Source: a virus
Direction: 5' to 3' (one strand)
IMG/VR virus record: IMGVR_UViG_3300047476_000944
Location: 1-48,571 of that record
DNA: 48,571 nt
Part shown: in pieces, positions 1 through 48,571 of the stretch
Layout of the letters: every line of letters begins with the position of its first letter
How positions within the stretch are numbered: the first letter of the stretch is position 1
Notes under the pieces: generated by a model
What the model saw: only the letters and a program-made list of their open reading frames with translations
What the model was told of the DNA's origin: nothing
The model's database searches: none
Made by a program: the position numbers and the translations under genes

Positions 1-128
1 AGCAGCGTTGGAATCATCAGAACACCGAACCAACCAACATAAAGACGGTTATCGGTTGAAGTTACCCACTGGCAGAATTGTTCCCAGAGGTTTTCGCCAG
101 AACGGCGTGAAGCGATTGAAGCAGTCAT
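1..128 (-). CDS. psbA: Photosystem II D1 protein, N-terminus (partial)
   Basis: This is the first ~42 codons of the photosystem II reaction-centre D1 protein, cut by the window edge. The peptide carries the D1 signatures [12 protein letters not shown] and NRLYVGWFG, followed by LMIPTLL of the first membrane helix. D1 is the rapidly photodamaged core subunit of photosystem II in the thylakoid membrane; cyanophages express their own copy to keep photosynthesis running during infection. The start at 128 follows directly from the conserved N-terminus. A 165-nt leader with a GC-rich hairpin separates it from overlapping early and late promoters at 293-326. The identity is certain from sequence; whether the rest is intact cannot be seen. 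Confidence 0.97.
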
Positions 129-179
129 TTGTTTAAAAGAGTAGTAAGACCATCAGGGAAATGGTGGCGATTACTATTC

Positions 180-200
180 CCCCGCCACCCTCAGGCGGGG
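180..200. other. GC-rich hairpin in the psbA leader
   Basis: A 7-bp perfect stem (CCCCGCC at 180-186 with GGCGGGG at 194-200) closes a 7-nt loop in otherwise AT-rich DNA. No T-run follows on either strand, so it is not a standard intrinsic terminator. It lies within the psbA 5' leader, about 52 nt upstream of the start codon, and could affect mRNA stability or translation. Confidence 0.6.
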
Positions 201-292
201 TATGAGAGACGTAATTTATACACCCATAGGTCTCGGTTAGCGGGTGTTTAACAACGTTAAGAATTATGAGAATTCTGTAACATTTGTTTACC

Positions 293-300
293 TATTTATC
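293..300 (-). promoter_or_regulatory. T4-like late promoter for psbA
   Basis: GATAAATA on the minus strand matches the cyanophage late promoter consensus NATAAATA. It overlaps the -10 box of the early promoter, so psbA could be transcribed both early and late. Confidence 0.65.
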
Positions 301-326
301 ATAACACGACCGATCAGACCCGTCAA
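298..326 (-). promoter_or_regulatory. Sigma70-type promoter for psbA
   Basis: On the minus strand TTGACG (326-321) is separated by exactly 17 nt from TATGAT (303-298). This matches host sigma70 promoters used as early cyanophage promoters. The last four bases of the -10 element are also the first four of the late promoter at 293-300. Confidence 0.75.
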
Positions 327-336
327 GCCCCCCTTT

Positions 337-344
337 GATAAATA
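337..344 (+). promoter_or_regulatory. T4-like late promoter, plus-strand cassette
   Basis: GATAAATA lies 29 nt upstream of the start codon at 373, the usual distance for a late promoter. It is divergent from the psbA late promoter only 37 nt away. Confidence 0.65.
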
Positions 345-372
345 CTTGTAGTGTTTATCACAATATAAGAAA

Positions 373-834
373 ATGAAAAGACTTCTATTAGCCTTTTCGT
401 TATTCTTCACAATCCCAGTTAATGCTGCTGAAATCACATCAAGAATCACTGACTCTGTACAATTGAAAGTTGATGGTGCCGCAGTTCAATCAACCCGAAT
501 TGGTGCTTCTTATTCAGCATCAGGAACCAACATCCAATCCACATCCTTTGGTGGTGTAGGTGGTGCTGGAACCTATGATATCAATACTCCAGGTCAAGCA
601 TTTAGTTTCTCAGAAAGTTTTAATGCTGCTGATACTCCAGTAACAACTCAAACAGTTACTAATGGTGTTATTGGTTCTCCAAATCTTTATGGAGATAGTG
701 TAACTCAAGTTGGTGGTGAAAAAGGAACTCTTGCAGGAACCTTATCCCCAACTGGTGTTCCTACTGTTACTGCTGGTGGTGCAGGAACTACCGCAACTGC
801 ACAACGTAGTATTGAGTTGAGCGTATTCAAATGA
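373..834 (+). CDS. Secreted conserved phage protein (signal peptide)
   Basis: A 153-aa protein beginning with a clear signal peptide: basic MKR, hydrophobic LLLAFSLFFTIPV, and a likely cut after NAA. The mature part is rich in Ser, Thr and Gly, has no cysteines, and looks beta-rich. It resembles the next gene (both have a VxGTNI/SGTNI strand and an FxFSE(S/T) motif), so the two are probably paralogues. It is first in a late-promoted plus-strand cassette of four overlapping genes. Function is not recognised; an exported or virion-surface role is possible. Confidence 0.8.
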   Translation: MKRLLLAFSLFFTIPVNAAEITSRITDSVQLKVDGAAVQSTRIGASYSASGTNIQSTSFGGVGGAGTYDINTPGQAFSFSESFNAADTPVTTQTVTNGVIGSPNLYGDSVTQVGGEKGTLAGTLSPTGVPTVTAGGAGTTATAQRSIELSVFK

Positions 835-1190
835 AGCATATCCTAGCAGGTTTATTCCTGCTAGGGTTTTCTTACCCTGCCCTAGCAGAATCCGTTGTGC
901 CTAATTTCACCAGAGGCACAATCAATGCAACTACAGAATCAACTACAAGAGTTATAGAAACAATTCGCCAAGTTGAATATACAACTGGCACATCATATAC
1001 TGTGACTGGAACTAATATTAACATTCCTGGCACTCCTCAACAGGGAGCAAACTACAGTATTATGACTCAAGGTGCTCCATTCCAGTTCAGTGAAACCTAT
1101 CTCGGGCCTGGAGTGGCTAAAGAAACATGGATAGATCGCACTACAGAAACTCAATCAACCACTACATCAATCTCTGTCTTTACACAATAA
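831..1190 (+). CDS. Secreted conserved phage protein, paralogue
   Basis: A 119-aa protein with a signal peptide (MKHILAGLFLLGFSYPALA) and a Thr/Ser-rich mature region containing TVTGTNINIPG and APFQFSETY, both similar to the preceding gene. Its ATG overlaps the previous stop (ATGA), so translation is probably coupled. Its own 3' end is overlapped by the next gene in another frame. Function unknown; tandem duplication with the neighbour is the most informative clue. Confidence 0.8.
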   Translation: MKHILAGLFLLGFSYPALAESVVPNFTRGTINATTESTTRVIETIRQVEYTTGTSYTVTGTNINIPGTPQQGANYSIMTQGAPFQFSETYLGPGVAKETWIDRTTETQSTTTSISVFTQ

Positions 1191-1711
1191 TTTTAACTGG
1201 AACTGCATTCGCACAAAGCACTCCAGCACCAAGTAATACGAATATTGCAGGACCTTCAGCATCTGCTACTGGTAATGTAACTAATCAAGCAGTTCAGGTT
1301 CTTCAAGGTCCATATGCAGTAAATACTTATGGTGGTGGAGTTAGTTGCCAAGGAGCAACATTTTCAGTTTCTCCATTTTTAATGCACAGTGGCAATAATA
1401 GTGATGATCCAGAAAGTTTTGCTTCCCGCAATGGTAACTGGGGAATTTCTGCTGGTCTTAATATTCCATTAGATGGAAATTTAATGGAATTATGCAAGAA
1501 AAGAGCAGCAACTGAAATTGCCAGACAGCAAGTAGAAACTGATAAGGCAAGATTGGATTTTGAACTCGTAAGATTATTAAAATGCGGTGAAGCATATAAG
1601 AATGGAGTAATGTTCCATCCAGAAAGTCCTTACTACAAAGTTTGTGCAGATGTTGTTGTGAAATATCCACGAGTTGAGGACGTAGTAAATGGAACCAATA
1701 AAACCAATTGA
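1127..1711 (+). CDS. Secreted conserved phage protein
   Basis: A 194-aa protein whose first ~30 residues form a possible signal peptide (hydrophobic LCLYTIILTGTAFA, then Q). The mature part has two regions: an N-terminal Gly/Ser/Asn-rich stretch and a C-terminal charged helix (KKRAATEIARQQVETDKARLDFE) ending in a Cys-containing segment. The start at 1127 overlaps the previous gene by 64 nt; no better in-frame start exists downstream before the hydrophobic segment. The product is unrecognised. Because it sits between two secreted paralogues and a membrane-segment protein, an envelope or virion role is the simplest guess. Confidence 0.7.
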   Translation: MDRSHYRNSINHYINLCLYTIILTGTAFAQSTPAPSNTNIAGPSASATGNVTNQAVQVLQGPYAVNTYGGGVSCQGATFSVSPFLMHSGNNSDDPESFASRNGNWGISAGLNIPLDGNLMELCKKRAATEIARQQVETDKARLDFELVRLLKCGEAYKNGVMFHPESPYYKVCADVVVKYPRVEDVVNGTNKTN

Positions 1712-2561
1712 TACTTCTAGTTTAAGACCTATAATCGGAACTAATCCGATTAATGTTCCAAATTCAAACATCAATAAAATTGCTGGTCCCTCTGTAATTT
1801 CCATCATAGAGAAACCAGCAATTCGTGATGTTGAGGCACCAGTTGTTCGTGGATTAGAAGTACCTATTGTTGATGTGCCAAATACAAGAATACAGTATCC
1901 AGTCATTAATGTACCAACTCAAGCAGAGTTTGATGCTGCAGTAAAAGCAGAAAGAGAAAAACAAAAACAGGAAGAAAAACCAAAAGAAAGAGGATTACCA
2001 GATACCTCTCCCCCCCAACTGCCTCAGATTGCTCAAACTCCTCCACCTCAAGTGCCGATTGCTGAAATACCAGCAGACAAACCTACTACTCCAACCTTTA
2101 CTATAAATGGAATCGATATTAATTTACCTGATCCTTCTCTTGTTGCTACGGCTGGTGCTGTCGCAGTAGTCACAACTGCTGCAACGATAGCATCCACAAC
2201 TGTTCTAAATGCTCTGAAGAATGCTGCGGAACCCCTTATAAAAGAAGCAACAAAGAATAAGTTTAAAATTAAAATTAAACAAGTTAAACCAGTTCTACAT
2301 TATGTCCTAGCAGAAGGTGGACATGTAGATGTTTTTGAATACTCTGCAGAAGGAACTCGTTTAGTAGAACAAGTATCCAATGTAGAACAATACATTCGTG
2401 ACCAAGTTGAAATCAATGCTCTCTATGAAATTGATAACAAAATCATTATTGATGATGTAATAAAAGATAAGTTCACAAAAGAAGGCAAAGAAAGATTTAA
2501 GTCTCTCTTTGCCCCTGCTAAAAAAATTGCTAAGAAATTATCTGCTAAGTTCTCAATCTGA
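1689..2561 (+). CDS. Conserved phage protein with one membrane segment
   Basis: A 290-aa protein in three parts. Residues 1-75 are Pro/Ile/Val-rich with repeated IxxPxxxV units. Residues 80-140 are a charged then Pro-rich linker (EKQKQEEKPKER, PPQVP). A hydrophobic Ala/Val/Thr segment at about 153-178 could span a membrane. The C-terminal ~100 residues are Lys-rich, including a clustered KKIAKKLSAK tail. It overlaps the previous gene by 23 nt and ends the plus-strand cassette, overlapping by 9 nt with the convergent minus-strand ORF. Function unknown; possibly a virion or ejected protein. Confidence 0.75.
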   Translation: MEPIKPIDTSSLRPIIGTNPINVPNSNINKIAGPSVISIIEKPAIRDVEAPVVRGLEVPIVDVPNTRIQYPVINVPTQAEFDAAVKAEREKQKQEEKPKERGLPDTSPPQLPQIAQTPPPQVPIAEIPADKPTTPTFTINGIDINLPDPSLVATAGAVAVVTTAATIASTTVLNALKNAAEPLIKEATKNKFKIKIKQVKPVLHYVLAEGGHVDVFEYSAEGTRLVEQVSNVEQYIRDQVEINALYEIDNKIIIDDVIKDKFTKEGKERFKSLFAPAKKIAKKLSAKFSI

Positions 2562-2687
2562 AGTAAATTTCGAAATAATCCACACAACAATTATTGCTGG
2601 CAATTGAACTAAAACATTATAAAGAATTTCTAGAAAGATATTATCTTTCTCTTCTTTACGCTTATCCTTTGCTGGTGCCGTGGTCAT
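2553..2687 (-). CDS. Small single-pass membrane protein, 44 aa
   Basis: The ORF encodes 44 residues: a charged N-terminus (KDKRKEEKDN) followed by a hydrophobic helix (VLVQLPAIIVVWIISKF). It starts 26 nt inside the upstream gene and ends inside the 3' end of the convergent plus-strand gene. It is the last gene of the minus-strand small-gene run. The composition is clearly protein-like, but the function is unknown. Confidence 0.6.
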   Translation of the reverse strand: MTTAPAKDKRKEEKDNIFLEILYNVLVQLPAIIVVWIISKFTSD

Positions 2688-2895
2688 TGTGTAACACCTT
2701 AAACAAATCTTTACTATTTAACAAAGAAACATCAAATTGTAAAGATTTTTTGTTACCTTTTCGTGCTGGTCTCCTAACAAAACGAAATACTTCTGGTGGT
2801 TGTCTCTTAGGAATAGGTCTTCTATTCTCAAGCATTATACCATCATTTGTTAATAATCTTAAAACTATTAATATATCTAAGACAATGAGTTTCAT
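2662..2895 (-). CDS. Hypothetical protein, 77 aa
   Basis: A 77-aa basic protein with a hydrophobic N-terminus (LIVLDILIVLRLL) and an Arg/Lys/Pro-rich middle (RRPIPKRQPPEVFRF, RRPARKG). Its ATG overlaps the stop of the upstream gene (ATGA), and the overlap supports this strand over the opposing plus-strand ORF. Not recognised. Confidence 0.6.
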   Translation of the reverse strand: MKLIVLDILIVLRLLTNDGIMLENRRPIPKRQPPEVFRFVRRPARKGNKKSLQFDVSLLNSKDLFKVLHNDHGTSKG

Positions 2896-3092
2896 TTTTT
2901 ATTCTTTAACTTAAAAGCAGCATCACCAAGAAAAGAACCCACTGCAAGAATAAGAACTTTAGAATAGGCATCACGACTTGTACTTTCAAGTTCTACCTGT
3001 CCTTCTGTTCTAATTGCAACAGACTCAACAGCAGAAATCATCAATGCAGACCAGATAATTAAAAATAATCTAACAATATTAAAGTAAATCAC
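2892..3092 (-). CDS. Hypothetical membrane-anchored protein, 66 aa
   Basis: A 66-aa protein with a hydrophobic N-terminal segment (IVRLFLIIWSALMISAV), a polar middle and a second moderately hydrophobic segment (VLILAVGSFLGDAAF) before a Lys-rich tail. It overlaps its upstream neighbour, the nuclease gene, by 4 nt. Function unknown; it belongs to a chain of small envelope-type phage proteins. Confidence 0.65.
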   Translation of the reverse strand: MIYFNIVRLFLIIWSALMISAVESVAIRTEGQVELESTSRDAYSKVLILAVGSFLGDAAFKLKNKK

Positions 3093-3502
3093 TTTTTCCT
3101 TTTTGCTAGAAGTTCATCAAAGTTCTTTTTCTTTGTCCCACCATCATAATTCCAAGCATACCCTTCAGCAATCATCTGATTATTCAGAGAAGTTTCTTCA
3201 CCATTGATAAACAAGTACCCAATGATTCTTCCATATTTCTCTGTGGAATCTGGAAGTTCGGTCTTGATAAGAATGTCTTTTGCATTCTCACAACGCTTCT
3301 TCAACCAATCTTTTGATTCAAGTCCGTATTTCTTTTCGTTCGCATCAGATGTTCGGCTTTCTGGGGTATCAATACCAGCAAGGCGAATCCGTTTAGTAAG
3401 AGATATATCGAACCCCAAATCAATATCAGCGTCAATAGTGTCTCCATCGACTACTTTATGGATTAAGCGAATACGATATATGTATGGATCTTGGTTTGAC
3501 AT
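3089..3502 (-). CDS. Thermonuclease (SNase)-family nuclease
   Basis: A 137-aa protein matching the staphylococcal nuclease fold. The motif VVDGDT contains the metal ligand D21, RIRLAGIDTPE supplies R40, D45, T46 and E48, and EKYGR supplies R92. These correspond in order to the catalytic set of micrococcal nuclease (D21, R35, D40, T41, E43, R87). The family cleaves DNA and RNA using calcium. No signal peptide is present. The gene overlaps the upstream membrane-protein gene by one base (TAATG). Possible roles are host DNA or RNA breakdown; the family call is strong, the role is inferred. Confidence 0.88.
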   Translation of the reverse strand: MSNQDPYIYRIRLIHKVVDGDTIDADIDLGFDISLTKRIRLAGIDTPESRTSDANEKKYGLESKDWLKKRCENAKDILIKTELPDSTEKYGRIIGYLFINGEETSLNNQMIAEGYAWNYDGGTKKKNFDELLAKRKK

Positions 3503-3714
3503 TAGAAAGGAAACTTAATACTCCCATTATTTAGTTTAGGGATAGGTAGTTTCTCAAATGCTTTGTTAACCTGCTTCTCTACAACAGCACCAACAAATGC
3601 TTCTGGATTATCTAAGATTTTCTGTGCCTTTTGGTAAGTGAGGTATGCTCCCACACCAATCGCAGCACTAATGCTCAGACTTGTGATTGATAAAATCAGA
3701 CTTAAATGCTTCAT
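3502..3714 (-). CDS. Small membrane protein, 70 aa
   Basis: A 70-aa protein with an N-terminal hydrophobic helix (SLILSITSLSISAAIGVGAYL) and a charged amphipathic C-terminal half. It could be an anchor or an uncleaved signal. It starts inside the overlapping 50-aa ORF and is coupled to the nuclease gene downstream. Function unknown. Confidence 0.65.
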   Translation of the reverse strand: MKHLSLILSITSLSISAAIGVGAYLTYQKAQKILDNPEAFVGAVVEKQVNKAFEKLPIPKLNNGSIKFPF

Positions 3715-3820
3715 CTTTCATCTCCTCGTTTGCTAACTTTAATATGTAGTAAATAACATACACTGTAAAGATAAGACCTAATCCCAATATTATTACAACT
3801 CCCCAGGGAAACTGATCCAT
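3668..3820 (-). CDS. Small single-pass membrane protein, 50 aa
   Basis: A 50-aa ORF with a strong hydrophobic helix (GVVIILGLGLIFTVYVIYYIL) and a charged, mostly acidic tail. Its ATG shares one base with the upstream stop codon (TGATG), and its 3' end overlaps the next gene by 47 nt in another frame. It fills an otherwise empty gap, which supports it being real. Function unknown. Confidence 0.65.
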   Translation of the reverse strand: MDQFPWGVVIILGLGLIFTVYVIYYILKLANEEMKDEAFKSDFINHKSEH

Positions 3821-4566
3821 CAATACTTACCTTCCGTACAATACTCTACTTTTTTATTTGGATAGTATGGATACTTTCCTTCCTGTGGTTTCATATATCC
3901 ACAACCAATTAACCAATCCATGGTCATTGGTGTTGGGCGAATTTGATCCCATAAAGGACCTTGGACACACATATCAAGATGTCTTGCAGTTTGATTTAAC
4001 TGCTCCTCTGCCCAGTTTGCATCTGCCTCCCAAGGAATAGCACGACTTTGCATCATTGACTCATAAGTTAATCTAGTCTGTTTCATTATCCAAGCAGGAA
4101 TTTCACTATCTTGATGAACTTGTGCCATGAAAGATGTTTTCAATCCACCACCCATACAATCCTGAACAACATGCCAACCTTCATGACGAAGTGTTCCTAA
4201 AAATTCTCTTGGATCTTTGAGAAGAGTTTCATTAATAAAGAAACGATTATAGTTTGGTTTATATAAACCTACTGTTCTTGGAGTAAAATATCTCTCTGGA
4301 GCAACATAAACAGGGACTTCAAGTTTATTGAGAGCAGTTACGATCCTTATAATTTCTTCCCTAAATGGGTCAAAGTCCTGATTTTTTAAAAATTCAGATT
4401 CTGCTGATAGTTTTTCAATACCTTCGGTACATTCCAAAAGTATCATACAACCCATTGCCTCTAAACTGTAAGGTCTTACTGTTGGTTGCTTTGGTGCAAG
4501 TGATGAAGCAATTGCTGGAAGAGTTAAGGTTAAAGATAAACCGATTGCTGTGAGGAATTTTTTCAT
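3820..4566 (-). CDS. Secreted putative zinc metallopeptidase-like protein
   Basis: A 248-aa exported protein with a signal peptide (MKKFLTAIGLSLTLTLPAIA). It contains H128-E-G-W-H132, an HExxH zinc-binding and catalytic motif, set in a predicted helix (TLRHEGWHVVQDC). A later EADAN segment could provide a third ligand. Several cysteines suggest disulfides in an oxidising compartment. It overlaps the upstream gene by 4 nt (ATGA). The motif supports a metallopeptidase-like fold, but enzymatic activity and substrate are not shown; cell-envelope proteolysis during lysis or entry is possible. Confidence 0.65.
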   Translation of the reverse strand: MKKFLTAIGLSLTLTLPAIASSLAPKQPTVRPYSLEAMGCMILLECTEGIEKLSAESEFLKNQDFDPFREEIIRIVTALNKLEVPVYVAPERYFTPRTVGLYKPNYNRFFINETLLKDPREFLGTLRHEGWHVVQDCMGGGLKTSFMAQVHQDSEIPAWIMKQTRLTYESMMQSRAIPWEADANWAEEQLNQTARHLDMCVQGPLWDQIRPTPMTMDWLIGCGYMKPQEGKYPYYPNKKVEYCTEGKY

Positions 4567-4763
4567 TCATCCCACCATCCTTCTTGTTTATGAATCCAGA
4601 CTTTCAAATCTTTTACATACTTTCTCAAGATCTGGGCCTGTTCTTCATGCCAAAAATCACCCGTCTCCATATGAAGACGAGTGTGATTATCTATGGCTTT
4701 GAGTATATTGTGGATTGGAGCGTTCCAACACTCCCTCTTTGGAGTGTTCCATTCTCTTGGCAT
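4563..4763 (-). CDS. Hypothetical protein, 66 aa (Trp/His-rich)
   Basis: A 66-aa hydrophilic, probably helical protein with several Trp and His residues (NTPKRECWNAP, TGDFWHEEQ, WIHKQEGWWDE). It is coupled by ATGA to the secreted HEGWH protein and overlaps a 57-aa ORF upstream by 73 nt. Not recognised. Confidence 0.65.
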   Translation of the reverse strand: MPREWNTPKRECWNAPIHNILKAIDNHTRLHMETGDFWHEEQAQILRKYVKDLKVWIHKQEGWWDE

Positions 4764-4864
4764 TTGTATTCAACAGTATAAAGTTGTCCTCTATGAATAA
4801 AATCAATTTGACATAAATTAGGTCCGATTATAATATTACCAGCAATTAAAATTTCCAGTAACAT
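4691..4864 (-). CDS. Hypothetical small protein, 57 aa
   Basis: A 57-aa ORF with a hydrophobic N-terminus (MLLEILIAGNIIIGPNL) and a polar C-terminus with two Cys. It starts one base after the upstream stop begins (TAATG), a coupling pattern seen throughout this run. It overlaps the following gene in another frame. Composition and coupling support expression; function unknown. Confidence 0.55.
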   Translation of the reverse strand: MLLEILIAGNIIIGPNLCQIDFIHRGQLYTVEYKCQENGTLQRGSVGTLQSTIYSKP

Positions 4865-4971
4865 TACTTTTTCTTACCCCCATTCTTTGCTTTTTTAGCA
4901 GTTGCATTACCAGAATTCTGCTTCTTATTATTAGCAGATCCTTTTTTACCTTTGTTAGCAGATTTTGCCAT
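4864..4971 (-). CDS. Very basic Lys/Asn/Gly-rich peptide, 35 aa
   Basis: A 35-aa ORF made almost entirely of Lys, Asn, Gly, Ala and Ser (MAKSANKGKKGSANNKK start). It has no hydrophobic core and would be disordered; nucleic-acid binding is possible. It is joined to both neighbours by one-base TAATG overlaps, which strongly suggests a translated gene. Function unknown. Confidence 0.6.
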   Translation of the reverse strand: MAKSANKGKKGSANNKKQNSGNATAKKAKNGGKKK

Positions 4972-5366
4972 TAGAGATCTCCTCTTGAATAGGGTTTTTC
5001 TTCATCGACTTTCGCTTCTAAAGCTTCAACTCTTTCTTCAAGAGAAGTTTCTTCTTTATAACCAGTTTGAACTAATGATTCTTCAACAGTTGTTTTTTCA
5101 ACTACTGCCTCTACTATTGGTTCTACTACTGCTTCTGAAGCAGTAGTTGGAGGTGTTTCTACAAACTCCTCTCTTTTTGCTTCAGACTTTTTTTCGTCAT
5201 CATCATCTCCACCTTTCTTCATAGTATTAATTCCAAATGTTGCAGCAGATGCAGTAAATACTGTTGCTATAAATGTTGGGTCCATTTTAGCAAGAGCACC
5301 AGCATAACTTGCCGTAAGAAGTGCGGCAGACCAACCCAAAATCGCAATACGAATAATTTGGCTCAT
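4971..5366 (-). CDS. Membrane protein with acidic coiled-coil tail
   Basis: A 131-aa protein. Residues ~5-50 include two hydrophobic segments (IIRIAILGWSAALLTASYAGALA and TFIATVFTASAATFGI), followed by an acidic linker (GGDDDDEKK) and a Glu/Val-rich tail ending in a short coiled coil (SLEERVEALEAKVDEEK). I chose the start at 5366 because a purine-rich GAGAAG precedes it and the hydrophobic segment follows; an upstream ATG at 5396 would add 10 residues. It sits between lysozyme and the Lys-rich peptide. A holin-like or envelope function is conceivable but unproven. Confidence 0.7.
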   Translation of the reverse strand: MSQIIRIAILGWSAALLTASYAGALAKMDPTFIATVFTASAATFGINTMKKGGDDDDEKKSEAKREEFVETPPTTASEAVVEPIVEAVVEKTTVEESLVQTGYKEETSLEERVEALEAKVDEEKPYSRGDL

Positions 5367-5414
5367 ACAAGCTTCTCTTTTCTTTTGAGGGTCCATTTTA
5401 GTGAGTTTGTAGGG

Positions 5415-6110
5415 TTAACCTTTTTTCCAAGCTTCACCTTCTGCCTTTCTTCTACGTGCTAAACCTGCTTCTACGTTAGACCCAGGATTGCGATAGAGAT
5501 ATAAAGCATCTGGAACTAAGTCCCATTCTTTATTCTTCAAGCGTTTAGTAATAGTATTAAAGTTATCACCACCGTAGAAACCAGCGCCAAGATTATAAGC
5601 AAAGCTGAGAAGTGCTCCGCGTTTCCCATCTGACATTTCTCCCCAATGTGGAATTTTTCGAAGTGCAGGAAGAAACTGATTCTTACACTGAGTAATTAGC
5701 AATTCATCTGCTTCAGATTGAGTAATTGAATCGCCCATTTGGAATGGTTGTCCACTCTTATCTCTAGTAGATCCCCAACCGATTGTGATTGGAAGTCCTC
5801 CACTAAGAGGATCAGGATATGCATTTAAATGACATCCTTCAAACTCCTTGATTAATTTGATGCCCATTTGCGGAACATCATCACCACCCACAGATGCAGG
5901 TGAAGAAGATGCTGCAGGAGCAGAAGCAGAATCTGATGTAGATGCTGCTGCAGCATTACCCTTTTTTCCTCTATAAATCTCCGCCCAATCAATATTATCT
6001 TCAAGATATTTGACTGGTAAATTATCTTCTAACCACTGAACTGCCTTTACATGATTAGGATTTTTTTCATCATAAAATTTAAAAAAGTTATGAAGATCAA
6101 TTCTTGCCAT
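5415..6110 (-). CDS. GH24 lysozyme (endolysin) with N-terminal module
   Basis: A 231-aa T4-lysozyme-type muramidase that would cleave the glycan strands of peptidoglycan. Residues 1-48 form a small module shared with the C39-like peptidase next door (DLHNFF, VQWLEDNLP). An Ala/Ser linker runs to ~75 and the GH24 domain covers ~83-231. Likely catalytic residues are E91 in KEFEG, D100 in YPDP and T109 in ITIGWG. GALLSFAYNLGAG and GLARRRKAE are typical of the family. The start at 6110 is set by GGAGGT five nt upstream. There is no signal peptide, so access to the wall would need a holin or delivery by the virion. Confidence 0.9.
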   Translation of the reverse strand: MARIDLHNFFKFYDEKNPNHVKAVQWLEDNLPVKYLEDNIDWAEIYRGKKGNAAAASTSDSASAPAASSSPASVGGDDVPQMGIKLIKEFEGCHLNAYPDPLSGGLPITIGWGSTRDKSGQPFQMGDSITQSEADELLITQCKNQFLPALRKIPHWGEMSDGKRGALLSFAYNLGAGFYGGDNFNTITKRLKNKEWDLVPDALYLYRNPGSNVEAGLARRRKAEGEAWKKG

Positions 6111-6237
6111 TTTTACCTCCAAAGTATTTTAGATAGAGTTCGTTTGCTTCAACATGCTTTCCATTATTTGTAAGTTCTTTGATGACTTTAAGCATCTTTG
6201 CTTTAAATCTAGTCGAAGATTCTTCCCCAGCCATCAT
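6097..6237 (-). CDS. Hypothetical small helical protein, 46 aa
   Basis: A 46-aa charged, probably all-helical ORF (RFKAKMLKVIKELTNNGKHVEANELYLKYF) nested between the C39-like gene, which it overlaps by 29 nt, and the lysozyme gene, which it overlaps by 14 nt. Its 3' end holds the lysozyme ribosome binding site, suggesting coupling. Two adjacent ATGs are possible starts. Function unknown. Confidence 0.55.
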   Translation of the reverse strand: MMAGEESSTRFKAKMLKVIKELTNNGKHVEANELYLKYFGGKNGKN

Positions 6238-6880
6238 TACCTCCTGGACACCAACGATGCTTAAGAACTGCTTTGGTGTAAATAGTTTTCTTACCGTTAG
6301 TTACAGGACCAGTATAGTTATCATTCAGAGAACCATATGGATCATTTACATAGTATCCTTTACCATCTGGAGTCTTACCGATGACTACACACATATGCCC
6401 ACCAGTAGGGTTAGATAAAGAACCGCGATGCAGGATACCAATAACAACGGGTTTCCCAGCATCAAGACTCTTATCAATATCAGCAAAAGAAAGATTATAA
6501 CTGAAGTGTGACTTTACGCCATATCCAGAAAGAACTTTAGTTTGAACTGCGTGATCGGTTGTATCACCAATCGCAAATACTTTTTTAACATATTCATCAT
6601 CACCTTTAATACTTCCTGGCTTGAGGAAAGCAAGGCACATAGCGCACGATGAACTGTTACAAGTTCTATGTGCATCTCTGTAGTTATCTACTTGGTTAAA
6701 GTATGGAACTGCTAGAACTTCTGGTGTAGGAGGTTTAGTTCTAAAAATTCCAATCCATTCTGTTTCCGAATCATCAAGAAATTGAGCAGGAAGATTATCT
6801 TCCAACCACTGAACCGCTGCCACATGGTTCGCATTACCATCATCATAATATTTGAAAAAATTATGAAGATCTAATGTCAT
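6209..6880 (-). CDS. C39-like cysteine peptidase/amidase with shared N-terminal module
   Basis: A 223-aa protein. Residues 1-48 match the N-terminal module of the lysozyme (LDLHNFFK, VQWLEDNLP). Residues ~58-205 look like a papain-fold C39 domain: Cys74 in RTCNSSS, His162 in GGHMCVVIG and Asp180 in YVNDPYG form the expected triad. Phage versions of this fold usually cut peptidoglycan peptides, so the gene pairs with the neighbouring muramidase. The start at 6880 is preceded by GGGAGAAAGG; the longer start at 6931 lacks a good site. A late promoter sits at 6906-6913. Confidence 0.78.
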   Translation of the reverse strand: MTLDLHNFFKYYDDGNANHVAAVQWLEDNLPAQFLDDSETEWIGIFRTKPPTPEVLAVPYFNQVDNYRDAHRTCNSSSCAMCLAFLKPGSIKGDDEYVKKVFAIGDTTDHAVQTKVLSGYGVKSHFSYNLSFADIDKSLDAGKPVVIGILHRGSLSNPTGGHMCVVIGKTPDGKGYYVNDPYGSLNDNYTGPVTNGKKTIYTKAVLKHRWCPGGNDGWGRIFD

Positions 6881-6905
6881 GCCTTTCTCCCGAATGCATC
6901 TAAAG

Positions 6906-6913
6906 TATTTATT
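6906..6913 (-). promoter_or_regulatory. Late promoter for the lysis genes
   Basis: AATAAATA on the minus strand fits NATAAATA and lies 25 nt upstream of the C39-like gene start at 6880. It overlaps the stop codon of the upstream 54-aa gene. Confidence 0.5.
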
Positions 6914-7076
6914 AATATGAGTATTCTTCAATCTTATCCAATACCTTATTAAGGTATTGATGTGCTAACCATTTTGGATCATATCCAGTTTTATTCATCC
7001 ATTCATTATCCAAATCCCTTTTCATTTTAAGAACTTCACATTTAATAATTTCTTTAGTCAGTTGACAACGTGGCAT
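6912..7076 (-). CDS. Hypothetical protein, 54 aa
   Basis: A 54-aa hydrophilic helical ORF (LTKEIIKCEVLKMKRDLDNEWMNKTGYDPKW). It starts 6 nt downstream of the T-run of the hli/petF operon terminator, and its end holds the late promoter for the lysis genes. Its own promoter is unclear; it may rely on terminator read-through. Function unknown. Confidence 0.6.
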   Translation of the reverse strand: MPRCQLTKEIIKCEVLKMKRDLDNEWMNKTGYDPKWLAHQYLNKVLDKIEEYSY

Positions 7077-7082
7077 AAACAT

Positions 7083-7114
7083 AAAAAAACTCTGCCCTTT
7101 ATTTAGAGCAGAGT
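7083..7114 (-). terminator. Intrinsic terminator of the hli/petF operon
   Basis: On the minus strand ACTCTGC pairs with GCAGAGT (7-bp stem, 7089-7095 with 7108-7114) and is followed by a run of seven T. It lies 62 nt past the last hli stop. Confidence 0.85.
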
Positions 7115-7130
7115 CAAATATTATGAAGTC

Positions 7131-7152
7131 TTATAACTAATATTAGTTATAA
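7131..7152. repeat. Perfect 22-bp palindrome
   Basis: TTATAACTAAT is followed immediately by its own reverse complement with no loop. It lies between the hli stop codon and the operon terminator. It could fold in mRNA as a 3' stem or bind a dimeric protein; no T-run follows. Confidence 0.7.
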
Positions 7153-7175
7153 CAACAGGTTTTTAATACTAGTGT

Positions 7176-7295
7176 TTAAAATATCCCTGGGATTAGTTGC
7201 CCAGTGGTGAGATAGGTTCCCACTGCGATTACGAAACCAAGCATTGCGAGACGAGCATTAAGAATCTCTGCCTCAGGGGTAAAACCGAATTTCAT
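7176..7295 (-). CDS. hli: High-light-inducible protein, 39 aa
   Basis: A 39-aa one-helix protein with the chlorophyll-binding core AEILNARLAMLGF, the signature of Hli/Scp proteins related to light-harvesting antennae. These sit in thylakoid membranes, bind chlorophyll and carotenoid, and protect photosystem II under stress. It is shorter than typical host Hli proteins, as is usual in phage copies. Its ATG overlaps the stop of the preceding gene, and GGAG lies upstream. Co-transcription with petF and the other hli points to one photoprotection/redox operon. Confidence 0.92.
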   Translation of the reverse strand: MKFGFTPEAEILNARLAMLGFVIAVGTYLTTGQLIPGIF

Positions 7296-7504
7296 TTTTG
7301 TTCTCCGTTATAAGGGTGTTTTTGTTTAAGTTCTGGGTTTGGATTGCAAACCATTTTTTCTTTGATAGGTTTAATTACAATAAACTTATCATTTTTAAGG
7401 GTGCCTGCGATTTTGACTTCTAGTTCTACATCTCGATCCCAAGCACCAGACTCTACAAGTTCTTGAAGGGCAAAGTTAAATTGCCCTAACATATTAGAAC
7501 TCAC
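7292..7504 (-). CDS. Hypothetical protein in petF-hli operon, 70 aa
   Basis: A 70-aa soluble protein with a helical N-terminal half ([27 protein letters not shown]) and a beta-like middle ([11 protein letters not shown]). It overlaps petF by 4 nt and hli by 4 nt, so it is translated with them. Not recognised; its fixed position suggests a role linked to ferredoxin or photoprotection. Confidence 0.75.
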
Positions 7505-7794
7505 AGGTTTTCTTCCTGTTCAGTCAAGATGACACAATCGCTGGTAGGATATGCCACACAAGTTAGTACCCAACCTTCGGCAATTTGATCATCGTCAAGG
7601 AAGGATTGCTCCTCATTATCAACAGTGCCACTAATCAGTTTACCAGCACAAGCAGAGCAAGCACCAGCACGACAGGATGAAGGAAGGTCTACACCTGCTT
7701 CTTCAGCGGCTTCAAGAATATATTGATCATCAGGGCACTCAATAGTAGTTTCAGTGCCATCAGGAGATTGGAGGGTAACGTTATAGGTTGCCAT
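7501..7794 (-). CDS. petF: Plant-type [2Fe-2S] ferredoxin
   Basis: A 97-aa ferredoxin with the cluster ligands Cys41, Cys46, Cys49 and Cys79 (CRAGACSAC and [11 protein letters not shown]). It is the soluble one-electron carrier that takes electrons from photosystem I to ferredoxin-NADP reductase and other enzymes. Length and spacing match host PetF, and all ligands are intact. It begins one base into the stop of a 28-aa ORF and has its own sigma70-type promoter 64 nt upstream. In infection it could feed electrons to biosynthetic enzymes. Confidence 0.95.
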
Positions 7795-7880
7795 TAGTAA
7801 GTTTCACAAAGTTTTTCTACAGATGCTGCCAACAATACGAAGAAGGCAACGGAAGTCATTGTAAACAAAAGCGAAGTCAT
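7794..7880 (-). CDS. Possible 28-aa membrane peptide upstream of petF
   Basis: A 28-aa ORF with a hydrophobic core ([18 protein letters not shown]) and a polar end; its TAA overlaps the petF ATG (TAATG). The petF promoter lies across its start codon, so it could only be translated from the upstream hli promoter. One hydrophobic helix beside photosystem-related genes is suggestive of a small thylakoid subunit, but no family is recognised. Confidence 0.45.
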
Positions 7881-7886
7881 TGTCAA
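7858..7886 (-). promoter_or_regulatory. Sigma70-type promoter for petF
   Basis: TTGACA (7886-7881), a 17-nt spacer and TACAAT (7863-7858) on the minus strand. Predicted transcription would begin near 7851, leaving a ~57-nt petF leader. Confidence 0.7.
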
Positions 7887-7894
7887 GCCCTCAG

Positions 7895-8098
7895 TCAGAA
7901 GATGCCGAAGAAGAGTTTGCCAGTGCTAATATAAGAAATAGCGCCAGCAATAATACCGACCATTGCCCAGCGCCCATTGTACATCTCCGTCATTTGCATA
8001 GGAGTCAAAAGACCTTTGCGATTGTATTCTTGGTAAACCATTTCAGGTTCTTTGGCCCACATATTCTGTTGACCAAGTTCATTTGTCGTTACAGTCAT
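7895..8098 (-). CDS. hli: High-light-inducible protein, 67 aa
   Basis: A 67-aa one-helix Hli protein. The chlorophyll-binding region is EMYNGRWAMVGIIAGAISYI, matching the family core with Asn, Arg and Met in the expected places, preceded by a charged N-terminal extension (ELGQQNMWAKEPEM). I use the start at 8098 because the longer frame reads into the promoter. It follows a consensus promoter by about 20 nt and is the first gene of the hli-petF operon. Its sequence differs clearly from the 39-aa Hli, so the two are not a recent duplication. Confidence 0.93.
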   Translation of the reverse strand: MTVTTNELGQQNMWAKEPEMVYQEYNRKGLLTPMQMTEMYNGRWAMVGIIAGAISYISTGKLFFGIF

Positions 8099-8125
8099 CG
8101 TAGTTTTGTAAAGAACTGTTACAGA

Positions 8126-8154
8126 ATTATATAGCAAAAATAAAGGGGTGTCAA
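8126..8154 (-). promoter_or_regulatory. Consensus sigma70 promoter of the hli/petF operon
   Basis: Perfect TTGACA (8154-8149), 17-nt spacer, perfect TATAAT (8131-8126). The -35 box lies in the loop and stem of the upstream island's terminator hairpin and the terminator's T-run forms part of the spacer. Confidence 0.85.
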
Positions 8155-8163
8155 GCACCCCTT
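8136..8163 (-). terminator. Intrinsic terminator of the glycan island
   Basis: AAGGGGTG pairs with CACCCCTT (8143-8150 with 8156-8163; 5-nt loop). On the minus strand it is followed by TTTATTTTT-type sequence. It lies 37 nt past the last island gene. Confidence 0.8.
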
Positions 8164-8199
8164 GTTACGGTTCTCACACATTATAAGTATAAATGCTTA

Positions 8200-8997
8200 C
8201 TATTTTTCATCATAACCTGGTGGAAGGGTTCCATAATATGGATTATAATCAAATATTTTATTCCAATCTTCTACATTGGTTGCATCAACTTTCCAAAAAT
8301 TCCATAAACTTTCATAGGTATTTTTATGAAATGTATCAATATGATCAGTATGAATAGAAGATCCCAATTCAATCTTATAAAGGAACAAAGGAATTGCAAA
8401 AGTATTTCCAGAATTATAAATTAAATCATCAGCAACTGCTCTTGGTTTAACACCATTATCAATTTTATATTTGTCACCGCGAACATGAAGATTGATTAAT
8501 TTTTGTGCATGATGACGTGTAATTAAGTAACAAGCAGTAGAAAAGTCATTCACAAATCTTCTATGTAGAGATGCATGAACAGGAGTTGTACTAATAATTG
8601 CAAGTTGAACTACATCATAAGCATAAGGAATTTTAGAGTAAAAATCTTTCCAAGTAAAAGGCCAATATTGAACTGTACTTAAATCGCAATCATCTTCCAT
8701 GATCAATGCACATGGATAATCAGTATTTTCTAAAAAATATCGAATTGCTTTTAAATGTGATGTAGTACATCCAACTTCACCAGATGACATCATATCAGGA
8801 TAACGACCTTTTAAAATATCACCAAGATCATTTCCATCTCTACCATCATAAGCAGAAATACGAGTATAATTTTCTATTTCCCAATATTTGAATTGATCTT
8901 CCATATATTGTTTTCTTTCTGGTTGATCATCAATATTAATATAAAAAATTGGAGGAAGACCTTTAAGTTTATATACTGCTTTATTTTTGTCCATCAT
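8200..8997 (-). CDS. Glycosyltransferase family 25-like
   Basis: A 265-aa protein with GT25 hallmarks: an N-terminal FYINIDDQPERK (the first strand and R-K of the family), GEVGCTTSHLKAI at ~95, and LIMEDDC with an acidic metal-binding site at ~120. GT25 enzymes add galactose and related sugars to lipopolysaccharide or collagen-like chains. It is the last gene of the island and overlaps the preceding gene by 4 nt. Acceptor and sugar are unknown. It resembles the shorter GT25-like protein at 10648. Confidence 0.8.
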   Translation of the reverse strand: MMDKNKAVYKLKGLPPIFYINIDDQPERKQYMEDQFKYWEIENYTRISAYDGRDGNDLGDILKGRYPDMMSSGEVGCTTSHLKAIRYFLENTDYPCALIMEDDCDLSTVQYWPFTWKDFYSKIPYAYDVVQLAIISTTPVHASLHRRFVNDFSTACYLITRHHAQKLINLHVRGDKYKIDNGVKPRAVADDLIYNSGNTFAIPLFLYKIELGSSIHTDHIDTFHKNTYESLWNFWKVDATNVEDWNKIFDYNPYYGTLPPGYDEK

Positions 8998-9755
8998 TCT
9001 GCAAGAATACTTTCAATCATTTCATTAAAGATTTTTGTTTTTAATGTAAGAGGATCTTCCAAACCCCTCCAATTAGAATGCCAATTAGTAGCAGCCCGAT
9101 AGTGAAGAAACTTACTATCCAAATGCAATTCAAAATCATATCCCCGCGTCACCTCTTCATTTTGCAGATCAATTTCGTTAAAGTGTGTTGGATAAACTGG
9201 ACATTCTTCATCAGTTTTTTTCATCTCAATATTATTTTCTTTAAAATAATAATAAGTATATCCACCAACATCAGTCATTTCACCGTCAACAATACCATCA
9301 GAAAAATCAATATTCAAATCTTTCATCTGAAGCATATTAAAAAACATGATGCCGTTCCACATGTAGGACACCTTTCCACGTTTTTGAGGAAGACCTGCAA
9401 TAATTGCATCGCTCATGTATTTTTCAACATCAAACTCATCAATAAGAAATAAATCTGAGTCACAGAAAAATACAATATCATTCTTATGATTTTCTTTAAT
9501 AATATTATCATAAGTCCATTGAACTGTATCAGCACATGCTTGTGCAGGATTCAATCGAACTGTCCTTTCAGGTTTCTTGTAATACTCAATATTTCTCAGT
9601 TCACATATTTCTTTAAACTGGGATGAAATGTTTTCATCAATCGAATCATCAACAACATGAAACTGATAATCATTCTTCAAAAATTTTTTAAAAAGTATAT
9701 CTTGAAGAGAAACAAAATCTGGACGATTAACAACAGAGGTAAAAATATGAATCAT
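8994..9755 (-). CDS. Putative GT-A glycosyltransferase
   Basis: A 253-aa protein. The N-terminus (IHIFTSVVNRPDFV, then YQFHVVDDS) looks like a nucleotide-binding half, and DIVFFCDSDLFLI at ~95 contains a DxD metal and sugar-nucleotide motif. A Trp/Asn segment (MWNGIMFFNM) follows, and a His/Trp-rich C-terminus (FLHYRAATNWHSNWRG). No exact family is assigned. It is coupled by ATGA to both neighbours, so it is probably one step in the same glycan pathway. Confidence 0.65.
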   Translation of the reverse strand: MIHIFTSVVNRPDFVSLQDILFKKFLKNDYQFHVVDDSIDENISSQFKEICELRNIEYYKKPERTVRLNPAQACADTVQWTYDNIIKENHKNDIVFFCDSDLFLIDEFDVEKYMSDAIIAGLPQKRGKVSYMWNGIMFFNMLQMKDLNIDFSDGIVDGEMTDVGGYTYYYFKENNIEMKKTDEECPVYPTHFNEIDLQNEEVTRGYDFELHLDSKFLHYRAATNWHSNWRGLEDPLTLKTKIFNEMIESILAE

Positions 9756-10651
9756 AATTGTGTAGCAAGCCAGTTTTCAAGTTTCATAGTCGGATTCCAA
9801 CCAAAAGTTTTTTTCATTTTTTGATTATTTGCAAGACTCAATCTAGTCTCACCTGGACGAGGTACAATATTTACAGTTTCATGATCAAACATTTTTACAA
9901 TTTGATTGATGGAATAATTATTTCCTGTACCAACATTGTAAACTTGACCAAATGCTTCTTGGTCTGGATTTGAAATTGCTGCCATAATATTTGCGCTCAC
10001 AACGTCCCCAACATAAGTAAAGTCACGACGTTGGTTTCCATCACCAACAATCGTCAGAGGTTCTCCTGCTGCTCTCTGACGAAGGAAAATGCCAATCACG
10101 GGAGCATACTGCCCACGTAAAGGTTGACGTTCTCCATATACATTAAAATACCTAAAAGTAATAGTTGGAAGACCATATAACTCTGTATACATCTTACAAA
10201 GTTTTTCGCCACTAACTTTAGAAACAGAGTAAGGATTTAAACAATCATCTGGTTGTGTTTCAACATTAGCAGGTTCGTTTCTACCATAAGCAGAAGAGGT
10301 AGATGAATACATTACACGCTTCACACCTGCTTCCCTAGAACACTGGAGAACAGTACAAGTTCCAACAGAATTAATACTCACTGCTTCAATAGGGTTTTGA
10401 ATTGCAGGTTGAATACGTGCTTCTGCTGCAAGATGAAATACATAATCAACTCCATCATAAAGTGGACGTGTGTTTTGATAATCACGAATATCATACTTAT
10501 AGTTTTGTGCTTTATCATTCCAATAAAACTGATCGTGGGCATCAGAAAATTCGTTATCAATCACAACAACCTCATGACCAAGTTCAAGAAGACGATCTAC
10601 AAGGTTTGATCCAATAAATCCGGCACCGCCAGTAACTAGTGATTTTGTCAT
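9752..10651 (-). CDS. NAD-dependent sugar-nucleotide epimerase (GalE-like)
   Basis: A 299-aa extended short-chain dehydrogenase. TGGAGFIGSNLVDRL binds NAD, YSSTSSAYG provides the catalytic Ser/Thr, and NPYSVSK gives the Tyr-xxx-Lys pair. The pattern is that of UDP-glucose/UDP-N-acetylglucosamine 4-epimerases, though UDP-glucuronate-type reactions cannot be excluded. Such an enzyme would supply UDP-Gal or UDP-GalNAc, the donors normally used by GT6, which is encoded two genes away. All catalytic residues are intact. Confidence 0.85.
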   Translation of the reverse strand: MTKSLVTGGAGFIGSNLVDRLLELGHEVVVIDNEFSDAHDQFYWNDKAQNYKYDIRDYQNTRPLYDGVDYVFHLAAEARIQPAIQNPIEAVSINSVGTCTVLQCSREAGVKRVMYSSTSSAYGRNEPANVETQPDDCLNPYSVSKVSGEKLCKMYTELYGLPTITFRYFNVYGERQPLRGQYAPVIGIFLRQRAAGEPLTIVGDGNQRRDFTYVGDVVSANIMAAISNPDQEAFGQVYNVGTGNNYSINQIVKMFDHETVNIVPRPGETRLSLANNQKMKKTFGWNPTMKLENWLATQL

Positions 10652-11292
10652 ACTATTCTCTCAGGTAAAAAATAATTTTTATTGTAACTAAAACATTCTT
10701 CAGTGGGATAACTTGTGAGTGGGTTCACAGTTCCATGATATCCACTTGTTTGATAGAAAAATGGATCATCAAAAGTATAGACATTGAACCAACGCTGAAT
10801 TTCAGCAAATCCAATATCCTGATAATCTTCAATTATATATCCAGCATGATAACACACTCTCTGACACATTCTAACATATTCATCAGTTAGATACAAGATA
10901 GAGTGTCCACTAAGCATATTATATACTCGGTAAAGATCATCTTTAACACATTCATACTGAACATAAGGACCAGAATGACTATTCATTCTACCCCAAGATG
11001 AAATACCAAGATAAACTGCATCAGCATCATCAGGAACTTCAATTTCTGAACGAAAGTTTTTAATCATACAATCATCTTCAAAAAGAACAAATGGAGGATC
11101 AATCTCACAAAGTCCTTTATGGTGAGCAGAAGAACATCCCGCCACAGAATTATCCGGACGAGGAATACCTTCAACACGAATAATAGTTTTAAATCCACAT
11201 TCTTTTAGAATGTTTTGCATATTTTGATTTTTTTCAACATGCTGCTCAAGGTTCATATAAACAGCAGGAATTTCTCTAAGATCTAATTTCAT
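10648..11292 (-). CDS. Short GT25-like glycosyltransferase
   Basis: A 214-aa protein related to the GT25 enzyme at 8200: PAVYMNLEQHVEKN at the N-terminus, VAGCSSAHHKGL (equivalent to the GCTxSH segment) and FVLFEDDC. It is shorter than usual GT25 proteins, mainly in the C-terminal half. It overlaps GT6 by 17 nt and the epimerase by 4 nt. The acidic EDD site is present, so it may be active; donor and acceptor are unknown. Confidence 0.7.
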   Translation of the reverse strand: MKLDLREIPAVYMNLEQHVEKNQNMQNILKECGFKTIIRVEGIPRPDNSVAGCSSAHHKGLCEIDPPFVLFEDDCMIKNFRSEIEVPDDADAVYLGISSWGRMNSHSGPYVQYECVKDDLYRVYNMLSGHSILYLTDEYVRMCQRVCYHAGYIIEDYQDIGFAEIQRWFNVYTFDDPFFYQTSGYHGTVNPLTSYPTEECFSYNKNYFLPERIV

Positions 11293-11983
11293 TATGATTT
11301 TTATCTAATGCTAAAATTTTTGGTTTATAATATTGACTTACCACCCAACTATTTGGACTTTTTAAAGCTGCTTCTGGATAACAATAAGAGGGATCCAGTT
11401 CTAAAGTTGGTGGATTATCGATCAAATATCTATTAAGATGACTTTCATCGTGCCATAAAGCAATAATATTGTTCTCCAAATCTTTAGTTACTCTATCGGA
11501 AATTATTTGTGACATTTTGAGAAAATGTTCTGTTCTTCCTCCATTAAACCCACCAGCATAATAGGTTTTACCTTCTCCAATAGGAATATATGCTAATGAT
11601 TTTGGATTTCTTTCATACGATGCATTGTCTGGTCCATAAAAAGATTGAGATGGATGACGAGTAGCAACTAAGTCTCCAAGAACTTCATCACCAACCTTAT
11701 CTACCAGACCCATATCTACATCAAAATAGTAGCAATAATCAAACTGAGAGATAAACTCCTTTTCTTTTATAAAGTAGTTGTATCTCTTAAGAGTAGGCAT
11801 TGGCCAAGGTTCGTGGTCAATCTGACAAACTCTTACATTATCAGATGCTTCAACCTCATGATCTGTGAAGAGAAGACACTCAATTTCGTGTCCATTGAGA
11901 AAGTTCTCTTCAATGTTATCAAGGAGTCTTTCAACAAACTGAATATACTTGTTTGTTGCAATAGTTAAGATGCAGATTTTCAT
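11276..11983 (-). CDS. Glycosyltransferase family 6 (ABO/alpha-1,3-GalT-like)
   Basis: A 235-aa protein with the main GT6 signatures: YYFDVDMGL (DVD at 88-90), ATRHPSQSF (107-115), YERNPKSLAYIP (123-134), YYAGGFNGG (141-149) and ALWHDESHLNRYL (175-187). GT6 enzymes move Gal or GalNAc from UDP to the 3-OH of a galactose, often one carrying alpha-1,2-fucose, as in A and B blood-group antigens. The DxD metal site is kept. The start at 11983 overlaps the previous stop (ATGA). The family call is strong; the substrate is inferred from a GT11 fucosyltransferase in the same island. Confidence 0.9.
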   Translation of the reverse strand: MKICILTIATNKYIQFVERLLDNIEENFLNGHEIECLLFTDHEVEASDNVRVCQIDHEPWPMPTLKRYNYFIKEKEFISQFDYCYYFDVDMGLVDKVGDEVLGDLVATRHPSQSFYGPDNASYERNPKSLAYIPIGEGKTYYAGGFNGGRTEHFLKMSQIISDRVTKDLENNIIALWHDESHLNRYLIDNPPTLELDPSYCYPEAALKSPNSWVVSQYYKPKILALDKNHNEIRS

Positions 11984-12573
11984 ACTTGAACATACCAAAC
12001 ATGCGCTGGTTCACCAACACCAGTAACTTTATCACCATAATGTTCGACAACTGCTTTCTGCACACCTGGATGACCGCTGTGTTCCCAATCATGTCCCATC
12101 ACATACCCACCTTCACGAACTCGATGATGCCAAAAACTAATGTCATTGAAACAATTTTCATAATCATGAAAGGCATCAATAAAAACAAAATCTAAACATC
12201 CATCTTCAAAATCTGGAGCAGCATCAACAGAAGTCTTACGGACAAGTTCAACTTTATCTCCATAGACACTTAACATATCACGAACTTCTCCATAAAGACC
12301 ATCAAATCCACCATATTCTTTATCAAGATCAAAATATTCATGCATATCCCACCCAGCATCATAATAAGGATCAACACCATACATCTTCTCAATGCCGGTA
12401 TTTTCCATAAGTGCCTTGATGTGCTGACCACCAGCAACACCAATCTCAGCACCAATTTTTAGTTCAGGATGTTCTTGGAAAAATTTAATTGTCCAAGCGT
12501 ATGTTGGTTCCCAAATCAGTCTGGTTTTTCCTCTTGTAGGATCTGGAACATTTTTTGTTTTAGTCATTTTCAT
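11980..12573 (-). CDS. Class I SAM methyltransferase (type 24-like)
   Basis: A 197-aa protein with motif I GAEIGVAGGQHIKALM, a YGVDPYYD segment binding the cofactor ribose, and CLDFVFIDAFHDYENCFND, a pattern of the Methyltransf_24 family found in glycan and lipooligosaccharide loci. It could O-methylate a sugar hydroxyl. AAAGGAGA lies just upstream, and it overlaps both neighbours by 4 nt. The substrate is unknown. Confidence 0.8.
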   Translation of the reverse strand: MKMTKTKNVPDPTRGKTRLIWEPTYAWTIKFFQEHPELKIGAEIGVAGGQHIKALMENTGIEKMYGVDPYYDAGWDMHEYFDLDKEYGGFDGLYGEVRDMLSVYGDKVELVRKTSVDAAPDFEDGCLDFVFIDAFHDYENCFNDISFWHHRVREGGYVMGHDWEHSGHPGVQKAVVEHYGDKVTGVGEPAHVWYVQV

Positions 12574-13196
12574 TCTCCTTTGTTTTTAATATAAAGAGCA
12601 TCCCCCCACTTATACCAAGTTTCTGGCCAATGAGTCTCAACTCTTTCAAATCCATATCCACCTAAGAACTCATCAATTTCTTCGATCATTGGATTCCCTT
12701 CATACATTTCACCACGATTAACTTCACAGTAAACGTAATCAATTTGTTCAAGAGTTTTTTGCCCACCTTTAAAAACTTCAAGTTCATAACCCTGAACATC
12801 AACATTCATGAAGTTGGCAGAACGAAGATCAAAGTTATCAAGAAGATCAACTTCTACTTCTTCAACACCATCAAATGTAACATCAGGATGATGTTCCAAA
12901 TGATCTTTTGGTTTTAGAATTGAACTACTTTGAGCTTCGTTACTACTCAAATACATTGTACTAGTTCCCTTTTCCCCACCAAGAGCGGTTTGATATCCTT
13001 GAATATCTGCGTTTACATTTTGAAGTCTTTTAGAAAGAATGTCAAAATTTTTAGACAATGGTTCAAAAACAGTAATGTTTTGAATTCCATTGTCAACGTA
13101 TTCCTGAATTTCTTCACCGTAGTGAGCTCCAATATGAACAATACCTTTGATGTTCATATTGTATTTTTTATACAAGTTTGTAAAATTAATCAGCAT
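12570..13196 (-). CDS. FkbM-family methyltransferase
   Basis: A 208-aa protein with GIVHIGAHYGEEIQEY (motif I), VFEPLSKNF, and FMNVDVQGYELEVFKGGQKTL, the hallmark block of FkbM O-methyltransferases, followed by DYVYCEVNRGE. These enzymes methylate hydroxyls of sugars and polyketides. The start at 13196 overlaps the preceding stop by 7 nt. With the type-24 enzyme downstream, it suggests a methylated, perhaps capped, glycan. Confidence 0.88.
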   Translation of the reverse strand: MLINFTNLYKKYNMNIKGIVHIGAHYGEEIQEYVDNGIQNITVFEPLSKNFDILSKRLQNVNADIQGYQTALGGEKGTSTMYLSSNEAQSSSILKPKDHLEHHPDVTFDGVEEVEVDLLDNFDLRSANFMNVDVQGYELEVFKGGQKTLEQIDYVYCEVNRGEMYEGNPMIEEIDEFLGGYGFERVETHWPETWYKWGDALYIKNKGE

Positions 13197-14065
13197 ACTA
13201 TTTTTGCAATTGTGTTTAGGCAACCATCCCAGGTTAAATGTTTTTCATACATTTCTTGTCCATAATTAATCATATTTTGATATTCTCCACTTTCCAATAG
13301 AGCATCTACTCGTTCAGGAATCGTTTCAATTTCATCATTGTTAATCAATAGACACATTTTATCCCATTCAATATATTCCGTAAAGGGCAACCAAAACTCA
13401 TCACTAATGTAAATGGGGACGCATTGCATTTGAATTGCTTCATACATTCTAAATGAAGCAGGTCCAAATCCTCTTGGGGAGAGTGCAAATACTGAATTAT
13501 ATAGAATGTCACGGAAGACCTCAGTTCTGTTATGGTCAAGATTAACAGCAAACTTATATCCAGGCAAATGTGACAAAACTTGATTCATTTTAACTCTAAG
13601 TGGATGAGTATCCCTTCCAGCATACCCAACTTTATATTGCCTTACTTCTTTGGGAATTCCACCATGAGGATCGCATAATAGTGGAATTGGTTTATAAGAA
13701 GAATTTTTTCCAAGAGGTGAATTAAAATCACCAGAAGAAGCAAAGATGGTGCAATTGTCAATCGGAACTAATGTTCCACCATCATATTGAACAACTGTAA
13801 AGAACTTTTCGTTAGGATGCTTTTCAGTCAATTCACTACAAAAATTAATAAGTGGTTGAGTATTTTGACCATACTCACCGCCAGGATTAATATGCCAAGA
13901 AGTCCACTGAATAGGAATATAAATGTAGTCTGATTCTAGTTCTTGTTTTGTTTTAAAGAATGAATACGCCCTTTCCTCAATCATGGGACTATATCCTTGA
14001 TGAGGTGGGTACTGGACAGGCATTTCTGGAAGAAATTCCTGGGGTACATCGGCAATACGAATCAT
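13190..14065 (-). CDS. Exostosin-like (GT47-type) glycosyltransferase
   Basis: A 291-aa protein whose C-terminal half (about 190-235) reads FALSPRGFGPASFRMYEAIQ, then CVPIYISDEFWLPF, the conserved exostosin/GT47 donor-binding region. The N-terminal half has beta-strand segments such as YIYIPIQWTSWHI and KFFTVVQYDGG. GT47 enzymes transfer glucuronic acid, GlcNAc or other sugars in polysaccharide synthesis. It overlaps neighbours by 4 and 7 nt. Confidence 0.8.
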   Translation of the reverse strand: MIRIADVPQEFLPEMPVQYPPHQGYSPMIEERAYSFFKTKQELESDYIYIPIQWTSWHINPGGEYGQNTQPLINFCSELTEKHPNEKFFTVVQYDGGTLVPIDNCTIFASSGDFNSPLGKNSSYKPIPLLCDPHGGIPKEVRQYKVGYAGRDTHPLRVKMNQVLSHLPGYKFAVNLDHNRTEVFRDILYNSVFALSPRGFGPASFRMYEAIQMQCVPIYISDEFWLPFTEYIEWDKMCLLINNDEIETIPERVDALLESGEYQNMINYGQEMYEKHLTWDGCLNTIAKIVC

Positions 14066-14775
14066 AATTCTAAAATTAAATTTTTATGATAGTTTAAGGA
14101 GTCTGAATTTTTATTTCCAACAGAGTGCGAATAACTATTACTCCGCAATCTATGATTATACCATAAATCATCTACGACTTCAATAATATTTCCTTTCTTC
14201 AACCAATTATAAGTAAACACTATTGCATCAGCTTCGAAATAAGGATATGTTGGGTCATTAATTATAGTCTGCATTGATGATACATAGTCATCCCGATGAA
14301 CAAAAAAGTTTCCAGTATTGATCATCCATTCAAACTCACCACTACCAGATTTTAATATCTCTCTCGCCTTAGACCCATCAACTTGACCAAAATCATACTT
14401 TACAATTTTACCATTAAGACTTTGATCCAAACCATCATCAACTAAATGGAGTTGTGATGGAGAATAATACTTACCTCTTTGACGTTTAATATTTTTTACA
14501 ACTTCCAAAGAATTTTCAAAAAAATAATTATCACTATCAAGAAGATATACCCATTCATTAGATGCCCTTGAAACCGCCAGATACTTATTTTTAAATGCAC
14601 CTAGATTTGTTTGATTTCTATAAATCTTAATTTTTGGGTGTGTGGATTCTATTTGATTTTCAGAACAATCATCATGAATGATAATCTCAGATACAAAATC
14701 AGAACTCAGTGGGAATTCTAATGCTTGTTCTAGATATTTTTCACTATTATAATAAGGTATTGCTACGGTAATCAT
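14062..14775 (-). CDS. GT2-like glycosyltransferase A
   Basis: A 237-aa GT-A enzyme: ITVAIPYYNSEKYL opens the fold, IIIHDDCSEN carries the first acidic pair, NLGAFKNKY follows, and WVYLLDSDNYF (~90) holds the DxD site. The following gene upstream is a clear paralogue with the same order of motifs (NLGGFRNKYNAV, WVYLLDSDN). Such GT2 enzymes build glycan chains from nucleotide sugars. It overlaps both neighbours by 4 nt. Specificity unknown. Confidence 0.83.
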   Translation of the reverse strand: MITVAIPYYNSEKYLEQALEFPLSSDFVSEIIIHDDCSENQIESTHPKIKIYRNQTNLGAFKNKYLAVSRASNEWVYLLDSDNYFFENSLEVVKNIKRQRGKYYSPSQLHLVDDGLDQSLNGKIVKYDFGQVDGSKAREILKSGSGEFEWMINTGNFFVHRDDYVSSMQTIINDPTYPYFEADAIVFTYNWLKKGNIIEVVDDLWYNHRLRSNSYSHSVGNKNSDSLNYHKNLILEL

Positions 14776-15515
14776 ACTAAGTCAATAATACGTTGATGAT
14801 AATATTTTGCAGATAGATCAGAATTTCCACCACAAGCATTCCAATAACTATCATTTCTCAAACGGTGATAATATTCCATTCCAGGGAGAACTTTATAATA
14901 TCCACCTTTGTTCATCCAGTGATAAGAAAAAGCAATGCTGCAAGCATAAACTGGTTCATCTAAATCTTCATAACCAGATCTTAACCTTTCAAGATATTTT
15001 TCACGATTGAATACAAAGTTTCCAGTATTGAGAAACCAATCAAACCATTTTGTTTTTTTAAGAAGAGCATCTTGTGCTTCATCAATACCTATTTTTTCAT
15101 ATTTGAAATCATAAAAGACCTCATTCTTATATCCATCATCTTTGTACAATAAAAGTTTTTGTGGAATGTAACAAAGATCTTTGTCTGGATTTTCAATTGA
15201 TTGAATTATGTTGAATGTTGTTTCTGCTGGATGATTATCACTATCTAAAAGATAAACCCACTCACACGTTGAGTTTTTCACAGCATTATATTTGTTTCTA
15301 AATCCACCAAGATTTACTTCATTTCTGAATACTTTTATTTTTTCAGTATTCAAAGTATCTACAATCGAGTTTAAATTGCACCATTCATCTTCATTAGACC
15401 CATCATCATTAACAACAATTTCTTTTACAAAATCATCATTTAATGCAAACTCTACTGCCTCTTTAAAATACTGTGATGTATTATAAAATGGTATCGCTAA
15501 CGTTATCTCATTCAT
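14772..15515 (-). CDS. GT2-like glycosyltransferase B (tandem paralogue)
   Basis: A 247-aa paralogue of the adjacent GT2 gene: ITLAIPFYNTSQYF, IVVNDDGSNEDEW, NLGGFRNKYNAVK and WVYLLDSDNHPAETTF. Both also share a C-terminal YHRLRNDSY/YNHRLRSNSY block and a TGNF(V/F) segment. The similarity indicates tandem duplication and divergence, perhaps to make two successive linkages. It overlaps the upstream gene by 8 nt. Confidence 0.83.
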   Translation of the reverse strand: MNEITLAIPFYNTSQYFKEAVEFALNDDFVKEIVVNDDGSNEDEWCNLNSIVDTLNTEKIKVFRNEVNLGGFRNKYNAVKNSTCEWVYLLDSDNHPAETTFNIIQSIENPDKDLCYIPQKLLLYKDDGYKNEVFYDFKYEKIGIDEAQDALLKKTKWFDWFLNTGNFVFNREKYLERLRSGYEDLDEPVYACSIAFSYHWMNKGGYYKVLPGMEYYHRLRNDSYWNACGGNSDLSAKYYHQRIIDLV

Positions 15516-16353
15516 ACTTTTTTAAATTCTCCTCTATTGTATCAGTATACATTAAATGTTTATATTTTTCAATCGTATCAATATATTGAACTGTGTTTGT
15601 TTCAAAATCATAAGTCATATTTGGAAACTTATATTCCAAATGCTCACTTCTACCAACAAGAGAATATATTGGATTCCAATCTAAACTACTACAACACCAA
15701 TGAAATGTATCTATAAAAAATCCTATTTCTTTTCTAGGTACATAGTTTTTCAATCTGAGTAGAGAATCATGCCAGTGCCAAACCTGATTGTCTAAGAATA
15801 AATTAAAATGTTTTTTTGGACAATAAGTAATGCAATGGCAAACATGGGGAACATCGTGACCTCTTCCAGCAGCATCTAAGAAAGATATTGAACTATTGCT
15901 ATCCACCATACGGTATCCAGCATCCAGATGGGCATATAGAACTCTATCATCATCAACTTTAAACACGTCTAGAAAATATTTTTTCAAATACCAATCTGGA
16001 CGAATTAACATAATAAAACGATAGTCATCAATACCAATTTCACCTAAACGCTTGGTTGTATCATAAATTAAAGAAAATTCACTATCAAGTCTCTGTGGAT
16101 GAATGTTTTTATTTACAATTCTTTTACCATACCAGTCCAATAATTTCTGATCATACTCATCAGAACACTTATAAACATTCAAATAAACATCACACTTAAT
16201 TGAAAGTGTTTTTTCAATATGCTCAAATAAACGAAGGTGTGAATCTGTGGATAACTTTTGTCTTTTATAAGATTCTTCCCCACCTTTATTTTCCGATCTT
16301 TGACCACCTAAACGAAATGTATCGCCAGTAATCACAAATAAACATTTATCCAT
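15508..16353 (-). CDS. Island protein of unknown function (GT-like?)
   Basis: A 281-aa soluble protein, not confidently assigned. LFVITGDTFRLGGQ at the N-terminus, IMLIRPDWYLKKYF near 130 and a His/Cys/Trp-rich region (HVCHCITYCPKKHF, VWHWHDSLL, HWCCSSLDW) are notable. Beta-strand followed by charged loop patterning resembles GT-A folds from giant viruses and phages, but there is no clear DxD. Its place in the operon supports a role in glycan synthesis. Confidence 0.6.
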   Translation of the reverse strand: MDKCLFVITGDTFRLGGQRSENKGGEESYKRQKLSTDSHLRLFEHIEKTLSIKCDVYLNVYKCSDEYDQKLLDWYGKRIVNKNIHPQRLDSEFSLIYDTTKRLGEIGIDDYRFIMLIRPDWYLKKYFLDVFKVDDDRVLYAHLDAGYRMVDSNSSISFLDAAGRGHDVPHVCHCITYCPKKHFNLFLDNQVWHWHDSLLRLKNYVPRKEIGFFIDTFHWCCSSLDWNPIYSLVGRSEHLEYKFPNMTYDFETNTVQYIDTIEKYKHLMYTDTIEENLKKYE

Positions 16354-16359
16354 AAGTTT

Positions 16360-16737
16360 TTATCTTTTTAAAAAATCAATAATCTGTTTTTTGTAGATAG
16401 TGTGAGAGTTTAAAACTTTGTCATCTATCAAAACATCATAGTGTATTTTTCCCATTACAAGTTGATGATATTTTAGACCCCAAGAATTTAGTTGTCGATT
16501 AGTTTTGTTATATAACTTACTATAAATTTCAATAACATTTCCATTAAACTGACTCATACCTCTTGCGGTATAAACCACAATCTTATATCCATCACTATAA
16601 AGAGAATTAACTAGATCAATATTCTCAATGTATGGTTCACAATAATCATACTTTTCTGGTCCAAGATGCTCATAACCAGATGGTCTATAACACAGAACAT
16701 CATCTAGATCAAATGCAATAGTTTTTTGTTTGCTCAT
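16360..16737 (-). CDS. HAD-superfamily phosphatase-like protein A
   Basis: A 125-aa minimal HAD protein: IAFDLDDVLC (motif I with nucleophile D10 and D12), IVVYTARGM (motif II Thr) and VLIDDKVLNS (acidic motif III/IV region). Small HAD proteins of this sort occur in capsule loci. A second HAD protein is encoded at 20774. They may remove phosphates from sugar intermediates. It overlaps the aldolase-like gene by 29 nt. Substrate unknown. Confidence 0.75.
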   Translation of the reverse strand: MSKQKTIAFDLDDVLCYRPSGYEHLGPEKYDYCEPYIENIDLVNSLYSDGYKIVVYTARGMSQFNGNVIEIYSKLYNKTNRQLNSWGLKYHQLVMGKIHYDVLIDDKVLNSHTIYKKQIIDFLKR

Positions 16738-17701
16738 TTAATAACTTAAGTTTAGAACTAATTCTCTTTTGTATCAATTGGTCTGCATTAGGGAATTGAG
16801 ATTTTATCTTTTCAAGAAAAACTTCATCAGATAAAACATAATGGCAGCAAGTCATTATTAATTCCGATTTGGAAATTCTGCTAATATCTTTTACCCACTT
16901 TTTCCACTTACCTGAATTATAGCATACCTGATATAATTCTTCAAAGAGTTCTTTATCTTTCTTACACTCTTCCAAGTAATATTCAGATTCAATTTGCCCA
17001 AATTCGGGAGCAATGTTAATAGCATCTAATCCCGTTTCAAATCTCAATTCAACATCAAAAGAATCTGTAAGATAATCGCCATTATGTTCCTTACCCATTA
17101 ATCCAAACTTTTTAACTACTTTAATGAAAGACTTCAATCTTTTTTTATTAAAGTTGCCAGTATTAGTTCTTGTTGATAAATCTAATCTTGTTCCAGACTG
17201 GACAACAGCATATTTTATTTGAGAAAACTGTTCTTCCGTCAGTCCCATTTTAAGGTAGTCAAGAAACCATTTCAATTCTTCTGGTTGGTATCTATATATT
17301 GCTTCCTCAGTTCCAACCTCATACATTAAATTTGAATTTGAAAGAGTTTGTATTACTTCTTTTGTTTTTTCAGCAGCATCCAACATCGTATTAGAAACTC
17401 TAAATGGATCTATATGAATTAGATCAAAATATTGCGAGTCACTTAAAAAAGAAGATAATCCATCATCCAATTCTTGTCCCTGATTCTCCCCACCATGATC
17501 TCTACAAAGAAGGACAGAAGAATTAGAACCTCTCACATATTCAGAAAAAGTTTGGGTATTCCAATTATTAGCATACCCACTACAATAGTCAACTTGCCTT
17601 CTAGACGGTATAAGACCGATAGAATGTTGCTGACCATGATTGATTACACAATCAACAACATTTTTACTCATTGGGCCAATATAATATTTTGGAAATATCA
17701 T
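16709..17701 (-). CDS. GatZ/KbaZ-like class II aldolase-type TIM barrel
   Basis: A 330-aa protein. VLLCRDHGGENQGQ, FDLIHIDPFRVSN and NLMYEVGTEEAIYRY resemble GatZ/KbaZ, the non-catalytic partner of tagatose-bisphosphate aldolase, at the metal and substrate face of a TIM barrel. No GatY/KbaY-type partner is visible here. It is coupled by ATGA to the nucleotidyltransferase-kinase fusion, which suggests it makes or modifies the sugar that fusion activates. The family call is moderate and the reaction is unknown. Confidence 0.5.
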   Translation of the reverse strand: MIFPKYYIGPMSKNVVDCVINHGQQHSIGLIPSRRQVDYCSGYANNWNTQTFSEYVRGSNSSVLLCRDHGGENQGQELDDGLSSFLSDSQYFDLIHIDPFRVSNTMLDAAEKTKEVIQTLSNSNLMYEVGTEEAIYRYQPEELKWFLDYLKMGLTEEQFSQIKYAVVQSGTRLDLSTRTNTGNFNKKRLKSFIKVVKKFGLMGKEHNGDYLTDSFDVELRFETGLDAINIAPEFGQIESEYYLEECKKDKELFEELYQVCYNSGKWKKWVKDISRISKSELIMTCCHYVLSDEVFLEKIKSQFPNADQLIQKRISSKLKLLNEQTKNYCI

Positions 17702-19254
17702 TTAAGATTTAAAAAAAGATTGTATTTGCCAAAATAATATAGAAACATATCAAGTGGATGTTCGTGTAGCGGTGCCATATTAATCCAAATGATTGAACTC
17801 AATGTTTTAATATTATTATAATCAATCCCATTATTATAGCAGAAATCTTTAAGATATTCTTGACGCTCCAAATTGGACTTTTTCACATAAACGTCACAAA
17901 CAATTTCTTTCTTACATTCAATCTTAAAATGATTATTAGCAAGAACGTGATGATTTAATGTTAGATTATGATTGAGTTTTGCAAGATCATAATTCATATC
18001 ACCAGCATCAATACTTCCGTTAAAATCTTGTCTCCAATCAATCAAAGTAAATCCATTCTCATTAATAAGAATATTATCTAGAATAAAATCCCCATGAAAT
18101 CCTGTTGGATTCTTACCTATTAAGCAATCAAAATTAATCTGCTCAATAATATTCTTCAATGGAGGAACTTGAATACCATTAATAACGTCAGCAGTATCTT
18201 CTAAATTATATTTTTCTAAGAACTTATCGATCCTTTTAAGTGTCTTATCTTTATAAAATGAAGTTGCATTTTCTTTGTAAGATAGATCTTCCTTCCCAAT
18301 CCAAAGTTTTTGATTTGCCCAAGAAAGTAAATCAACAAAATTAATAAGATTAGTTGAATCTGCAAGTAGATCCGCTTTGATGAATTTATACTTATAAAAG
18401 TTCTCAGTGCTATCAAGTAGAGTTGGAATAAGTCCTTCCAAATTTTTTGTTCTTGCTACACGATCAGAACAAATCTTCTTATTATAAAAGAACTTGATTA
18501 CAAAATCATTAAACACAAAAATATTTTCATCCTCCTTATCAAGAACATGAACTGTTCCTTTTATTTTAGATCTTGTTTTTTTCAGAGCATCGATATTACC
18601 AATATCATACCACTCATCAATATTAATAACATCAAAGTTATTCATTTTACGAATAACATGACAATCACTCAGATCACTTGTTTTAACTGATTTAATAATA
18701 TCATTGCAAATTTTCCAGAACTCTTGGTAATTTTGTATTCCAGAAACCCCAACGTAAATATAATCAAAGTTTTGCTCACCCTTTTCATTAATAGAAGCAA
18801 TCTTTTCATTAACGCAATTGATTGTTCTATATGATTGACTATTATCTCCACTACCACCAATAGACCAATTTGTAGAAAAATCTACACCTTTAATATAATT
18901 TTTTGGAAGAATAGTATCACAAGCGTGAAAGATAAAAGGGCATTGTAGATTCTCTTCACATAAAGAAATGGAGTAAAGTAGACTGCTACCCTCCCCCATA
19001 TAATTGTCAACTTCTACAAATTGAATATTTCTTTCTGGATGTGCAAGAGTCAAATATTGTTTGACATGAGATCCATAATGCCCCAAAGTCACAATAAACT
19101 CAATATCATCAGAGTATGACTCAATAATATGAGAAATAACTGGTTTATCACCAACTCTAACTAAACTCTTGTTTGTAAACTTAGTTAAATTTCCAAGTCT
19201 AGATCCAAGACCACTAGTAGTAAGTAGAACTTTATACTCTGTCATATTTGTCAT
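17698..19254 (-). CDS. Nucleotidyltransferase-kinase fusion
   Basis: A 518-aa two-domain enzyme. Residues ~8-230 form a sugar-phosphate nucleotidyltransferase: TTSGLGSRLGNLTKFTNKSLVRVGDKP is the GxGxR...K core, with FHACDTIL as metal site. Residues ~245-515 form an aminoglycoside/choline-kinase-type domain with HGDFILDN (H387, D389, N394) and LIDWRQD (D406). One chain could therefore phosphorylate a substrate and couple it to a nucleotide, as LicA and LicC do separately for choline. Start may be 19254 or the ATG at 19245. Substrate unknown. Confidence 0.8.
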   Translation of the reverse strand: MTNMTEYKVLLTTSGLGSRLGNLTKFTNKSLVRVGDKPVISHIIESYSDDIEFIVTLGHYGSHVKQYLTLAHPERNIQFVEVDNYMGEGSSLLYSISLCEENLQCPFIFHACDTILPKNYIKGVDFSTNWSIGGSGDNSQSYRTINCVNEKIASINEKGEQNFDYIYVGVSGIQNYQEFWKICNDIIKSVKTSDLSDCHVIRKMNNFDVINIDEWYDIGNIDALKKTRSKIKGTVHVLDKEDENIFVFNDFVIKFFYNKKICSDRVARTKNLEGLIPTLLDSTENFYKYKFIKADLLADSTNLINFVDLLSWANQKLWIGKEDLSYKENATSFYKDKTLKRIDKFLEKYNLEDTADVINGIQVPPLKNIIEQINFDCLIGKNPTGFHGDFILDNILINENGFTLIDWRQDFNGSIDAGDMNYDLAKLNHNLTLNHHVLANNHFKIECKKEIVCDVYVKKSNLERQEYLKDFCYNNGIDYNNIKTLSSIIWINMAPLHEHPLDMFLYYFGKYNLFLNLK

Positions 19255-19567
19255 CCAATCTTACGATGTCATCTTCACCAAAGTATTCGCCCAACTGAAT
19301 CTCAATAAAAATCAGATCGGTTTCACCAATATTTTTTACTTGATGTTTTGCCTGTTTAGATATTGTAATTACATCACCAATCACATGCGTTGAAATATTA
19401 TCATCTATTTTAACTTCCGCAATACCTTTAACTATAATCCAAATCTCACTTCTCTTAAAGTGATATTGATAACTTGGCGATTCGCCAGATTTAATAACAA
19501 TCTTTTTTACTTTTGTATAATCTTCTTCTAAAAGATTAGTATAAGATCCCCATGGTTTTAGTTCCAT
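19232..19567 (-). CDS. Mannose-6-phosphate isomerase-type cupin
   Basis: A 111-aa single cupin closely patterned on the C-terminal isomerase domain of type II PMI/GMP proteins: ELKPWGSY start, SYQYHFKRSEIWIIVKG with metal-binding His and Glu, GDVITISKQAKHQVKN, then IEIQLGEYFGEDDIVR and a final DKY. It would interconvert fructose-6-P and mannose-6-P and so feed GDP-mannose to Gmd. No GDP-mannose pyrophosphorylase domain is attached; the host could provide it. The start at 19567 is preferred over 19579. Confidence 0.75.
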   Translation of the reverse strand: MELKPWGSYTNLLEEDYTKVKKIVIKSGESPSYQYHFKRSEIWIIVKGIAEVKIDDNISTHVIGDVITISKQAKHQVKNIGETDLIFIEIQLGEYFGEDDIVRLDDKYDRV

Positions 19568-20340
19568 ATAAATTCCCAATTTTCAAGTTTAGGTAAAAGT
19601 AACATATTTAAAAATTGATTATTACATTCAGGACTACCACACATACGATGTGATTCTTTTCTTGCATAGGCATGTAAATGAACTTTAAAATTGCTCAATA
19701 AAAATGCTGATTGCATATGATAAACAAATAAAGATACTGTGTTCTCGATAAGATGAATATCATCAGAATTTTCTAGTATCTTTAACACATCCACCAAATT
19801 TGGTGAAATATTATGAAGATTGACAACCTTAGAATGTTTTAAATACTTTCTATCTATAAGGTTTTCACCATATTCGCATACGACTGAATATGGTTCAGTT
19901 AAGTCTAAACTATCGAAAAGTTTTTCTTCAAGATCTACTTTTCTAGAAAAAAAGAAATGTTTATTTTTAACTTCTGGATTGATGCCAAGTTTAATATAGA
20001 AATTGTCCGAATTTGATGTTGGTCCAATATGGTTATAATCTTCTAAGGGATTCTGATTACTCCAATAATTACCACTACCAATTCTAGGATAATACTCATT
20101 AACCCTAGTATCAATTACATCCTCATTAGTACATACCCTCTCAAACTCACGATCCATTATTGTGGATATTTTTGGATCATCCCCATACAACAACTCTACA
20201 AAGTTTTTACGAGTTTCATTATGTTCTAAAACAAGATAGACTTGTTTATAACGATATTGTTGAATTAAATATCGAACAAGACCATTGATACTTACCCAAT
20301 CACCAAAAGCATCATAATGTCTTACAAATATTGTTTTCAT
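19558..20340 (-). CDS. GT9-like protein, paralogue 1
   Basis: A 260-aa protein with an N-terminal FVRHYDAFGDWVSINGLVRYL that resembles the glycine loop of heptosyltransferase-type (GT9) GT-B folds, and a C-terminal YSVVCEYGEN ... DIHLIENTVSLFVYHMQ ... VHLHAYARKE block. The same arrangement occurs at 28654 and more distantly at 22828. The HLIEN segment could be the donor-site glutamate region. It overlaps both neighbours. Assignment to GT9 is tentative; a glycosyltransferase role is supported by context. Confidence 0.6.
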   Translation of the reverse strand: MKTIFVRHYDAFGDWVSINGLVRYLIQQYRYKQVYLVLEHNETRKNFVELLYGDDPKISTIMDREFERVCTNEDVIDTRVNEYYPRIGSGNYWSNQNPLEDYNHIGPTSNSDNFYIKLGINPEVKNKHFFFSRKVDLEEKLFDSLDLTEPYSVVCEYGENLIDRKYLKHSKVVNLHNISPNLVDVLKILENSDDIHLIENTVSLFVYHMQSAFLLSNFKVHLHAYARKESHRMCGSPECNNQFLNMLLLPKLENWEFIWN

Positions 20341-20777
20341 ACAAAGGCAGGATAATCGGTGCATATACCAAAAGGTTTTTCACCAATAGGTACAAAGCAT
20401 TCAACATCATCACGATCAATAAGAGGAATAATTACATTTCCATCAATCTTCATTGAAAGATCATGCAACCAAATTTTTCCAGTCGATGTATAAGTAAATG
20501 GATCTCCTGTATGGCAAAAAGAATGATATGCCCAACACTCTGTTGCTGCTTCAAGATTTTTACAATGCAACCACAGATAATGCCTACGCTTATCTAACCA
20601 GTTATGGTCAATTTTATATTGCGGTTCATCATGTCCCAACCACAACTCACCATCAATTGAACGAACATCAATTTCTACATGATATCCATTTCCAATCGCA
20701 CAGTCAATGTAACTTGGACGATTTTCTTTATCAGGAACTGGTCCCCGAATATTGCCGCGATGAGAAATAATAATCAC
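20337..20777 (-). CDS. GDPD-like phosphodiesterase domain protein
   Basis: A 146-aa protein with a GTG start that overlaps the HAD gene by 4 nt. It reads ISHRGNIRG (His6, Arg7), KENRPSYIDCAI (Glu18-Asn), YHVEIDVR (Glu and Asp) and LWLGHDEP (His-Asp): the order of catalytic and metal ligands in glycerophosphodiester phosphodiesterases, though the full family is longer (about 240 aa). The C-terminal half ends early with LIDRDD and GICTDYP. It may hydrolyse a phosphodiester in glycan assembly, or be a sugar-binding relative. Confidence 0.65.
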   Translation of the reverse strand: MIIISHRGNIRGPVPDKENRPSYIDCAIGNGYHVEIDVRSIDGELWLGHDEPQYKIDHNWLDKRRHYLWLHCKNLEAATECWAYHSFCHTGDPFTYTSTGKIWLHDLSMKIDGNVIIPLIDRDDVECFVPIGEKPFGICTDYPAFV

Positions 20778-21085
20778 AGTTCTTCAATCCTCAGAGATTT
20801 ATCTTCAATAAACAAATCATAAAATGGTTTATCTACTCGCAACTCATGATATTTTGCACCCCATTCTGCAAGTTGTCTTGCAGTAAGTTCTGTCCAGTCA
20901 ATTTGTTTACGACTACCCCGAGCAGTCCAATAAACTATCGTATGACCTTCATCATAAAGTTTATTAATTTTCTCTACATTCTCTCGAATAGGTTTTGCTT
21001 TTGAATAATCGTGAGTGGTTCCAAAGTCAACAGAAGTTTCGCGCTGACAAATAGTTTCATCAATATCAACATAGATAATTTTCAT
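20774..21085 (-). CDS. HAD-superfamily phosphatase-like protein B
   Basis: A 103-aa minimal HAD protein: IIYVDIDETIC (nucleophile Asp with Asp two residues on), VYWTARGSRKQ (motif II) and DLFIEDKSL (acidic end). It is shorter than its counterpart at 16360 and shares the WTARG/YTARG motif and a WG(A/L)KYH segment. It is overlapped by 4 nt on both sides, by class II aldolase and GDPD-like genes. Substrate unknown. Confidence 0.75.
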   Translation of the reverse strand: MKIIYVDIDETICQRETSVDFGTTHDYSKAKPIRENVEKINKLYDEGHTIVYWTARGSRKQIDWTELTARQLAEWGAKYHELRVDKPFYDLFIEDKSLRIEEL

Positions 21086-21753
21086 TGATACATATTTCTC
21101 CTATAATTTTCATTTGGGCAAGTATCAACATCGGCAACTTCTTGTTTTGTTAAGAACTTAACTCCACCCAAAAGTTTTGCCCCGATAAAAATATCGGCAG
21201 ATTTTTCGCACATTAAAGTTGCAGCGGCACAATCTTTTTTAGATGCAGATGCTGTGATTATACCATGATTTTGGAGAAGTATCAATTTAGGAAAATACCC
21301 CTCATCATCCACAAACTTTGACACATGCTTATCAACTAACTTTAAAATTGATTCGCCAGGAGGAGCATAAGGAACAACACAAGACTTAATTCCATTCCTC
21401 ACAATTTGATCTGGAAACCATCTGTGGTCTGCAAAATCATATAGAACAGTTGGTTCAGAACAAAGAATCTTGGTTGTATATGGAGGGTGCGTATGTGCAA
21501 TAAAGTTGATATCTGGAAATGTCTTCATAATCCAAGCGTGAAATGACGTTTCAATGCTTGGTTTCTTATGGAGAAGTTCTATTTGAGCACCATTTGTATT
21601 GCACAATGTCAGGTCTTCTTCTGATAGTGTATGAAGACTTGTTCCACTTGCTTTAATGAGGAATGTATTTTCATCTACTCTTACTGATACATTACCTTCA
21701 CCACAGATAGTGTATTCACTAATTTCTCTTGCTAGCTCTAGTATTTCAGACAT
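21082..21753 (-). CDS. Class II aldolase/adducin-family protein
   Basis: A 223-aa protein with GEGNVSVRV (substrate loop), ASGTSLHTL, FIAHTHPPYT (metal ligands His-x-His), and LLQNHGIITA (third His), all typical of the fuculose-1-phosphate/rhamnulose-1-phosphate aldolase family. These cleave or form C-C bonds in phosphorylated ketoses, using zinc. Metal ligands appear complete. It overlaps the GT61 gene by 8 nt and a HAD gene by 4 nt. Substrate cannot be told from sequence. Confidence 0.82.
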   Translation of the reverse strand: MSEILELAREISEYTICGEGNVSVRVDENTFLIKASGTSLHTLSEEDLTLCNTNGAQIELLHKKPSIETSFHAWIMKTFPDINFIAHTHPPYTTKILCSEPTVLYDFADHRWFPDQIVRNGIKSCVVPYAPPGESILKLVDKHVSKFVDDEGYFPKLILLQNHGIITASASKKDCAAATLMCEKSADIFIGAKLLGGVKFLTKQEVADVDTCPNENYRRNMYQ

Positions 21754-22831
21754 CTTTAAGGAATAATGCTAGTTTATTTAGATTTACCTTCCAAGGAGAG
21801 TTTAGACCACCAGAAATAGAAAGAGCACCATTACTTTCTACACTTTCCTCTACTTTCTCTACAAACTCTGTATCATTGAAGTGATGAAGTTGAGTATGTG
21901 ACATTGAATATTCAAAGCGAGTATTAACATCAAAAAACAAAGGACTATTAATAGAAATAACTTTTGTTTCTGGTGGTGAGAAGATTACATTACACATACC
22001 ACCACCAATTGGTCCAGCAACATACTTAGCAGAGTTGAATAAACCAATCTTCTCTTTCATCGTCATATTTTCACAGAAGACTTCTTCATATCCATGAGAC
22101 TTGAAAAGTTCTGCTAATTCATCCTCATTCACACAACGACGGCGCTCAGTATAGTTGGTTCCAATATTATCGAAGTTATTATGCAACCAAGTGCGCCGTG
22201 AGATATAAATCTTCTCTGGACCCCGATATTCACCTTTCATACGGTTGATAATATCAAATACACCAGAATGTGGTGGAGTATTTGAAAGACCGTTATGGGT
22301 CAATGACGACCCCACTACAACAGTATTATAAAGAGTGTCTGGGTTTAGAAATACAACATCTTTTCTTCTAATACCAAGAAGTTCTAGCGATTCCCAAACA
22401 AAAGGATAAAGATCATCTTTACCCTCTGGTGGACTTACAAGGAGTTTAAGATCTGGATGAATCTCTTTCTCATTGAAGTAAGAGTAGAGATAAGGCAACG
22501 TATCGTAGATAAAATGATAGTAGTTCGCCATATTATACACAAAGTAAAATACAGGAACTGAGCAGAAATTCTTAAAATGAAAAGGAAGTTCTACTTGATA
22601 CTCCATTGTTTCTTCATAGACAGTTCCTCTTCCAAGAGACATAAACATTTCTTTGGTTGGAAGAGTCAGTCTCTGAGTTTGATGCGAATAGATTAGTGGT
22701 TGAGGATAATGTTTTGATAGACCTACAAATTGGCAAGAAAAGAAATATGCGACTTCTATGTCTCTACCATTTTCATCTTTCTCCTTAATGATTCTTGTTC
22801 TTCCGGAATTCCAATACCGTATTTCAGTCAT
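21746..22831 (-). CDS. Glycosyltransferase family 61-like
   Basis: A 361-aa protein with GT61/DUF563 features: NYYHFIYDTLPYLYSY at ~105-120, IYISRRTW, RRCVNEDELAELFKSHGY, MTMKEKIGLFNSAKYVAGPIGGG and NVIFSPPETKVI. The family includes plant xylosyl-, arabinosyl- and GlcNAc-transferases and bacterial capsule enzymes. The start at 22831 overlaps the upstream stop by 4 nt. It may transfer a pentose or HexNAc branch, but this is not visible in sequence. Confidence 0.82.
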   Translation of the reverse strand: MTEIRYWNSGRTRIIKEKDENGRDIEVAYFFSCQFVGLSKHYPQPLIYSHQTQRLTLPTKEMFMSLGRGTVYEETMEYQVELPFHFKNFCSVPVFYFVYNMANYYHFIYDTLPYLYSYFNEKEIHPDLKLLVSPPEGKDDLYPFVWESLELLGIRRKDVVFLNPDTLYNTVVVGSSLTHNGLSNTPPHSGVFDIINRMKGEYRGPEKIYISRRTWLHNNFDNIGTNYTERRRCVNEDELAELFKSHGYEEVFCENMTMKEKIGLFNSAKYVAGPIGGGMCNVIFSPPETKVISINSPLFFDVNTRFEYSMSHTQLHHFNDTEFVEKVEESVESNGALSISGGLNSPWKVNLNKLALFLKDV

Positions 22832-23598
22832 AACACAGTCCAATCTCCACTCTCCTCTATTTTTTTATAATCAAAAAACTTAGGTATTTTCATTCTAGCA
22901 TACTTATGGAGATAAAACTTTGGTCCCCTTAATTGATTTGAAAAATATAAAAAGTAACAAAGTATTCCATAAAGACTATCATTTAAATACACTAAAGGAT
23001 ATTTTACATATGAAAGATTCATACCTTCAACATAATGAATAACAGAATATTCATCAGTAGAAACTATCTCAGAATACTTATTCTGTTCAGATTGATAATC
23101 TCTTATAATTTCAAAATAATCAAATGCAATAGAATGTTCTAATCCAGATAAAGTATAAAAACCTATTCTTTCATCAAAATCCGGATCATTAATATCTCTT
23201 TCTTTAATATTTGAGATATTATGCCAGGCAGTTTTTTCTAATGAATTGCAGTTAATTTTTTGTATTTCCGTTCTTGGTTTAAGATTCTGCCTTAGACAAG
23301 ATCGTATAAAACTATCCGAACACTGATGCCCATCAAGTAAAAACAAATAGTCCTCATCAAATAATCTCCTCGAAACTAAATCTATTTCACCTTGATCGGG
23401 ACAAGGAACAAAAATTAAATCAAAATCTGGATATAGTGCTTCCAAAAATTGTTTTTGATGAGGAAGACATATCAAACTTACAGATTTATATTGAGTTTGA
23501 TAATACCTAACCATACCAACATGTTGGAGAAGATCTGTCCACCCCCAATGTAGCATTAAAACGGCATCAATATCTTTACTAATTGGTAAAGTAGTCAT
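22828..23598 (-). CDS. GT9-like protein, paralogue 2 (divergent)
   Basis: A 256-aa protein that shares the architecture of the proteins at 19558 and 28654: N-terminal LHWGWTDLLQHVGMVRYYQ in place of YDAFGDWVSINGLVRYL, then YSVIHYVEGMNLS and a C-terminal FYLHKYARMKIP matching VHLHAYARKE. Identity is low, so it is a remote paralogue. The start is uncertain within 23598-23625; all choices overlap the upstream gene slightly. Probably a glycosyltransferase. Confidence 0.5.
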   Translation of the reverse strand: MTTLPISKDIDAVLMLHWGWTDLLQHVGMVRYYQTQYKSVSLICLPHQKQFLEALYPDFDLIFVPCPDQGEIDLVSRRLFDEDYLFLLDGHQCSDSFIRSCLRQNLKPRTEIQKINCNSLEKTAWHNISNIKERDINDPDFDERIGFYTLSGLEHSIAFDYFEIIRDYQSEQNKYSEIVSTDEYSVIHYVEGMNLSYVKYPLVYLNDSLYGILCYFLYFSNQLRGPKFYLHKYARMKIPKFFDYKKIEESGDWTVL

Positions 23599-25132
23599 TT
23601 CCATATTCATAAGGATGCCATCCAACTTTATTAAAAAATCTTTGCCAATACTGATAAGTCTTTAAATCATTTGGAGTTCCCCAACAAATATAATTCTCTA
23701 TCTCAAAGTTCTTCACTTTGTATCCCAACTCTATTGCCCCGTTAAGCATACTATCAACATAAAACTCACCATTAGTTCTATTATTATTCTTGTAGAGAGA
23801 TTCAAGAGAAAGGTTAAAGATTTCTTTTGATCTGAAAAACATAGTTCCAGTAATGGCAAACTCGTTTACAGGATCAGTTCCAGTAAATTTTTTAACGTCA
23901 ACACGACTTACATTCCCATCCTCATCACATTTAACCCAAGAATATGCTTCTGGTTGCAAATGACTCGTATAGTTATTTCTATATGTCCATACAATTATAT
24001 CATTTTCTTCATCATTTACCAAATCTAAAAACTTATCAGCGTCATAAAACACTCCATTATCACAAGCAGAAATCAAAATAGAAGAATCTGGATCAATCAC
24101 ATTGACGATTCTTTCTGTTGTGCAAGCCTGACCTTCAAGAACTTCATCAATCCAAACCGTATTTTGACCAGGTGATTGATGACCTTTTAAGCAAGCATAA
24201 ATGACATCATCAGTTTTTGGTAGACAGCGAACTGCCTGATCGACCATATCTTTACCATTGACTTGAATGAATGGTTTAGGTGCATTGTATCCTTCCTTTG
24301 AAAAACGACTCCCAGAACCTGCCATAGGAAGAGCAAGAGTGCAGTTTTCAAGTCTAACTTCTTTCTGACCTTCTAGTGCTTTACGATAATAATTTGACCA
24401 ACTATTATAAACATCAAGATCAAATGGAGTTCCCCATTGAAGCATATAAGGAACTTCATAAACAAGACTTGTAAGTTCATCACGAACAAGTAGGTTATAT
24501 ACAAGACTTACATAATACTCACCATTAATATTTAAATCTTCGTCCATTAACTGTTTAAAGTATTTTTTAACGTAACTTCCTTTTCTAAAATAATAATTTC
24601 CAGCAGAAGCAAACTCAGACATTTTATCGTCTGTAAATGGTTGCTTCTCACGAACTTCTAAAATCTTATTGTCCCCATCAGTGCGGCAGAATGCATAATT
24701 ATCACTACCCAGCATATGAGGATGAAATCCAGTATAACAAATTACACATCCATCACACTCGGTTGCATCAATAAAACCTTTAAAATGACGATAATCCCAA
24801 TAGATTGAAAAGTCACAGTAATTGATGATAACTTCCTCTTCATCATCAATCAAATTTTCAAACTCAGAAACTGAAAATACTGGACCTTTTTTATGCCTAG
24901 GAATAGTAACTATTTCTTTTCTTTCTACAAGTTTATCTAATATCTCAACTATATTAGTTTCTTCTTTATGCTTATCATTGATAATAAAAACAAATTCACT
25001 ATCTTCAGGATAAAGATTGACGATATGCTCTATAACCTTTCTTCCATCAACTTCAATAAGATATTTTGGAATGTCATATCCAGCAGCAGCAAATCTACTA
25101 CTCATACCAGACATTGGAATAACAATTTTCAT
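23579..25132 (-). CDS. Tandem-duplicated sugar nucleotidyltransferase
   Basis: A 517-aa protein with two complete nucleotidyltransferase domains. The first (residues 1-250) has PMSGMSSRFAAAGYDIPKYLIEVDG, and the second (266-517) has PMAGSGSRFSKEGYNAPKPFIQVNG. Both continue with NGE(Y/F)YV and a WGTPxDL near their ends, so an internal duplication is clear. Such domains join a sugar- or alcohol-phosphate to NTP. Two sites could work in sequence or on two substrates. A late-promoter-like AATAAATA lies 19 nt upstream. Specificity unknown. Confidence 0.85.
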   Translation of the reverse strand: MKIVIPMSGMSSRFAAAGYDIPKYLIEVDGRKVIEHIVNLYPEDSEFVFIINDKHKEETNIVEILDKLVERKEIVTIPRHKKGPVFSVSEFENLIDDEEEVIINYCDFSIYWDYRHFKGFIDATECDGCVICYTGFHPHMLGSDNYAFCRTDGDNKILEVREKQPFTDDKMSEFASAGNYYFRKGSYVKKYFKQLMDEDLNINGEYYVSLVYNLLVRDELTSLVYEVPYMLQWGTPFDLDVYNSWSNYYRKALEGQKEVRLENCTLALPMAGSGSRFSKEGYNAPKPFIQVNGKDMVDQAVRCLPKTDDVIYACLKGHQSPGQNTVWIDEVLEGQACTTERIVNVIDPDSSILISACDNGVFYDADKFLDLVNDEENDIIVWTYRNNYTSHLQPEAYSWVKCDEDGNVSRVDVKKFTGTDPVNEFAITGTMFFRSKEIFNLSLESLYKNNNRTNGEFYVDSMLNGAIELGYKVKNFEIENYICWGTPNDLKTYQYWQRFFNKVGWHPYEYGNDYFTN

Positions 25133-25150
25133 AAGAAAAATATTTTTAAA

Positions 25151-25158
25151 TATTTATT
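25151..25158 (-). promoter_or_regulatory. Possible internal late promoter in the island
   Basis: AATAAATA on the minus strand, 19 nt upstream of the tandem nucleotidyltransferase start at 25132 and beside one of the few intergenic gaps in the island. The region is very AT-rich, so chance occurrence is possible. Confidence 0.35.
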
Positions 25159-25888
25159 GATTCCTGGAAGGATCAATAGTATATGGTGCAGAAAAATATT
25201 TAACTTCCAAACCCTTATCATAAACGTTCTGTGTCACAGATGGTTCAAAAGCAATTGGATATAAACCTTTCCACAGTACATTCATTTCTAAACAGTATTC
25301 ATATGTTTTGGTGTAAGCGTCCATTACGATACGGTTTCCATATACAATTGCATCAGAAATCCAAGGAGCATCAATAGTTTCTTGAAGTCTCCAATCACCA
25401 GGTCCATTGTAAATAGTCGGTTTAGATCTATCAATTACAGGAGAATAATGACTATTCCAAGGAACGACAGAAAATAATTTATATTCTTCTGTTGTCTGAA
25501 TACTGGGTAGTGAGTTAGTAATAATATCAGAACGATATTTCATATATGCATCATATTCAAAATTATTATCATCGGCATATTGAGTTGCTAATTCAAATGC
25601 TTTTTGATCATTAAAAAACATTGAGAGTTGATTATATGGTAGTGGTTCATTAGTGCCACTATTCATATTGATAAAAATATCTTTGTAATGCTGGGGAATA
25701 ACATAAGGACAGATATATTCACCCTTCAACCATTTTGAGAGATTATTCAATGCTTGATTGTGGTAATCATCCCTATCAGCATTAATTGAAATAAACAAAT
25801 CAACATTATAATCACTTGATTCCAATAAAGGAATCAAGCAACTTTCATAACACTTCAATCTTCCAGATATTAAAACTGCAACTCTCAT
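25154..25888 (-). CDS. Putative glycosyltransferase, unassigned
   Basis: A 244-aa protein. The N-terminal VAVLISGRLKCYESCLIPLLE followed by VDLFISINA resembles GT-A proteins found in giant viruses and phages, where a 'SGxxR' loop precedes the nucleotide site. Later segments include YDAYMKYRSDI (possible acidic site) and ISDAIVYGN. The start at 25888 overlaps the fucosyltransferase stop by 4 nt, so it is probably part of fucose-glycan assembly. The family is not certain. Confidence 0.6.
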   Translation of the reverse strand: MRVAVLISGRLKCYESCLIPLLESSDYNVDLFISINADRDDYHNQALNNLSKWLKGEYICPYVIPQHYKDIFINMNSGTNEPLPYNQLSMFFNDQKAFELATQYADDNNFEYDAYMKYRSDIITNSLPSIQTTEEYKLFSVVPWNSHYSPVIDRSKPTIYNGPGDWRLQETIDAPWISDAIVYGNRIVMDAYTKTYEYCLEMNVLWKGLYPIAFEPSVTQNVYDKGLEVKYFSAPYTIDPSRNQ

Positions 25889-26685
25889 ATTACAATCCAT
25901 TCTGGTAAATATAAATCACTAAGATCTTTCGAAGCGTCTGGTCCAGCAAACCAAATACTTGGAGCAACTGTCTTTTTACTCTTCGCTAACCAAGCACCCC
26001 ACCAAGAGAATGAAGAATTAGCAATGATGTGATATGTGCAAAGAGATTGGAGGCAAAGATCAACGCCAGTGCTGTTTCCTTCTGCAAAAATAAAACGATC
26101 TCCCTGAAAAACTTCTTGCTCCTTACACCACTCAATTCCATCAGAAAAAATCATTACAGGAATATTCTCTGGCATATAAGATAATCCCTGAGCATAATAG
26201 TCCAAGGTTTGTACTGGATGATGTGGGTATTGTAGATAGTCTCCTCTACGAAGATGAATAGCAATTACTTCTTCATTGCCAAAGTTTGACTTGAATGCTT
26301 CTTCTGTTGGTTCACGAATTTCATCAACAAAAGTAAATGCATCACGAATTTGTTTTTCAATATGTTTGAAATACTTTTCAGTTTGAAAATAACCATACAA
26401 ACTAATATTATCTGGACATTTATCCCAAAGATTTTGATCTAATCCAAAGGTATCTTCCATTATCTTTGGAAAATTAGTTACATGCTTAGGGGCATCAGGA
26501 ATTTTAAAACACTCAAACATTGTAATATCTGAATTTGCACAATTAATGTCTCTGGTTGCTACAACTTCTCTCGGAGGAAGACAGTATTCATATCCATGTC
26601 TCTGAGCAAGACCACGTAATCCAGTATATTGGAACATTTGATTTCCAAGCCTACCCAGATTTCCTAAATCATCATTTGCAAGCAT
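25885..26685 (-). CDS. Alpha-1,2-fucosyltransferase (GT11)
   Basis: A 266-aa protein with GT11 signatures: GRLGNQMFQYTGLRGLA at the N-terminus, HLRRGDY (H144-D149) binding GDP-fucose, FSDGIEWC, and ANSSFSWWGAWL (222-232). GT11 enzymes transfer L-fucose from GDP-fucose to the 2-OH of galactose, forming H-type structures. It lies directly behind gmd and fcl, which make the donor, overlapping fcl by 14 nt. Family assignment is firm; linkage and acceptor are inferred. Confidence 0.92.
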   Translation of the reverse strand: MLANDDLGNLGRLGNQMFQYTGLRGLAQRHGYEYCLPPREVVATRDINCANSDITMFECFKIPDAPKHVTNFPKIMEDTFGLDQNLWDKCPDNISLYGYFQTEKYFKHIEKQIRDAFTFVDEIREPTEEAFKSNFGNEEVIAIHLRRGDYLQYPHHPVQTLDYYAQGLSYMPENIPVMIFSDGIEWCKEQEVFQGDRFIFAEGNSTGVDLCLQSLCTYHIIANSSFSWWGAWLAKSKKTVAPSIWFAGPDASKDLSDLYLPEWIVI

Positions 26686-27631
26686 TTTCTTTATACCATT
26701 GGTAAGTTTGTTCTATACCTTTACGAAGACTAATTTTTGGTTCCCATCCAAATGCCTTGATCTTATCCACGTTCAAAACTTTGCGGGGAGTTCCATTTGG
26801 TTTTGTAGTATCCCACTCAATATCTCCAGGAAAACGAACAACATCAGAAATTGTATGAGCAAGTTCTTTAATTGTTACATCCTCACCAGTCCCAACATTA
26901 ATGTGCTCTGCTCCATCATATTTCTGCATACAAACATAACATGCCTCTGCTAAATCATCAACATGTAGAAACTCTCTCATAGCAGAACCATCACCCCAGA
27001 GTTTCACGGAACCATAATAAGGTCCACCCATATCAATTGTATATCCGTGCTCTTTCATATAATGGAACTTAGCAATCATCGCAGGGAGAACGTGTGATGT
27101 CTCCAGATCAAAGTTATCATTAGGACCATAAAGGTTCGTAGGCATCAGGGAGATAGCATTAAACCCATGCTGTTGGCGATATGCCTGGCACATCATAATG
27201 CCAGCAATCTTAGCAATCGCATAGGCATCATTCGTTGGTTCCAAAGCACCAGTCATCAACTGATCTTCAGTAATGGGTTGAATTGCATACTTAGGGTAGA
27301 TGCAAGATGAACCAAGGAACAGAAGTTTTTTTACACCACAACGATAAGCAGAATCAATAATATTCGTCTGAATACGGAGATTTTCAATAAGAAAGTCTGC
27401 TTTGTAGTTGTTGTTTGCCATAATACCACCCACTTTGGCAGCAGCAACAAACACATACTCAGGTTCTTCTGAGCAAAAATATCTTTCAGTTTCATCTTGA
27501 TTTGTAAAATCAATATCATCACGAGTGCCTTTGATGATATTGTTATAACCTTTGCTCTCAAGGTTTCTCACTATTGCAGATCCAACCATTCCGTTGGCAC
27601 CGCAAACTAATACTCTAGAATCACTGTCCAT
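26672..27631 (-). CDS. fcl: GDP-L-fucose synthase
   Basis: A 319-aa bifunctional epimerase-reductase (GMER/WcaG) converting GDP-4-keto-6-deoxymannose to GDP-L-fucose with [22 protein letters not shown] binds cofactor; FLGSSCIYP holds catalytic Ser and the neighbouring Cys; [11 protein letters not shown] carries Tyr-xxx-Lys; [13 protein letters not shown] and [12 protein letters not shown] are family blocks. The start at 27631 overlaps gmd by 11 nt. Length is normal for the family. Confidence 0.95.
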
Positions 27632-28622
27632 AAATGCACATATCCTCAACTAATTGTTCAAATGAAATTTTAGGTTCCCAACCTAGTTTTTCTTTTGCCT
27701 TCGTGGGATCACCTAATAAGGTCTCTACTTCAGCAGGTCGGAAATATTTAGAACTCACTCTTACAATCTCTCTTTTAGTAAGTTTATCTATACCAACCTC
27801 ATTAAGTCCTTCACCTTCCCAAGCAATTTTCATTCCAAAATAAGGTGCTGCTGCCTCAATGAACTCTCGCACTGAGTACTGATCCCCTGTAGCAATTACA
27901 TAATCATCTGCTTCATCTTGCTGAAGCATCAACCACATTGCCTCTACAAAGTCTTTAGCATGTCCCCAATCACGTTTCGCATTTAGGTTGCCGAGATATA
28001 GTATATCTTGTTGCCCAGTTGAAATGCGTGATAATCCGCGAGTGATTTTTCTTGTGACAAAAGTTTCTCCTCTTCTAGGGGATTCGTGATTGAAAAGAAT
28101 TCCAGAACTTGCATGTAATCCGTAAGACTCTCTGTAGTTTTTAACGATCCAATATCCATAAACTTTAGCGACTCCATAGGGTGAACGAGGATAAAAAGGC
28201 GTTGTTTCTTTTTGTGGAATTTCTTGAACCTTACCAAACATTTCAGATGTTGATGCCTGATAAATCCTAGTTTTACTTTCCATTCCAAGAAGTCGAACTG
28301 CCTCAAGAATACGAAGAGTTCCTAATCCATCAGTTTGACCTGTATACTCAGGCATCTCAAAAGAAACCTTAACGTGACTTTGAGCACCAAGATTATAAAT
28401 CTCATCAGGTTGAACTTGCTGAATCACTCTTACAAGGTTTGTAGAATCAGTAAGATCTCCATAGTGAAGTTTAATTCTATCGTAAATATGATCAATTCTA
28501 TGTGTATTAATCAAAGAAGCACGGCGAATTATACCGTGAACTTCATATCCCTTTTCCAGAAGAAGTTCAGCAAGATATGAACCATCTTGTCCGGTAATTC
28601 CTGTAATTAATGCTTTTTTCAT
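27621..28622 (-). CDS. gmd: GDP-mannose 4,6-dehydratase
   Basis: A 333-aa extended SDR enzyme converting GDP-D-mannose to GDP-4-keto-6-deoxy-D-mannose. [18 protein letters not shown] is the Gmd-specific NAD(P) loop, followed by [17 protein letters not shown] (catalytic Thr/Ser-Glu), [12 protein letters not shown] (Tyr-xxx-Lys) and [16 protein letters not shown]. The start at 28622 was chosen because the motif begins there; the extension to 28661 has no homologous character. It is followed by fcl and GT11, a complete local route to fucosylation. Confidence 0.96.
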
Positions 28623-28653
28623 ATAAAAATAAAAGGTATGATAATTAGTAATT

Positions 28654-29565
28654 TTAATCAAAAATAAAATTCCAATTATCTAATTTTGGTTTCATGTATA
28701 CTTTATAATTAGATTTTCTCCAGTTTTCTTTTCTACAATAACAATGGAAATTAATTGGAACTTTTTTCATTCTATTAGTTATTTGTAAAAAATAAATAAA
28801 CATAGAAAAAGAATTTTCAATTAGATGAACTTCTTGAGCATTTTCAATTAATTTCACAATATCAAAATATTTTTTAGAAAGCATATGAATATTAATAATA
28901 TTATTACAGGTAATATACTTTCTAGAAATAATATTCGATTGATTGTAATCAGATATTTTTTTAATATGATTTAAAACAGTATCACCTAAACCTGGTGGTT
29001 TGTCATATTCACAAACTACTGCATATGAATCTGGTAGATTTAACTCTTCTATTAAAGTGTTTTCATCATTCTCTAATCTAGAAAAATCAAAACATTTATA
29101 TTTCATTTCATCAGGAAATCCCATTTTATTATAAAATTCAGACACCATATCCAAATCATTTAATCGTTGAACATTAAATCCAAATTTATGTCCGATGGGA
29201 TTTTTTTGACTATAAACCTCAGTAAAGATATTTTTTGAGTGAAAATCTGGAACTGTAACAGATGAATCATCATAAACACTGTTAGGTTCTTTTTTACATG
29301 TGTCATTTATATAATCACTGCCAAGTAAACACATGCAATCTAATTCATCACAAGATTCACCAAAAATATCATTAAACATAAAATAATCATAAGACATTGG
29401 AAAAACTTTATCGTTTGAAGAATATAAATGTTCTATTACAGATAAAAAATTCCAATGAACTAACATAATTATTTTATCATAATAAAGAGACAAAAAATTA
29501 ACCATACCATTAACGGCAATTTGATCTCCATAGGCACTATAAGTGGATATGAATAAAATTTTCAT
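28654..29565 (-). CDS. GT9-like protein, paralogue 3
   Basis: A 303-aa paralogue of the protein at 19558: N-terminal [21 protein letters not shown] matches [33 protein letters not shown] matches [26 protein letters not shown] matches IHLIENTVSLFVYHMQ, and both end in PKL(D/E)NW(N/E)FI. It is very AT-rich. The pattern fits a GT-B glycosyltransferase, tentatively GT9-like. It stands between a 179-bp non-coding gap and gmd. Confidence 0.6.
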
Positions 29566-29744
29566 AGTTTATAAAATTGTCATCTTTATAATTTTCAAGG
29601 TATATATAATATTATTTTTTAACTGGAAATTGGAAACCAGGCGGGATAACCCCATCCGCACCACCAATCTTTTAGAGAGAGATTGGAAACTCAACGGGTC
29701 TTTTGACTCCACCACTTATTTTTAATGAAAAATAAGAAACAAAA
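29566..29744. other. Non-coding gap with inverted repeats inside the island
   Basis: This 179-bp stretch carries no convincing ORF. It contains a 9-bp stem with 4-nt loop (29715-29736, CTTATTTTT/AAAAATAAG) and a 7-bp stem (29664-29670 with 29680-29686, CCAATCT/AGATTGG). A GGAAA-TTGGAAAC-type motif appears twice on the plus strand. AT-rich -10-like sequence lies nearer the downstream gene. It may hold a processing site, an attenuator, or a scar of island assembly. Confidence 0.5.
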
Positions 29745-30320
29745 TTAATAATCTCTATTACAAAATATTAATCCAGTGTATTTTAAATATCTAGAATCAT
29801 CTTTATTAGCAATTTCTCTAATTCTTTTAGTATCTTCTTCTAAAAGATAACAATTATTTTTTTCCATTAATTCGATCCAATATTCAGATGGTTGGCAATT
29901 TACATGATGATGTCCACTTTGATTTGGATTTGCATGAGACATACAAATATAATAACCAGATTTTAAAGTATCAATTAAATTTTGAACATATTCTTGAGAA
30001 ATATGTTCTACGACTTCTTGACAATGCACCAGATCAACTTTAGTTTTAAACGCTCCAGAGTTAATATCCCATTGAATTGTGGGATATATAGATTTTAAAA
30101 CATTTTCATATAATCCATCTAGTGAAATAGAACGAATATTTTTTTTAAAGAAATATTCAGCACAATGTCCTAGTCCACCACCAACATCAAGCATAGATTT
30201 AATGCAAAATCTATCTATTAAATAAGACCACACACCTGGAGCATAAGTATATGGATCACCCTCTACACAATTTCCACCCAAATGCTCATGTTCAATAACT
30301 CGAATTCCTTTATAAGTCAT
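29745..30320 (-). CDS. Class I SAM-dependent methyltransferase
   Basis: A 191-aa protein with SMLDVGGGLGHCAEYFF (motif I), SISLDGLYEN and VDLVHCQEVVEHIS (motif IV region with acidic residues), a Methyltransf_11/23-type pattern. It is the first enzyme gene of the glycan island, one base after the small membrane-protein gene. It may methylate a sugar or a terminal phosphate; substrate unknown. Confidence 0.82.
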   Translation of the reverse strand: MTYKGIRVIEHEHLGGNCVEGDPYTYAPGVWSYLIDRFCIKSMLDVGGGLGHCAEYFFKKNIRSISLDGLYENVLKSIYPTIQWDINSGAFKTKVDLVHCQEVVEHISQEYVQNLIDTLKSGYYICMSHANPNQSGHHHVNCQPSEYWIELMEKNNCYLLEEDTKRIREIANKDDSRYLKYTGLIFCNRDY

Positions 30321-30321
30321 A

Positions 30322-30543
30322 TTAATTAAAAAGTTGAATTAGTTTTGGAATTTCAATGGCAGCATAAAAAGCACACAATACAAGAATATCCCAAAACTTA
30401 TACTTGATTGCAAAAGGAACTACAAAAGCATTTCCAATACACTTTACAAACAATCCAACTTTAGGATCTCCCCATAACAAAACAAAATATCCAGATAAGA
30501 GAAGAATGTTACCAATGTATCTTAGTACATCAGACTTTTTCAT
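30322..30543 (-). CDS. Small membrane protein, 73 aa
   Basis: A 73-aa hydrophobic protein with two or three membrane segments (IGNILLLSGYFVLLWG, VGLFVKCIGNAFVVPFAI, FWDILVLCAFYAAI). Its ATG overlaps the stop of the upstream gene by one base. Function unknown. It is translated with the 71-aa gene under the promoter at 30782-30810 and leads into the glycan island. Confidence 0.75.
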   Translation of the reverse strand: MKKSDVLRYIGNILLLSGYFVLLWGDPKVGLFVKCIGNAFVVPFAIKYKFWDILVLCAFYAAIEIPKLIQLFN

Positions 30544-30758
30544 TAAGCAACTTCAACGGACTCAAGATCACTTTCCAAATATTCCATTAACATTTCATAG
30601 TCATCAAGAGGTTCTCCAGAAAAAACAACTCCCTCATTTTGATAATAACGAAAAACCTTTTTATAAAGTTTAGGATTCTTTACATCAAGGTAGATTTCTC
30701 CATTAGCAGCAGAGCGAAGAGTGCTAATATCTTTCTTGAATTTTTCGATCAGAGACAT
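30543..30758 (-). CDS. Hypothetical acidic protein, 71 aa
   Basis: A 71-aa soluble protein with a basic N-terminal helix (LIEKFKKDISTLR), a middle KLYKKVFRYYQNEGVVFSG and an acidic end (DDYEMLMEYLESDLESVEV). It is the first gene after a sigma70-type promoter and begins the long transcription unit that continues into the glycan island. Not recognised. Confidence 0.75.
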   Translation of the reverse strand: MSLIEKFKKDISTLRSAANGEIYLDVKNPKLYKKVFRYYQNEGVVFSGEPLDDYEMLMEYLESDLESVEVA

Positions 30759-30781
30759 TGTTGTGTTTAAATTACTCAGGT

Positions 30782-30810
30782 ATTATAAGAGTTTGACAGT
30801 ATTTAGTCAA
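30782..30810 (-). promoter_or_regulatory. Sigma70-type promoter at head of the glycan transcription unit
   Basis: TTGACT (30810-30805), 17-nt spacer, perfect TATAAT (30787-30782). Transcription would begin near 30775 and meet the first start codon at 30758. No terminator is apparent before 8163, about 22.6 kb away. Confidence 0.8.
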
Positions 30811-30834
30811 GTGTGCCAGTGAATCAACTGGCAA

Positions 30835-30908
30835 TCGGAATGACAGGATTCGAACCTGCGACATCTCGCTCCCAAAGCGAGTGCTCTACCAAACTGAGCT
30901 ACATTCCG
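30835..30908 (-). tRNA. trnP-UGG: tRNA-Pro (UGG)
   Basis: A cloverleaf with acceptor CGGAATG/CATTCCG, T arm GGTTCGAATCC, and anticodon loop TTTGGGA giving anticodon UGG. CCA is not encoded. It lies just upstream of the glycan transcription unit. Confidence 0.93.
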
Positions 30909-30948
30909 TATTTTATTATTATAGACTTAAATAGAAAATATGTCAAAT

Positions 30949-31422
30949 TTATACTACATTTACTGTTAATATTCCACCTTTTGACCAATATGTTGGACGA
31001 GCAGCTGATTTATTAGTAGCGTTATAAGTATAATAATATAGTAAACTATATCTATCATTAGATAAATTATAAGTTCTATTGTTAATTTGACTCCACGTAA
31101 AATTATTTGTAACAATATCCGTGTAAAGATCTGAACTCCATAGATCTAAACTATGACCAAATTCTCTTCTACCTGCAGTATTCCAATTATACTCTCTCCA
31201 AGTAAAATATGGTGCGCCACCCCCATTAGAACTATATATACTCGTAATATAAACTATAAAACCAGGAAAAGCATCATTAAGGATCACTGGTGGTGCAGGA
31301 GTAGTATAAACGGAATAATAACTTAGTAAATTTATAGGAGTACTAAAATTTAAACCCGACATAGATATATTCCATGATTCCCCTTCAGTTACATTACTAA
31401 TTGCAAATGTTGCTGTTGCCAT
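30949..31422 (-). CDS. Hypothetical beta-rich protein, 157 aa
   Basis: A 157-aa protein rich in Tyr, Trp, Asn, Ser and Thr, with no Cys, no signal peptide and alternating hydrophobic strands (FPGFIVYITSIYSS, YFTWREYNWN, YSLLYYYTYN). This composition suits a tail-fibre tip or a carbohydrate-binding beta sandwich. It is separated from the downstream tRNA-Pro by 40 nt with no T-run terminator. No homology was recognised. Confidence 0.65.
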   Translation of the reverse strand: MATATFAISNVTEGESWNISMSGLNFSTPINLLSYYSVYTTPAPPVILNDAFPGFIVYITSIYSSNGGGAPYFTWREYNWNTAGRREFGHSLDLWSSDLYTDIVTNNFTWSQINNRTYNLSNDRYSLLYYYTYNATNKSAARPTYWSKGGILTVNVV

Positions 31423-31432
31423 ATTTTATCTT

Positions 31433-31552
31433 TTATTTTATTTTATTATGTATAAAAGCAATTCCCATAATGGGAACTACAATTATTCCAAATCCACATG
31501 CACCTAACCATATTGGACTTTCTGCAAGTGTTTCTACAATATGAAAAATCAT
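31433..31552 (-). CDS. Small membrane protein, 39 aa
   Basis: A 39-aa ORF with one hydrophobic helix (WLGACGFGIIVVPIMGIAFI) and a basic end. It begins in an ATGA overlap with the 75-aa gene upstream. It fills an otherwise empty space between two genes. Function unknown. Confidence 0.6.
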   Translation of the reverse strand: MIFHIVETLAESPIWLGACGFGIIVVPIMGIAFIHNKIK

Positions 31553-31776
31553 CTTCCTCTCCAATTCTTATATTCGTAGTAAAAATATTGGTCTACTTCA
31601 TCAAGTCCAGATAAAGGGGCATTTACACCCCACTCAGACCATTCCAAACAAAACTGTCTGATATGTATATCATTAGTTGCAGTTTTTACACCAAGCATTC
31701 TGGAAAAAGCAGATAACGCAAATCCATACCTCTGTCTAATGTGCGGTTCCATTTCCTTTATAATCCTTTGAATCAT
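31549..31776 (-). CDS. Hypothetical protein, 75 aa
   Basis: A 75-aa soluble protein (IIKEMEPHIRQRYGFALSAFSRML, WSEWGVNAPLSGLDEVDQYFYYEYKNW). The start at 31776 is fixed by GAGGAGG seven nt upstream; the longer frame would lose that site. It overlaps the neighbouring 39-aa ORFs on both sides. Not recognised. Confidence 0.7.
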   Translation of the reverse strand: MIQRIIKEMEPHIRQRYGFALSAFSRMLGVKTATNDIHIRQFCLEWSEWGVNAPLSGLDEVDQYFYYEYKNWRGR

Positions 31777-31855
31777 AATACCCTCCTCGTGTTCCGAAAT
31801 AGAGTGTAGACAGTACAAAAGGAATAGAAATAAAAATAAGTGCTTTACCTAACAT
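31736..31855 (-). CDS. Small membrane protein, 39 aa
   Basis: A 39-aa ORF with hydrophobic N-terminal helix (LGKALIFISIPFVLSTLYF) and polar Gly/Tyr/Lys-rich tail. It starts 11 nt inside the 3' end of gnd, so it is probably coupled to it. Function unknown. Confidence 0.6.
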   Translation of the reverse strand: MLGKALIFISIPFVLSTLYFGTRGGYYDSKDYKGNGTAH

Positions 31856-32879
31856 GGTGCCCACCAAACATATAACGCATTCCGTTCAGGATTTTTGCTC
31901 CGAACGATCCGAGATTGCGTGAGTTAAATCTTTCAAATAAGGCAGCAGTAATAACAGGAGCGGGAACCCCCAAGTCCACAGCGGCAGAAACAGTCCAACG
32001 ACCCTCACCGCTGTCGGATACGCCCCCAGAGAACTGTTTAAGCTCACCATCCCTGCGTAACACATCAGCAGTAAGATCGAGTAACCAAGACCCAACAACG
32101 CTACCACGACGCCATAACTCAGCCACTTCAGCAACATCAACATCATAACAATAACTCTCTGGGTCTGCCATAGGGGCAACCTCTGCATCTCCTTCTCTGA
32201 CATATTTGGCACCTGCGTTTGCATTCTTGATGATATTAAATCCTTCAGCATATGCTTGCATAATGCCATATTCAATACCATTATGGACCATCTTCACAAA
32301 ATGTCCTGCACCTGGACCACCACAATGCAACCAACCAAACTCAGCGGAAGTTACATCCGAGTCAAACTGAGTCCTCGGGGCAGCGTTGATTCCTGGAGCG
32401 AGGGCATCAAAAATCTTTGCACAAGTGGCGACTGCAGTATTTCCGCCACCAACCATAAGACAGTATCCACGATCCAAACCGTAGACACCACCGCTAGTAC
32501 CGCAATCAATATATTCGATACCAAGTTTTGCCAATCGTTCTGCTCTTTTCCGACTGTCTTTAAAATTGCTATTGCCATGATCAATAATAATATCTCCTTC
32601 ACCACAATATCGTAGTAACTCATTGATTGTTTCCTCCACTGTTTCTGCTGGCACAACCATTTGAAAAATTCCTGGTTGCTTCCTACCATTTTTATTTTGC
32701 TTAACTACTTTAACAAGATTTTCAATAGTAGTTGCAATTCCATCCACATATCCCTTTTCAAATGCTTCGTTTGCTTTTGCATAATTCCTCCGATAACCCC
32801 ATACTTCAATACCAGCTTTCATCATACGGCGAGACATTCCCTCGCCCATTCTTCCAAGACCAATTAATCCTACTTTCAT
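31845..32879 (-). CDS. gnd: 6-phosphogluconate dehydrogenase, short form
   Basis: A 344-aa oxidative pentose-phosphate enzyme that decarboxylates 6-phosphogluconate to ribulose-5-phosphate and makes NAD(P)H. GLIGLGRMGEGM binds cofactor; IDCGTSGGVYGLDRG and HCGGPGAGHFVKMVHNGIEYG hold substrate and catalytic Lys/His residues. It is the short bacterial form (about 300-350 aa), not the ~470-aa form. AGGAGTTGT precedes the start. In cyanophages it is thought to redirect carbon to nucleotides and reductant for the phage ribonucleotide reductase, also encoded here. Confidence 0.93.
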   Translation of the reverse strand: MKVGLIGLGRMGEGMSRRMMKAGIEVWGYRRNYAKANEAFEKGYVDGIATTIENLVKVVKQNKNGRKQPGIFQMVVPAETVEETINELLRYCGEGDIIIDHGNSNFKDSRKRAERLAKLGIEYIDCGTSGGVYGLDRGYCLMVGGGNTAVATCAKIFDALAPGINAAPRTQFDSDVTSAEFGWLHCGGPGAGHFVKMVHNGIEYGIMQAYAEGFNIIKNANAGAKYVREGDAEVAPMADPESYCYDVDVAEVAELWRRGSVVGSWLLDLTADVLRRDGELKQFSGGVSDSGEGRWTVSAAVDLGVPAPVITAALFERFNSRNLGSFGAKILNGMRYMFGGHHVR

Positions 32880-32971
32880 ACAACTCCTGGATATGCGTGT
32901 GTAAGTCCCCAATAAATGAATAATATAATAGAACCAAAAAGTAAAAATGAAGATATAAAAAGATTACTCAT
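32876..32971 (-). CDS. Small membrane protein, 31 aa
   Basis: A 31-aa ORF, almost entirely one hydrophobic helix (LFISSFLLFGSIILFIYWGL) with a short polar end. Its stop overlaps the gnd ATG (ATGA), and it carries the gnd ribosome binding site in its 3' end. Function unknown. Confidence 0.55.
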   Translation of the reverse strand: MSNLFISSFLLFGSIILFIYWGLTHAYPGVV

Positions 32972-33077
32972 CGTCTTCATCCTCATAAGTTGAAGGTTCT
33001 TCAAATAGTTCGTCTATCTTCTGCTGCAAAACTCTCCTTTGGAGTTCTTGTAAATCTTTTTCTGTAATTATTCCCAT
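32964..33077 (-). CDS. Hypothetical acidic helical protein, 37 aa
   Basis: A 37-aa ORF (GIITEKDLQELQRRVLQQKIDELFEE then a Glu/Asp tail). It overlaps the upstream stop by one base (TAATG) and the downstream 31-aa ORF by 8 nt. Likely a short coiled coil; function unknown. Confidence 0.6.
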   Translation of the reverse strand: MGIITEKDLQELQRRVLQQKIDELFEEPSTYEDEDDE

Positions 33078-33283
33078 TAGTTTAAAGTAATTTTAAGAAA
33101 TGGAAGTAACGGGGGAATAACCCCAATCAACCTTAAAAGTCCCTCAGCAAATAAAGCAAGAACCACCCAACCGACGCACATACTAATGATAGAAGCATTA
33201 CGGTTGTGTCGTCGTATTGCTGCATCAATCATCTCCTGCACTTCTGTGCGAGTTACATAATCATCGTCAAATGGTTCCATCAT
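33077..33283 (-). CDS. Small membrane protein, 68 aa
   Basis: A 68-aa protein with a charged N-terminal half (DDDYVTRTEVQEMIDAAIRRHNR) and hydrophobic C-terminal segments (IISMCVGWVVLALFAEGLL, IGVIPPLLPFL). It is coupled to the 49-aa gene upstream (ATGA) and to the 37-aa gene downstream. Function unknown. Confidence 0.7.
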   Translation of the reverse strand: MMEPFDDDYVTRTEVQEMIDAAIRRHNRNASIISMCVGWVVLALFAEGLLRLIGVIPPLLPFLKITLN

Positions 33284-33429
33284 TTTTCATCTCCAAGAAA
33301 CTTTGCCAGAGGATCTCTTCTGGTTTTAACGATTTCTACTGCTCTTTTATAGAACATATTATCTGTGTTCCCAGAAGATTCAAAAGTCTCCTTGATCTTC
33401 ACCCAATTGTCATAGGTGTGCTGATCCAT
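33280..33429 (-). CDS. Hypothetical protein, 49 aa
   Basis: A 49-aa soluble, charged ORF (YDNWVKIKETFESSGNTDNMFYKRAVEIVKTRRDP). It is the first gene after a sigma70-type promoter at 33457-33484 and begins the gnd transcription unit. Not recognised. Confidence 0.65.
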   Translation of the reverse strand: MDQHTYDNWVKIKETFESSGNTDNMFYKRAVEIVKTRRDPLAKFLGDEK

Positions 33430-33456
33430 AGGGTTTTAAGTTGAATACTACTAGTT

Positions 33457-33484
33457 ATTCTAGTAAGTACTTTTACTATGTCAA
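33457..33484 (-). promoter_or_regulatory. Sigma70-type promoter of the gnd unit
   Basis: TTGACA (33484-33479), 16-nt spacer, TAGAAT (33462-33457). It would drive the 49-aa, 68-aa, 37-aa and 31-aa genes, gnd and the genes behind it. Confidence 0.65.
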
Positions 33485-33543
33485 GTTTGTGTTGATTTCA
33501 AGAAAGTGCTTAAGAGAATCTTAAATTTAGTAATATTTCTAAA

Positions 33544-33630
33544 CGGAGGAAAGGCGAGTCGAACGCCTAAGGGATTTAACACCTCAACGCTTTTCAAGAG
33601 CGGTTCCGTCACCAATCGGATTGTTCCTCC
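33544..33630 (-). tRNA. trnS-UGA: tRNA-Ser (UGA)
   Basis: A class II tRNA of about 87 nt with a long variable arm. Acceptor GGAGGAA/TTTCCTCC, anticodon loop CTTGAAA giving UGA, and T arm GGCGTTCGACTCGCC. No encoded CCA. Confidence 0.92.
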
Positions 33631-33640
33631 AATAAAGTCC

Positions 33641-33898
33641 TCAACGGACTTCAAAATCAAGTCTTCTTACTTTACGTTGACGACGTGATTCTTGCCACAT
33701 AATGTCTTCATTTGTAAGAACTCCAGACTTTGCTTTGTTATGATAAGAGTTTAGCATAACAATCTGAGATAAGTCAAGTGCTGATATTTTATCTCCACGT
33801 ATAGTTGCCATATTTTGACAACCACAAGATACAGTTCTAATGTGATGACCCTCTAACTCCTTACCACAGGAGCGACATCTAATTCTTAAATTTTCCAT
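33641..33898 (-). CDS. Zinc-ribbon protein, 85 aa
   Basis: An 85-aa basic protein with an N-terminal zinc ribbon: CRSCGK (first CxxC) and CGCQN (second pair), then a helical, Arg-rich end (WQESRRQRKVRRLDFEV). Such proteins often bind nucleic acid. It ends 10 nt upstream of tRNA-Ser. No specific family is recognised. Confidence 0.7.
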   Translation of the reverse strand: MENLRIRCRSCGKELEGHHIRTVSCGCQNMATIRGDKISALDLSQIVMLNSYHNKAKSGVLTNEDIMWQESRRQRKVRRLDFEVR

Positions 33899-33923
33899 AG
33901 TTAATTTATCAATTTATTATATA

Positions 33924-34487
33924 TTATTGAAGTGGTGCTTGTTGTGGAATTTGTTCCTGAGGTTGTTCTATAGCAACATCCTCTATTGCCATTTTTTGAT
34001 TTTTTTCTGTGATAGATCTCAGCATCCACACAAACTTACCATGTGATTCCATCAAATCTTGAAGAAGGTTTTCAGATGCATAAGATCTTTGGGATCCAGC
34101 AACCTCTGATGCTTCTGTCAATAGTTCTAAAAAGATAAGATTATCTGCTAGAAGTCTTTTAACCATATCATCAGATTTGGTGATTGGTTTACCTGGAAGA
34201 ATTTGTCTTTGTCCAAGTTCATCAACTTGAACAATATCGGAACCTTGTCCAACAGTAGAAACTTCCACAATTCTTGTGAGAGTTCCAACTGGTCGAACAT
34301 TCAAAAATCTCATATGTTCGGCAAGACGATCAATCTCTTCAAACATTGCTTCATATTGTTCACCAAATAATGTATGAAGTTGTTGAAAATCAGAACCGAC
34401 TACATTCCAATGAAAAACCCAAGTCTTATGAAATAATACAAAAAGATTTGAATGAATATCACTCAGCAACTTATATAAACCTTCCAT
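33924..34487 (-). CDS. Dps/ferritin-like protein
   Basis: A 187-aa protein whose first ~155 residues form a Dps-type four-helix bundle. The ferroxidase ligands H26, H38, D53 and E57 (WVFHWNVVG, QQLHTLF, EEIDRLAEHM) have the same spacing as E. coli Dps H51, H63, D78 and E82. Dps proteins oxidise and store iron and shield DNA from peroxide. The C-terminal Gln/Pro-rich tail is extra. A perfect TATAAATA late promoter lies 22 nt upstream, so it is made late; packaging or protection of replicating DNA is possible. Confidence 0.87.
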   Translation of the reverse strand: MEGLYKLLSDIHSNLFVLFHKTWVFHWNVVGSDFQQLHTLFGEQYEAMFEEIDRLAEHMRFLNVRPVGTLTRIVEVSTVGQGSDIVQVDELGQRQILPGKPITKSDDMVKRLLADNLIFLELLTEASEVAGSQRSYASENLLQDLMESHGKFVWMLRSITEKNQKMAIEDVAIEQPQEQIPQQAPLQ

Positions 34488-34508
34488 GTAACCAAATACT
34501 TTTTCAAG

Positions 34509-34516
34509 TATTTATA
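34509..34516 (-). promoter_or_regulatory. Late promoter for the Dps-like gene
   Basis: TATAAATA on the minus strand, exact late consensus, 22 nt upstream of the start at 34487 and directly behind tRNA-Val. Confidence 0.75.
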
Positions 34517-34519
34517 AAG

Positions 34520-34592
34520 TGGGAGCAGAGGGATTCGAACCCCCGACATTCTGCGTGTAAAGCAGACGCTGCTACCGCTGAGCTATGCTCCC
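34520..34592 (-). tRNA. trnV-UAC: tRNA-Val (UAC)
   Basis: A cloverleaf with acceptor GGGAGCA/TGCTCCC, T arm GGGGGTTCGAATCCCTC and anticodon loop TTTACAC, giving UAC. The 3' end lies only 4 nt from the late promoter for the Dps-like gene. Confidence 0.93.
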
Positions 34593-34600
34593 AATAAAAG

Positions 34601-34765
34601 TCAAGATTGACTCATCATGTATTCTACAGTATTTGCCACATCATTCATAGCATCACGAAGATTTTCTCTTTGCCCAGACTCTTGTTTAACGATTGGGCGA
34701 TGACCATCAACAAGAGTCCATCGCCACTGATTCATATCCTTACAAAACCATAGATTAATTTTCAT
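34601..34765 (-). CDS. Hypothetical protein, 54 aa
   Basis: A 54-aa soluble ORF (INLWFCKDMNQWRWTLVDGHRPIVK then a helical end). It overlaps the upstream gene by 11 nt and ends 9 nt before tRNA-Val. The Trp-rich beta start suggests a small folded domain. Not recognised. Confidence 0.65.
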   Translation of the reverse strand: MKINLWFCKDMNQWRWTLVDGHRPIVKQESGQRENLRDAMNDVANTVEYMMSQS

Positions 34766-34910
34766 GCTTTGTGTATTCTAGTTTGATCCAATTGATAAGA
34801 GCATTAATTTCCATTGTTTTCTCTTCATTAAGATCAAACTTTTTATTGAAAAGATAAAAATCAAGTGCTTCAATAGCAACTTCTCTATCACGTTGGGAAA
34901 TGAGCGACAT
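34755..34910 (-). CDS. Hypothetical protein, 51 aa
   Basis: A 51-aa helical protein (SLISQRDREVAIEALDFYLFNKKFDLNEE). AGGAGTTTT just upstream fixes the start at 34910; the longer frame to 34940 would begin in the promoter's -10 box. It begins a short unit with the 54-aa gene and tRNA-Val. Confidence 0.65.
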   Translation of the reverse strand: MSLISQRDREVAIEALDFYLFNKKFDLNEEKTMEINALINWIKLEYTKHEN

Positions 34911-34931
34911 AAAACTCCTAACTCGTAAACT

Positions 34932-34960
34932 ATAATACAATAAAAAGGGGGTTTTGTCAA
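34932..34960 (-). promoter_or_regulatory. Sigma70-type promoter inside porin terminator
   Basis: TTGACA (34960-34955), 17-nt spacer, TATTAT (34937-34932). The -35 box lies in the loop and stem of the porin terminator, and its T-run falls in the spacer. Confidence 0.7.
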
Positions 34961-34965
34961 CCCCC
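34942..34965 (-). terminator. Intrinsic terminator of the porin gene
   Basis: On the minus strand GGGGGTT pairs with AACCCCC (7-bp stem, 5-nt loop) and is followed by TTTTT. It lies 10 nt beyond the porin stop. Confidence 0.85.
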
Positions 34966-34975
34966 CATTAATCTA

Positions 34976-36445
34976 TCAGAAACGGAAAGTCGTCTGAATT
35001 ACACCACCCCAGTTAGAGGAGTTATCAGCAAGGCGCTGGTTATCACTTCCGTAGATAATAGCAGGAGTGACACTAATGTTATCAGACACTTGATACTTGT
35101 AGAAAATCTCAAGCATCGTTGCCTTTTCAAGATCTTCCCCAGTAGGTGCCTGTCCGATAGCAACGCCAGCAGAGTTACCATCAACAAACACATCATCCCA
35201 AGTCAAACCAGCAAACCAAGACTGACTGTCGGTAGCAGCACTAGTAGTACCACTCACAGTGTTCCAACCATAACCTGCAGAGACAGAAGGAACAATACCA
35301 GACTTCTTAGGTTGCCAGTATGCGTTCAGAGCATAACCGTTGGAAGTTTGACCAGGAACCAAAGTACCAGAGGAACCATTCAGACCGTTGTAAGTACGAA
35401 CACGGGTGCCTTCAGTACCATAACGATAACCAAATGCAGCACCCCAGTTAGTACCACGATAACCAATCTGTGCGAGAGTATTCAGAGCACCAGTCTCATC
35501 AAACTCACCCTTAGAACTATCTTGACCTGCTTGTGCAACGTAGTTTACACCAGCAACAAGACCTTTCTTACCATACTGAACACCGAAACCAGCACCAGTT
35601 GCCTTGTTATAAACACCAGGAGTACCAGCAACGGCAAAGAAGTCAAGAATACCAGACTTATAAGCAGAAGGCATCCAAGCAATCTCAGTGTTACGAACAA
35701 CAGCACCAGCAGTCAGAGTTGCTTTGTTATTGAAAGCAGGGAACTGATAATACAGGCGGTCGATAACTACGTTGTTACCAACTTCACTGGAAGTATTATC
35801 TGCTTTATCCAGTTTGAAAAGCGAAGAGCTGGAACCAAAAGGATCACTGCTAAAGTTAGCAGAACGCAGACGGGTCTTGAGAAGATCCTTACCAGTGAAT
35901 GAAGTGTCTAGGTTCAGACGCAGATCATAATTGAATGCTGCATGAGTTACATCACCACCTTTGGTCGTGTAATTATCCACATTACCAAGAACGAAAGATG
36001 CTTCACCGCGCAGTTTAGTGGTAGTGGAGAACTGGGTTGCTTCAAGTTGTCCAACCTGTGCTTCCAGTTTAGAAACACGTCCTTGAATTACTGTAAGTTC
36101 ATTGCGGAACTCATCGGCAAGACGCTTCAGTTCATCAGTTTGCTCGGTTACACGGTCAAGGCAAGCATTGAGAAGTGCTGCTGCCTCATATCGGGTCATT
36201 GCCTTACCACCACCATAGGTACCATTAGGATAACCAGCAACACAACCATAACGTTCTACAAGGTTGCTGAGTGCTTGATATGCCCAATCAGTAGGTTGCA
36301 CATCAGAAAGTTGATTAATACTTGTAACCTGCTCAGAAGAAGCGTATTGGTTGACTGCTGCCATATTAAGATCTGCGGCATTCGCAGCAACAGGAGCAAC
36401 CATTCCCAGAGCAACAGGTGCAAGCATCAGTTGTTTGAGTTTCAT
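34976..36445 (-). CDS. Cyanobacterial-type outer-membrane porin with SLH domain
   Basis: A 489-aa protein of the SomA/OprB-type porins that span the cyanobacterial outer membrane. Residues 1-23 are a signal peptide (cut near ANA). Residues 45-100 are an S-layer-homology domain (DVQPTDWAYQALSNLVERYG, MTRYEAAALLNACL) that ties the protein to the cell wall. Residues 100-137 form a coiled coil. The remainder is a Gly/aromatic beta barrel ending in IQTTFRF, with the terminal Phe used by the barrel-assembly machinery. It probably replaces or adds to host porins during infection, changing uptake or receptor exposure. Confidence 0.92.
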   Translation of the reverse strand: MKLKQLMLAPVALGMVAPVAANAADLNMAAVNQYASSEQVTSINQLSDVQPTDWAYQALSNLVERYGCVAGYPNGTYGGGKAMTRYEAAALLNACLDRVTEQTDELKRLADEFRNELTVIQGRVSKLEAQVGQLEATQFSTTTKLRGEASFVLGNVDNYTTKGGDVTHAAFNYDLRLNLDTSFTGKDLLKTRLRSANFSSDPFGSSSSLFKLDKADNTSSEVGNNVVIDRLYYQFPAFNNKATLTAGAVVRNTEIAWMPSAYKSGILDFFAVAGTPGVYNKATGAGFGVQYGKKGLVAGVNYVAQAGQDSSKGEFDETGALNTLAQIGYRGTNWGAAFGYRYGTEGTRVRTYNGLNGSSGTLVPGQTSNGYALNAYWQPKKSGIVPSVSAGYGWNTVSGTTSAATDSQSWFAGLTWDDVFVDGNSAGVAIGQAPTGEDLEKATMLEIFYKYQVSDNISVTPAIIYGSDNQRLADNSSNWGGVIQTTFRF

Positions 36446-36516
36446 AAAAATTTGTTTTTGTTCTATAGGACATAATGTGTGACTATGCGAGTAGTTGAGG
36501 CACTATCACTTCACGG

Positions 36517-36524
36517 TATTTATC
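36517..36524 (-). promoter_or_regulatory. Late promoter for the porin
   Basis: GATAAATA on the minus strand, 71 nt upstream of the porin start. Its first three bases (GAT) are the end of the early -10 box, as at psbA. Confidence 0.6.
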
Positions 36525-36550
36525 TTAACAGTTCCTTTGGGATCAGTCAA
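36522..36550 (-). promoter_or_regulatory. Sigma70-type promoter for the porin
   Basis: TTGACT (36550-36545), 17-nt spacer, TAAGAT (36527-36522), overlapping the late promoter at 36517-36524. Confidence 0.65.
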
Positions 36551-36576
36551 GCCTTTTCGGTTTTTACGGTTTTATA

Positions 36577-36648
36577 AGCGGAGTATCGGATTCGAACCGA
36601 CGACATCTAACTTGGAAGGATAGCGTTCTACCACTGAACTAACTCCGC
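36577..36648 (-). tRNA. trnG-UCC: tRNA-Gly (UCC)
   Basis: A cloverleaf with acceptor GCGGAGT/ACTCCGC, T arm TCGGTTCGAATCCGA and anticodon loop CTTCCAA, giving UCC. It is preceded by its own promoter-like sequence at 36698-36726. Confidence 0.93.
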
Positions 36649-36697
36649 AAAATGGGAGATTGCTCCCCCAACACATTTCCTTCACACGGATAGGAAA

Positions 36698-36726
36698 AGT
36701 ATAAGACATAATGAGTATTATGTCAA
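36698..36726 (-). promoter_or_regulatory. Sigma70-type promoter overlapping tRNA-Thr 3' end
   Basis: TTGACA (36726-36721), 17-nt spacer, TATACT (36703-36698). The first T of the -35 box is the discriminator base of tRNA-Thr. It would transcribe tRNA-Gly separately. Confidence 0.6.
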
Positions 36727-36797
36727 GCCCCCGATCTGATTTGAACAGACGACCAACGGTTTACAAAACCGTTGCTCTACCACTGAGCTACAAGGGC
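36726..36797 (-). tRNA. trnT-UGU: tRNA-Thr (UGU)
   Basis: A 72-nt cloverleaf with acceptor GCCCTTG/CGGGGGC (two G-U pairs), D arm GTAGCTCAGTGGTAGAGC, anticodon loop TTTGTAA giving UGU, and T arm GTCTGTTCAAATCAGAT. Confidence 0.88.
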
Positions 36798-36801
36798 GAA
36801 A

Positions 36802-36915
36802 GGTGATGAGTGCCCATCACCAGCGGAAGACACTCTCCGCAACGAGCGGGGGTGATCAAGTCCCCGACCTAAGAAAACTTAGGATTTAGTGAGTCGGATA
36901 TGATGATCCCGACTC
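36802..36915 (-). ncRNA. Five consecutive hairpins between tRNA-Asn and tRNA-Thr (candidate structured RNA)
   Basis: In 114 nt I count five perfect stems: 36891-36897/36909-36915 (GAGTCGG), 36868-36873/36878-36883 (CCTAAG, AAAA loop), 36847-36851/36862-36866 (CGGGG), 36823-36827/36836-36840 (GCGGA) and 36802-36808/36815-36821 (GGTGATG). There is no ORF. They lie in the tRNA array transcript. They may be a structured ncRNA, RNase processing guides, or remains of tRNAs; no known RNA family was recognised. Confidence 0.5.
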
Positions 36916-36949
36916 TTATGAAAGACCCAGACATTTCCAGACCTTCCAA

Positions 36950-37021
36950 CTCCACAACCTGGATTCGAACCAGGGACAAACGGTTTAACAGACCGCGACT
37001 CTACCGCTGAGCTATTGTGGA
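36950..37021 (-). tRNA. trnN-GUU: tRNA-Asn (GUU)
   Basis: A 72-nt cloverleaf with acceptor TCCACAA/TTGTGGA, anticodon loop CTGTTAA giving GUU, and T arm CCTGGTTCGAATCCAGG. Confidence 0.93.
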
Positions 37022-37197
37022 ATGGTGGTAGGAGGGATTTCTATGTGCGGACAGAATCACCTTTCACATCATCCAGTCTAAACCAGCGAGAGGTGTTGCA
37101 CTTCCTACATTTTGATGGAGTAAGTGTGATATACCTCATAAGGATATAACAGTGACTTACCCTCTATCATATTATATATGGAGATAAATTCTCCAAG
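37022..37197 (-). other. Non-coding spacer between tRNA-Arg and tRNA-Asn, structured
   Basis: This 176-nt gap has no ORF. GTAGGA (37103-37108) and TCCTAC (37028-37033), read on the minus strand, could close an 81-nt fold, about the length of a tRNA, but no T arm or anticodon arm is recognisable. A 5-bp hairpin GGAGA/TCTCC sits at 37180-37194. It may be a decayed tRNA or a precursor spacer. Confidence 0.4.
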
Positions 37198-37271
37198 CGT
37201 CTCAGGTTGGATTCGAACCAACGACTAACCGCTTAGAAGGCGGATACTCTTGTCCACTGAGTTACTGAGAC
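37198..37271 (-). tRNA. trnR-UCU: tRNA-Arg (UCU)
   Basis: A 74-nt cloverleaf with acceptor GTCTCAG/CTGAGAC, anticodon loop CTTCTAA giving UCU, and T arm GTTGGTTCGAATCCAAC. It reads AGA, a codon favoured by AT-rich phage genes. Confidence 0.93.
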
Positions 37272-37297
37272 ATTATGGAAGAATAAGATCTTCCAAG

Positions 37298-37369
37298 TAG
37301 GACTGGAGGGAATTGAACCCTCTTCACACCGTTATAAGCAGTGGGCCTTAACCAATAGGCGACAGTCCC
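37298..37369 (-). tRNA. trnI-UAU: tRNA-Ile (UAU)
   Basis: A 72-nt cloverleaf: acceptor GGGACTG/CAGTCCT (one terminal G-U), D arm GCCTATTGGTTAAGGC, anticodon stem CACTG/CGGTG with loop CTTATAA giving UAU, and T arm GAGGGTTCAATTCCCTC. It would read AUA directly. It is first in the array, 87 nt downstream of the -10 box of a strong promoter. Confidence 0.88.
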
Positions 37370-37455
37370 AGAAACCCTCCTGTTTGTGCATCGTTGAGAG
37401 GCATGGAGGGGGCGGGTCTTATGGAAGGGTTGGAACCTCGCCTGCCCATGAGAGT

Positions 37456-37484
37456 ATTATAAGGTACTAGACCCTATCCGTCAA
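37456..37484 (-). promoter_or_regulatory. Sigma70-type promoter of the tRNA array
   Basis: TTGACG (37484-37479), 17-nt spacer, perfect TATAAT (37461-37456). The -35 box overlaps the last codons of the 63-aa gene. It faces tRNA-Ile, -Arg, -Asn and -Thr. Confidence 0.8.
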
Positions 37485-37672
37485 GCCTTTGCTGCCTTAC
37501 GAGCGTTCTTCTCTTCAGTAATTTCTGTTCTACGAGTCTTGACGAGTTTAGAAAGTTCCTGAAGTGCTTTACGAGCTCTTGTACCTGCTGCACTATTTCC
37601 ACTCACAAACTTTTCATCTTCAGTTTGCCAAGCAGTTACTGCATCGGTGATTTGTTGTACTGTATTAGACAT
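37481..37672 (-). CDS. Small basic helical protein, 63 aa
   Basis: A 63-aa protein with a polar N-terminal helix (QQITDAVTAWQTEDEKF), a Gly/Ser turn and a long basic helix (RARKALQELSKLVKTRRTEITEEKNARKAAK). The Lys/Ala-rich tail resembles Hc1-type bacterial histone-like proteins, so DNA binding is plausible. It is common in this phage group as far as I recall, but this remains a tentative reading. Confidence 0.75.
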   Translation of the reverse strand: MSNTVQQITDAVTAWQTEDEKFVSGNSAAGTRARKALQELSKLVKTRRTEITEEKNARKAAKA

Positions 37673-37712
37673 AATGTTTTTCAGTAAATTTTACTTTTAT
37701 ATGTATACGAGA

Positions 37713-37736
37713 AAGGGAGAAACACAATTCTCCCTT
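37713..37736 (-). terminator. Hairpin after the tail-lysozyme gene
   Basis: AAGGGAGAA pairs with TTCTCCCTT (9-bp stem, 6-nt loop). The T-run after it on the minus strand is short, so termination may be partial. It lies 15 nt past the lysozyme stop. Confidence 0.55.
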
Positions 37737-37750
37737 ATTATTCTATTGTA

Positions 37751-38374
37751 TCAAACTTCTACCGTGATCAGTCGGTTAGCATACTCATGAGCATACGAAG
37801 TGCGGGCACCATGAATGCCCCAACCAATCCAACTATACGCATAGTTCATGTAACGATTAATAGACTTACCAGGAGTTTTCATGCGGTCTACAATTCGTTG
37901 CCACTGAACCTCATTTGTTAGATAACGAAGTTGCGTTTGAAGTGATGATGGATCTCCACCATACTTTTTAGCAAAATCACCCAATCCATAATAACGATCG
38001 GCAGATGTCCATTGGATCAGACCGTAACCGCGCCAGCAGCCACGATAACTGGTCCTACTACCACCTTCGCAAATATTAGGCACGAACATAGATTCCTGCT
38101 TAATATTGCCCAGGATAGTAGCAAGGGCGTTTCTGTCTCTAATTCCTTGTTCTTGAAAATATTCAATAGCAAGGTTTTCATATTCTGAACACCCTTTACA
38201 AATTAGCCTTTTCTCTTTTGGCTTTTCGGGAGCAACCTCTAGGATCGCTGTCTTCTCTGATTCAAACTCCTTAATAATGGAATATGAAGGAGCACTAGCA
38301 GATGATGGCAGTGTTGCCGTACTGGTTGTAACCGTTGCCAAAAGGGGCAGGGCTACAGTAAAGAAGTTTTGCAC
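37751..38374 (-). CDS. Exported phage tail-type lysozyme
   Basis: A 207-aa protein starting with GTG. Residues 1-28 are a hydrophobic export signal (FFTVALPLLATVTTSTATL). The C-terminal domain (~64-200) follows the tail-lysozyme (Phage_lysozyme2) pattern: ALATILGNIKQESMFVPN with likely catalytic Glu94, GYGLIQWTSADRYYGL, LQTQLRYLTNEVQ and YSWIGWGIHGARTSYA. These enzymes cut peptidoglycan glycan strands. It is the third wall-degrading enzyme here, and the only one with an export signal, so it may act without a holin or be loaded on the virion. Confidence 0.8.
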   Translation of the reverse strand: MQNFFTVALPLLATVTTSTATLPSSASAPSYSIIKEFESEKTAILEVAPEKPKEKRLICKGCSEYENLAIEYFQEQGIRDRNALATILGNIKQESMFVPNICEGGSRTSYRGCWRGYGLIQWTSADRYYGLGDFAKKYGGDPSSLQTQLRYLTNEVQWQRIVDRMKTPGKSINRYMNYAYSWIGWGIHGARTSYAHEYANRLITVEV

Positions 38375-38379
38375 TAAAT

Positions 38380-38457
38380 TTAATTGAACTCTACATCCGT
38401 ATAGAGAAAGGGGTACACCTTTTTCTCAAAAGGCAATCTCCACGGCTCTAATGTCAC
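38380..38457 (-). CDS. Possible leader peptide, 25 aa (GTG start)
   Basis: A 25-aa ORF with GTG start whose peptide is protein-like (LEPWRLPFEKKVYPFLYTDVEFN). It ends 5 nt before the start of the tail-lysozyme gene and would be on the same transcript. It may be a coupling leader or a truncated gene. The GTG start lacks an obvious ribosome binding site. Confidence 0.3.
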   Translation of the reverse strand: MTLEPWRLPFEKKVYPFLYTDVEFN

Positions 38458-38497
38458 ATCAAAATCTCATGATATAATCCCTGTTATGGGATTTTCC

Positions 38498-38527
38498 ATA
38501 ATACAGGGTGTATTTAGGATTTGTCAA
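38498..38527 (-). promoter_or_regulatory. Sigma70-type promoter upstream of tail-lysozyme
   Basis: TTGACA (38527-38522), 18-nt spacer, TATTAT (38503-38498). The spacer contains CCTAAATA, a one-mismatch late-type box. Confidence 0.55.
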
Positions 38528-38533
38528 GTCATT

Positions 38534-38719
38534 CTATTCTCCAATAAACTCCAAAGATAATACATCATGTTCGAAAATATCAGGATTCATCCATTCACTA
38601 AACTCTGATTGAATTGCATAAGCATTTTCATCTTCTTGCAGTTCACATAAAAAATGAATTCGATCAATTGCCCAATCATGTGAATTGCGAAGAGTCAGTT
38701 CAAGAATGGTCATAGTCAT
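38534..38719 (-). CDS. Hypothetical acidic protein, 61 aa
   Basis: A 61-aa acidic protein (ILELTLRNSHDWAIDRIHFLCELQEDENAYAIQSEFSEW). The start may be the first or second Met. A weak promoter (TTGCAT, 16 nt, TATACT) lies upstream at about 38737-38764. Not recognised. Confidence 0.65.
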   Translation of the reverse strand: MTMTILELTLRNSHDWAIDRIHFLCELQEDENAYAIQSEFSEWMNPDIFEHDVLSLEFIGE

Positions 38720-38767
38720 TAGGTTTGTTTAGAAGACCAGTATAGCACTCTCAACCAACAATGCAAG

Positions 38768-38775
38768 TCTAAATA
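38768..38775 (+). promoter_or_regulatory. Late-promoter-like box for the GIY-YIG gene
   Basis: TCTAAATA, one mismatch from NATAAATA, 21 nt upstream of the plus-strand start at 38797. Confidence 0.4.
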
Positions 38776-38796
38776 CCAACACTATAAGATAATTTT

Positions 38797-39222
38797 ATGA
38801 GTTGGCAGTACAACGGAGAAGTCTTTACCGATGTTCCCAAAGGAATGGAAGGATTTGTTTATATCATTACCAACTTAACAAACAATAAAAAATATATTGG
38901 TAAAAAACACTTTTGGACAAGACAAAAGAATAAAAAGACAGGAAGAAGAAAAACAGAAGAATCTGATTGGAAAAATTACTTTGGTTCTTGTGATGAATTA
39001 AATGAAGATGTAAAAAAAATAGGTAAAGAACATTTCCTTAGAGAAATACTTTACCTATGTCCTCATAAGAAATCTATGAGTTATTATGAAACTTATGAAC
39101 AATTTAATCGTAATGTATTAATGAGTGAAGAATATTATAATACAAATATTGGTGGTACCTTTTATATGAGTGAATCTGAAAGGATTTATGGTGTGGTCAT
39201 TAAGTCTTCTAAGATTAGCTAA
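38797..39222 (+). CDS. GIY-YIG-type homing endonuclease-like protein
   Basis: A 141-aa protein with GFVYIITNLTNNKKYIGKK (GIY-YIG motif variant: VYI ... YIG), KTGRRKTEESDWKNYFGSCDEL (catalytic Arg region, then Ser-Asp-Trp) and HFLREILYLC, with a helical Cys/His segment after. Seg-like members of T4 phages are free-standing homing nucleases that cut related genomes and copy themselves. It is the only plus-strand gene between 2561 and the window end, which supports mobile insertion between operons. Confidence 0.78.
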   Translation: MSWQYNGEVFTDVPKGMEGFVYIITNLTNNKKYIGKKHFWTRQKNKKTGRRKTEESDWKNYFGSCDELNEDVKKIGKEHFLREILYLCPHKKSMSYYETYEQFNRNVLMSEEYYNTNIGGTFYMSESERIYGVVIKSSKIS

Positions 39223-39249
39223 AGCCTCATCTTCAACCAGGACAAAGGT

Positions 39250-39278
39250 AGTCTAGACAAAAAAAGGGGACTTGTCAA
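39250..39278 (-). promoter_or_regulatory. Possible antisense promoter in a terminator
   Basis: TTGACA (39278-39273), 17-nt spacer, TAGACT (39255-39250). It faces the 3' end of the GIY-YIG gene, so it would make RNA antisense to it. Confidence 0.4.
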
Positions 39279-39287
39279 GCCCCCTTT
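39256..39287 (-). terminator. Intrinsic terminator between convergent genes
   Basis: A strong hairpin (AAAGGGG 39263-39269 with CCCCTTT 39281-39287, inner CTT/AAG) followed on the minus strand by seven T. It ends the structural gene at 39315 and, less well, the plus-strand GIY-YIG gene. Confidence 0.85.
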
Positions 39288-39314
39288 GAATGTGTTATAA
39301 TATCTGTATTCAAA

Positions 39315-40733
39315 TCATCCTCTATTTGTTTCAGTCATATAGTATTCAATGATTTCATCCCATGTATAGTCTGAAAGATCATATCCTTCCTCCACAAGAT
39401 CATTTACCCATTCTTCAATTTCTTCAGCAAGAAGATAGTTCTCATATTGTTCAATAATATTTCCAACTGTTTCTTCATTCATTTCTAACATTACATAATG
39501 TGCTTCTTCAAGAGTATCAACTTGCTCAGTATCAATTAAATATTCGAGAATAACATCATAAGCATCATACGATTCTTTAGTTGTAGTTTTCTCTGTTTTT
39601 TTCTTTAATCTTTCTTGTTCTTTCTCAATATCCGCCTCAACAGATGATTTATCAATTTGTGCTTCTGGTTTTCCAGTTGTTGGAGTTTGATCCTGTTTTT
39701 CATTAGAACCTGGTTTATCTCTCATTGCAGAAATTTCTTCATATCCAGACTGACCAGGTTTTACCTTAGCAGCAAGTTTTGGATTTGCCTTTGCCCACTG
39801 TTGCATCGCAGTTCCACCTTCTGATTTTTTAGGTGCTGCTGCTGATGATGGTACTGGTTTTGCAAATCCTGAAGGAGATGTGGAAGACCCACCCCCACCA
39901 CCTGAAGAATTAGATCCACCACCACCTGAAGAAGATGAAGATTTTGGTCCTACAATCTTTGGTCCTACAATTGCAGGACCTACAATCTTTGGTCCTACAA
40001 TTGCAGGACCTACCTTACCATCTCCGCCTGCACCTCCAAGTTTTGCTCCCATATATCCAGCAAGAACACCAGTACCTCCTATTAAAGCACCCTTTGCAGC
40101 AGTCTTTACACCTTGAATTGCTTTTGCAGTTCTTACTTGTTTTAATAACTCAGTCGATTGTTTAGGTGATAGTGTCCCTTGTGGAACACTTATTCCAGAT
40201 TTAGATGCTTTTGATTTTGCAATTTTTTCAACAGCAGCAGCAGTTCTTGTTGGATCTGTACTTTTTGCGAATTGTTTACCAACTCTTTTTTCAACCCCAG
40301 CAGTTGCTACTTTTGCAACTCCTGTTTTAACAGCACCTTTAGTTGCTTTTGCTCCTGCTTTAATTCCACTAGCAGCAGCTTTGGCACCTCTTCCTAAAAG
40401 TTTTATTAATCCAGCAACCTCAAGAAGTTCAAACTGCTCTTCAACAAAATCATTATAAATTACTTCTTCAGAAATAAAATTTATATCAGTACTTAAATAT
40501 TTTTCTAAAATAACTTCTTCATCAGAACTCGCTAAAAACTTAACAAAAGTTTCAGCAGTATAACCCTCAGAAAACATTGCCAAAGCTAAAGAAAGAATAA
40601 TATCTTCTGTCAGTTCTGCAGTTTCTTCATCATAATACTCAGATTCTTCATTTAAAAAATCTTGGTCTTTTACATGAATGTTCTCATATAAAAAACCAAG
40701 ATTGTTAATAAAGTCTTGCGAAATCCTAGACAT
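39315..40733 (-). CDS. Modular late virion-type protein, 472 aa
   Basis: A large protein probably incorporated in the virion. The N-terminal ~100 residues are acidic and helical and include FSEGYTAETFVKFLASSDEEVILE, a copy of a module found again near residue 393 (YLIDTEQVDTLEEAHYVML). The middle is basic, Ala/Gly/Lys-rich (residues ~110-240), followed by VGPAIVGPKIVGP repeats and Gly/Ser linkers. The C-terminus carries EEWVNDLVEEGYDLSDYTWDE, shared with the protein at 42352. It is driven by a late promoter at 40764-40771. No enzyme motif seen; candidate internal head or ejected protein. Confidence 0.75.
   Translation of the reverse strand: MSRISQDFINNLGFLYENIHVKDQDFLNEESEYYDEETAELTEDIILSLALAMFSEGYTAETFVKFLASSDEEVILEKYLSTDINFISEEVIYNDFVEEQFELLEVAGLIKLLGRGAKAAASGIKAGAKATKGAVKTGVAKVATAGVEKRVGKQFAKSTDPTRTAAAVEKIAKSKASKSGISVPQGTLSPKQSTELLKQVRTAKAIQGVKTAAKGALIGGTGVLAGYMGAKLGGAGGDGKVGPAIVGPKIVGPAIVGPKIVGPKSSSSSGGGGSNSSGGGGGSSTSPSGFAKPVPSSAAAPKKSEGGTAMQQWAKANPKLAAKVKPGQSGYEEISAMRDKPGSNEKQDQTPTTGKPEAQIDKSSVEADIEKEQERLKKKTEKTTTKESYDAYDVILEYLIDTEQVDTLEEAHYVMLEMNEETVGNIIEQYENYLLAEEIEEWVNDLVEEGYDLSDYTWDEIIEYYMTETNRG
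39946..40014 (-). repeat. 15/30-bp tandem repeat in the structural gene
   Basis: Four and a half copies of a 15-bp unit (GGTCCTACAATCTTT and GGTCCTACAATTGCA alternating) encode the repeat GPKIV-GPAIV. The unit length is a multiple of three, so copy changes would not shift the frame. Confidence 0.85.
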
Positions 40734-40744
40734 GGTTATAAATT

Positions 40745-40768
40745 AAATACCTTTTTATAAAGGTATTT
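40745..40768 (-). terminator. Hairpin sharing sequence with late promoter
   Basis: AAATACCTTT and AAAGGTATTT form a 10-bp stem with a 4-nt loop. The T-run after it on the minus strand is weak. The late promoter (40764-40771) overlaps the stem. Confidence 0.5.
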
Positions 40769-40771
40769 ATA
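40764..40771 (-). promoter_or_regulatory. Late promoter for the 472-aa protein
   Basis: TATAAATA, exact consensus, 30 nt upstream of the start at 40733. Confidence 0.75.
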
Positions 40772-40775
40772 AAAA

Positions 40776-42272
40776 TCACTTACCAGGAAGTGCTTTTACT
40801 CCAAGTGCCTTATTACGAGCAGCATCATTTTGTCTTGCCGTAGCAAGTTTCTTAGCAGCATTTGCAGCATCAGATTTTTTATATGCACCAGCAAATAAAG
40901 ATCTGCCAATTCTTTCTAATGGATTTGAGGAAGTTTTGGCAAGTGATTGAGCACTTGGGCCTGCTTTATAAACTGCTTTACCACCCTTATATGCAAGATG
41001 CCCCGCAACTGATTGACCACCTCTTTGAACTACACCAGTTTTGGCAAGACCAACTGTTTTTCTTTGTGATCCAGTTCCCGTAGTTATTGTATTCTTTTTA
41101 GTATCGAAGGTTGTTTTACCACCAATACCTTTGATAGCAGTTCCTGCTTGACGTTGACGATTTGCCTTTGCCATTGCCGCTCTTTCTTTTGCATTCGCCC
41201 CAGCAGCAGTATCGAATGCTCTTCCTGCAAGTTCTGCGCCTCCAATAGCACCAGCAGTACCAAGAGCAGCACTACCAATACCACCACCTCCAAGAGCACC
41301 CAGAGCGCCTCCTGCGAGTCCTCCAGCGGCAACTGTAGCACCTTTAGCAAGTGATCTTGCCCATCCAGATCCCTTTGCTCTTTCATCTGCAGTAGATAAT
41401 GCAGTATCAAGTGCTGCGGATGCTGGACCAGCAAATTTTCCTATTTTTGCCCATTTACCGGATGGTTTTACATCTGAGGCTGGTACTATTGCAGAAGAAG
41501 ATGGTTTTCCCGTGGTTGTTAAACTTGATGATTGTCTTTTTGCTAATGCACTTGAAGATTTGTTAGTCTTGGCATCATATGCTGCTGCTCTTGCTTCTTT
41601 TCTTGCCGCTCTTTGGCGGCGAATTTCTGCTTCAAGAGATGGAGTAAATTCTCTTCCACCACCAGTAGTAGTGCCAGTAGTTGATTTATTTGTAGATGGA
41701 GTTGGTCTTGTTGGTTTTACTCCAGTAGTTACTCTTGGGTTAGGTTGCTTTACTCCAGGGGATGATTTGGGGTTAGGTGTAGATGACTGCCTTCTTGCAG
41801 CATCATATGCTCCCTGTCCCATTGCATCGGGAAATGCACTAATTGGTTTTGCTAATTTATCACCTTTTTGCGTTTGTCCAGATGCTGGTAATGCAGGTCC
41901 TTCAGATTTTCCAGATAATGTTCTATTACCATAAGGAACTCTACTTGAAGGTGGTTCCGGAAGACCATATTGTTTCTGTGCTTTTCCAGGAAATTGCTTC
42001 CAGACATCACGAGCAGCACCAGAAGGTTTTTTTGGAGTTGCTGGACTTTGTACTGTACTTTTTTTAAATTGAAGATCTGGTCTTGCTGCTGCACCAGATG
42101 GTTTTCTTTGCGCTCTTCTTTGTGCTTTTTCTGCTTCACGAGCATCAATTTTTGCCTTTTCTTCTTCATATGAAGAACCACCACTTCTTCTTTTTCTTGC
42201 AGGTCTTCTTTCATTAGGTGCCACACCTTCATTTAAATATGATTCTTGCAAAAATTGGCTAAAATCCTTCAT
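40776..42272 (-). CDS. Basic late virion-type protein with capsid-targeting-like N-terminus, 498 aa
   Basis: A highly basic Ala/Lys/Arg/Ser-rich protein. It begins MKDFSQFLQES, similar to the capsid-targeting sequence of T4 internal head proteins (MKTYQEF...), with FLQE-S matching a possible gp21 prohead protease site (L-x-E). Most of the chain looks disordered. Residues ~285-345 hold Gly/Ala glycine-zipper sequence (GGLAGGALGALGGGGIG) that could insert in membranes. TATAAATA at 42295-42302 drives it. I infer an internal head or ejected protein; no enzyme domain is visible. Confidence 0.75.
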   Translation of the reverse strand: MKDFSQFLQESYLNEGVAPNERRPARKRRSGGSSYEEEKAKIDAREAEKAQRRAQRKPSGAAARPDLQFKKSTVQSPATPKKPSGAARDVWKQFPGKAQKQYGLPEPPSSRVPYGNRTLSGKSEGPALPASGQTQKGDKLAKPISAFPDAMGQGAYDAARRQSSTPNPKSSPGVKQPNPRVTTGVKPTRPTPSTNKSTTGTTTGGGREFTPSLEAEIRRQRAARKEARAAAYDAKTNKSSSALAKRQSSSLTTTGKPSSSAIVPASDVKPSGKWAKIGKFAGPASAALDTALSTADERAKGSGWARSLAKGATVAAGGLAGGALGALGGGGIGSAALGTAGAIGGAELAGRAFDTAAGANAKERAAMAKANRQRQAGTAIKGIGGKTTFDTKKNTITTGTGSQRKTVGLAKTGVVQRGGQSVAGHLAYKGGKAVYKAGPSAQSLAKTSSNPLERIGRSLFAGAYKKSDAANAAKKLATARQNDAARNKALGVKALPGK

Positions 42273-42294
42273 TTCTCTTTCTTACTTTTTTAGT

Positions 42295-42302
42295 TATTTA
42301 TA
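42295..42302 (-). promoter_or_regulatory. Late promoter for the 498-aa protein
   Basis: TATAAATA, exact consensus, 22 nt upstream of the start at 42272. It follows directly on the T-run of the preceding terminator. Confidence 0.8.
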
Positions 42303-42327
42303 AAAAAAGAGGGTACTGAGACCCTCT
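42302..42327 (-). terminator. Intrinsic terminator after the 327-aa protein
   Basis: AGAGGGT/ACCCTCT stem (42308-42314 with 42321-42327; 6-nt loop) followed by seven T on the minus strand. The T-run continues into TATAAATA. Confidence 0.85.
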
Positions 42328-42351
42328 ATCATTATTAAATTTAAAATAAAT

Positions 42352-43335
42352 TTATTTTAAATTTGATGGTGTTGGTTTTGCCTGAGTCTGAACAGTTCTA
42401 TGTTTTACTTCTGAACTACCTTTTTTATATTTTGCTTCATCTTCCTTCTGAGATTCCTTAGTTGGAAAGTATCCAGACTCAAGAATGCTTTCTTTCCACT
42501 CTTCACTCATATTTGCCATGATTACTGCTGCTGCCTCTTCAGTTTCAGCATAACCTTCATCAATAAGATAACCTTGTACAATATCAAATGGGTCAAATGA
42601 AGAACTAATGCTTCTCAGTGATCCCGTTTGTGCCATTTTTTTAGGATCTTGCTTAATCTGACTTGGAGCATACCCAGTTTGATAACCAAAGGTTCTCTGC
42701 ATTAAAGGATTAAAAGATCTTGCAGGGGCAGCAGGAGTGGTTGCTGGAGCGGTTGTAGGTGCTGTAGTGGTTGGTTTTGCTACTCCTCCTGTGGGGGCAG
42801 CAGCAGGTCTTGCTGGTGCTTGTGCTACAGGTCTTGCTGGAGCTGATGCAGGTGCTGCAACTCTTGGGCCAACTACAGGAGAACCTTGAATTTGTCTTGC
42901 TCTGGCAAAAGCAGCATCACGAGCACCTGCAAAAGGTGATTGATATGATCCTGGAGTTGGGGTTACTCTAAGTGCTCCAGGTGAAGAACTAGTTTGATAA
43001 GAAGTTCTATCTCTTCCAGAACCTCTCATACCATTCATTCCACCTCCTGCAGGTCTATATGCTGGTGATGGTGTAGGTTTTGCTGCTGCTTGTGTGGGAG
43101 CATTGCGAGGTGCAGTCATTTGTCCAGTGGTTGCTCTCTGACCCATTTCATTCAGATACTCTTCGTACATATCTTCCCAAGTATACTCACTCAGGTCATA
43201 ACCTTCTTCTACGAGTGAATTTACCCATGCTTCAACTTCTTCCCAAACTTGCTCTTCTGTGATCTGTTGTGGAGCATAAACCGCATTGTATGCTTCCATC
43301 ATATTGAAAGCATCAGTTCCCGTAATTCTAGACAT
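42352..43335 (-). CDS. Modular late virion-type protein, 327 aa
   Basis: A probable structural protein. Residues ~27-63 hold WVNSLVEEGYDLSEYTWEDM, nearly the same as the C-terminus of the 472-aa protein. The middle (65-240) is Pro/Ala/Thr-rich and disordered. Residues ~247-290 hold FDIVQGYLIDEGYAETEEAA, the second shared module. The end is Lys/Glu-rich. It follows a terminator and an exact late promoter. No enzyme motif. The shared modules suggest it binds the same partner as the 472-aa protein. Confidence 0.75.
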   Translation of the reverse strand: MSRITGTDAFNMMEAYNAVYAPQQITEEQVWEEVEAWVNSLVEEGYDLSEYTWEDMYEEYLNEMGQRATTGQMTAPRNAPTQAAAKPTPSPAYRPAGGGMNGMRGSGRDRTSYQTSSSPGALRVTPTPGSYQSPFAGARDAAFARARQIQGSPVVGPRVAAPASAPARPVAQAPARPAAAPTGGVAKPTTTAPTTAPATTPAAPARSFNPLMQRTFGYQTGYAPSQIKQDPKKMAQTGSLRSISSSFDPFDIVQGYLIDEGYAETEEAAAVIMANMSEEWKESILESGYFPTKESQKEDEAKYKKGSSEVKHRTVQTQAKPTPSNLK

Positions 43336-43359
43336 TGTTTCTTTATGTTTTTATAATTT

Positions 43360-43367
43360 TATTTATA
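43360..43367 (-). promoter_or_regulatory. Late promoter for the 327-aa protein
   Basis: TATAAATA, exact consensus, 24 nt upstream of the start at 43335, directly behind the nrd terminator. Confidence 0.8.
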
Positions 43368-43393
43368 AAAAAAGAGGGTCTTAACGACCCTCT
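43366..43393 (-). terminator. Intrinsic terminator of the primase-nrd operon
   Basis: AGAGGGTC/GACCCTCT stem (43373-43380 with 43386-43393; 5-nt loop) with a following seven-T run on the minus strand. It overlaps the end of the 48-aa gene. Confidence 0.87.
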
Positions 43394-43527
43394 AACCATT
43401 CTTTCTTATAATCGTAATCACCAAACAGAAATTCATCACTTTCTGCTGCTTCTCGGTATGCGTTCAGAATTTCCTGCTCACACCATTCATCATAATTGGA
43501 ATCCTGAGAAAGTATCTTTGGTAACAT
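43381..43527 (-). CDS. Hypothetical acidic protein after nrdB, 48 aa
   Basis: A 48-aa acidic ORF (YDEWCEQEILNAYREAAESDEFLFGDYDYKKEW). It overlaps the nrdB 3' end by 38 nt in another frame, and its stop is in the terminator stem. The start is uncertain because no ATG lies closer to the nrdB stop. Function unknown. Confidence 0.6.
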   Translation of the reverse strand: MLPKILSQDSNYDEWCEQEILNAYREAAESDEFLFGDYDYKKEWLEGR

Positions 43528-44632
43528 CTTGTTTAATTCCACCCACTATATAGGATTCAACTTCCGTTTCTTGTGGTGCTACTTGAAGACCTTTTGAAGA
43601 AATCCAATGATCAGTCCAAGGAAGAGGATTATTTTTCGCAGGAACATCATAAAGGGGTTTCAGTCCGATTGCTTTCATTCTACGATTGGCAATCCATTCA
43701 ACATATTGCTGAAGAAGTTTGTCATTAAGACCAATCATAGATCCATCCTTGAACAGATATTCTGCCCAAAGTTTTTCTTGATTTACTGCGTTCTCAAAGG
43801 TTCTGTAAAACCACTGCTCTTCCTCCTTAGCAATACGTACCATATCAGGATCATCACCCTCTTTCCACTTATTCAGAATATTTTGAGTGATGACAAGATG
43901 TTGATTCTCATCTCTAGCAATTAGTGAGATGATTTTGGCACTTCCTTCCATAAGTTTGAGTTCGCCAAATGCAAAACTGCAAGCAAAACTGACATAAAAA
44001 CGAATACCTTCAAGAATATTAACGTTTGCAACTGCTCTGAATAATTTGCGCTTGAGTTCATACCTTGCCTCTTGTGCGTATGGAACTTGTTCTAATGCAT
44101 GTTGCCATTCATCAGAATTATCATAACGATGTGCTGCATTGATAAAGTCATTATATGCTTGTGTAACACTTACAGCACGTTCCATAATACGATCTTCTTT
44201 TAGAATCGTATCAAAGACCTCGGAGGGGTCTGAATAAACATTCTTGATGATATAAGTATATGAACGGGAATGGATCATCTCCATAAATTCCCAAACTTTC
44301 ATACATGCTTCTAGTTCAGGAAGAGAGCAGTAAGGCGCGAACGCCATACCAGGTCCTCTTCCCTGAACAGAATCCAACATAACCTGATACTTTAGGTTGC
44401 TGGTGAAGATATGTTTTTGCTCTGGACGTAGCATATGATAATCACTACGATCTTTTTGAAGAGAAACCTCTTCAGGTCTCCAGAAGTAACCTAATTGCTG
44501 TGTTGTTAGTTTATCGAAGATTGGATATTTGTAAGAATCGTATCTTTGAATTCCTAGTGGTTGACCAAAAAACATAGGTTGCTTTTTGGTGTCTACTTCG
44601 TTTGAGTTAAAAACTGTCATGGAATCGACCAT
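43490..44632 (-). CDS. nrdB: Ribonucleotide reductase class Ia, beta subunit
   Basis: A 380-aa diiron-tyrosyl radical subunit that, with NrdA, turns ribonucleoside diphosphates into deoxynucleotides. EMIHSRSYTYI supplies a Glu and His ligand and the radical Tyr in E-xx-H-xxx-Y spacing; ARDENQHL supplies the second Glu-xx-His pair. FNSNEVDTKKQPMFFGQP is the typical N-terminus. GGAGG eight nt upstream supports the start at 44632. It overlaps nrdA only if the longer reading to 44674 is used. Supplies dNTPs for phage replication. Confidence 0.95.
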   Translation of the reverse strand: MVDSMTVFNSNEVDTKKQPMFFGQPLGIQRYDSYKYPIFDKLTTQQLGYFWRPEEVSLQKDRSDYHMLRPEQKHIFTSNLKYQVMLDSVQGRGPGMAFAPYCSLPELEACMKVWEFMEMIHSRSYTYIIKNVYSDPSEVFDTILKEDRIMERAVSVTQAYNDFINAAHRYDNSDEWQHALEQVPYAQEARYELKRKLFRAVANVNILEGIRFYVSFACSFAFGELKLMEGSAKIISLIARDENQHLVITQNILNKWKEGDDPDMVRIAKEEEQWFYRTFENAVNQEKLWAEYLFKDGSMIGLNDKLLQQYVEWIANRRMKAIGLKPLYDVPAKNNPLPWTDHWISSKGLQVAPQETEVESYIVGGIKQDVTKDTFSGFQL

Positions 44633-44654
44633 GGGTTTTTCCTCCAAACCTGTT

Positions 44655-46952
44655 TTAAATCTTACAAGACTCACAATCTTCCTCCTCTGCGTTTTCTAGT
44701 TGAGAAATTAAATCTTCAAGAGACTGACGGGTTTCTTCAACCTCATCATTCTTCATGTCATGGGTATTTTGATAGTAACTGGTTTTCCAGCCGTACTTAT
44801 ATGTAGTCAATAGATCTTGTGCCATAACTGAGGTTGGAACTTCATTATCGGGATAATTTTCTGGATTATAGGACCAATTTCCAGAAATTGCTTGATCGAA
44901 GAATTTTTGCATTATTGCAACAATATGGATATAACCGCGATTACTAGGCATATCCCAAAGAAGAGTATAGTTGTTCTTAAGTGATTGATATTGTGGAACA
45001 ATTTGCTTAAGGGGTCCTTTCTTCGATTTTTTAATGGACAAGTATCCGCGAGGAGGTTCGATTCCATTAGTTGCATTTGACACAACGGAACTGCTCTCCG
45101 AAGGCATTTGTGCGGACAACGTGCTGTTCCTAACACCGTACTGCTTAACCTGTACTCTAAGAGTTTCCCAATCATATTTTAACTCGTTGGGTACTATTTC
45201 GTCAACATCTTTTTTATAAGTATCAATAGGAAGAATACCTTGCCCATACTTAGTACGATGAGAATATTCACAAGCACCCTTTTCTTTTGCAAGGTTAACC
45301 GTTGCCTGAATCAGATAGTATTGAAATGCCTCAGTAAGATCGTGAACTAGTTTCCAAGCACCAGGATCATCATAATGCTCACCATGCTTAGCAAGGTAGT
45401 GTGCAAGACCAATATAACCTATACCAAGTGAACGACGTGCTCTGGTGGCAATTTCTGCTGCTTTAACTGGGTATCCCTGAAAATCAATAAGTTCATCAAG
45501 AGAGCGAACAGAAAGATCGCAGAGAACTTCAAGATCTTCAAGGTCTCTGAGTTTTCCGACATTAATTGCACTAAGGATGCACAGAGCGATTTCACCATCA
45601 GTATCATCAATATGTTGAAGAGGTTTAGTTGGAAGAGTAATTTCTTGACACAGATTGCTCATCTCTACTTTATCAATAAAAGAAGAGTGAGAATTGCAGT
45701 GGTCAATATTCATAATGTAAATACGACCAGTTTCCGCACGTTCTTTCAGGAGGTCCAAAAAGAGTTCTTGAGCTCCGATAGTCTTTCTAGGAATAGACTC
45801 ATCTCGTTCGTAACGTACATATAACTCGTCAAAAGCATCAGTTCCAAAAGCATCATACAGACCAGGAACTGAGTGTGGGGAGAAGAGTGAAACTTCTTCG
45901 TTCTTGATAAATCGTTCATAGAACAGTTTAGAGATTTGAATACTGTAATCTAACTTACGAACACGATTATCTTCAGTTCCTTTGTTATTTTTTAATACTA
46001 GGATATCCTCTATTTCTTGGTGCCAGATGGGGAAGTGGACCGTCGCGGATCCACCTCGTATGCCATTTTGCGTGCAACATCTGACAGTTGCTTCAAACTT
46101 CTTGAGAAATGGTACAACACCTGTGTGTTGAACTTCTCCACCTCGGATTTTGCTGTTGATGCCACGGATACGACCAGCGTTGATGCCGATTCCCGCCCTC
46201 TGTGCAACGTATCTGCCAATAGCCATATCGCTAGTAAAGATACTATCGAGGGTGTCATCAACATCAACAAGAACACAACTAGCGTATTGTCTAAGTGGCG
46301 TTCGCACTCCCGCCATGATTGGTGTTGGGATGTTGATCTTGTGCTTTGAGATTGCATCGTAGTACTTCTTAACGTAATCTAAACGTGTCTCTTTAGGATA
46401 CTTGGAGAATATAGTTGCCGCAATTAGAAGGTACATAAATTGTGGCGTTTCATATAAAGCACCAGTGCTTCTATCTTGCACAAGGTACTTGTCAACGACC
46501 TGACGTAAACCTGCGTAAGTGAACATATAGTCACGACTATGATCAATATACGACTGAAGTTTATCAAATTCTTCATCACTATAAAAATTTAAAATATCCG
46601 TATCATATACACCCTTATCTATACAATTTACAATATGTTCTTTGACGGTAGGACATTCATGCATACGTCCAAAAATTTGTTTTCGAATTGCAAATAAAAG
46701 AAGACGAGCAGCAACAAACTGATAATTAGGATGATCCAAATCAATTAAATCAGATGCAGATCTAATTAAAATTTCTTGAACTTCAGCAGTTGTAATACCA
46801 TCATAAAATTGAATACCAGACTTCATTTCAACCTGAGATGCTGATACTCCTGCCAAATCTTTACAAGATTCCTCAACCATTACATGAAGTTTGTTGAGAT
46901 CTAGAGGTTCTGTTTTACCGTTTCTTTTAATAACTTTTGTTCCGTTGCTCAT
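44655..46952 (-). CDS. nrdA: Ribonucleotide reductase class Ia, alpha subunit
   Basis: A 765-aa catalytic subunit. YASCVLVDVDD includes the first active-site Cys; MSNLCQEITLP carries the Asn, Cys and Glu of the radical site; the C-terminal EDCESCKI is the CxxC pair that relays electrons from glutaredoxin or thioredoxin. The N-terminal ~90 residues (VIKRNGKTEPLDLNKL) form the ATP-cone region that regulates activity. GGAAGAAAG precedes the start, which overlaps the primase stop by 4 nt. Complete and apparently intact. Confidence 0.96.
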   Translation of the reverse strand: MSNGTKVIKRNGKTEPLDLNKLHVMVEESCKDLAGVSASQVEMKSGIQFYDGITTAEVQEILIRSASDLIDLDHPNYQFVAARLLLFAIRKQIFGRMHECPTVKEHIVNCIDKGVYDTDILNFYSDEEFDKLQSYIDHSRDYMFTYAGLRQVVDKYLVQDRSTGALYETPQFMYLLIAATIFSKYPKETRLDYVKKYYDAISKHKINIPTPIMAGVRTPLRQYASCVLVDVDDTLDSIFTSDMAIGRYVAQRAGIGINAGRIRGINSKIRGGEVQHTGVVPFLKKFEATVRCCTQNGIRGGSATVHFPIWHQEIEDILVLKNNKGTEDNRVRKLDYSIQISKLFYERFIKNEEVSLFSPHSVPGLYDAFGTDAFDELYVRYERDESIPRKTIGAQELFLDLLKERAETGRIYIMNIDHCNSHSSFIDKVEMSNLCQEITLPTKPLQHIDDTDGEIALCILSAINVGKLRDLEDLEVLCDLSVRSLDELIDFQGYPVKAAEIATRARRSLGIGYIGLAHYLAKHGEHYDDPGAWKLVHDLTEAFQYYLIQATVNLAKEKGACEYSHRTKYGQGILPIDTYKKDVDEIVPNELKYDWETLRVQVKQYGVRNSTLSAQMPSESSSVVSNATNGIEPPRGYLSIKKSKKGPLKQIVPQYQSLKNNYTLLWDMPSNRGYIHIVAIMQKFFDQAISGNWSYNPENYPDNEVPTSVMAQDLLTTYKYGWKTSYYQNTHDMKNDEVEETRQSLEDLISQLENAEEEDCESCKI

Positions 46953-47935
46953 ACTTTCTTCCAATTGTTAAACTTGATTTTTGCTTCTAGACCAGAGTAG
47001 ATATTTGATTTTAACACATCTGTAACGTTAAGTCCAGCGAGCACCATATCATTAATATCTTTTTGATGAATTGTTGCTGGCCAAATAATTACTTTATCAC
47101 CTCTGTTGATGGTTTTTGATATTCGGTTGACGATTTCTCGATTACGTGGTTCGTTATCAAAAACGTAAATATAATCGCGCCAACCAAACGACCTAATATC
47201 AATGTCGGACCCACACATAGCAACAGCATTTTGTACAAACGTGGAATCGAAGGGTCCTTCAACAATGTAAATGGATTTCGAAGTATCAATTTTGTCCAAC
47301 CCATAAATTTTAGGTGACTCCTCATTAAGCATCACAGTGATATATTTAACAGAGTTTGGGATGAGTGATCTTCCTTGAAATCCAATCAGATTGTTATCAG
47401 TATCATACATTGGTATAATAATGCGACATTCATCTCTACCAATGATATCAAATGTATGTTTTTGAGTATTCGTCCATTGTTTAAATTTGTCAGCATAATA
47501 AAACTTTTCTGGATTTAATTTTCTCTTCTCCAGATATTCTCTAGCAATAGGATTTTCAGATGCCTTAGGTAAATCCAAAGATTTTTTAAAGACTGGTTTT
47601 TTAAATTCAAATTTTGGTTTGTCCACAACAAAGGAGTTTTCTTGTCCAACTCCTCTAGTATGACCTTCTTTAAATTTTTCTAGAATGTATTGCTTATGAA
47701 GAGTGGGATCTAACTCTTTAAGAAAGTTATTAAAGGATAAACTTGCACCGCAATTATGGCACTTAAAGTTTGTATTGTTCTTGACTGGATAAATATACCC
47801 TCTTGTTTTATTTTTATTCTTCTGCGAATCGCCACAAAGAGGGCAGCGAAAGTTGTAGAGATCTGCCTTGACCCTCTTGAATTTTTGCAATCTTGATGAA
47901 ACTAATCCAATGTACTTGGAGTCAATCAAATCCAT
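46949..47935 (-). CDS. 61: DNA primase (T4 gp61-like)
   Basis: A 328-aa primase that makes RNA primers for lagging-strand synthesis with the gp41 helicase. Residues 31-62 hold a zinc-binding motif (C31, C34, C59, C62). YIVEGPFDS (E226, D230) and YVFDNEPRN (D260) form the TOPRIM catalytic site. INDMVLAGL near the end resembles the helicase-contact region of primases. Coupled by ATGA to nrdA, linking primer and nucleotide supply. Confidence 0.93.
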   Translation of the reverse strand: MDLIDSKYIGLVSSRLQKFKRVKADLYNFRCPLCGDSQKNKNKTRGYIYPVKNNTNFKCHNCGASLSFNNFLKELDPTLHKQYILEKFKEGHTRGVGQENSFVVDKPKFEFKKPVFKKSLDLPKASENPIAREYLEKRKLNPEKFYYADKFKQWTNTQKHTFDIIGRDECRIIIPMYDTDNNLIGFQGRSLIPNSVKYITVMLNEESPKIYGLDKIDTSKSIYIVEGPFDSTFVQNAVAMCGSDIDIRSFGWRDYIYVFDNEPRNREIVNRISKTINRGDKVIIWPATIHQKDINDMVLAGLNVTDVLKSNIYSGLEAKIKFNNWKKV

Positions 47936-47946
47936 TATAAAGGGTA

Positions 47947-48363
47947 TCAGTTCGTGCGCTCTATTATAACCTGCTGGGGTTGTGCTGTCAAGAACTTGGG
48001 GACAAATGCATTAATAACCCCAATAAGCACGATTACAAAGGCAAGTATACCACCTGCTTGCCATCTAAATTTTTTAAGATCTTCTATTTTTTCATCAATT
48101 TTATCAAATCTTTCTTCTATTCCTTTATGTTCTTTATCATTATCTTCTTTCATCTCATCTATCATCTTAACAAGAAGAGCATCATTTTTCATACTTTGTT
48201 CTATTCTTTCATCATGCTTTGCAAGAATTGTAGCAATACGCGAATTACCTTCGGAAATCTTATCAACTGCTGCTTCTAATTTTGATAACATCTCGCGGGA
48301 GAGATCCTCATAAATACCGAGTTTTGATTCAAGAACCGCTAGTTTTGATTCTTGTGAAAACAT
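47947..48363 (-). CDS. Coiled-coil membrane protein (XhlA-like architecture)
   Basis: A 138-aa protein with a long N-terminal coiled coil (residues ~5-95, repeated Glu/Lys/Ile heptads), a single membrane helix at ~98-120 (WQAGGILAFVIVLIGVINAFV) and a short C-terminal tail. The arrangement matches small holin-associated proteins such as XhlA, but similar tails occur in other membrane adaptors. It lies between the primase and a 62-aa structural-type gene. A lysis role is only a hypothesis. Confidence 0.7.
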   Translation of the reverse strand: MFSQESKLAVLESKLGIYEDLSREMLSKLEAAVDKISEGNSRIATILAKHDERIEQSMKNDALLVKMIDEMKEDNDKEHKGIEERFDKIDEKIEDLKKFRWQAGGILAFVIVLIGVINAFVPKFLTAQPQQVIIERTN

Positions 48364-48364
48364 T

Positions 48365-48553
48365 TTACTTTCCTTTTTTCTTTTTCTTAGAATTTATTAA
48401 TGCATTCTTATAAGGTGGAGGAAGTCTTCTAGCAATCTTACTTCTTCCATCAAATAAAGGTTTATCATAACCAGCAGTTGGTCCAGGATCAAATCCTTGA
48501 GCACTTCCACCAAATCCAGCTTTACCGGAAGTGCTTGCAGTTGTCATAGTCAT
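48365..48553 (-). CDS. Hypothetical Gly/Pro-rich basic protein, 62 aa
   Basis: A 62-aa protein with a Gly/Thr/Ser-rich N-terminus (GKAGFGGSAQGFDPGP) and a basic tail ending KKKKKGK. Likely disordered, with possible nucleic-acid or head association. GTGAAGAA lies upstream of the start. One nt separates it from the following gene. Not recognised. Confidence 0.65.
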   Translation of the reverse strand: MTMTTASTSGKAGFGGSAQGFDPGPTAGYDKPLFDGRSKIARRLPPPYKNALINSKKKKKGK

Positions 48554-48571
48554 TTCTTCACGTATATCTCT

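Follow-up and report, generated by a model that had tools for sequence, protein, structure and literature searches.

The nucleotide-heptose route (GmhA/HddA/GmhB/HddC) isomerizes a ketose phosphate and continues with a C1 kinase, a terminal phosphatase, and a nucleotidyltransferase (NTase), the kinase acting before the phosphatase. Among other components of such systems, AmgK is an APH-type sugar kinase, LicCA fusions have the domain order NTase-kinase, and KdsC-like phosphatases are known from ulosonic acids. MupP, AmgK, and MurU act in MurNAc recycling (PMC5371407, PMC5371409). The E. coli proteins GatZ and KbaZ, formerly called "aldolase chaperones", are reported to be ketose-6-phosphate C4 epimerases that convert fructose-6-phosphate to tagatose-6-phosphate (PMC11907403). 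In a model-based proposal, GatZ residues D87, H88, E171, and H257 were assigned metal-binding or catalytic roles, and the His/Glu/His metal set was contrasted with the three His of FBA; E44 and K279 separate GatZ/KbaZ from aldolases (PMC11907403).

Here, we describe a set of four cyanophage genes that most likely starts from a common sugar phosphate and yields an unusual nucleotide-linked sugar for surface glycans. The genes lie in a viral record of 48,571 bases, analyzed over its full length (the window). Its nrdA shares 82% DNA identity with that of Synechococcus phage S-SRM01, and the record matches 313 phage records, nearly all of them from cyanophages, which identifies it as part of a T4-like cyanophage. 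All four genes are housed in a glycan cluster on the minus strand (~8.2-30 kb) that encodes the glycosyltransferases GT25, GT6, GT47, GT2 (two), GT61, and GT11, together with methyltransferases and NAD-dependent epimerases. The cluster also contains a GDP-mannose 4,6-dehydratase, and the adjoining epimerase is presumably of the GDP-fucose-synthase kind. The region is a sugar cluster.

The module spans positions 16360-19579 of the minus strand, with the order cupin, FUS, ALD, HAD and overlapping reading frames (23 bases between cupin and FUS, 4 bases between FUS and ALD, and 29 bases between ALD and HAD). A previous sequence-only reading had placed four genes, one of them a PMI-type cupin, at 16360-19567; all four were recovered there on the minus strand, and the cupin type was borne out by PF01050. 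The cupin frame contains an in-frame ATG at 19567, matching the earlier end coordinate, and this is probably its start. Compared with viral relatives, dN/dS of the module genes was 0.06-0.32 by a simple estimate in which synonymous sites approach saturation in some pairs, and the genes are under purifying selection. A loss of catalytic residues, which would have spoken against the proposed enzymes, was looked for in alignments; the key residues are retained in all four proteins, and the catalytic motifs are intact.

ALD (16709..17701, minus strand) is assigned as a GatZ/KbaZ-like class II aldolase barrel by profile and fold. This likeness, already suggested from the letters of the window, did not emerge from family models of the window protein itself, which gave no usable Pfam, NCBIfam, or PHROG match (including PF08013 and TIGR02810) and for which a single-sequence PDB search also failed. 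It is instead carried by relatives and structure: PF08013 is matched by 7 of 21 ALD relatives, the profile of the relatives finds E. coli GatZ in the PDB (2fiq, E 9.3e-6) as well as 3txv and KbaY (8q57), and the fold of the ALD model (pLDDT 89) matches class II FBA, KbaY, YdjI, UxaE, and tagatose 4-epimerase. Residues D68, H69, and H206 are invariant in 36/36 sequences, and E132 is present in 34/36, with Asp in the other two. In a HMMER alignment, D68, H69, H206, and E132 correspond to GatZ D87, H88, H257, and E171, respectively, so that ALD shares with GatZ/KbaZ both the class II aldolase-like barrel and the same metal ligands plus the Asp. The two residues that set GatZ/KbaZ apart from aldolases are changed, E44 to I31 (Val in 4/36) and K279 to an invariant N229, and the substrate or the reaction may therefore differ from that of GatZ. 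ALD is also shorter (330 aa compared with about 420 for GatZ/KbaZ), and its gene adjoins the NTase-kinase fusion, whereas GatZ/KbaZ genes adjoin PTS genes. From these sequence features, we propose that ALD is a ketose-phosphate epimerase. The sequence-only reading had regarded the missing catalytic partner of a GatZ/KbaZ-like protein as an anomaly; since GatZ and KbaZ are themselves reported C4 epimerases (PMC11907403), this anomaly disappears. The idea of GatZ as a chaperone with no activity until its partner joins was considered and rejected. A phosphonate or PEP mutase origin was also rejected, as no such motif was seen by eye.

In a tree of ALD proteins, a strongly supported branch splits the ALDs of the module and of marine Bacteroidetes from KbaZ-like proteins of Firmicutes, Enterobacteriaceae, and others, and the viral ALDs group together; the tree was built by a quick method with a midpoint root and has long branches, which makes deeper placement unsure. 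A plasmid search with a cellular ALD returned KbaZ-like relatives, mostly annotated as tagatose-bisphosphate aldolase subunits. ALD matches labeled "Listeria phage" come from unverified contigs, where a KbaZ-like gene neighbors PTS genes, and were not counted as the module. A 743-aa frame around ALD in one genome (G326) was read as over-long rather than as a fusion.

The cupin (CUP; 19232..19579, minus strand) is of the mannose-6-phosphate-isomerase C-terminal type (PF01050, E 2.4e-28). Residues Q38, H40, E45, and H79 are invariant in 11 relatives and match by position the metal-ligand pattern of cupins, and dN/dS is 0.06-0.24. The protein reads QYHFKRSEIW where the full signature of type II phosphomannose isomerases is QMHHHRAEHW; other residues stand in for several of the additional histidines, and the full signature is absent. 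On these sequence grounds, we propose that the cupin is an aldose/ketose phosphate isomerase. The fourth gene, HAD (16360..16737, minus strand), encodes a small HAD phosphatase with weak matches to HAD families (EcbF-BcbF, HAD-IIIA, and PNK3P in Pfam) and a match to phrog_1238 (E 5e-25). Its DxD motif (D10, D12) and T57 are invariant among relatives.

FUS (17698..19254, minus strand) combines a nucleotidyltransferase (~residues 1-230) and an APH-type kinase (~240-518), recognized by the Pfam models NTP_transferase and APH. The structure model (pLDDT 90) has its best PDB match in LicC (1jyk, TMt 0.81), followed by RmlA-type, PntC, and inositol-1-phosphate NTases, and the NTase domain matches LicC by sequence (E 1.3e-5) and by profile (2e-12). 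The joining of a LicC-like nucleotidyltransferase to a kinase, as anticipated earlier, is therefore upheld. MurU models match FUS weakly, far below cut-off, the nearest PHROG families carry the label "unknown function", and a cellular FUS used as query had no match among plasmids. Residues G15, G17, K29, D113, and D217 of the NTase domain are invariant among relatives; in the kinase domain, H387-G388-D389, N394, and D406 reach a conservation of 90% or more over all rows and are invariant in a kinase-only alignment. The profile of the kinase domain gave no significant PDB match. By its sequence, the kinase is placed in the APH superfamily and no closer, and the "choline-kinase-type" label of the earlier description is more specific than this placement.

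The resemblance to LicC invites a reading in which FUS is LicCA-like and would phosphorylate choline, ethanolamine, glycerol, or another small polyol and make the CDP derivative, as do LicA and LicC. The NTase favors LicC in both sequence and fold, PntC and CTP:inositol-1-phosphate transferases are also close matches, and the order of the two domains agrees with that of LicCA fusions. RmlA-type sugar NTases, however, score nearly as well in the fold search, the kinase profile has no significant PDB match, and a Pfam scan of proteins from the cluster showed no LicD. The association with PMI cupins, which are fused to FUS at some loci, with an aldolase/epimerase barrel, and, alternatively, with Rpe and HxlB also indicates sugar phosphates, and we judge the LicCA-like reading to be quite unlikely.

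The search for the same neighborhood in other genomes that the sequence-only reading had suggested recovered the gene set in viral contigs, in unrelated bacteria, and in an archaeal assembly. Every listed IMG/VR contig retrieved by ALD or FUS (L003-L019) carries cupin, FUS, ALD, and HAD; in some, a TylF-like methyltransferase separates FUS from ALD, and in Marine virus AG-345-E15 the order is cupin-FUS-ALD with HAD on the opposite side. An ALD scan covered genomes of 84,980 species; among the best 80 of 157 matches, which were kept, FUS is also found at loci from an alphaproteobacterial assembly (L029), a Flavobacteriaceae assembly (L033), Gribaldobacteria (L034), a candidate archaeal assembly (L036), Bacteriovoracaceae (L038), and a further bacterium (L097). 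Because most cellular loci come from metagenome assemblies, the archaeal carrier is tentative. In three cases (L029, L033, L164), the cupin is joined to the NTase-kinase in one protein.

These neighbors could in principle be unrelated glycan genes, each serving a separate pathway, given that the cluster is rich in unrelated glycosyltransferases and methyltransferases and that both genes occur alone in some genomes (ALD without FUS in marine Bacteroidetes; FUS without ALD in the Bdellovibrionota loci L165, L166, L167, and L169). Co-occurrence largely refutes this. In 349 sampled genomes from the phylum of L029, FUS (E<1e-40) and ALD (E<1e-20) were each found in 7, with identical genome lists; without the seed genome, the coincidence is 6/348 each, for which naive chance is 4e-13, although several of the genomes are closely related and the true strength is lower. 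The overlap is less clean in Bacteroidota (297 genomes), where FUS was found in G002, G233, and G252 and strong ALD matches in G002, G233, and G127, with weaker KbaZ-like matches elsewhere. Searches with FUS that made no reference to ALD found 17 genomes, of which 9 contain ALD (lying close to FUS on one contig in 7 of the 9), 3 contain Rpe and HxlB, and 5 contain neither, one of them with FUS at a contig end. With linkage repeated in several phyla and in viruses, cupin-FUS fusions, and overlapping frames, chance neighborhood is very improbable, and the four genes form a conserved module.

A phosphatase goes with most copies of the module, and two HAD types are seen in this role. The small HAD is found in viruses and at L029, L033, and L034, while most other cellular loci have a KdsC-like protein (TIGR01670 family, below cut-off), and L034 has both. 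The recurrence of phosphatases of two types suggests that dephosphorylation is required. That the usual cellular phosphatase is KdsC-like counts against the scheme proposed below, as do the genomes with ALD or FUS on its own. AroE-like genes are present at L029, L033, L120, and L164, and some loci have SnoaL-like genes; that scheme assigns no role to either.

At three loci, ALD and cupin appear to be replaced. Next to or close by FUS and a KdsC-like phosphatase, L118, L161, and L162 encode the isomerase HxlB (6-phospho-3-hexuloisomerase) and the epimerase Rpe (ribulose-phosphate 3-epimerase); no ALD was found in these genomes, and the cupin is missing there too. Both L118 proteins pass NCBIfam cut-offs, and their counterparts at L161 and L162 were identified through 56-66% identity with the L118 pair. 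The KdsC-like phosphatase and C-methyltransferase-like gene that flank L161 and L162 belong to the same families as at the ALD-type loci L097 and L119. Read most simply, ALD with cupin and Rpe with HxlB are alternative front ends, each pairing an epimerase with an isomerase that act on sugar phosphates. It is chiefly this exchange that leads us to favor a sugar over an alcohol, between which the sequence-only reading had not chosen; the glycan cluster with its GDP-fucose-type pair and the absence of a LicD match likewise favor the sugar.

The same loci bear on a second alternative, in which ALD would act as a true aldolase of class II and build a new carbon skeleton, giving an ulosonic acid, a branched sugar, or a cyclitol that would be dephosphorylated by the KdsC/HAD phosphatase and activated by FUS. 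True aldolases have the same fold as ALD, and the KdsC-like HAD of many cellular loci as well as nearby AroE-like, SnoaL-like, and C-methyltransferase-like genes would fit such a route. Yet ALD is exchanged for an epimerase, Rpe, and the kinase would be superfluous in a CMP-ulosonate route. AroE and SnoaL genes are missing from most module copies, and none was found in the window. ALD further retains the His/Glu/His of GatZ, unlike the three-His FBA (PMC11907403), and we consider a true aldolase unlikely.

On balance, we favor a compact nucleotide-sugar biosynthesis module that leads from a ketose phosphate to an activated sugar, with the product passed to nearby glycosyltransferases. This is the best explanation because of homology, intact motifs, gene linkage, the replacement of ALD plus cupin by Rpe plus HxlB, purifying selection, and the published 4-epimerase activity of GatZ/KbaZ. 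It agrees with the earlier view of a single module for the formation, phosphorylation, and nucleotide coupling of a substrate, for which conserved linkage and intact catalytic residues speak. We infer each enzymatic step and the order of steps as follows. ALD would epimerize a ketose phosphate via retro-aldol/aldol chemistry, most likely at C4 as in GatZ/KbaZ. The cupin would interconvert ketose phosphate and aldose phosphate, and HAD would remove the terminal phosphate and free the sugar. The APH domain of FUS would then add a phosphate to the free sugar, probably on its anomeric carbon, and the NTase domain would couple the sugar phosphate to a nucleotide for use by the surrounding glycosyltransferases. 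An order with the kinase ahead of the phosphatase, as in Gmh/Hdd, is equally possible. Starting from fructose-6-phosphate, the route would yield NDP-talose or NDP-galactose; from xylulose-5-phosphate, NDP-L-arabinose or NDP-L-ribose.

More tentatively, the module may represent an undescribed and broadly distributed route, in which interchangeable KbaZ-like plus cupin or Rpe plus HxlB front ends feed a shared kinase-NTase core that serves the surface glycans of bacteria and perhaps of archaea, and which cyanophages carry to alter host or virion glycans. The proposed module gives a testable function to the uncharacterized GatZ/KbaZ branch and to the NTase-kinase fusion, and the swap of front ends on a constant core would show how new activated sugars can evolve. 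The cyanophage context suggests that the virus supplies its own unusual sugar, modifying the host surface or the particle during infection.

The sequence-only reading knew of no standard pathway with this combination of genes, and none is named in the libraries and open-licence papers searched. What is new is most likely a variant of NDP-sugar biosynthesis and not a new kind of system. Like MupP-AmgK-MurU, the module encodes together a HAD phosphatase, an APH-type kinase, and a nucleotidyltransferase, which would act in this order (PMC5371407); it differs in uniting kinase and NTase in one chain and in placing an epimerase barrel and a cupin in front, and nothing points to MurNAc as substrate. 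With the LicC/LicA phosphocholine system and LicCA, it shares the NTase that best matches LicC and the NTase-kinase arrangement, but no LicD was found in the scanned cluster, and the module has sugar-phosphate isomerizing enzymes. The isomerase, kinase, phosphatase, and NTase steps parallel those of GmhA/HddA/GmhB/HddC; HddA, however, belongs to the GHMP kinases and GmhA to the SIS proteins, whereas the module has an APH kinase and a cupin and adds a 4-epimerase-like enzyme.

At 25885-28661 the window encodes a GDP-mannose 4,6-dehydratase, an epimerase resembling GDP-fucose synthase and a glycosyltransferase of family GT11; together with a GT6 glycosyltransferase (11276-11998), this suggests that the phage itself makes GDP-fucose and fucosylated glycans. 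Near the module lies a second HAD gene (20774-21085), adjoined by a gene for a class II aldolase or epimerase of the AraD/FucA type (21082-21753), whose top NCBIfam model, L-ribulose-5-phosphate 4-epimerase, scores below its cut-off. These two genes, which are kept alongside the module in the viral contig L011, possibly form a second sugar-phosphate pair.

The 517-aa protein encoded at 23579-25132 consists of two nucleotidyltransferase-like halves in tandem and matches phrog_3980 (annotated as unknown function; E 7e-174). Directly downstream of the module, several viral contigs contain a beta-phosphoglucomutase-type HAD fused to a nucleotidyltransferase, such as that at L003:7341-8711. Other genes of the window include a Ferritin/Dps-like protein (33924-34487; PF00210) and a full-length, 489-aa cyanobacterial porin-like protein (34976-36445), which shares 71% identity with the "porin" of Synechococcus phage S-SRM01 and has matches in four other phage records, each short and partial.

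Components of the module also occur separately. Marine Bacteroidetes assemblies (L020-L028, L030-L032 and L035) contain the aldolase-like protein ALD at 45-50% identity to the phage protein, surrounded by housekeeping genes in L021. The nucleotidyltransferase-kinase fusion FUS was not found near ALD in any of these loci, and was absent from the entire genome in both tested marine Bacteroidetes of this type. In Enterococcus phage 9183, a HAD and a distant FUS-like nucleotidyltransferase-kinase, the latter 22% identical to a cellular FUS, lie side by side (L148:6645-8620), which suggests that the HAD and FUS pair occurs without ALD in other phages too.
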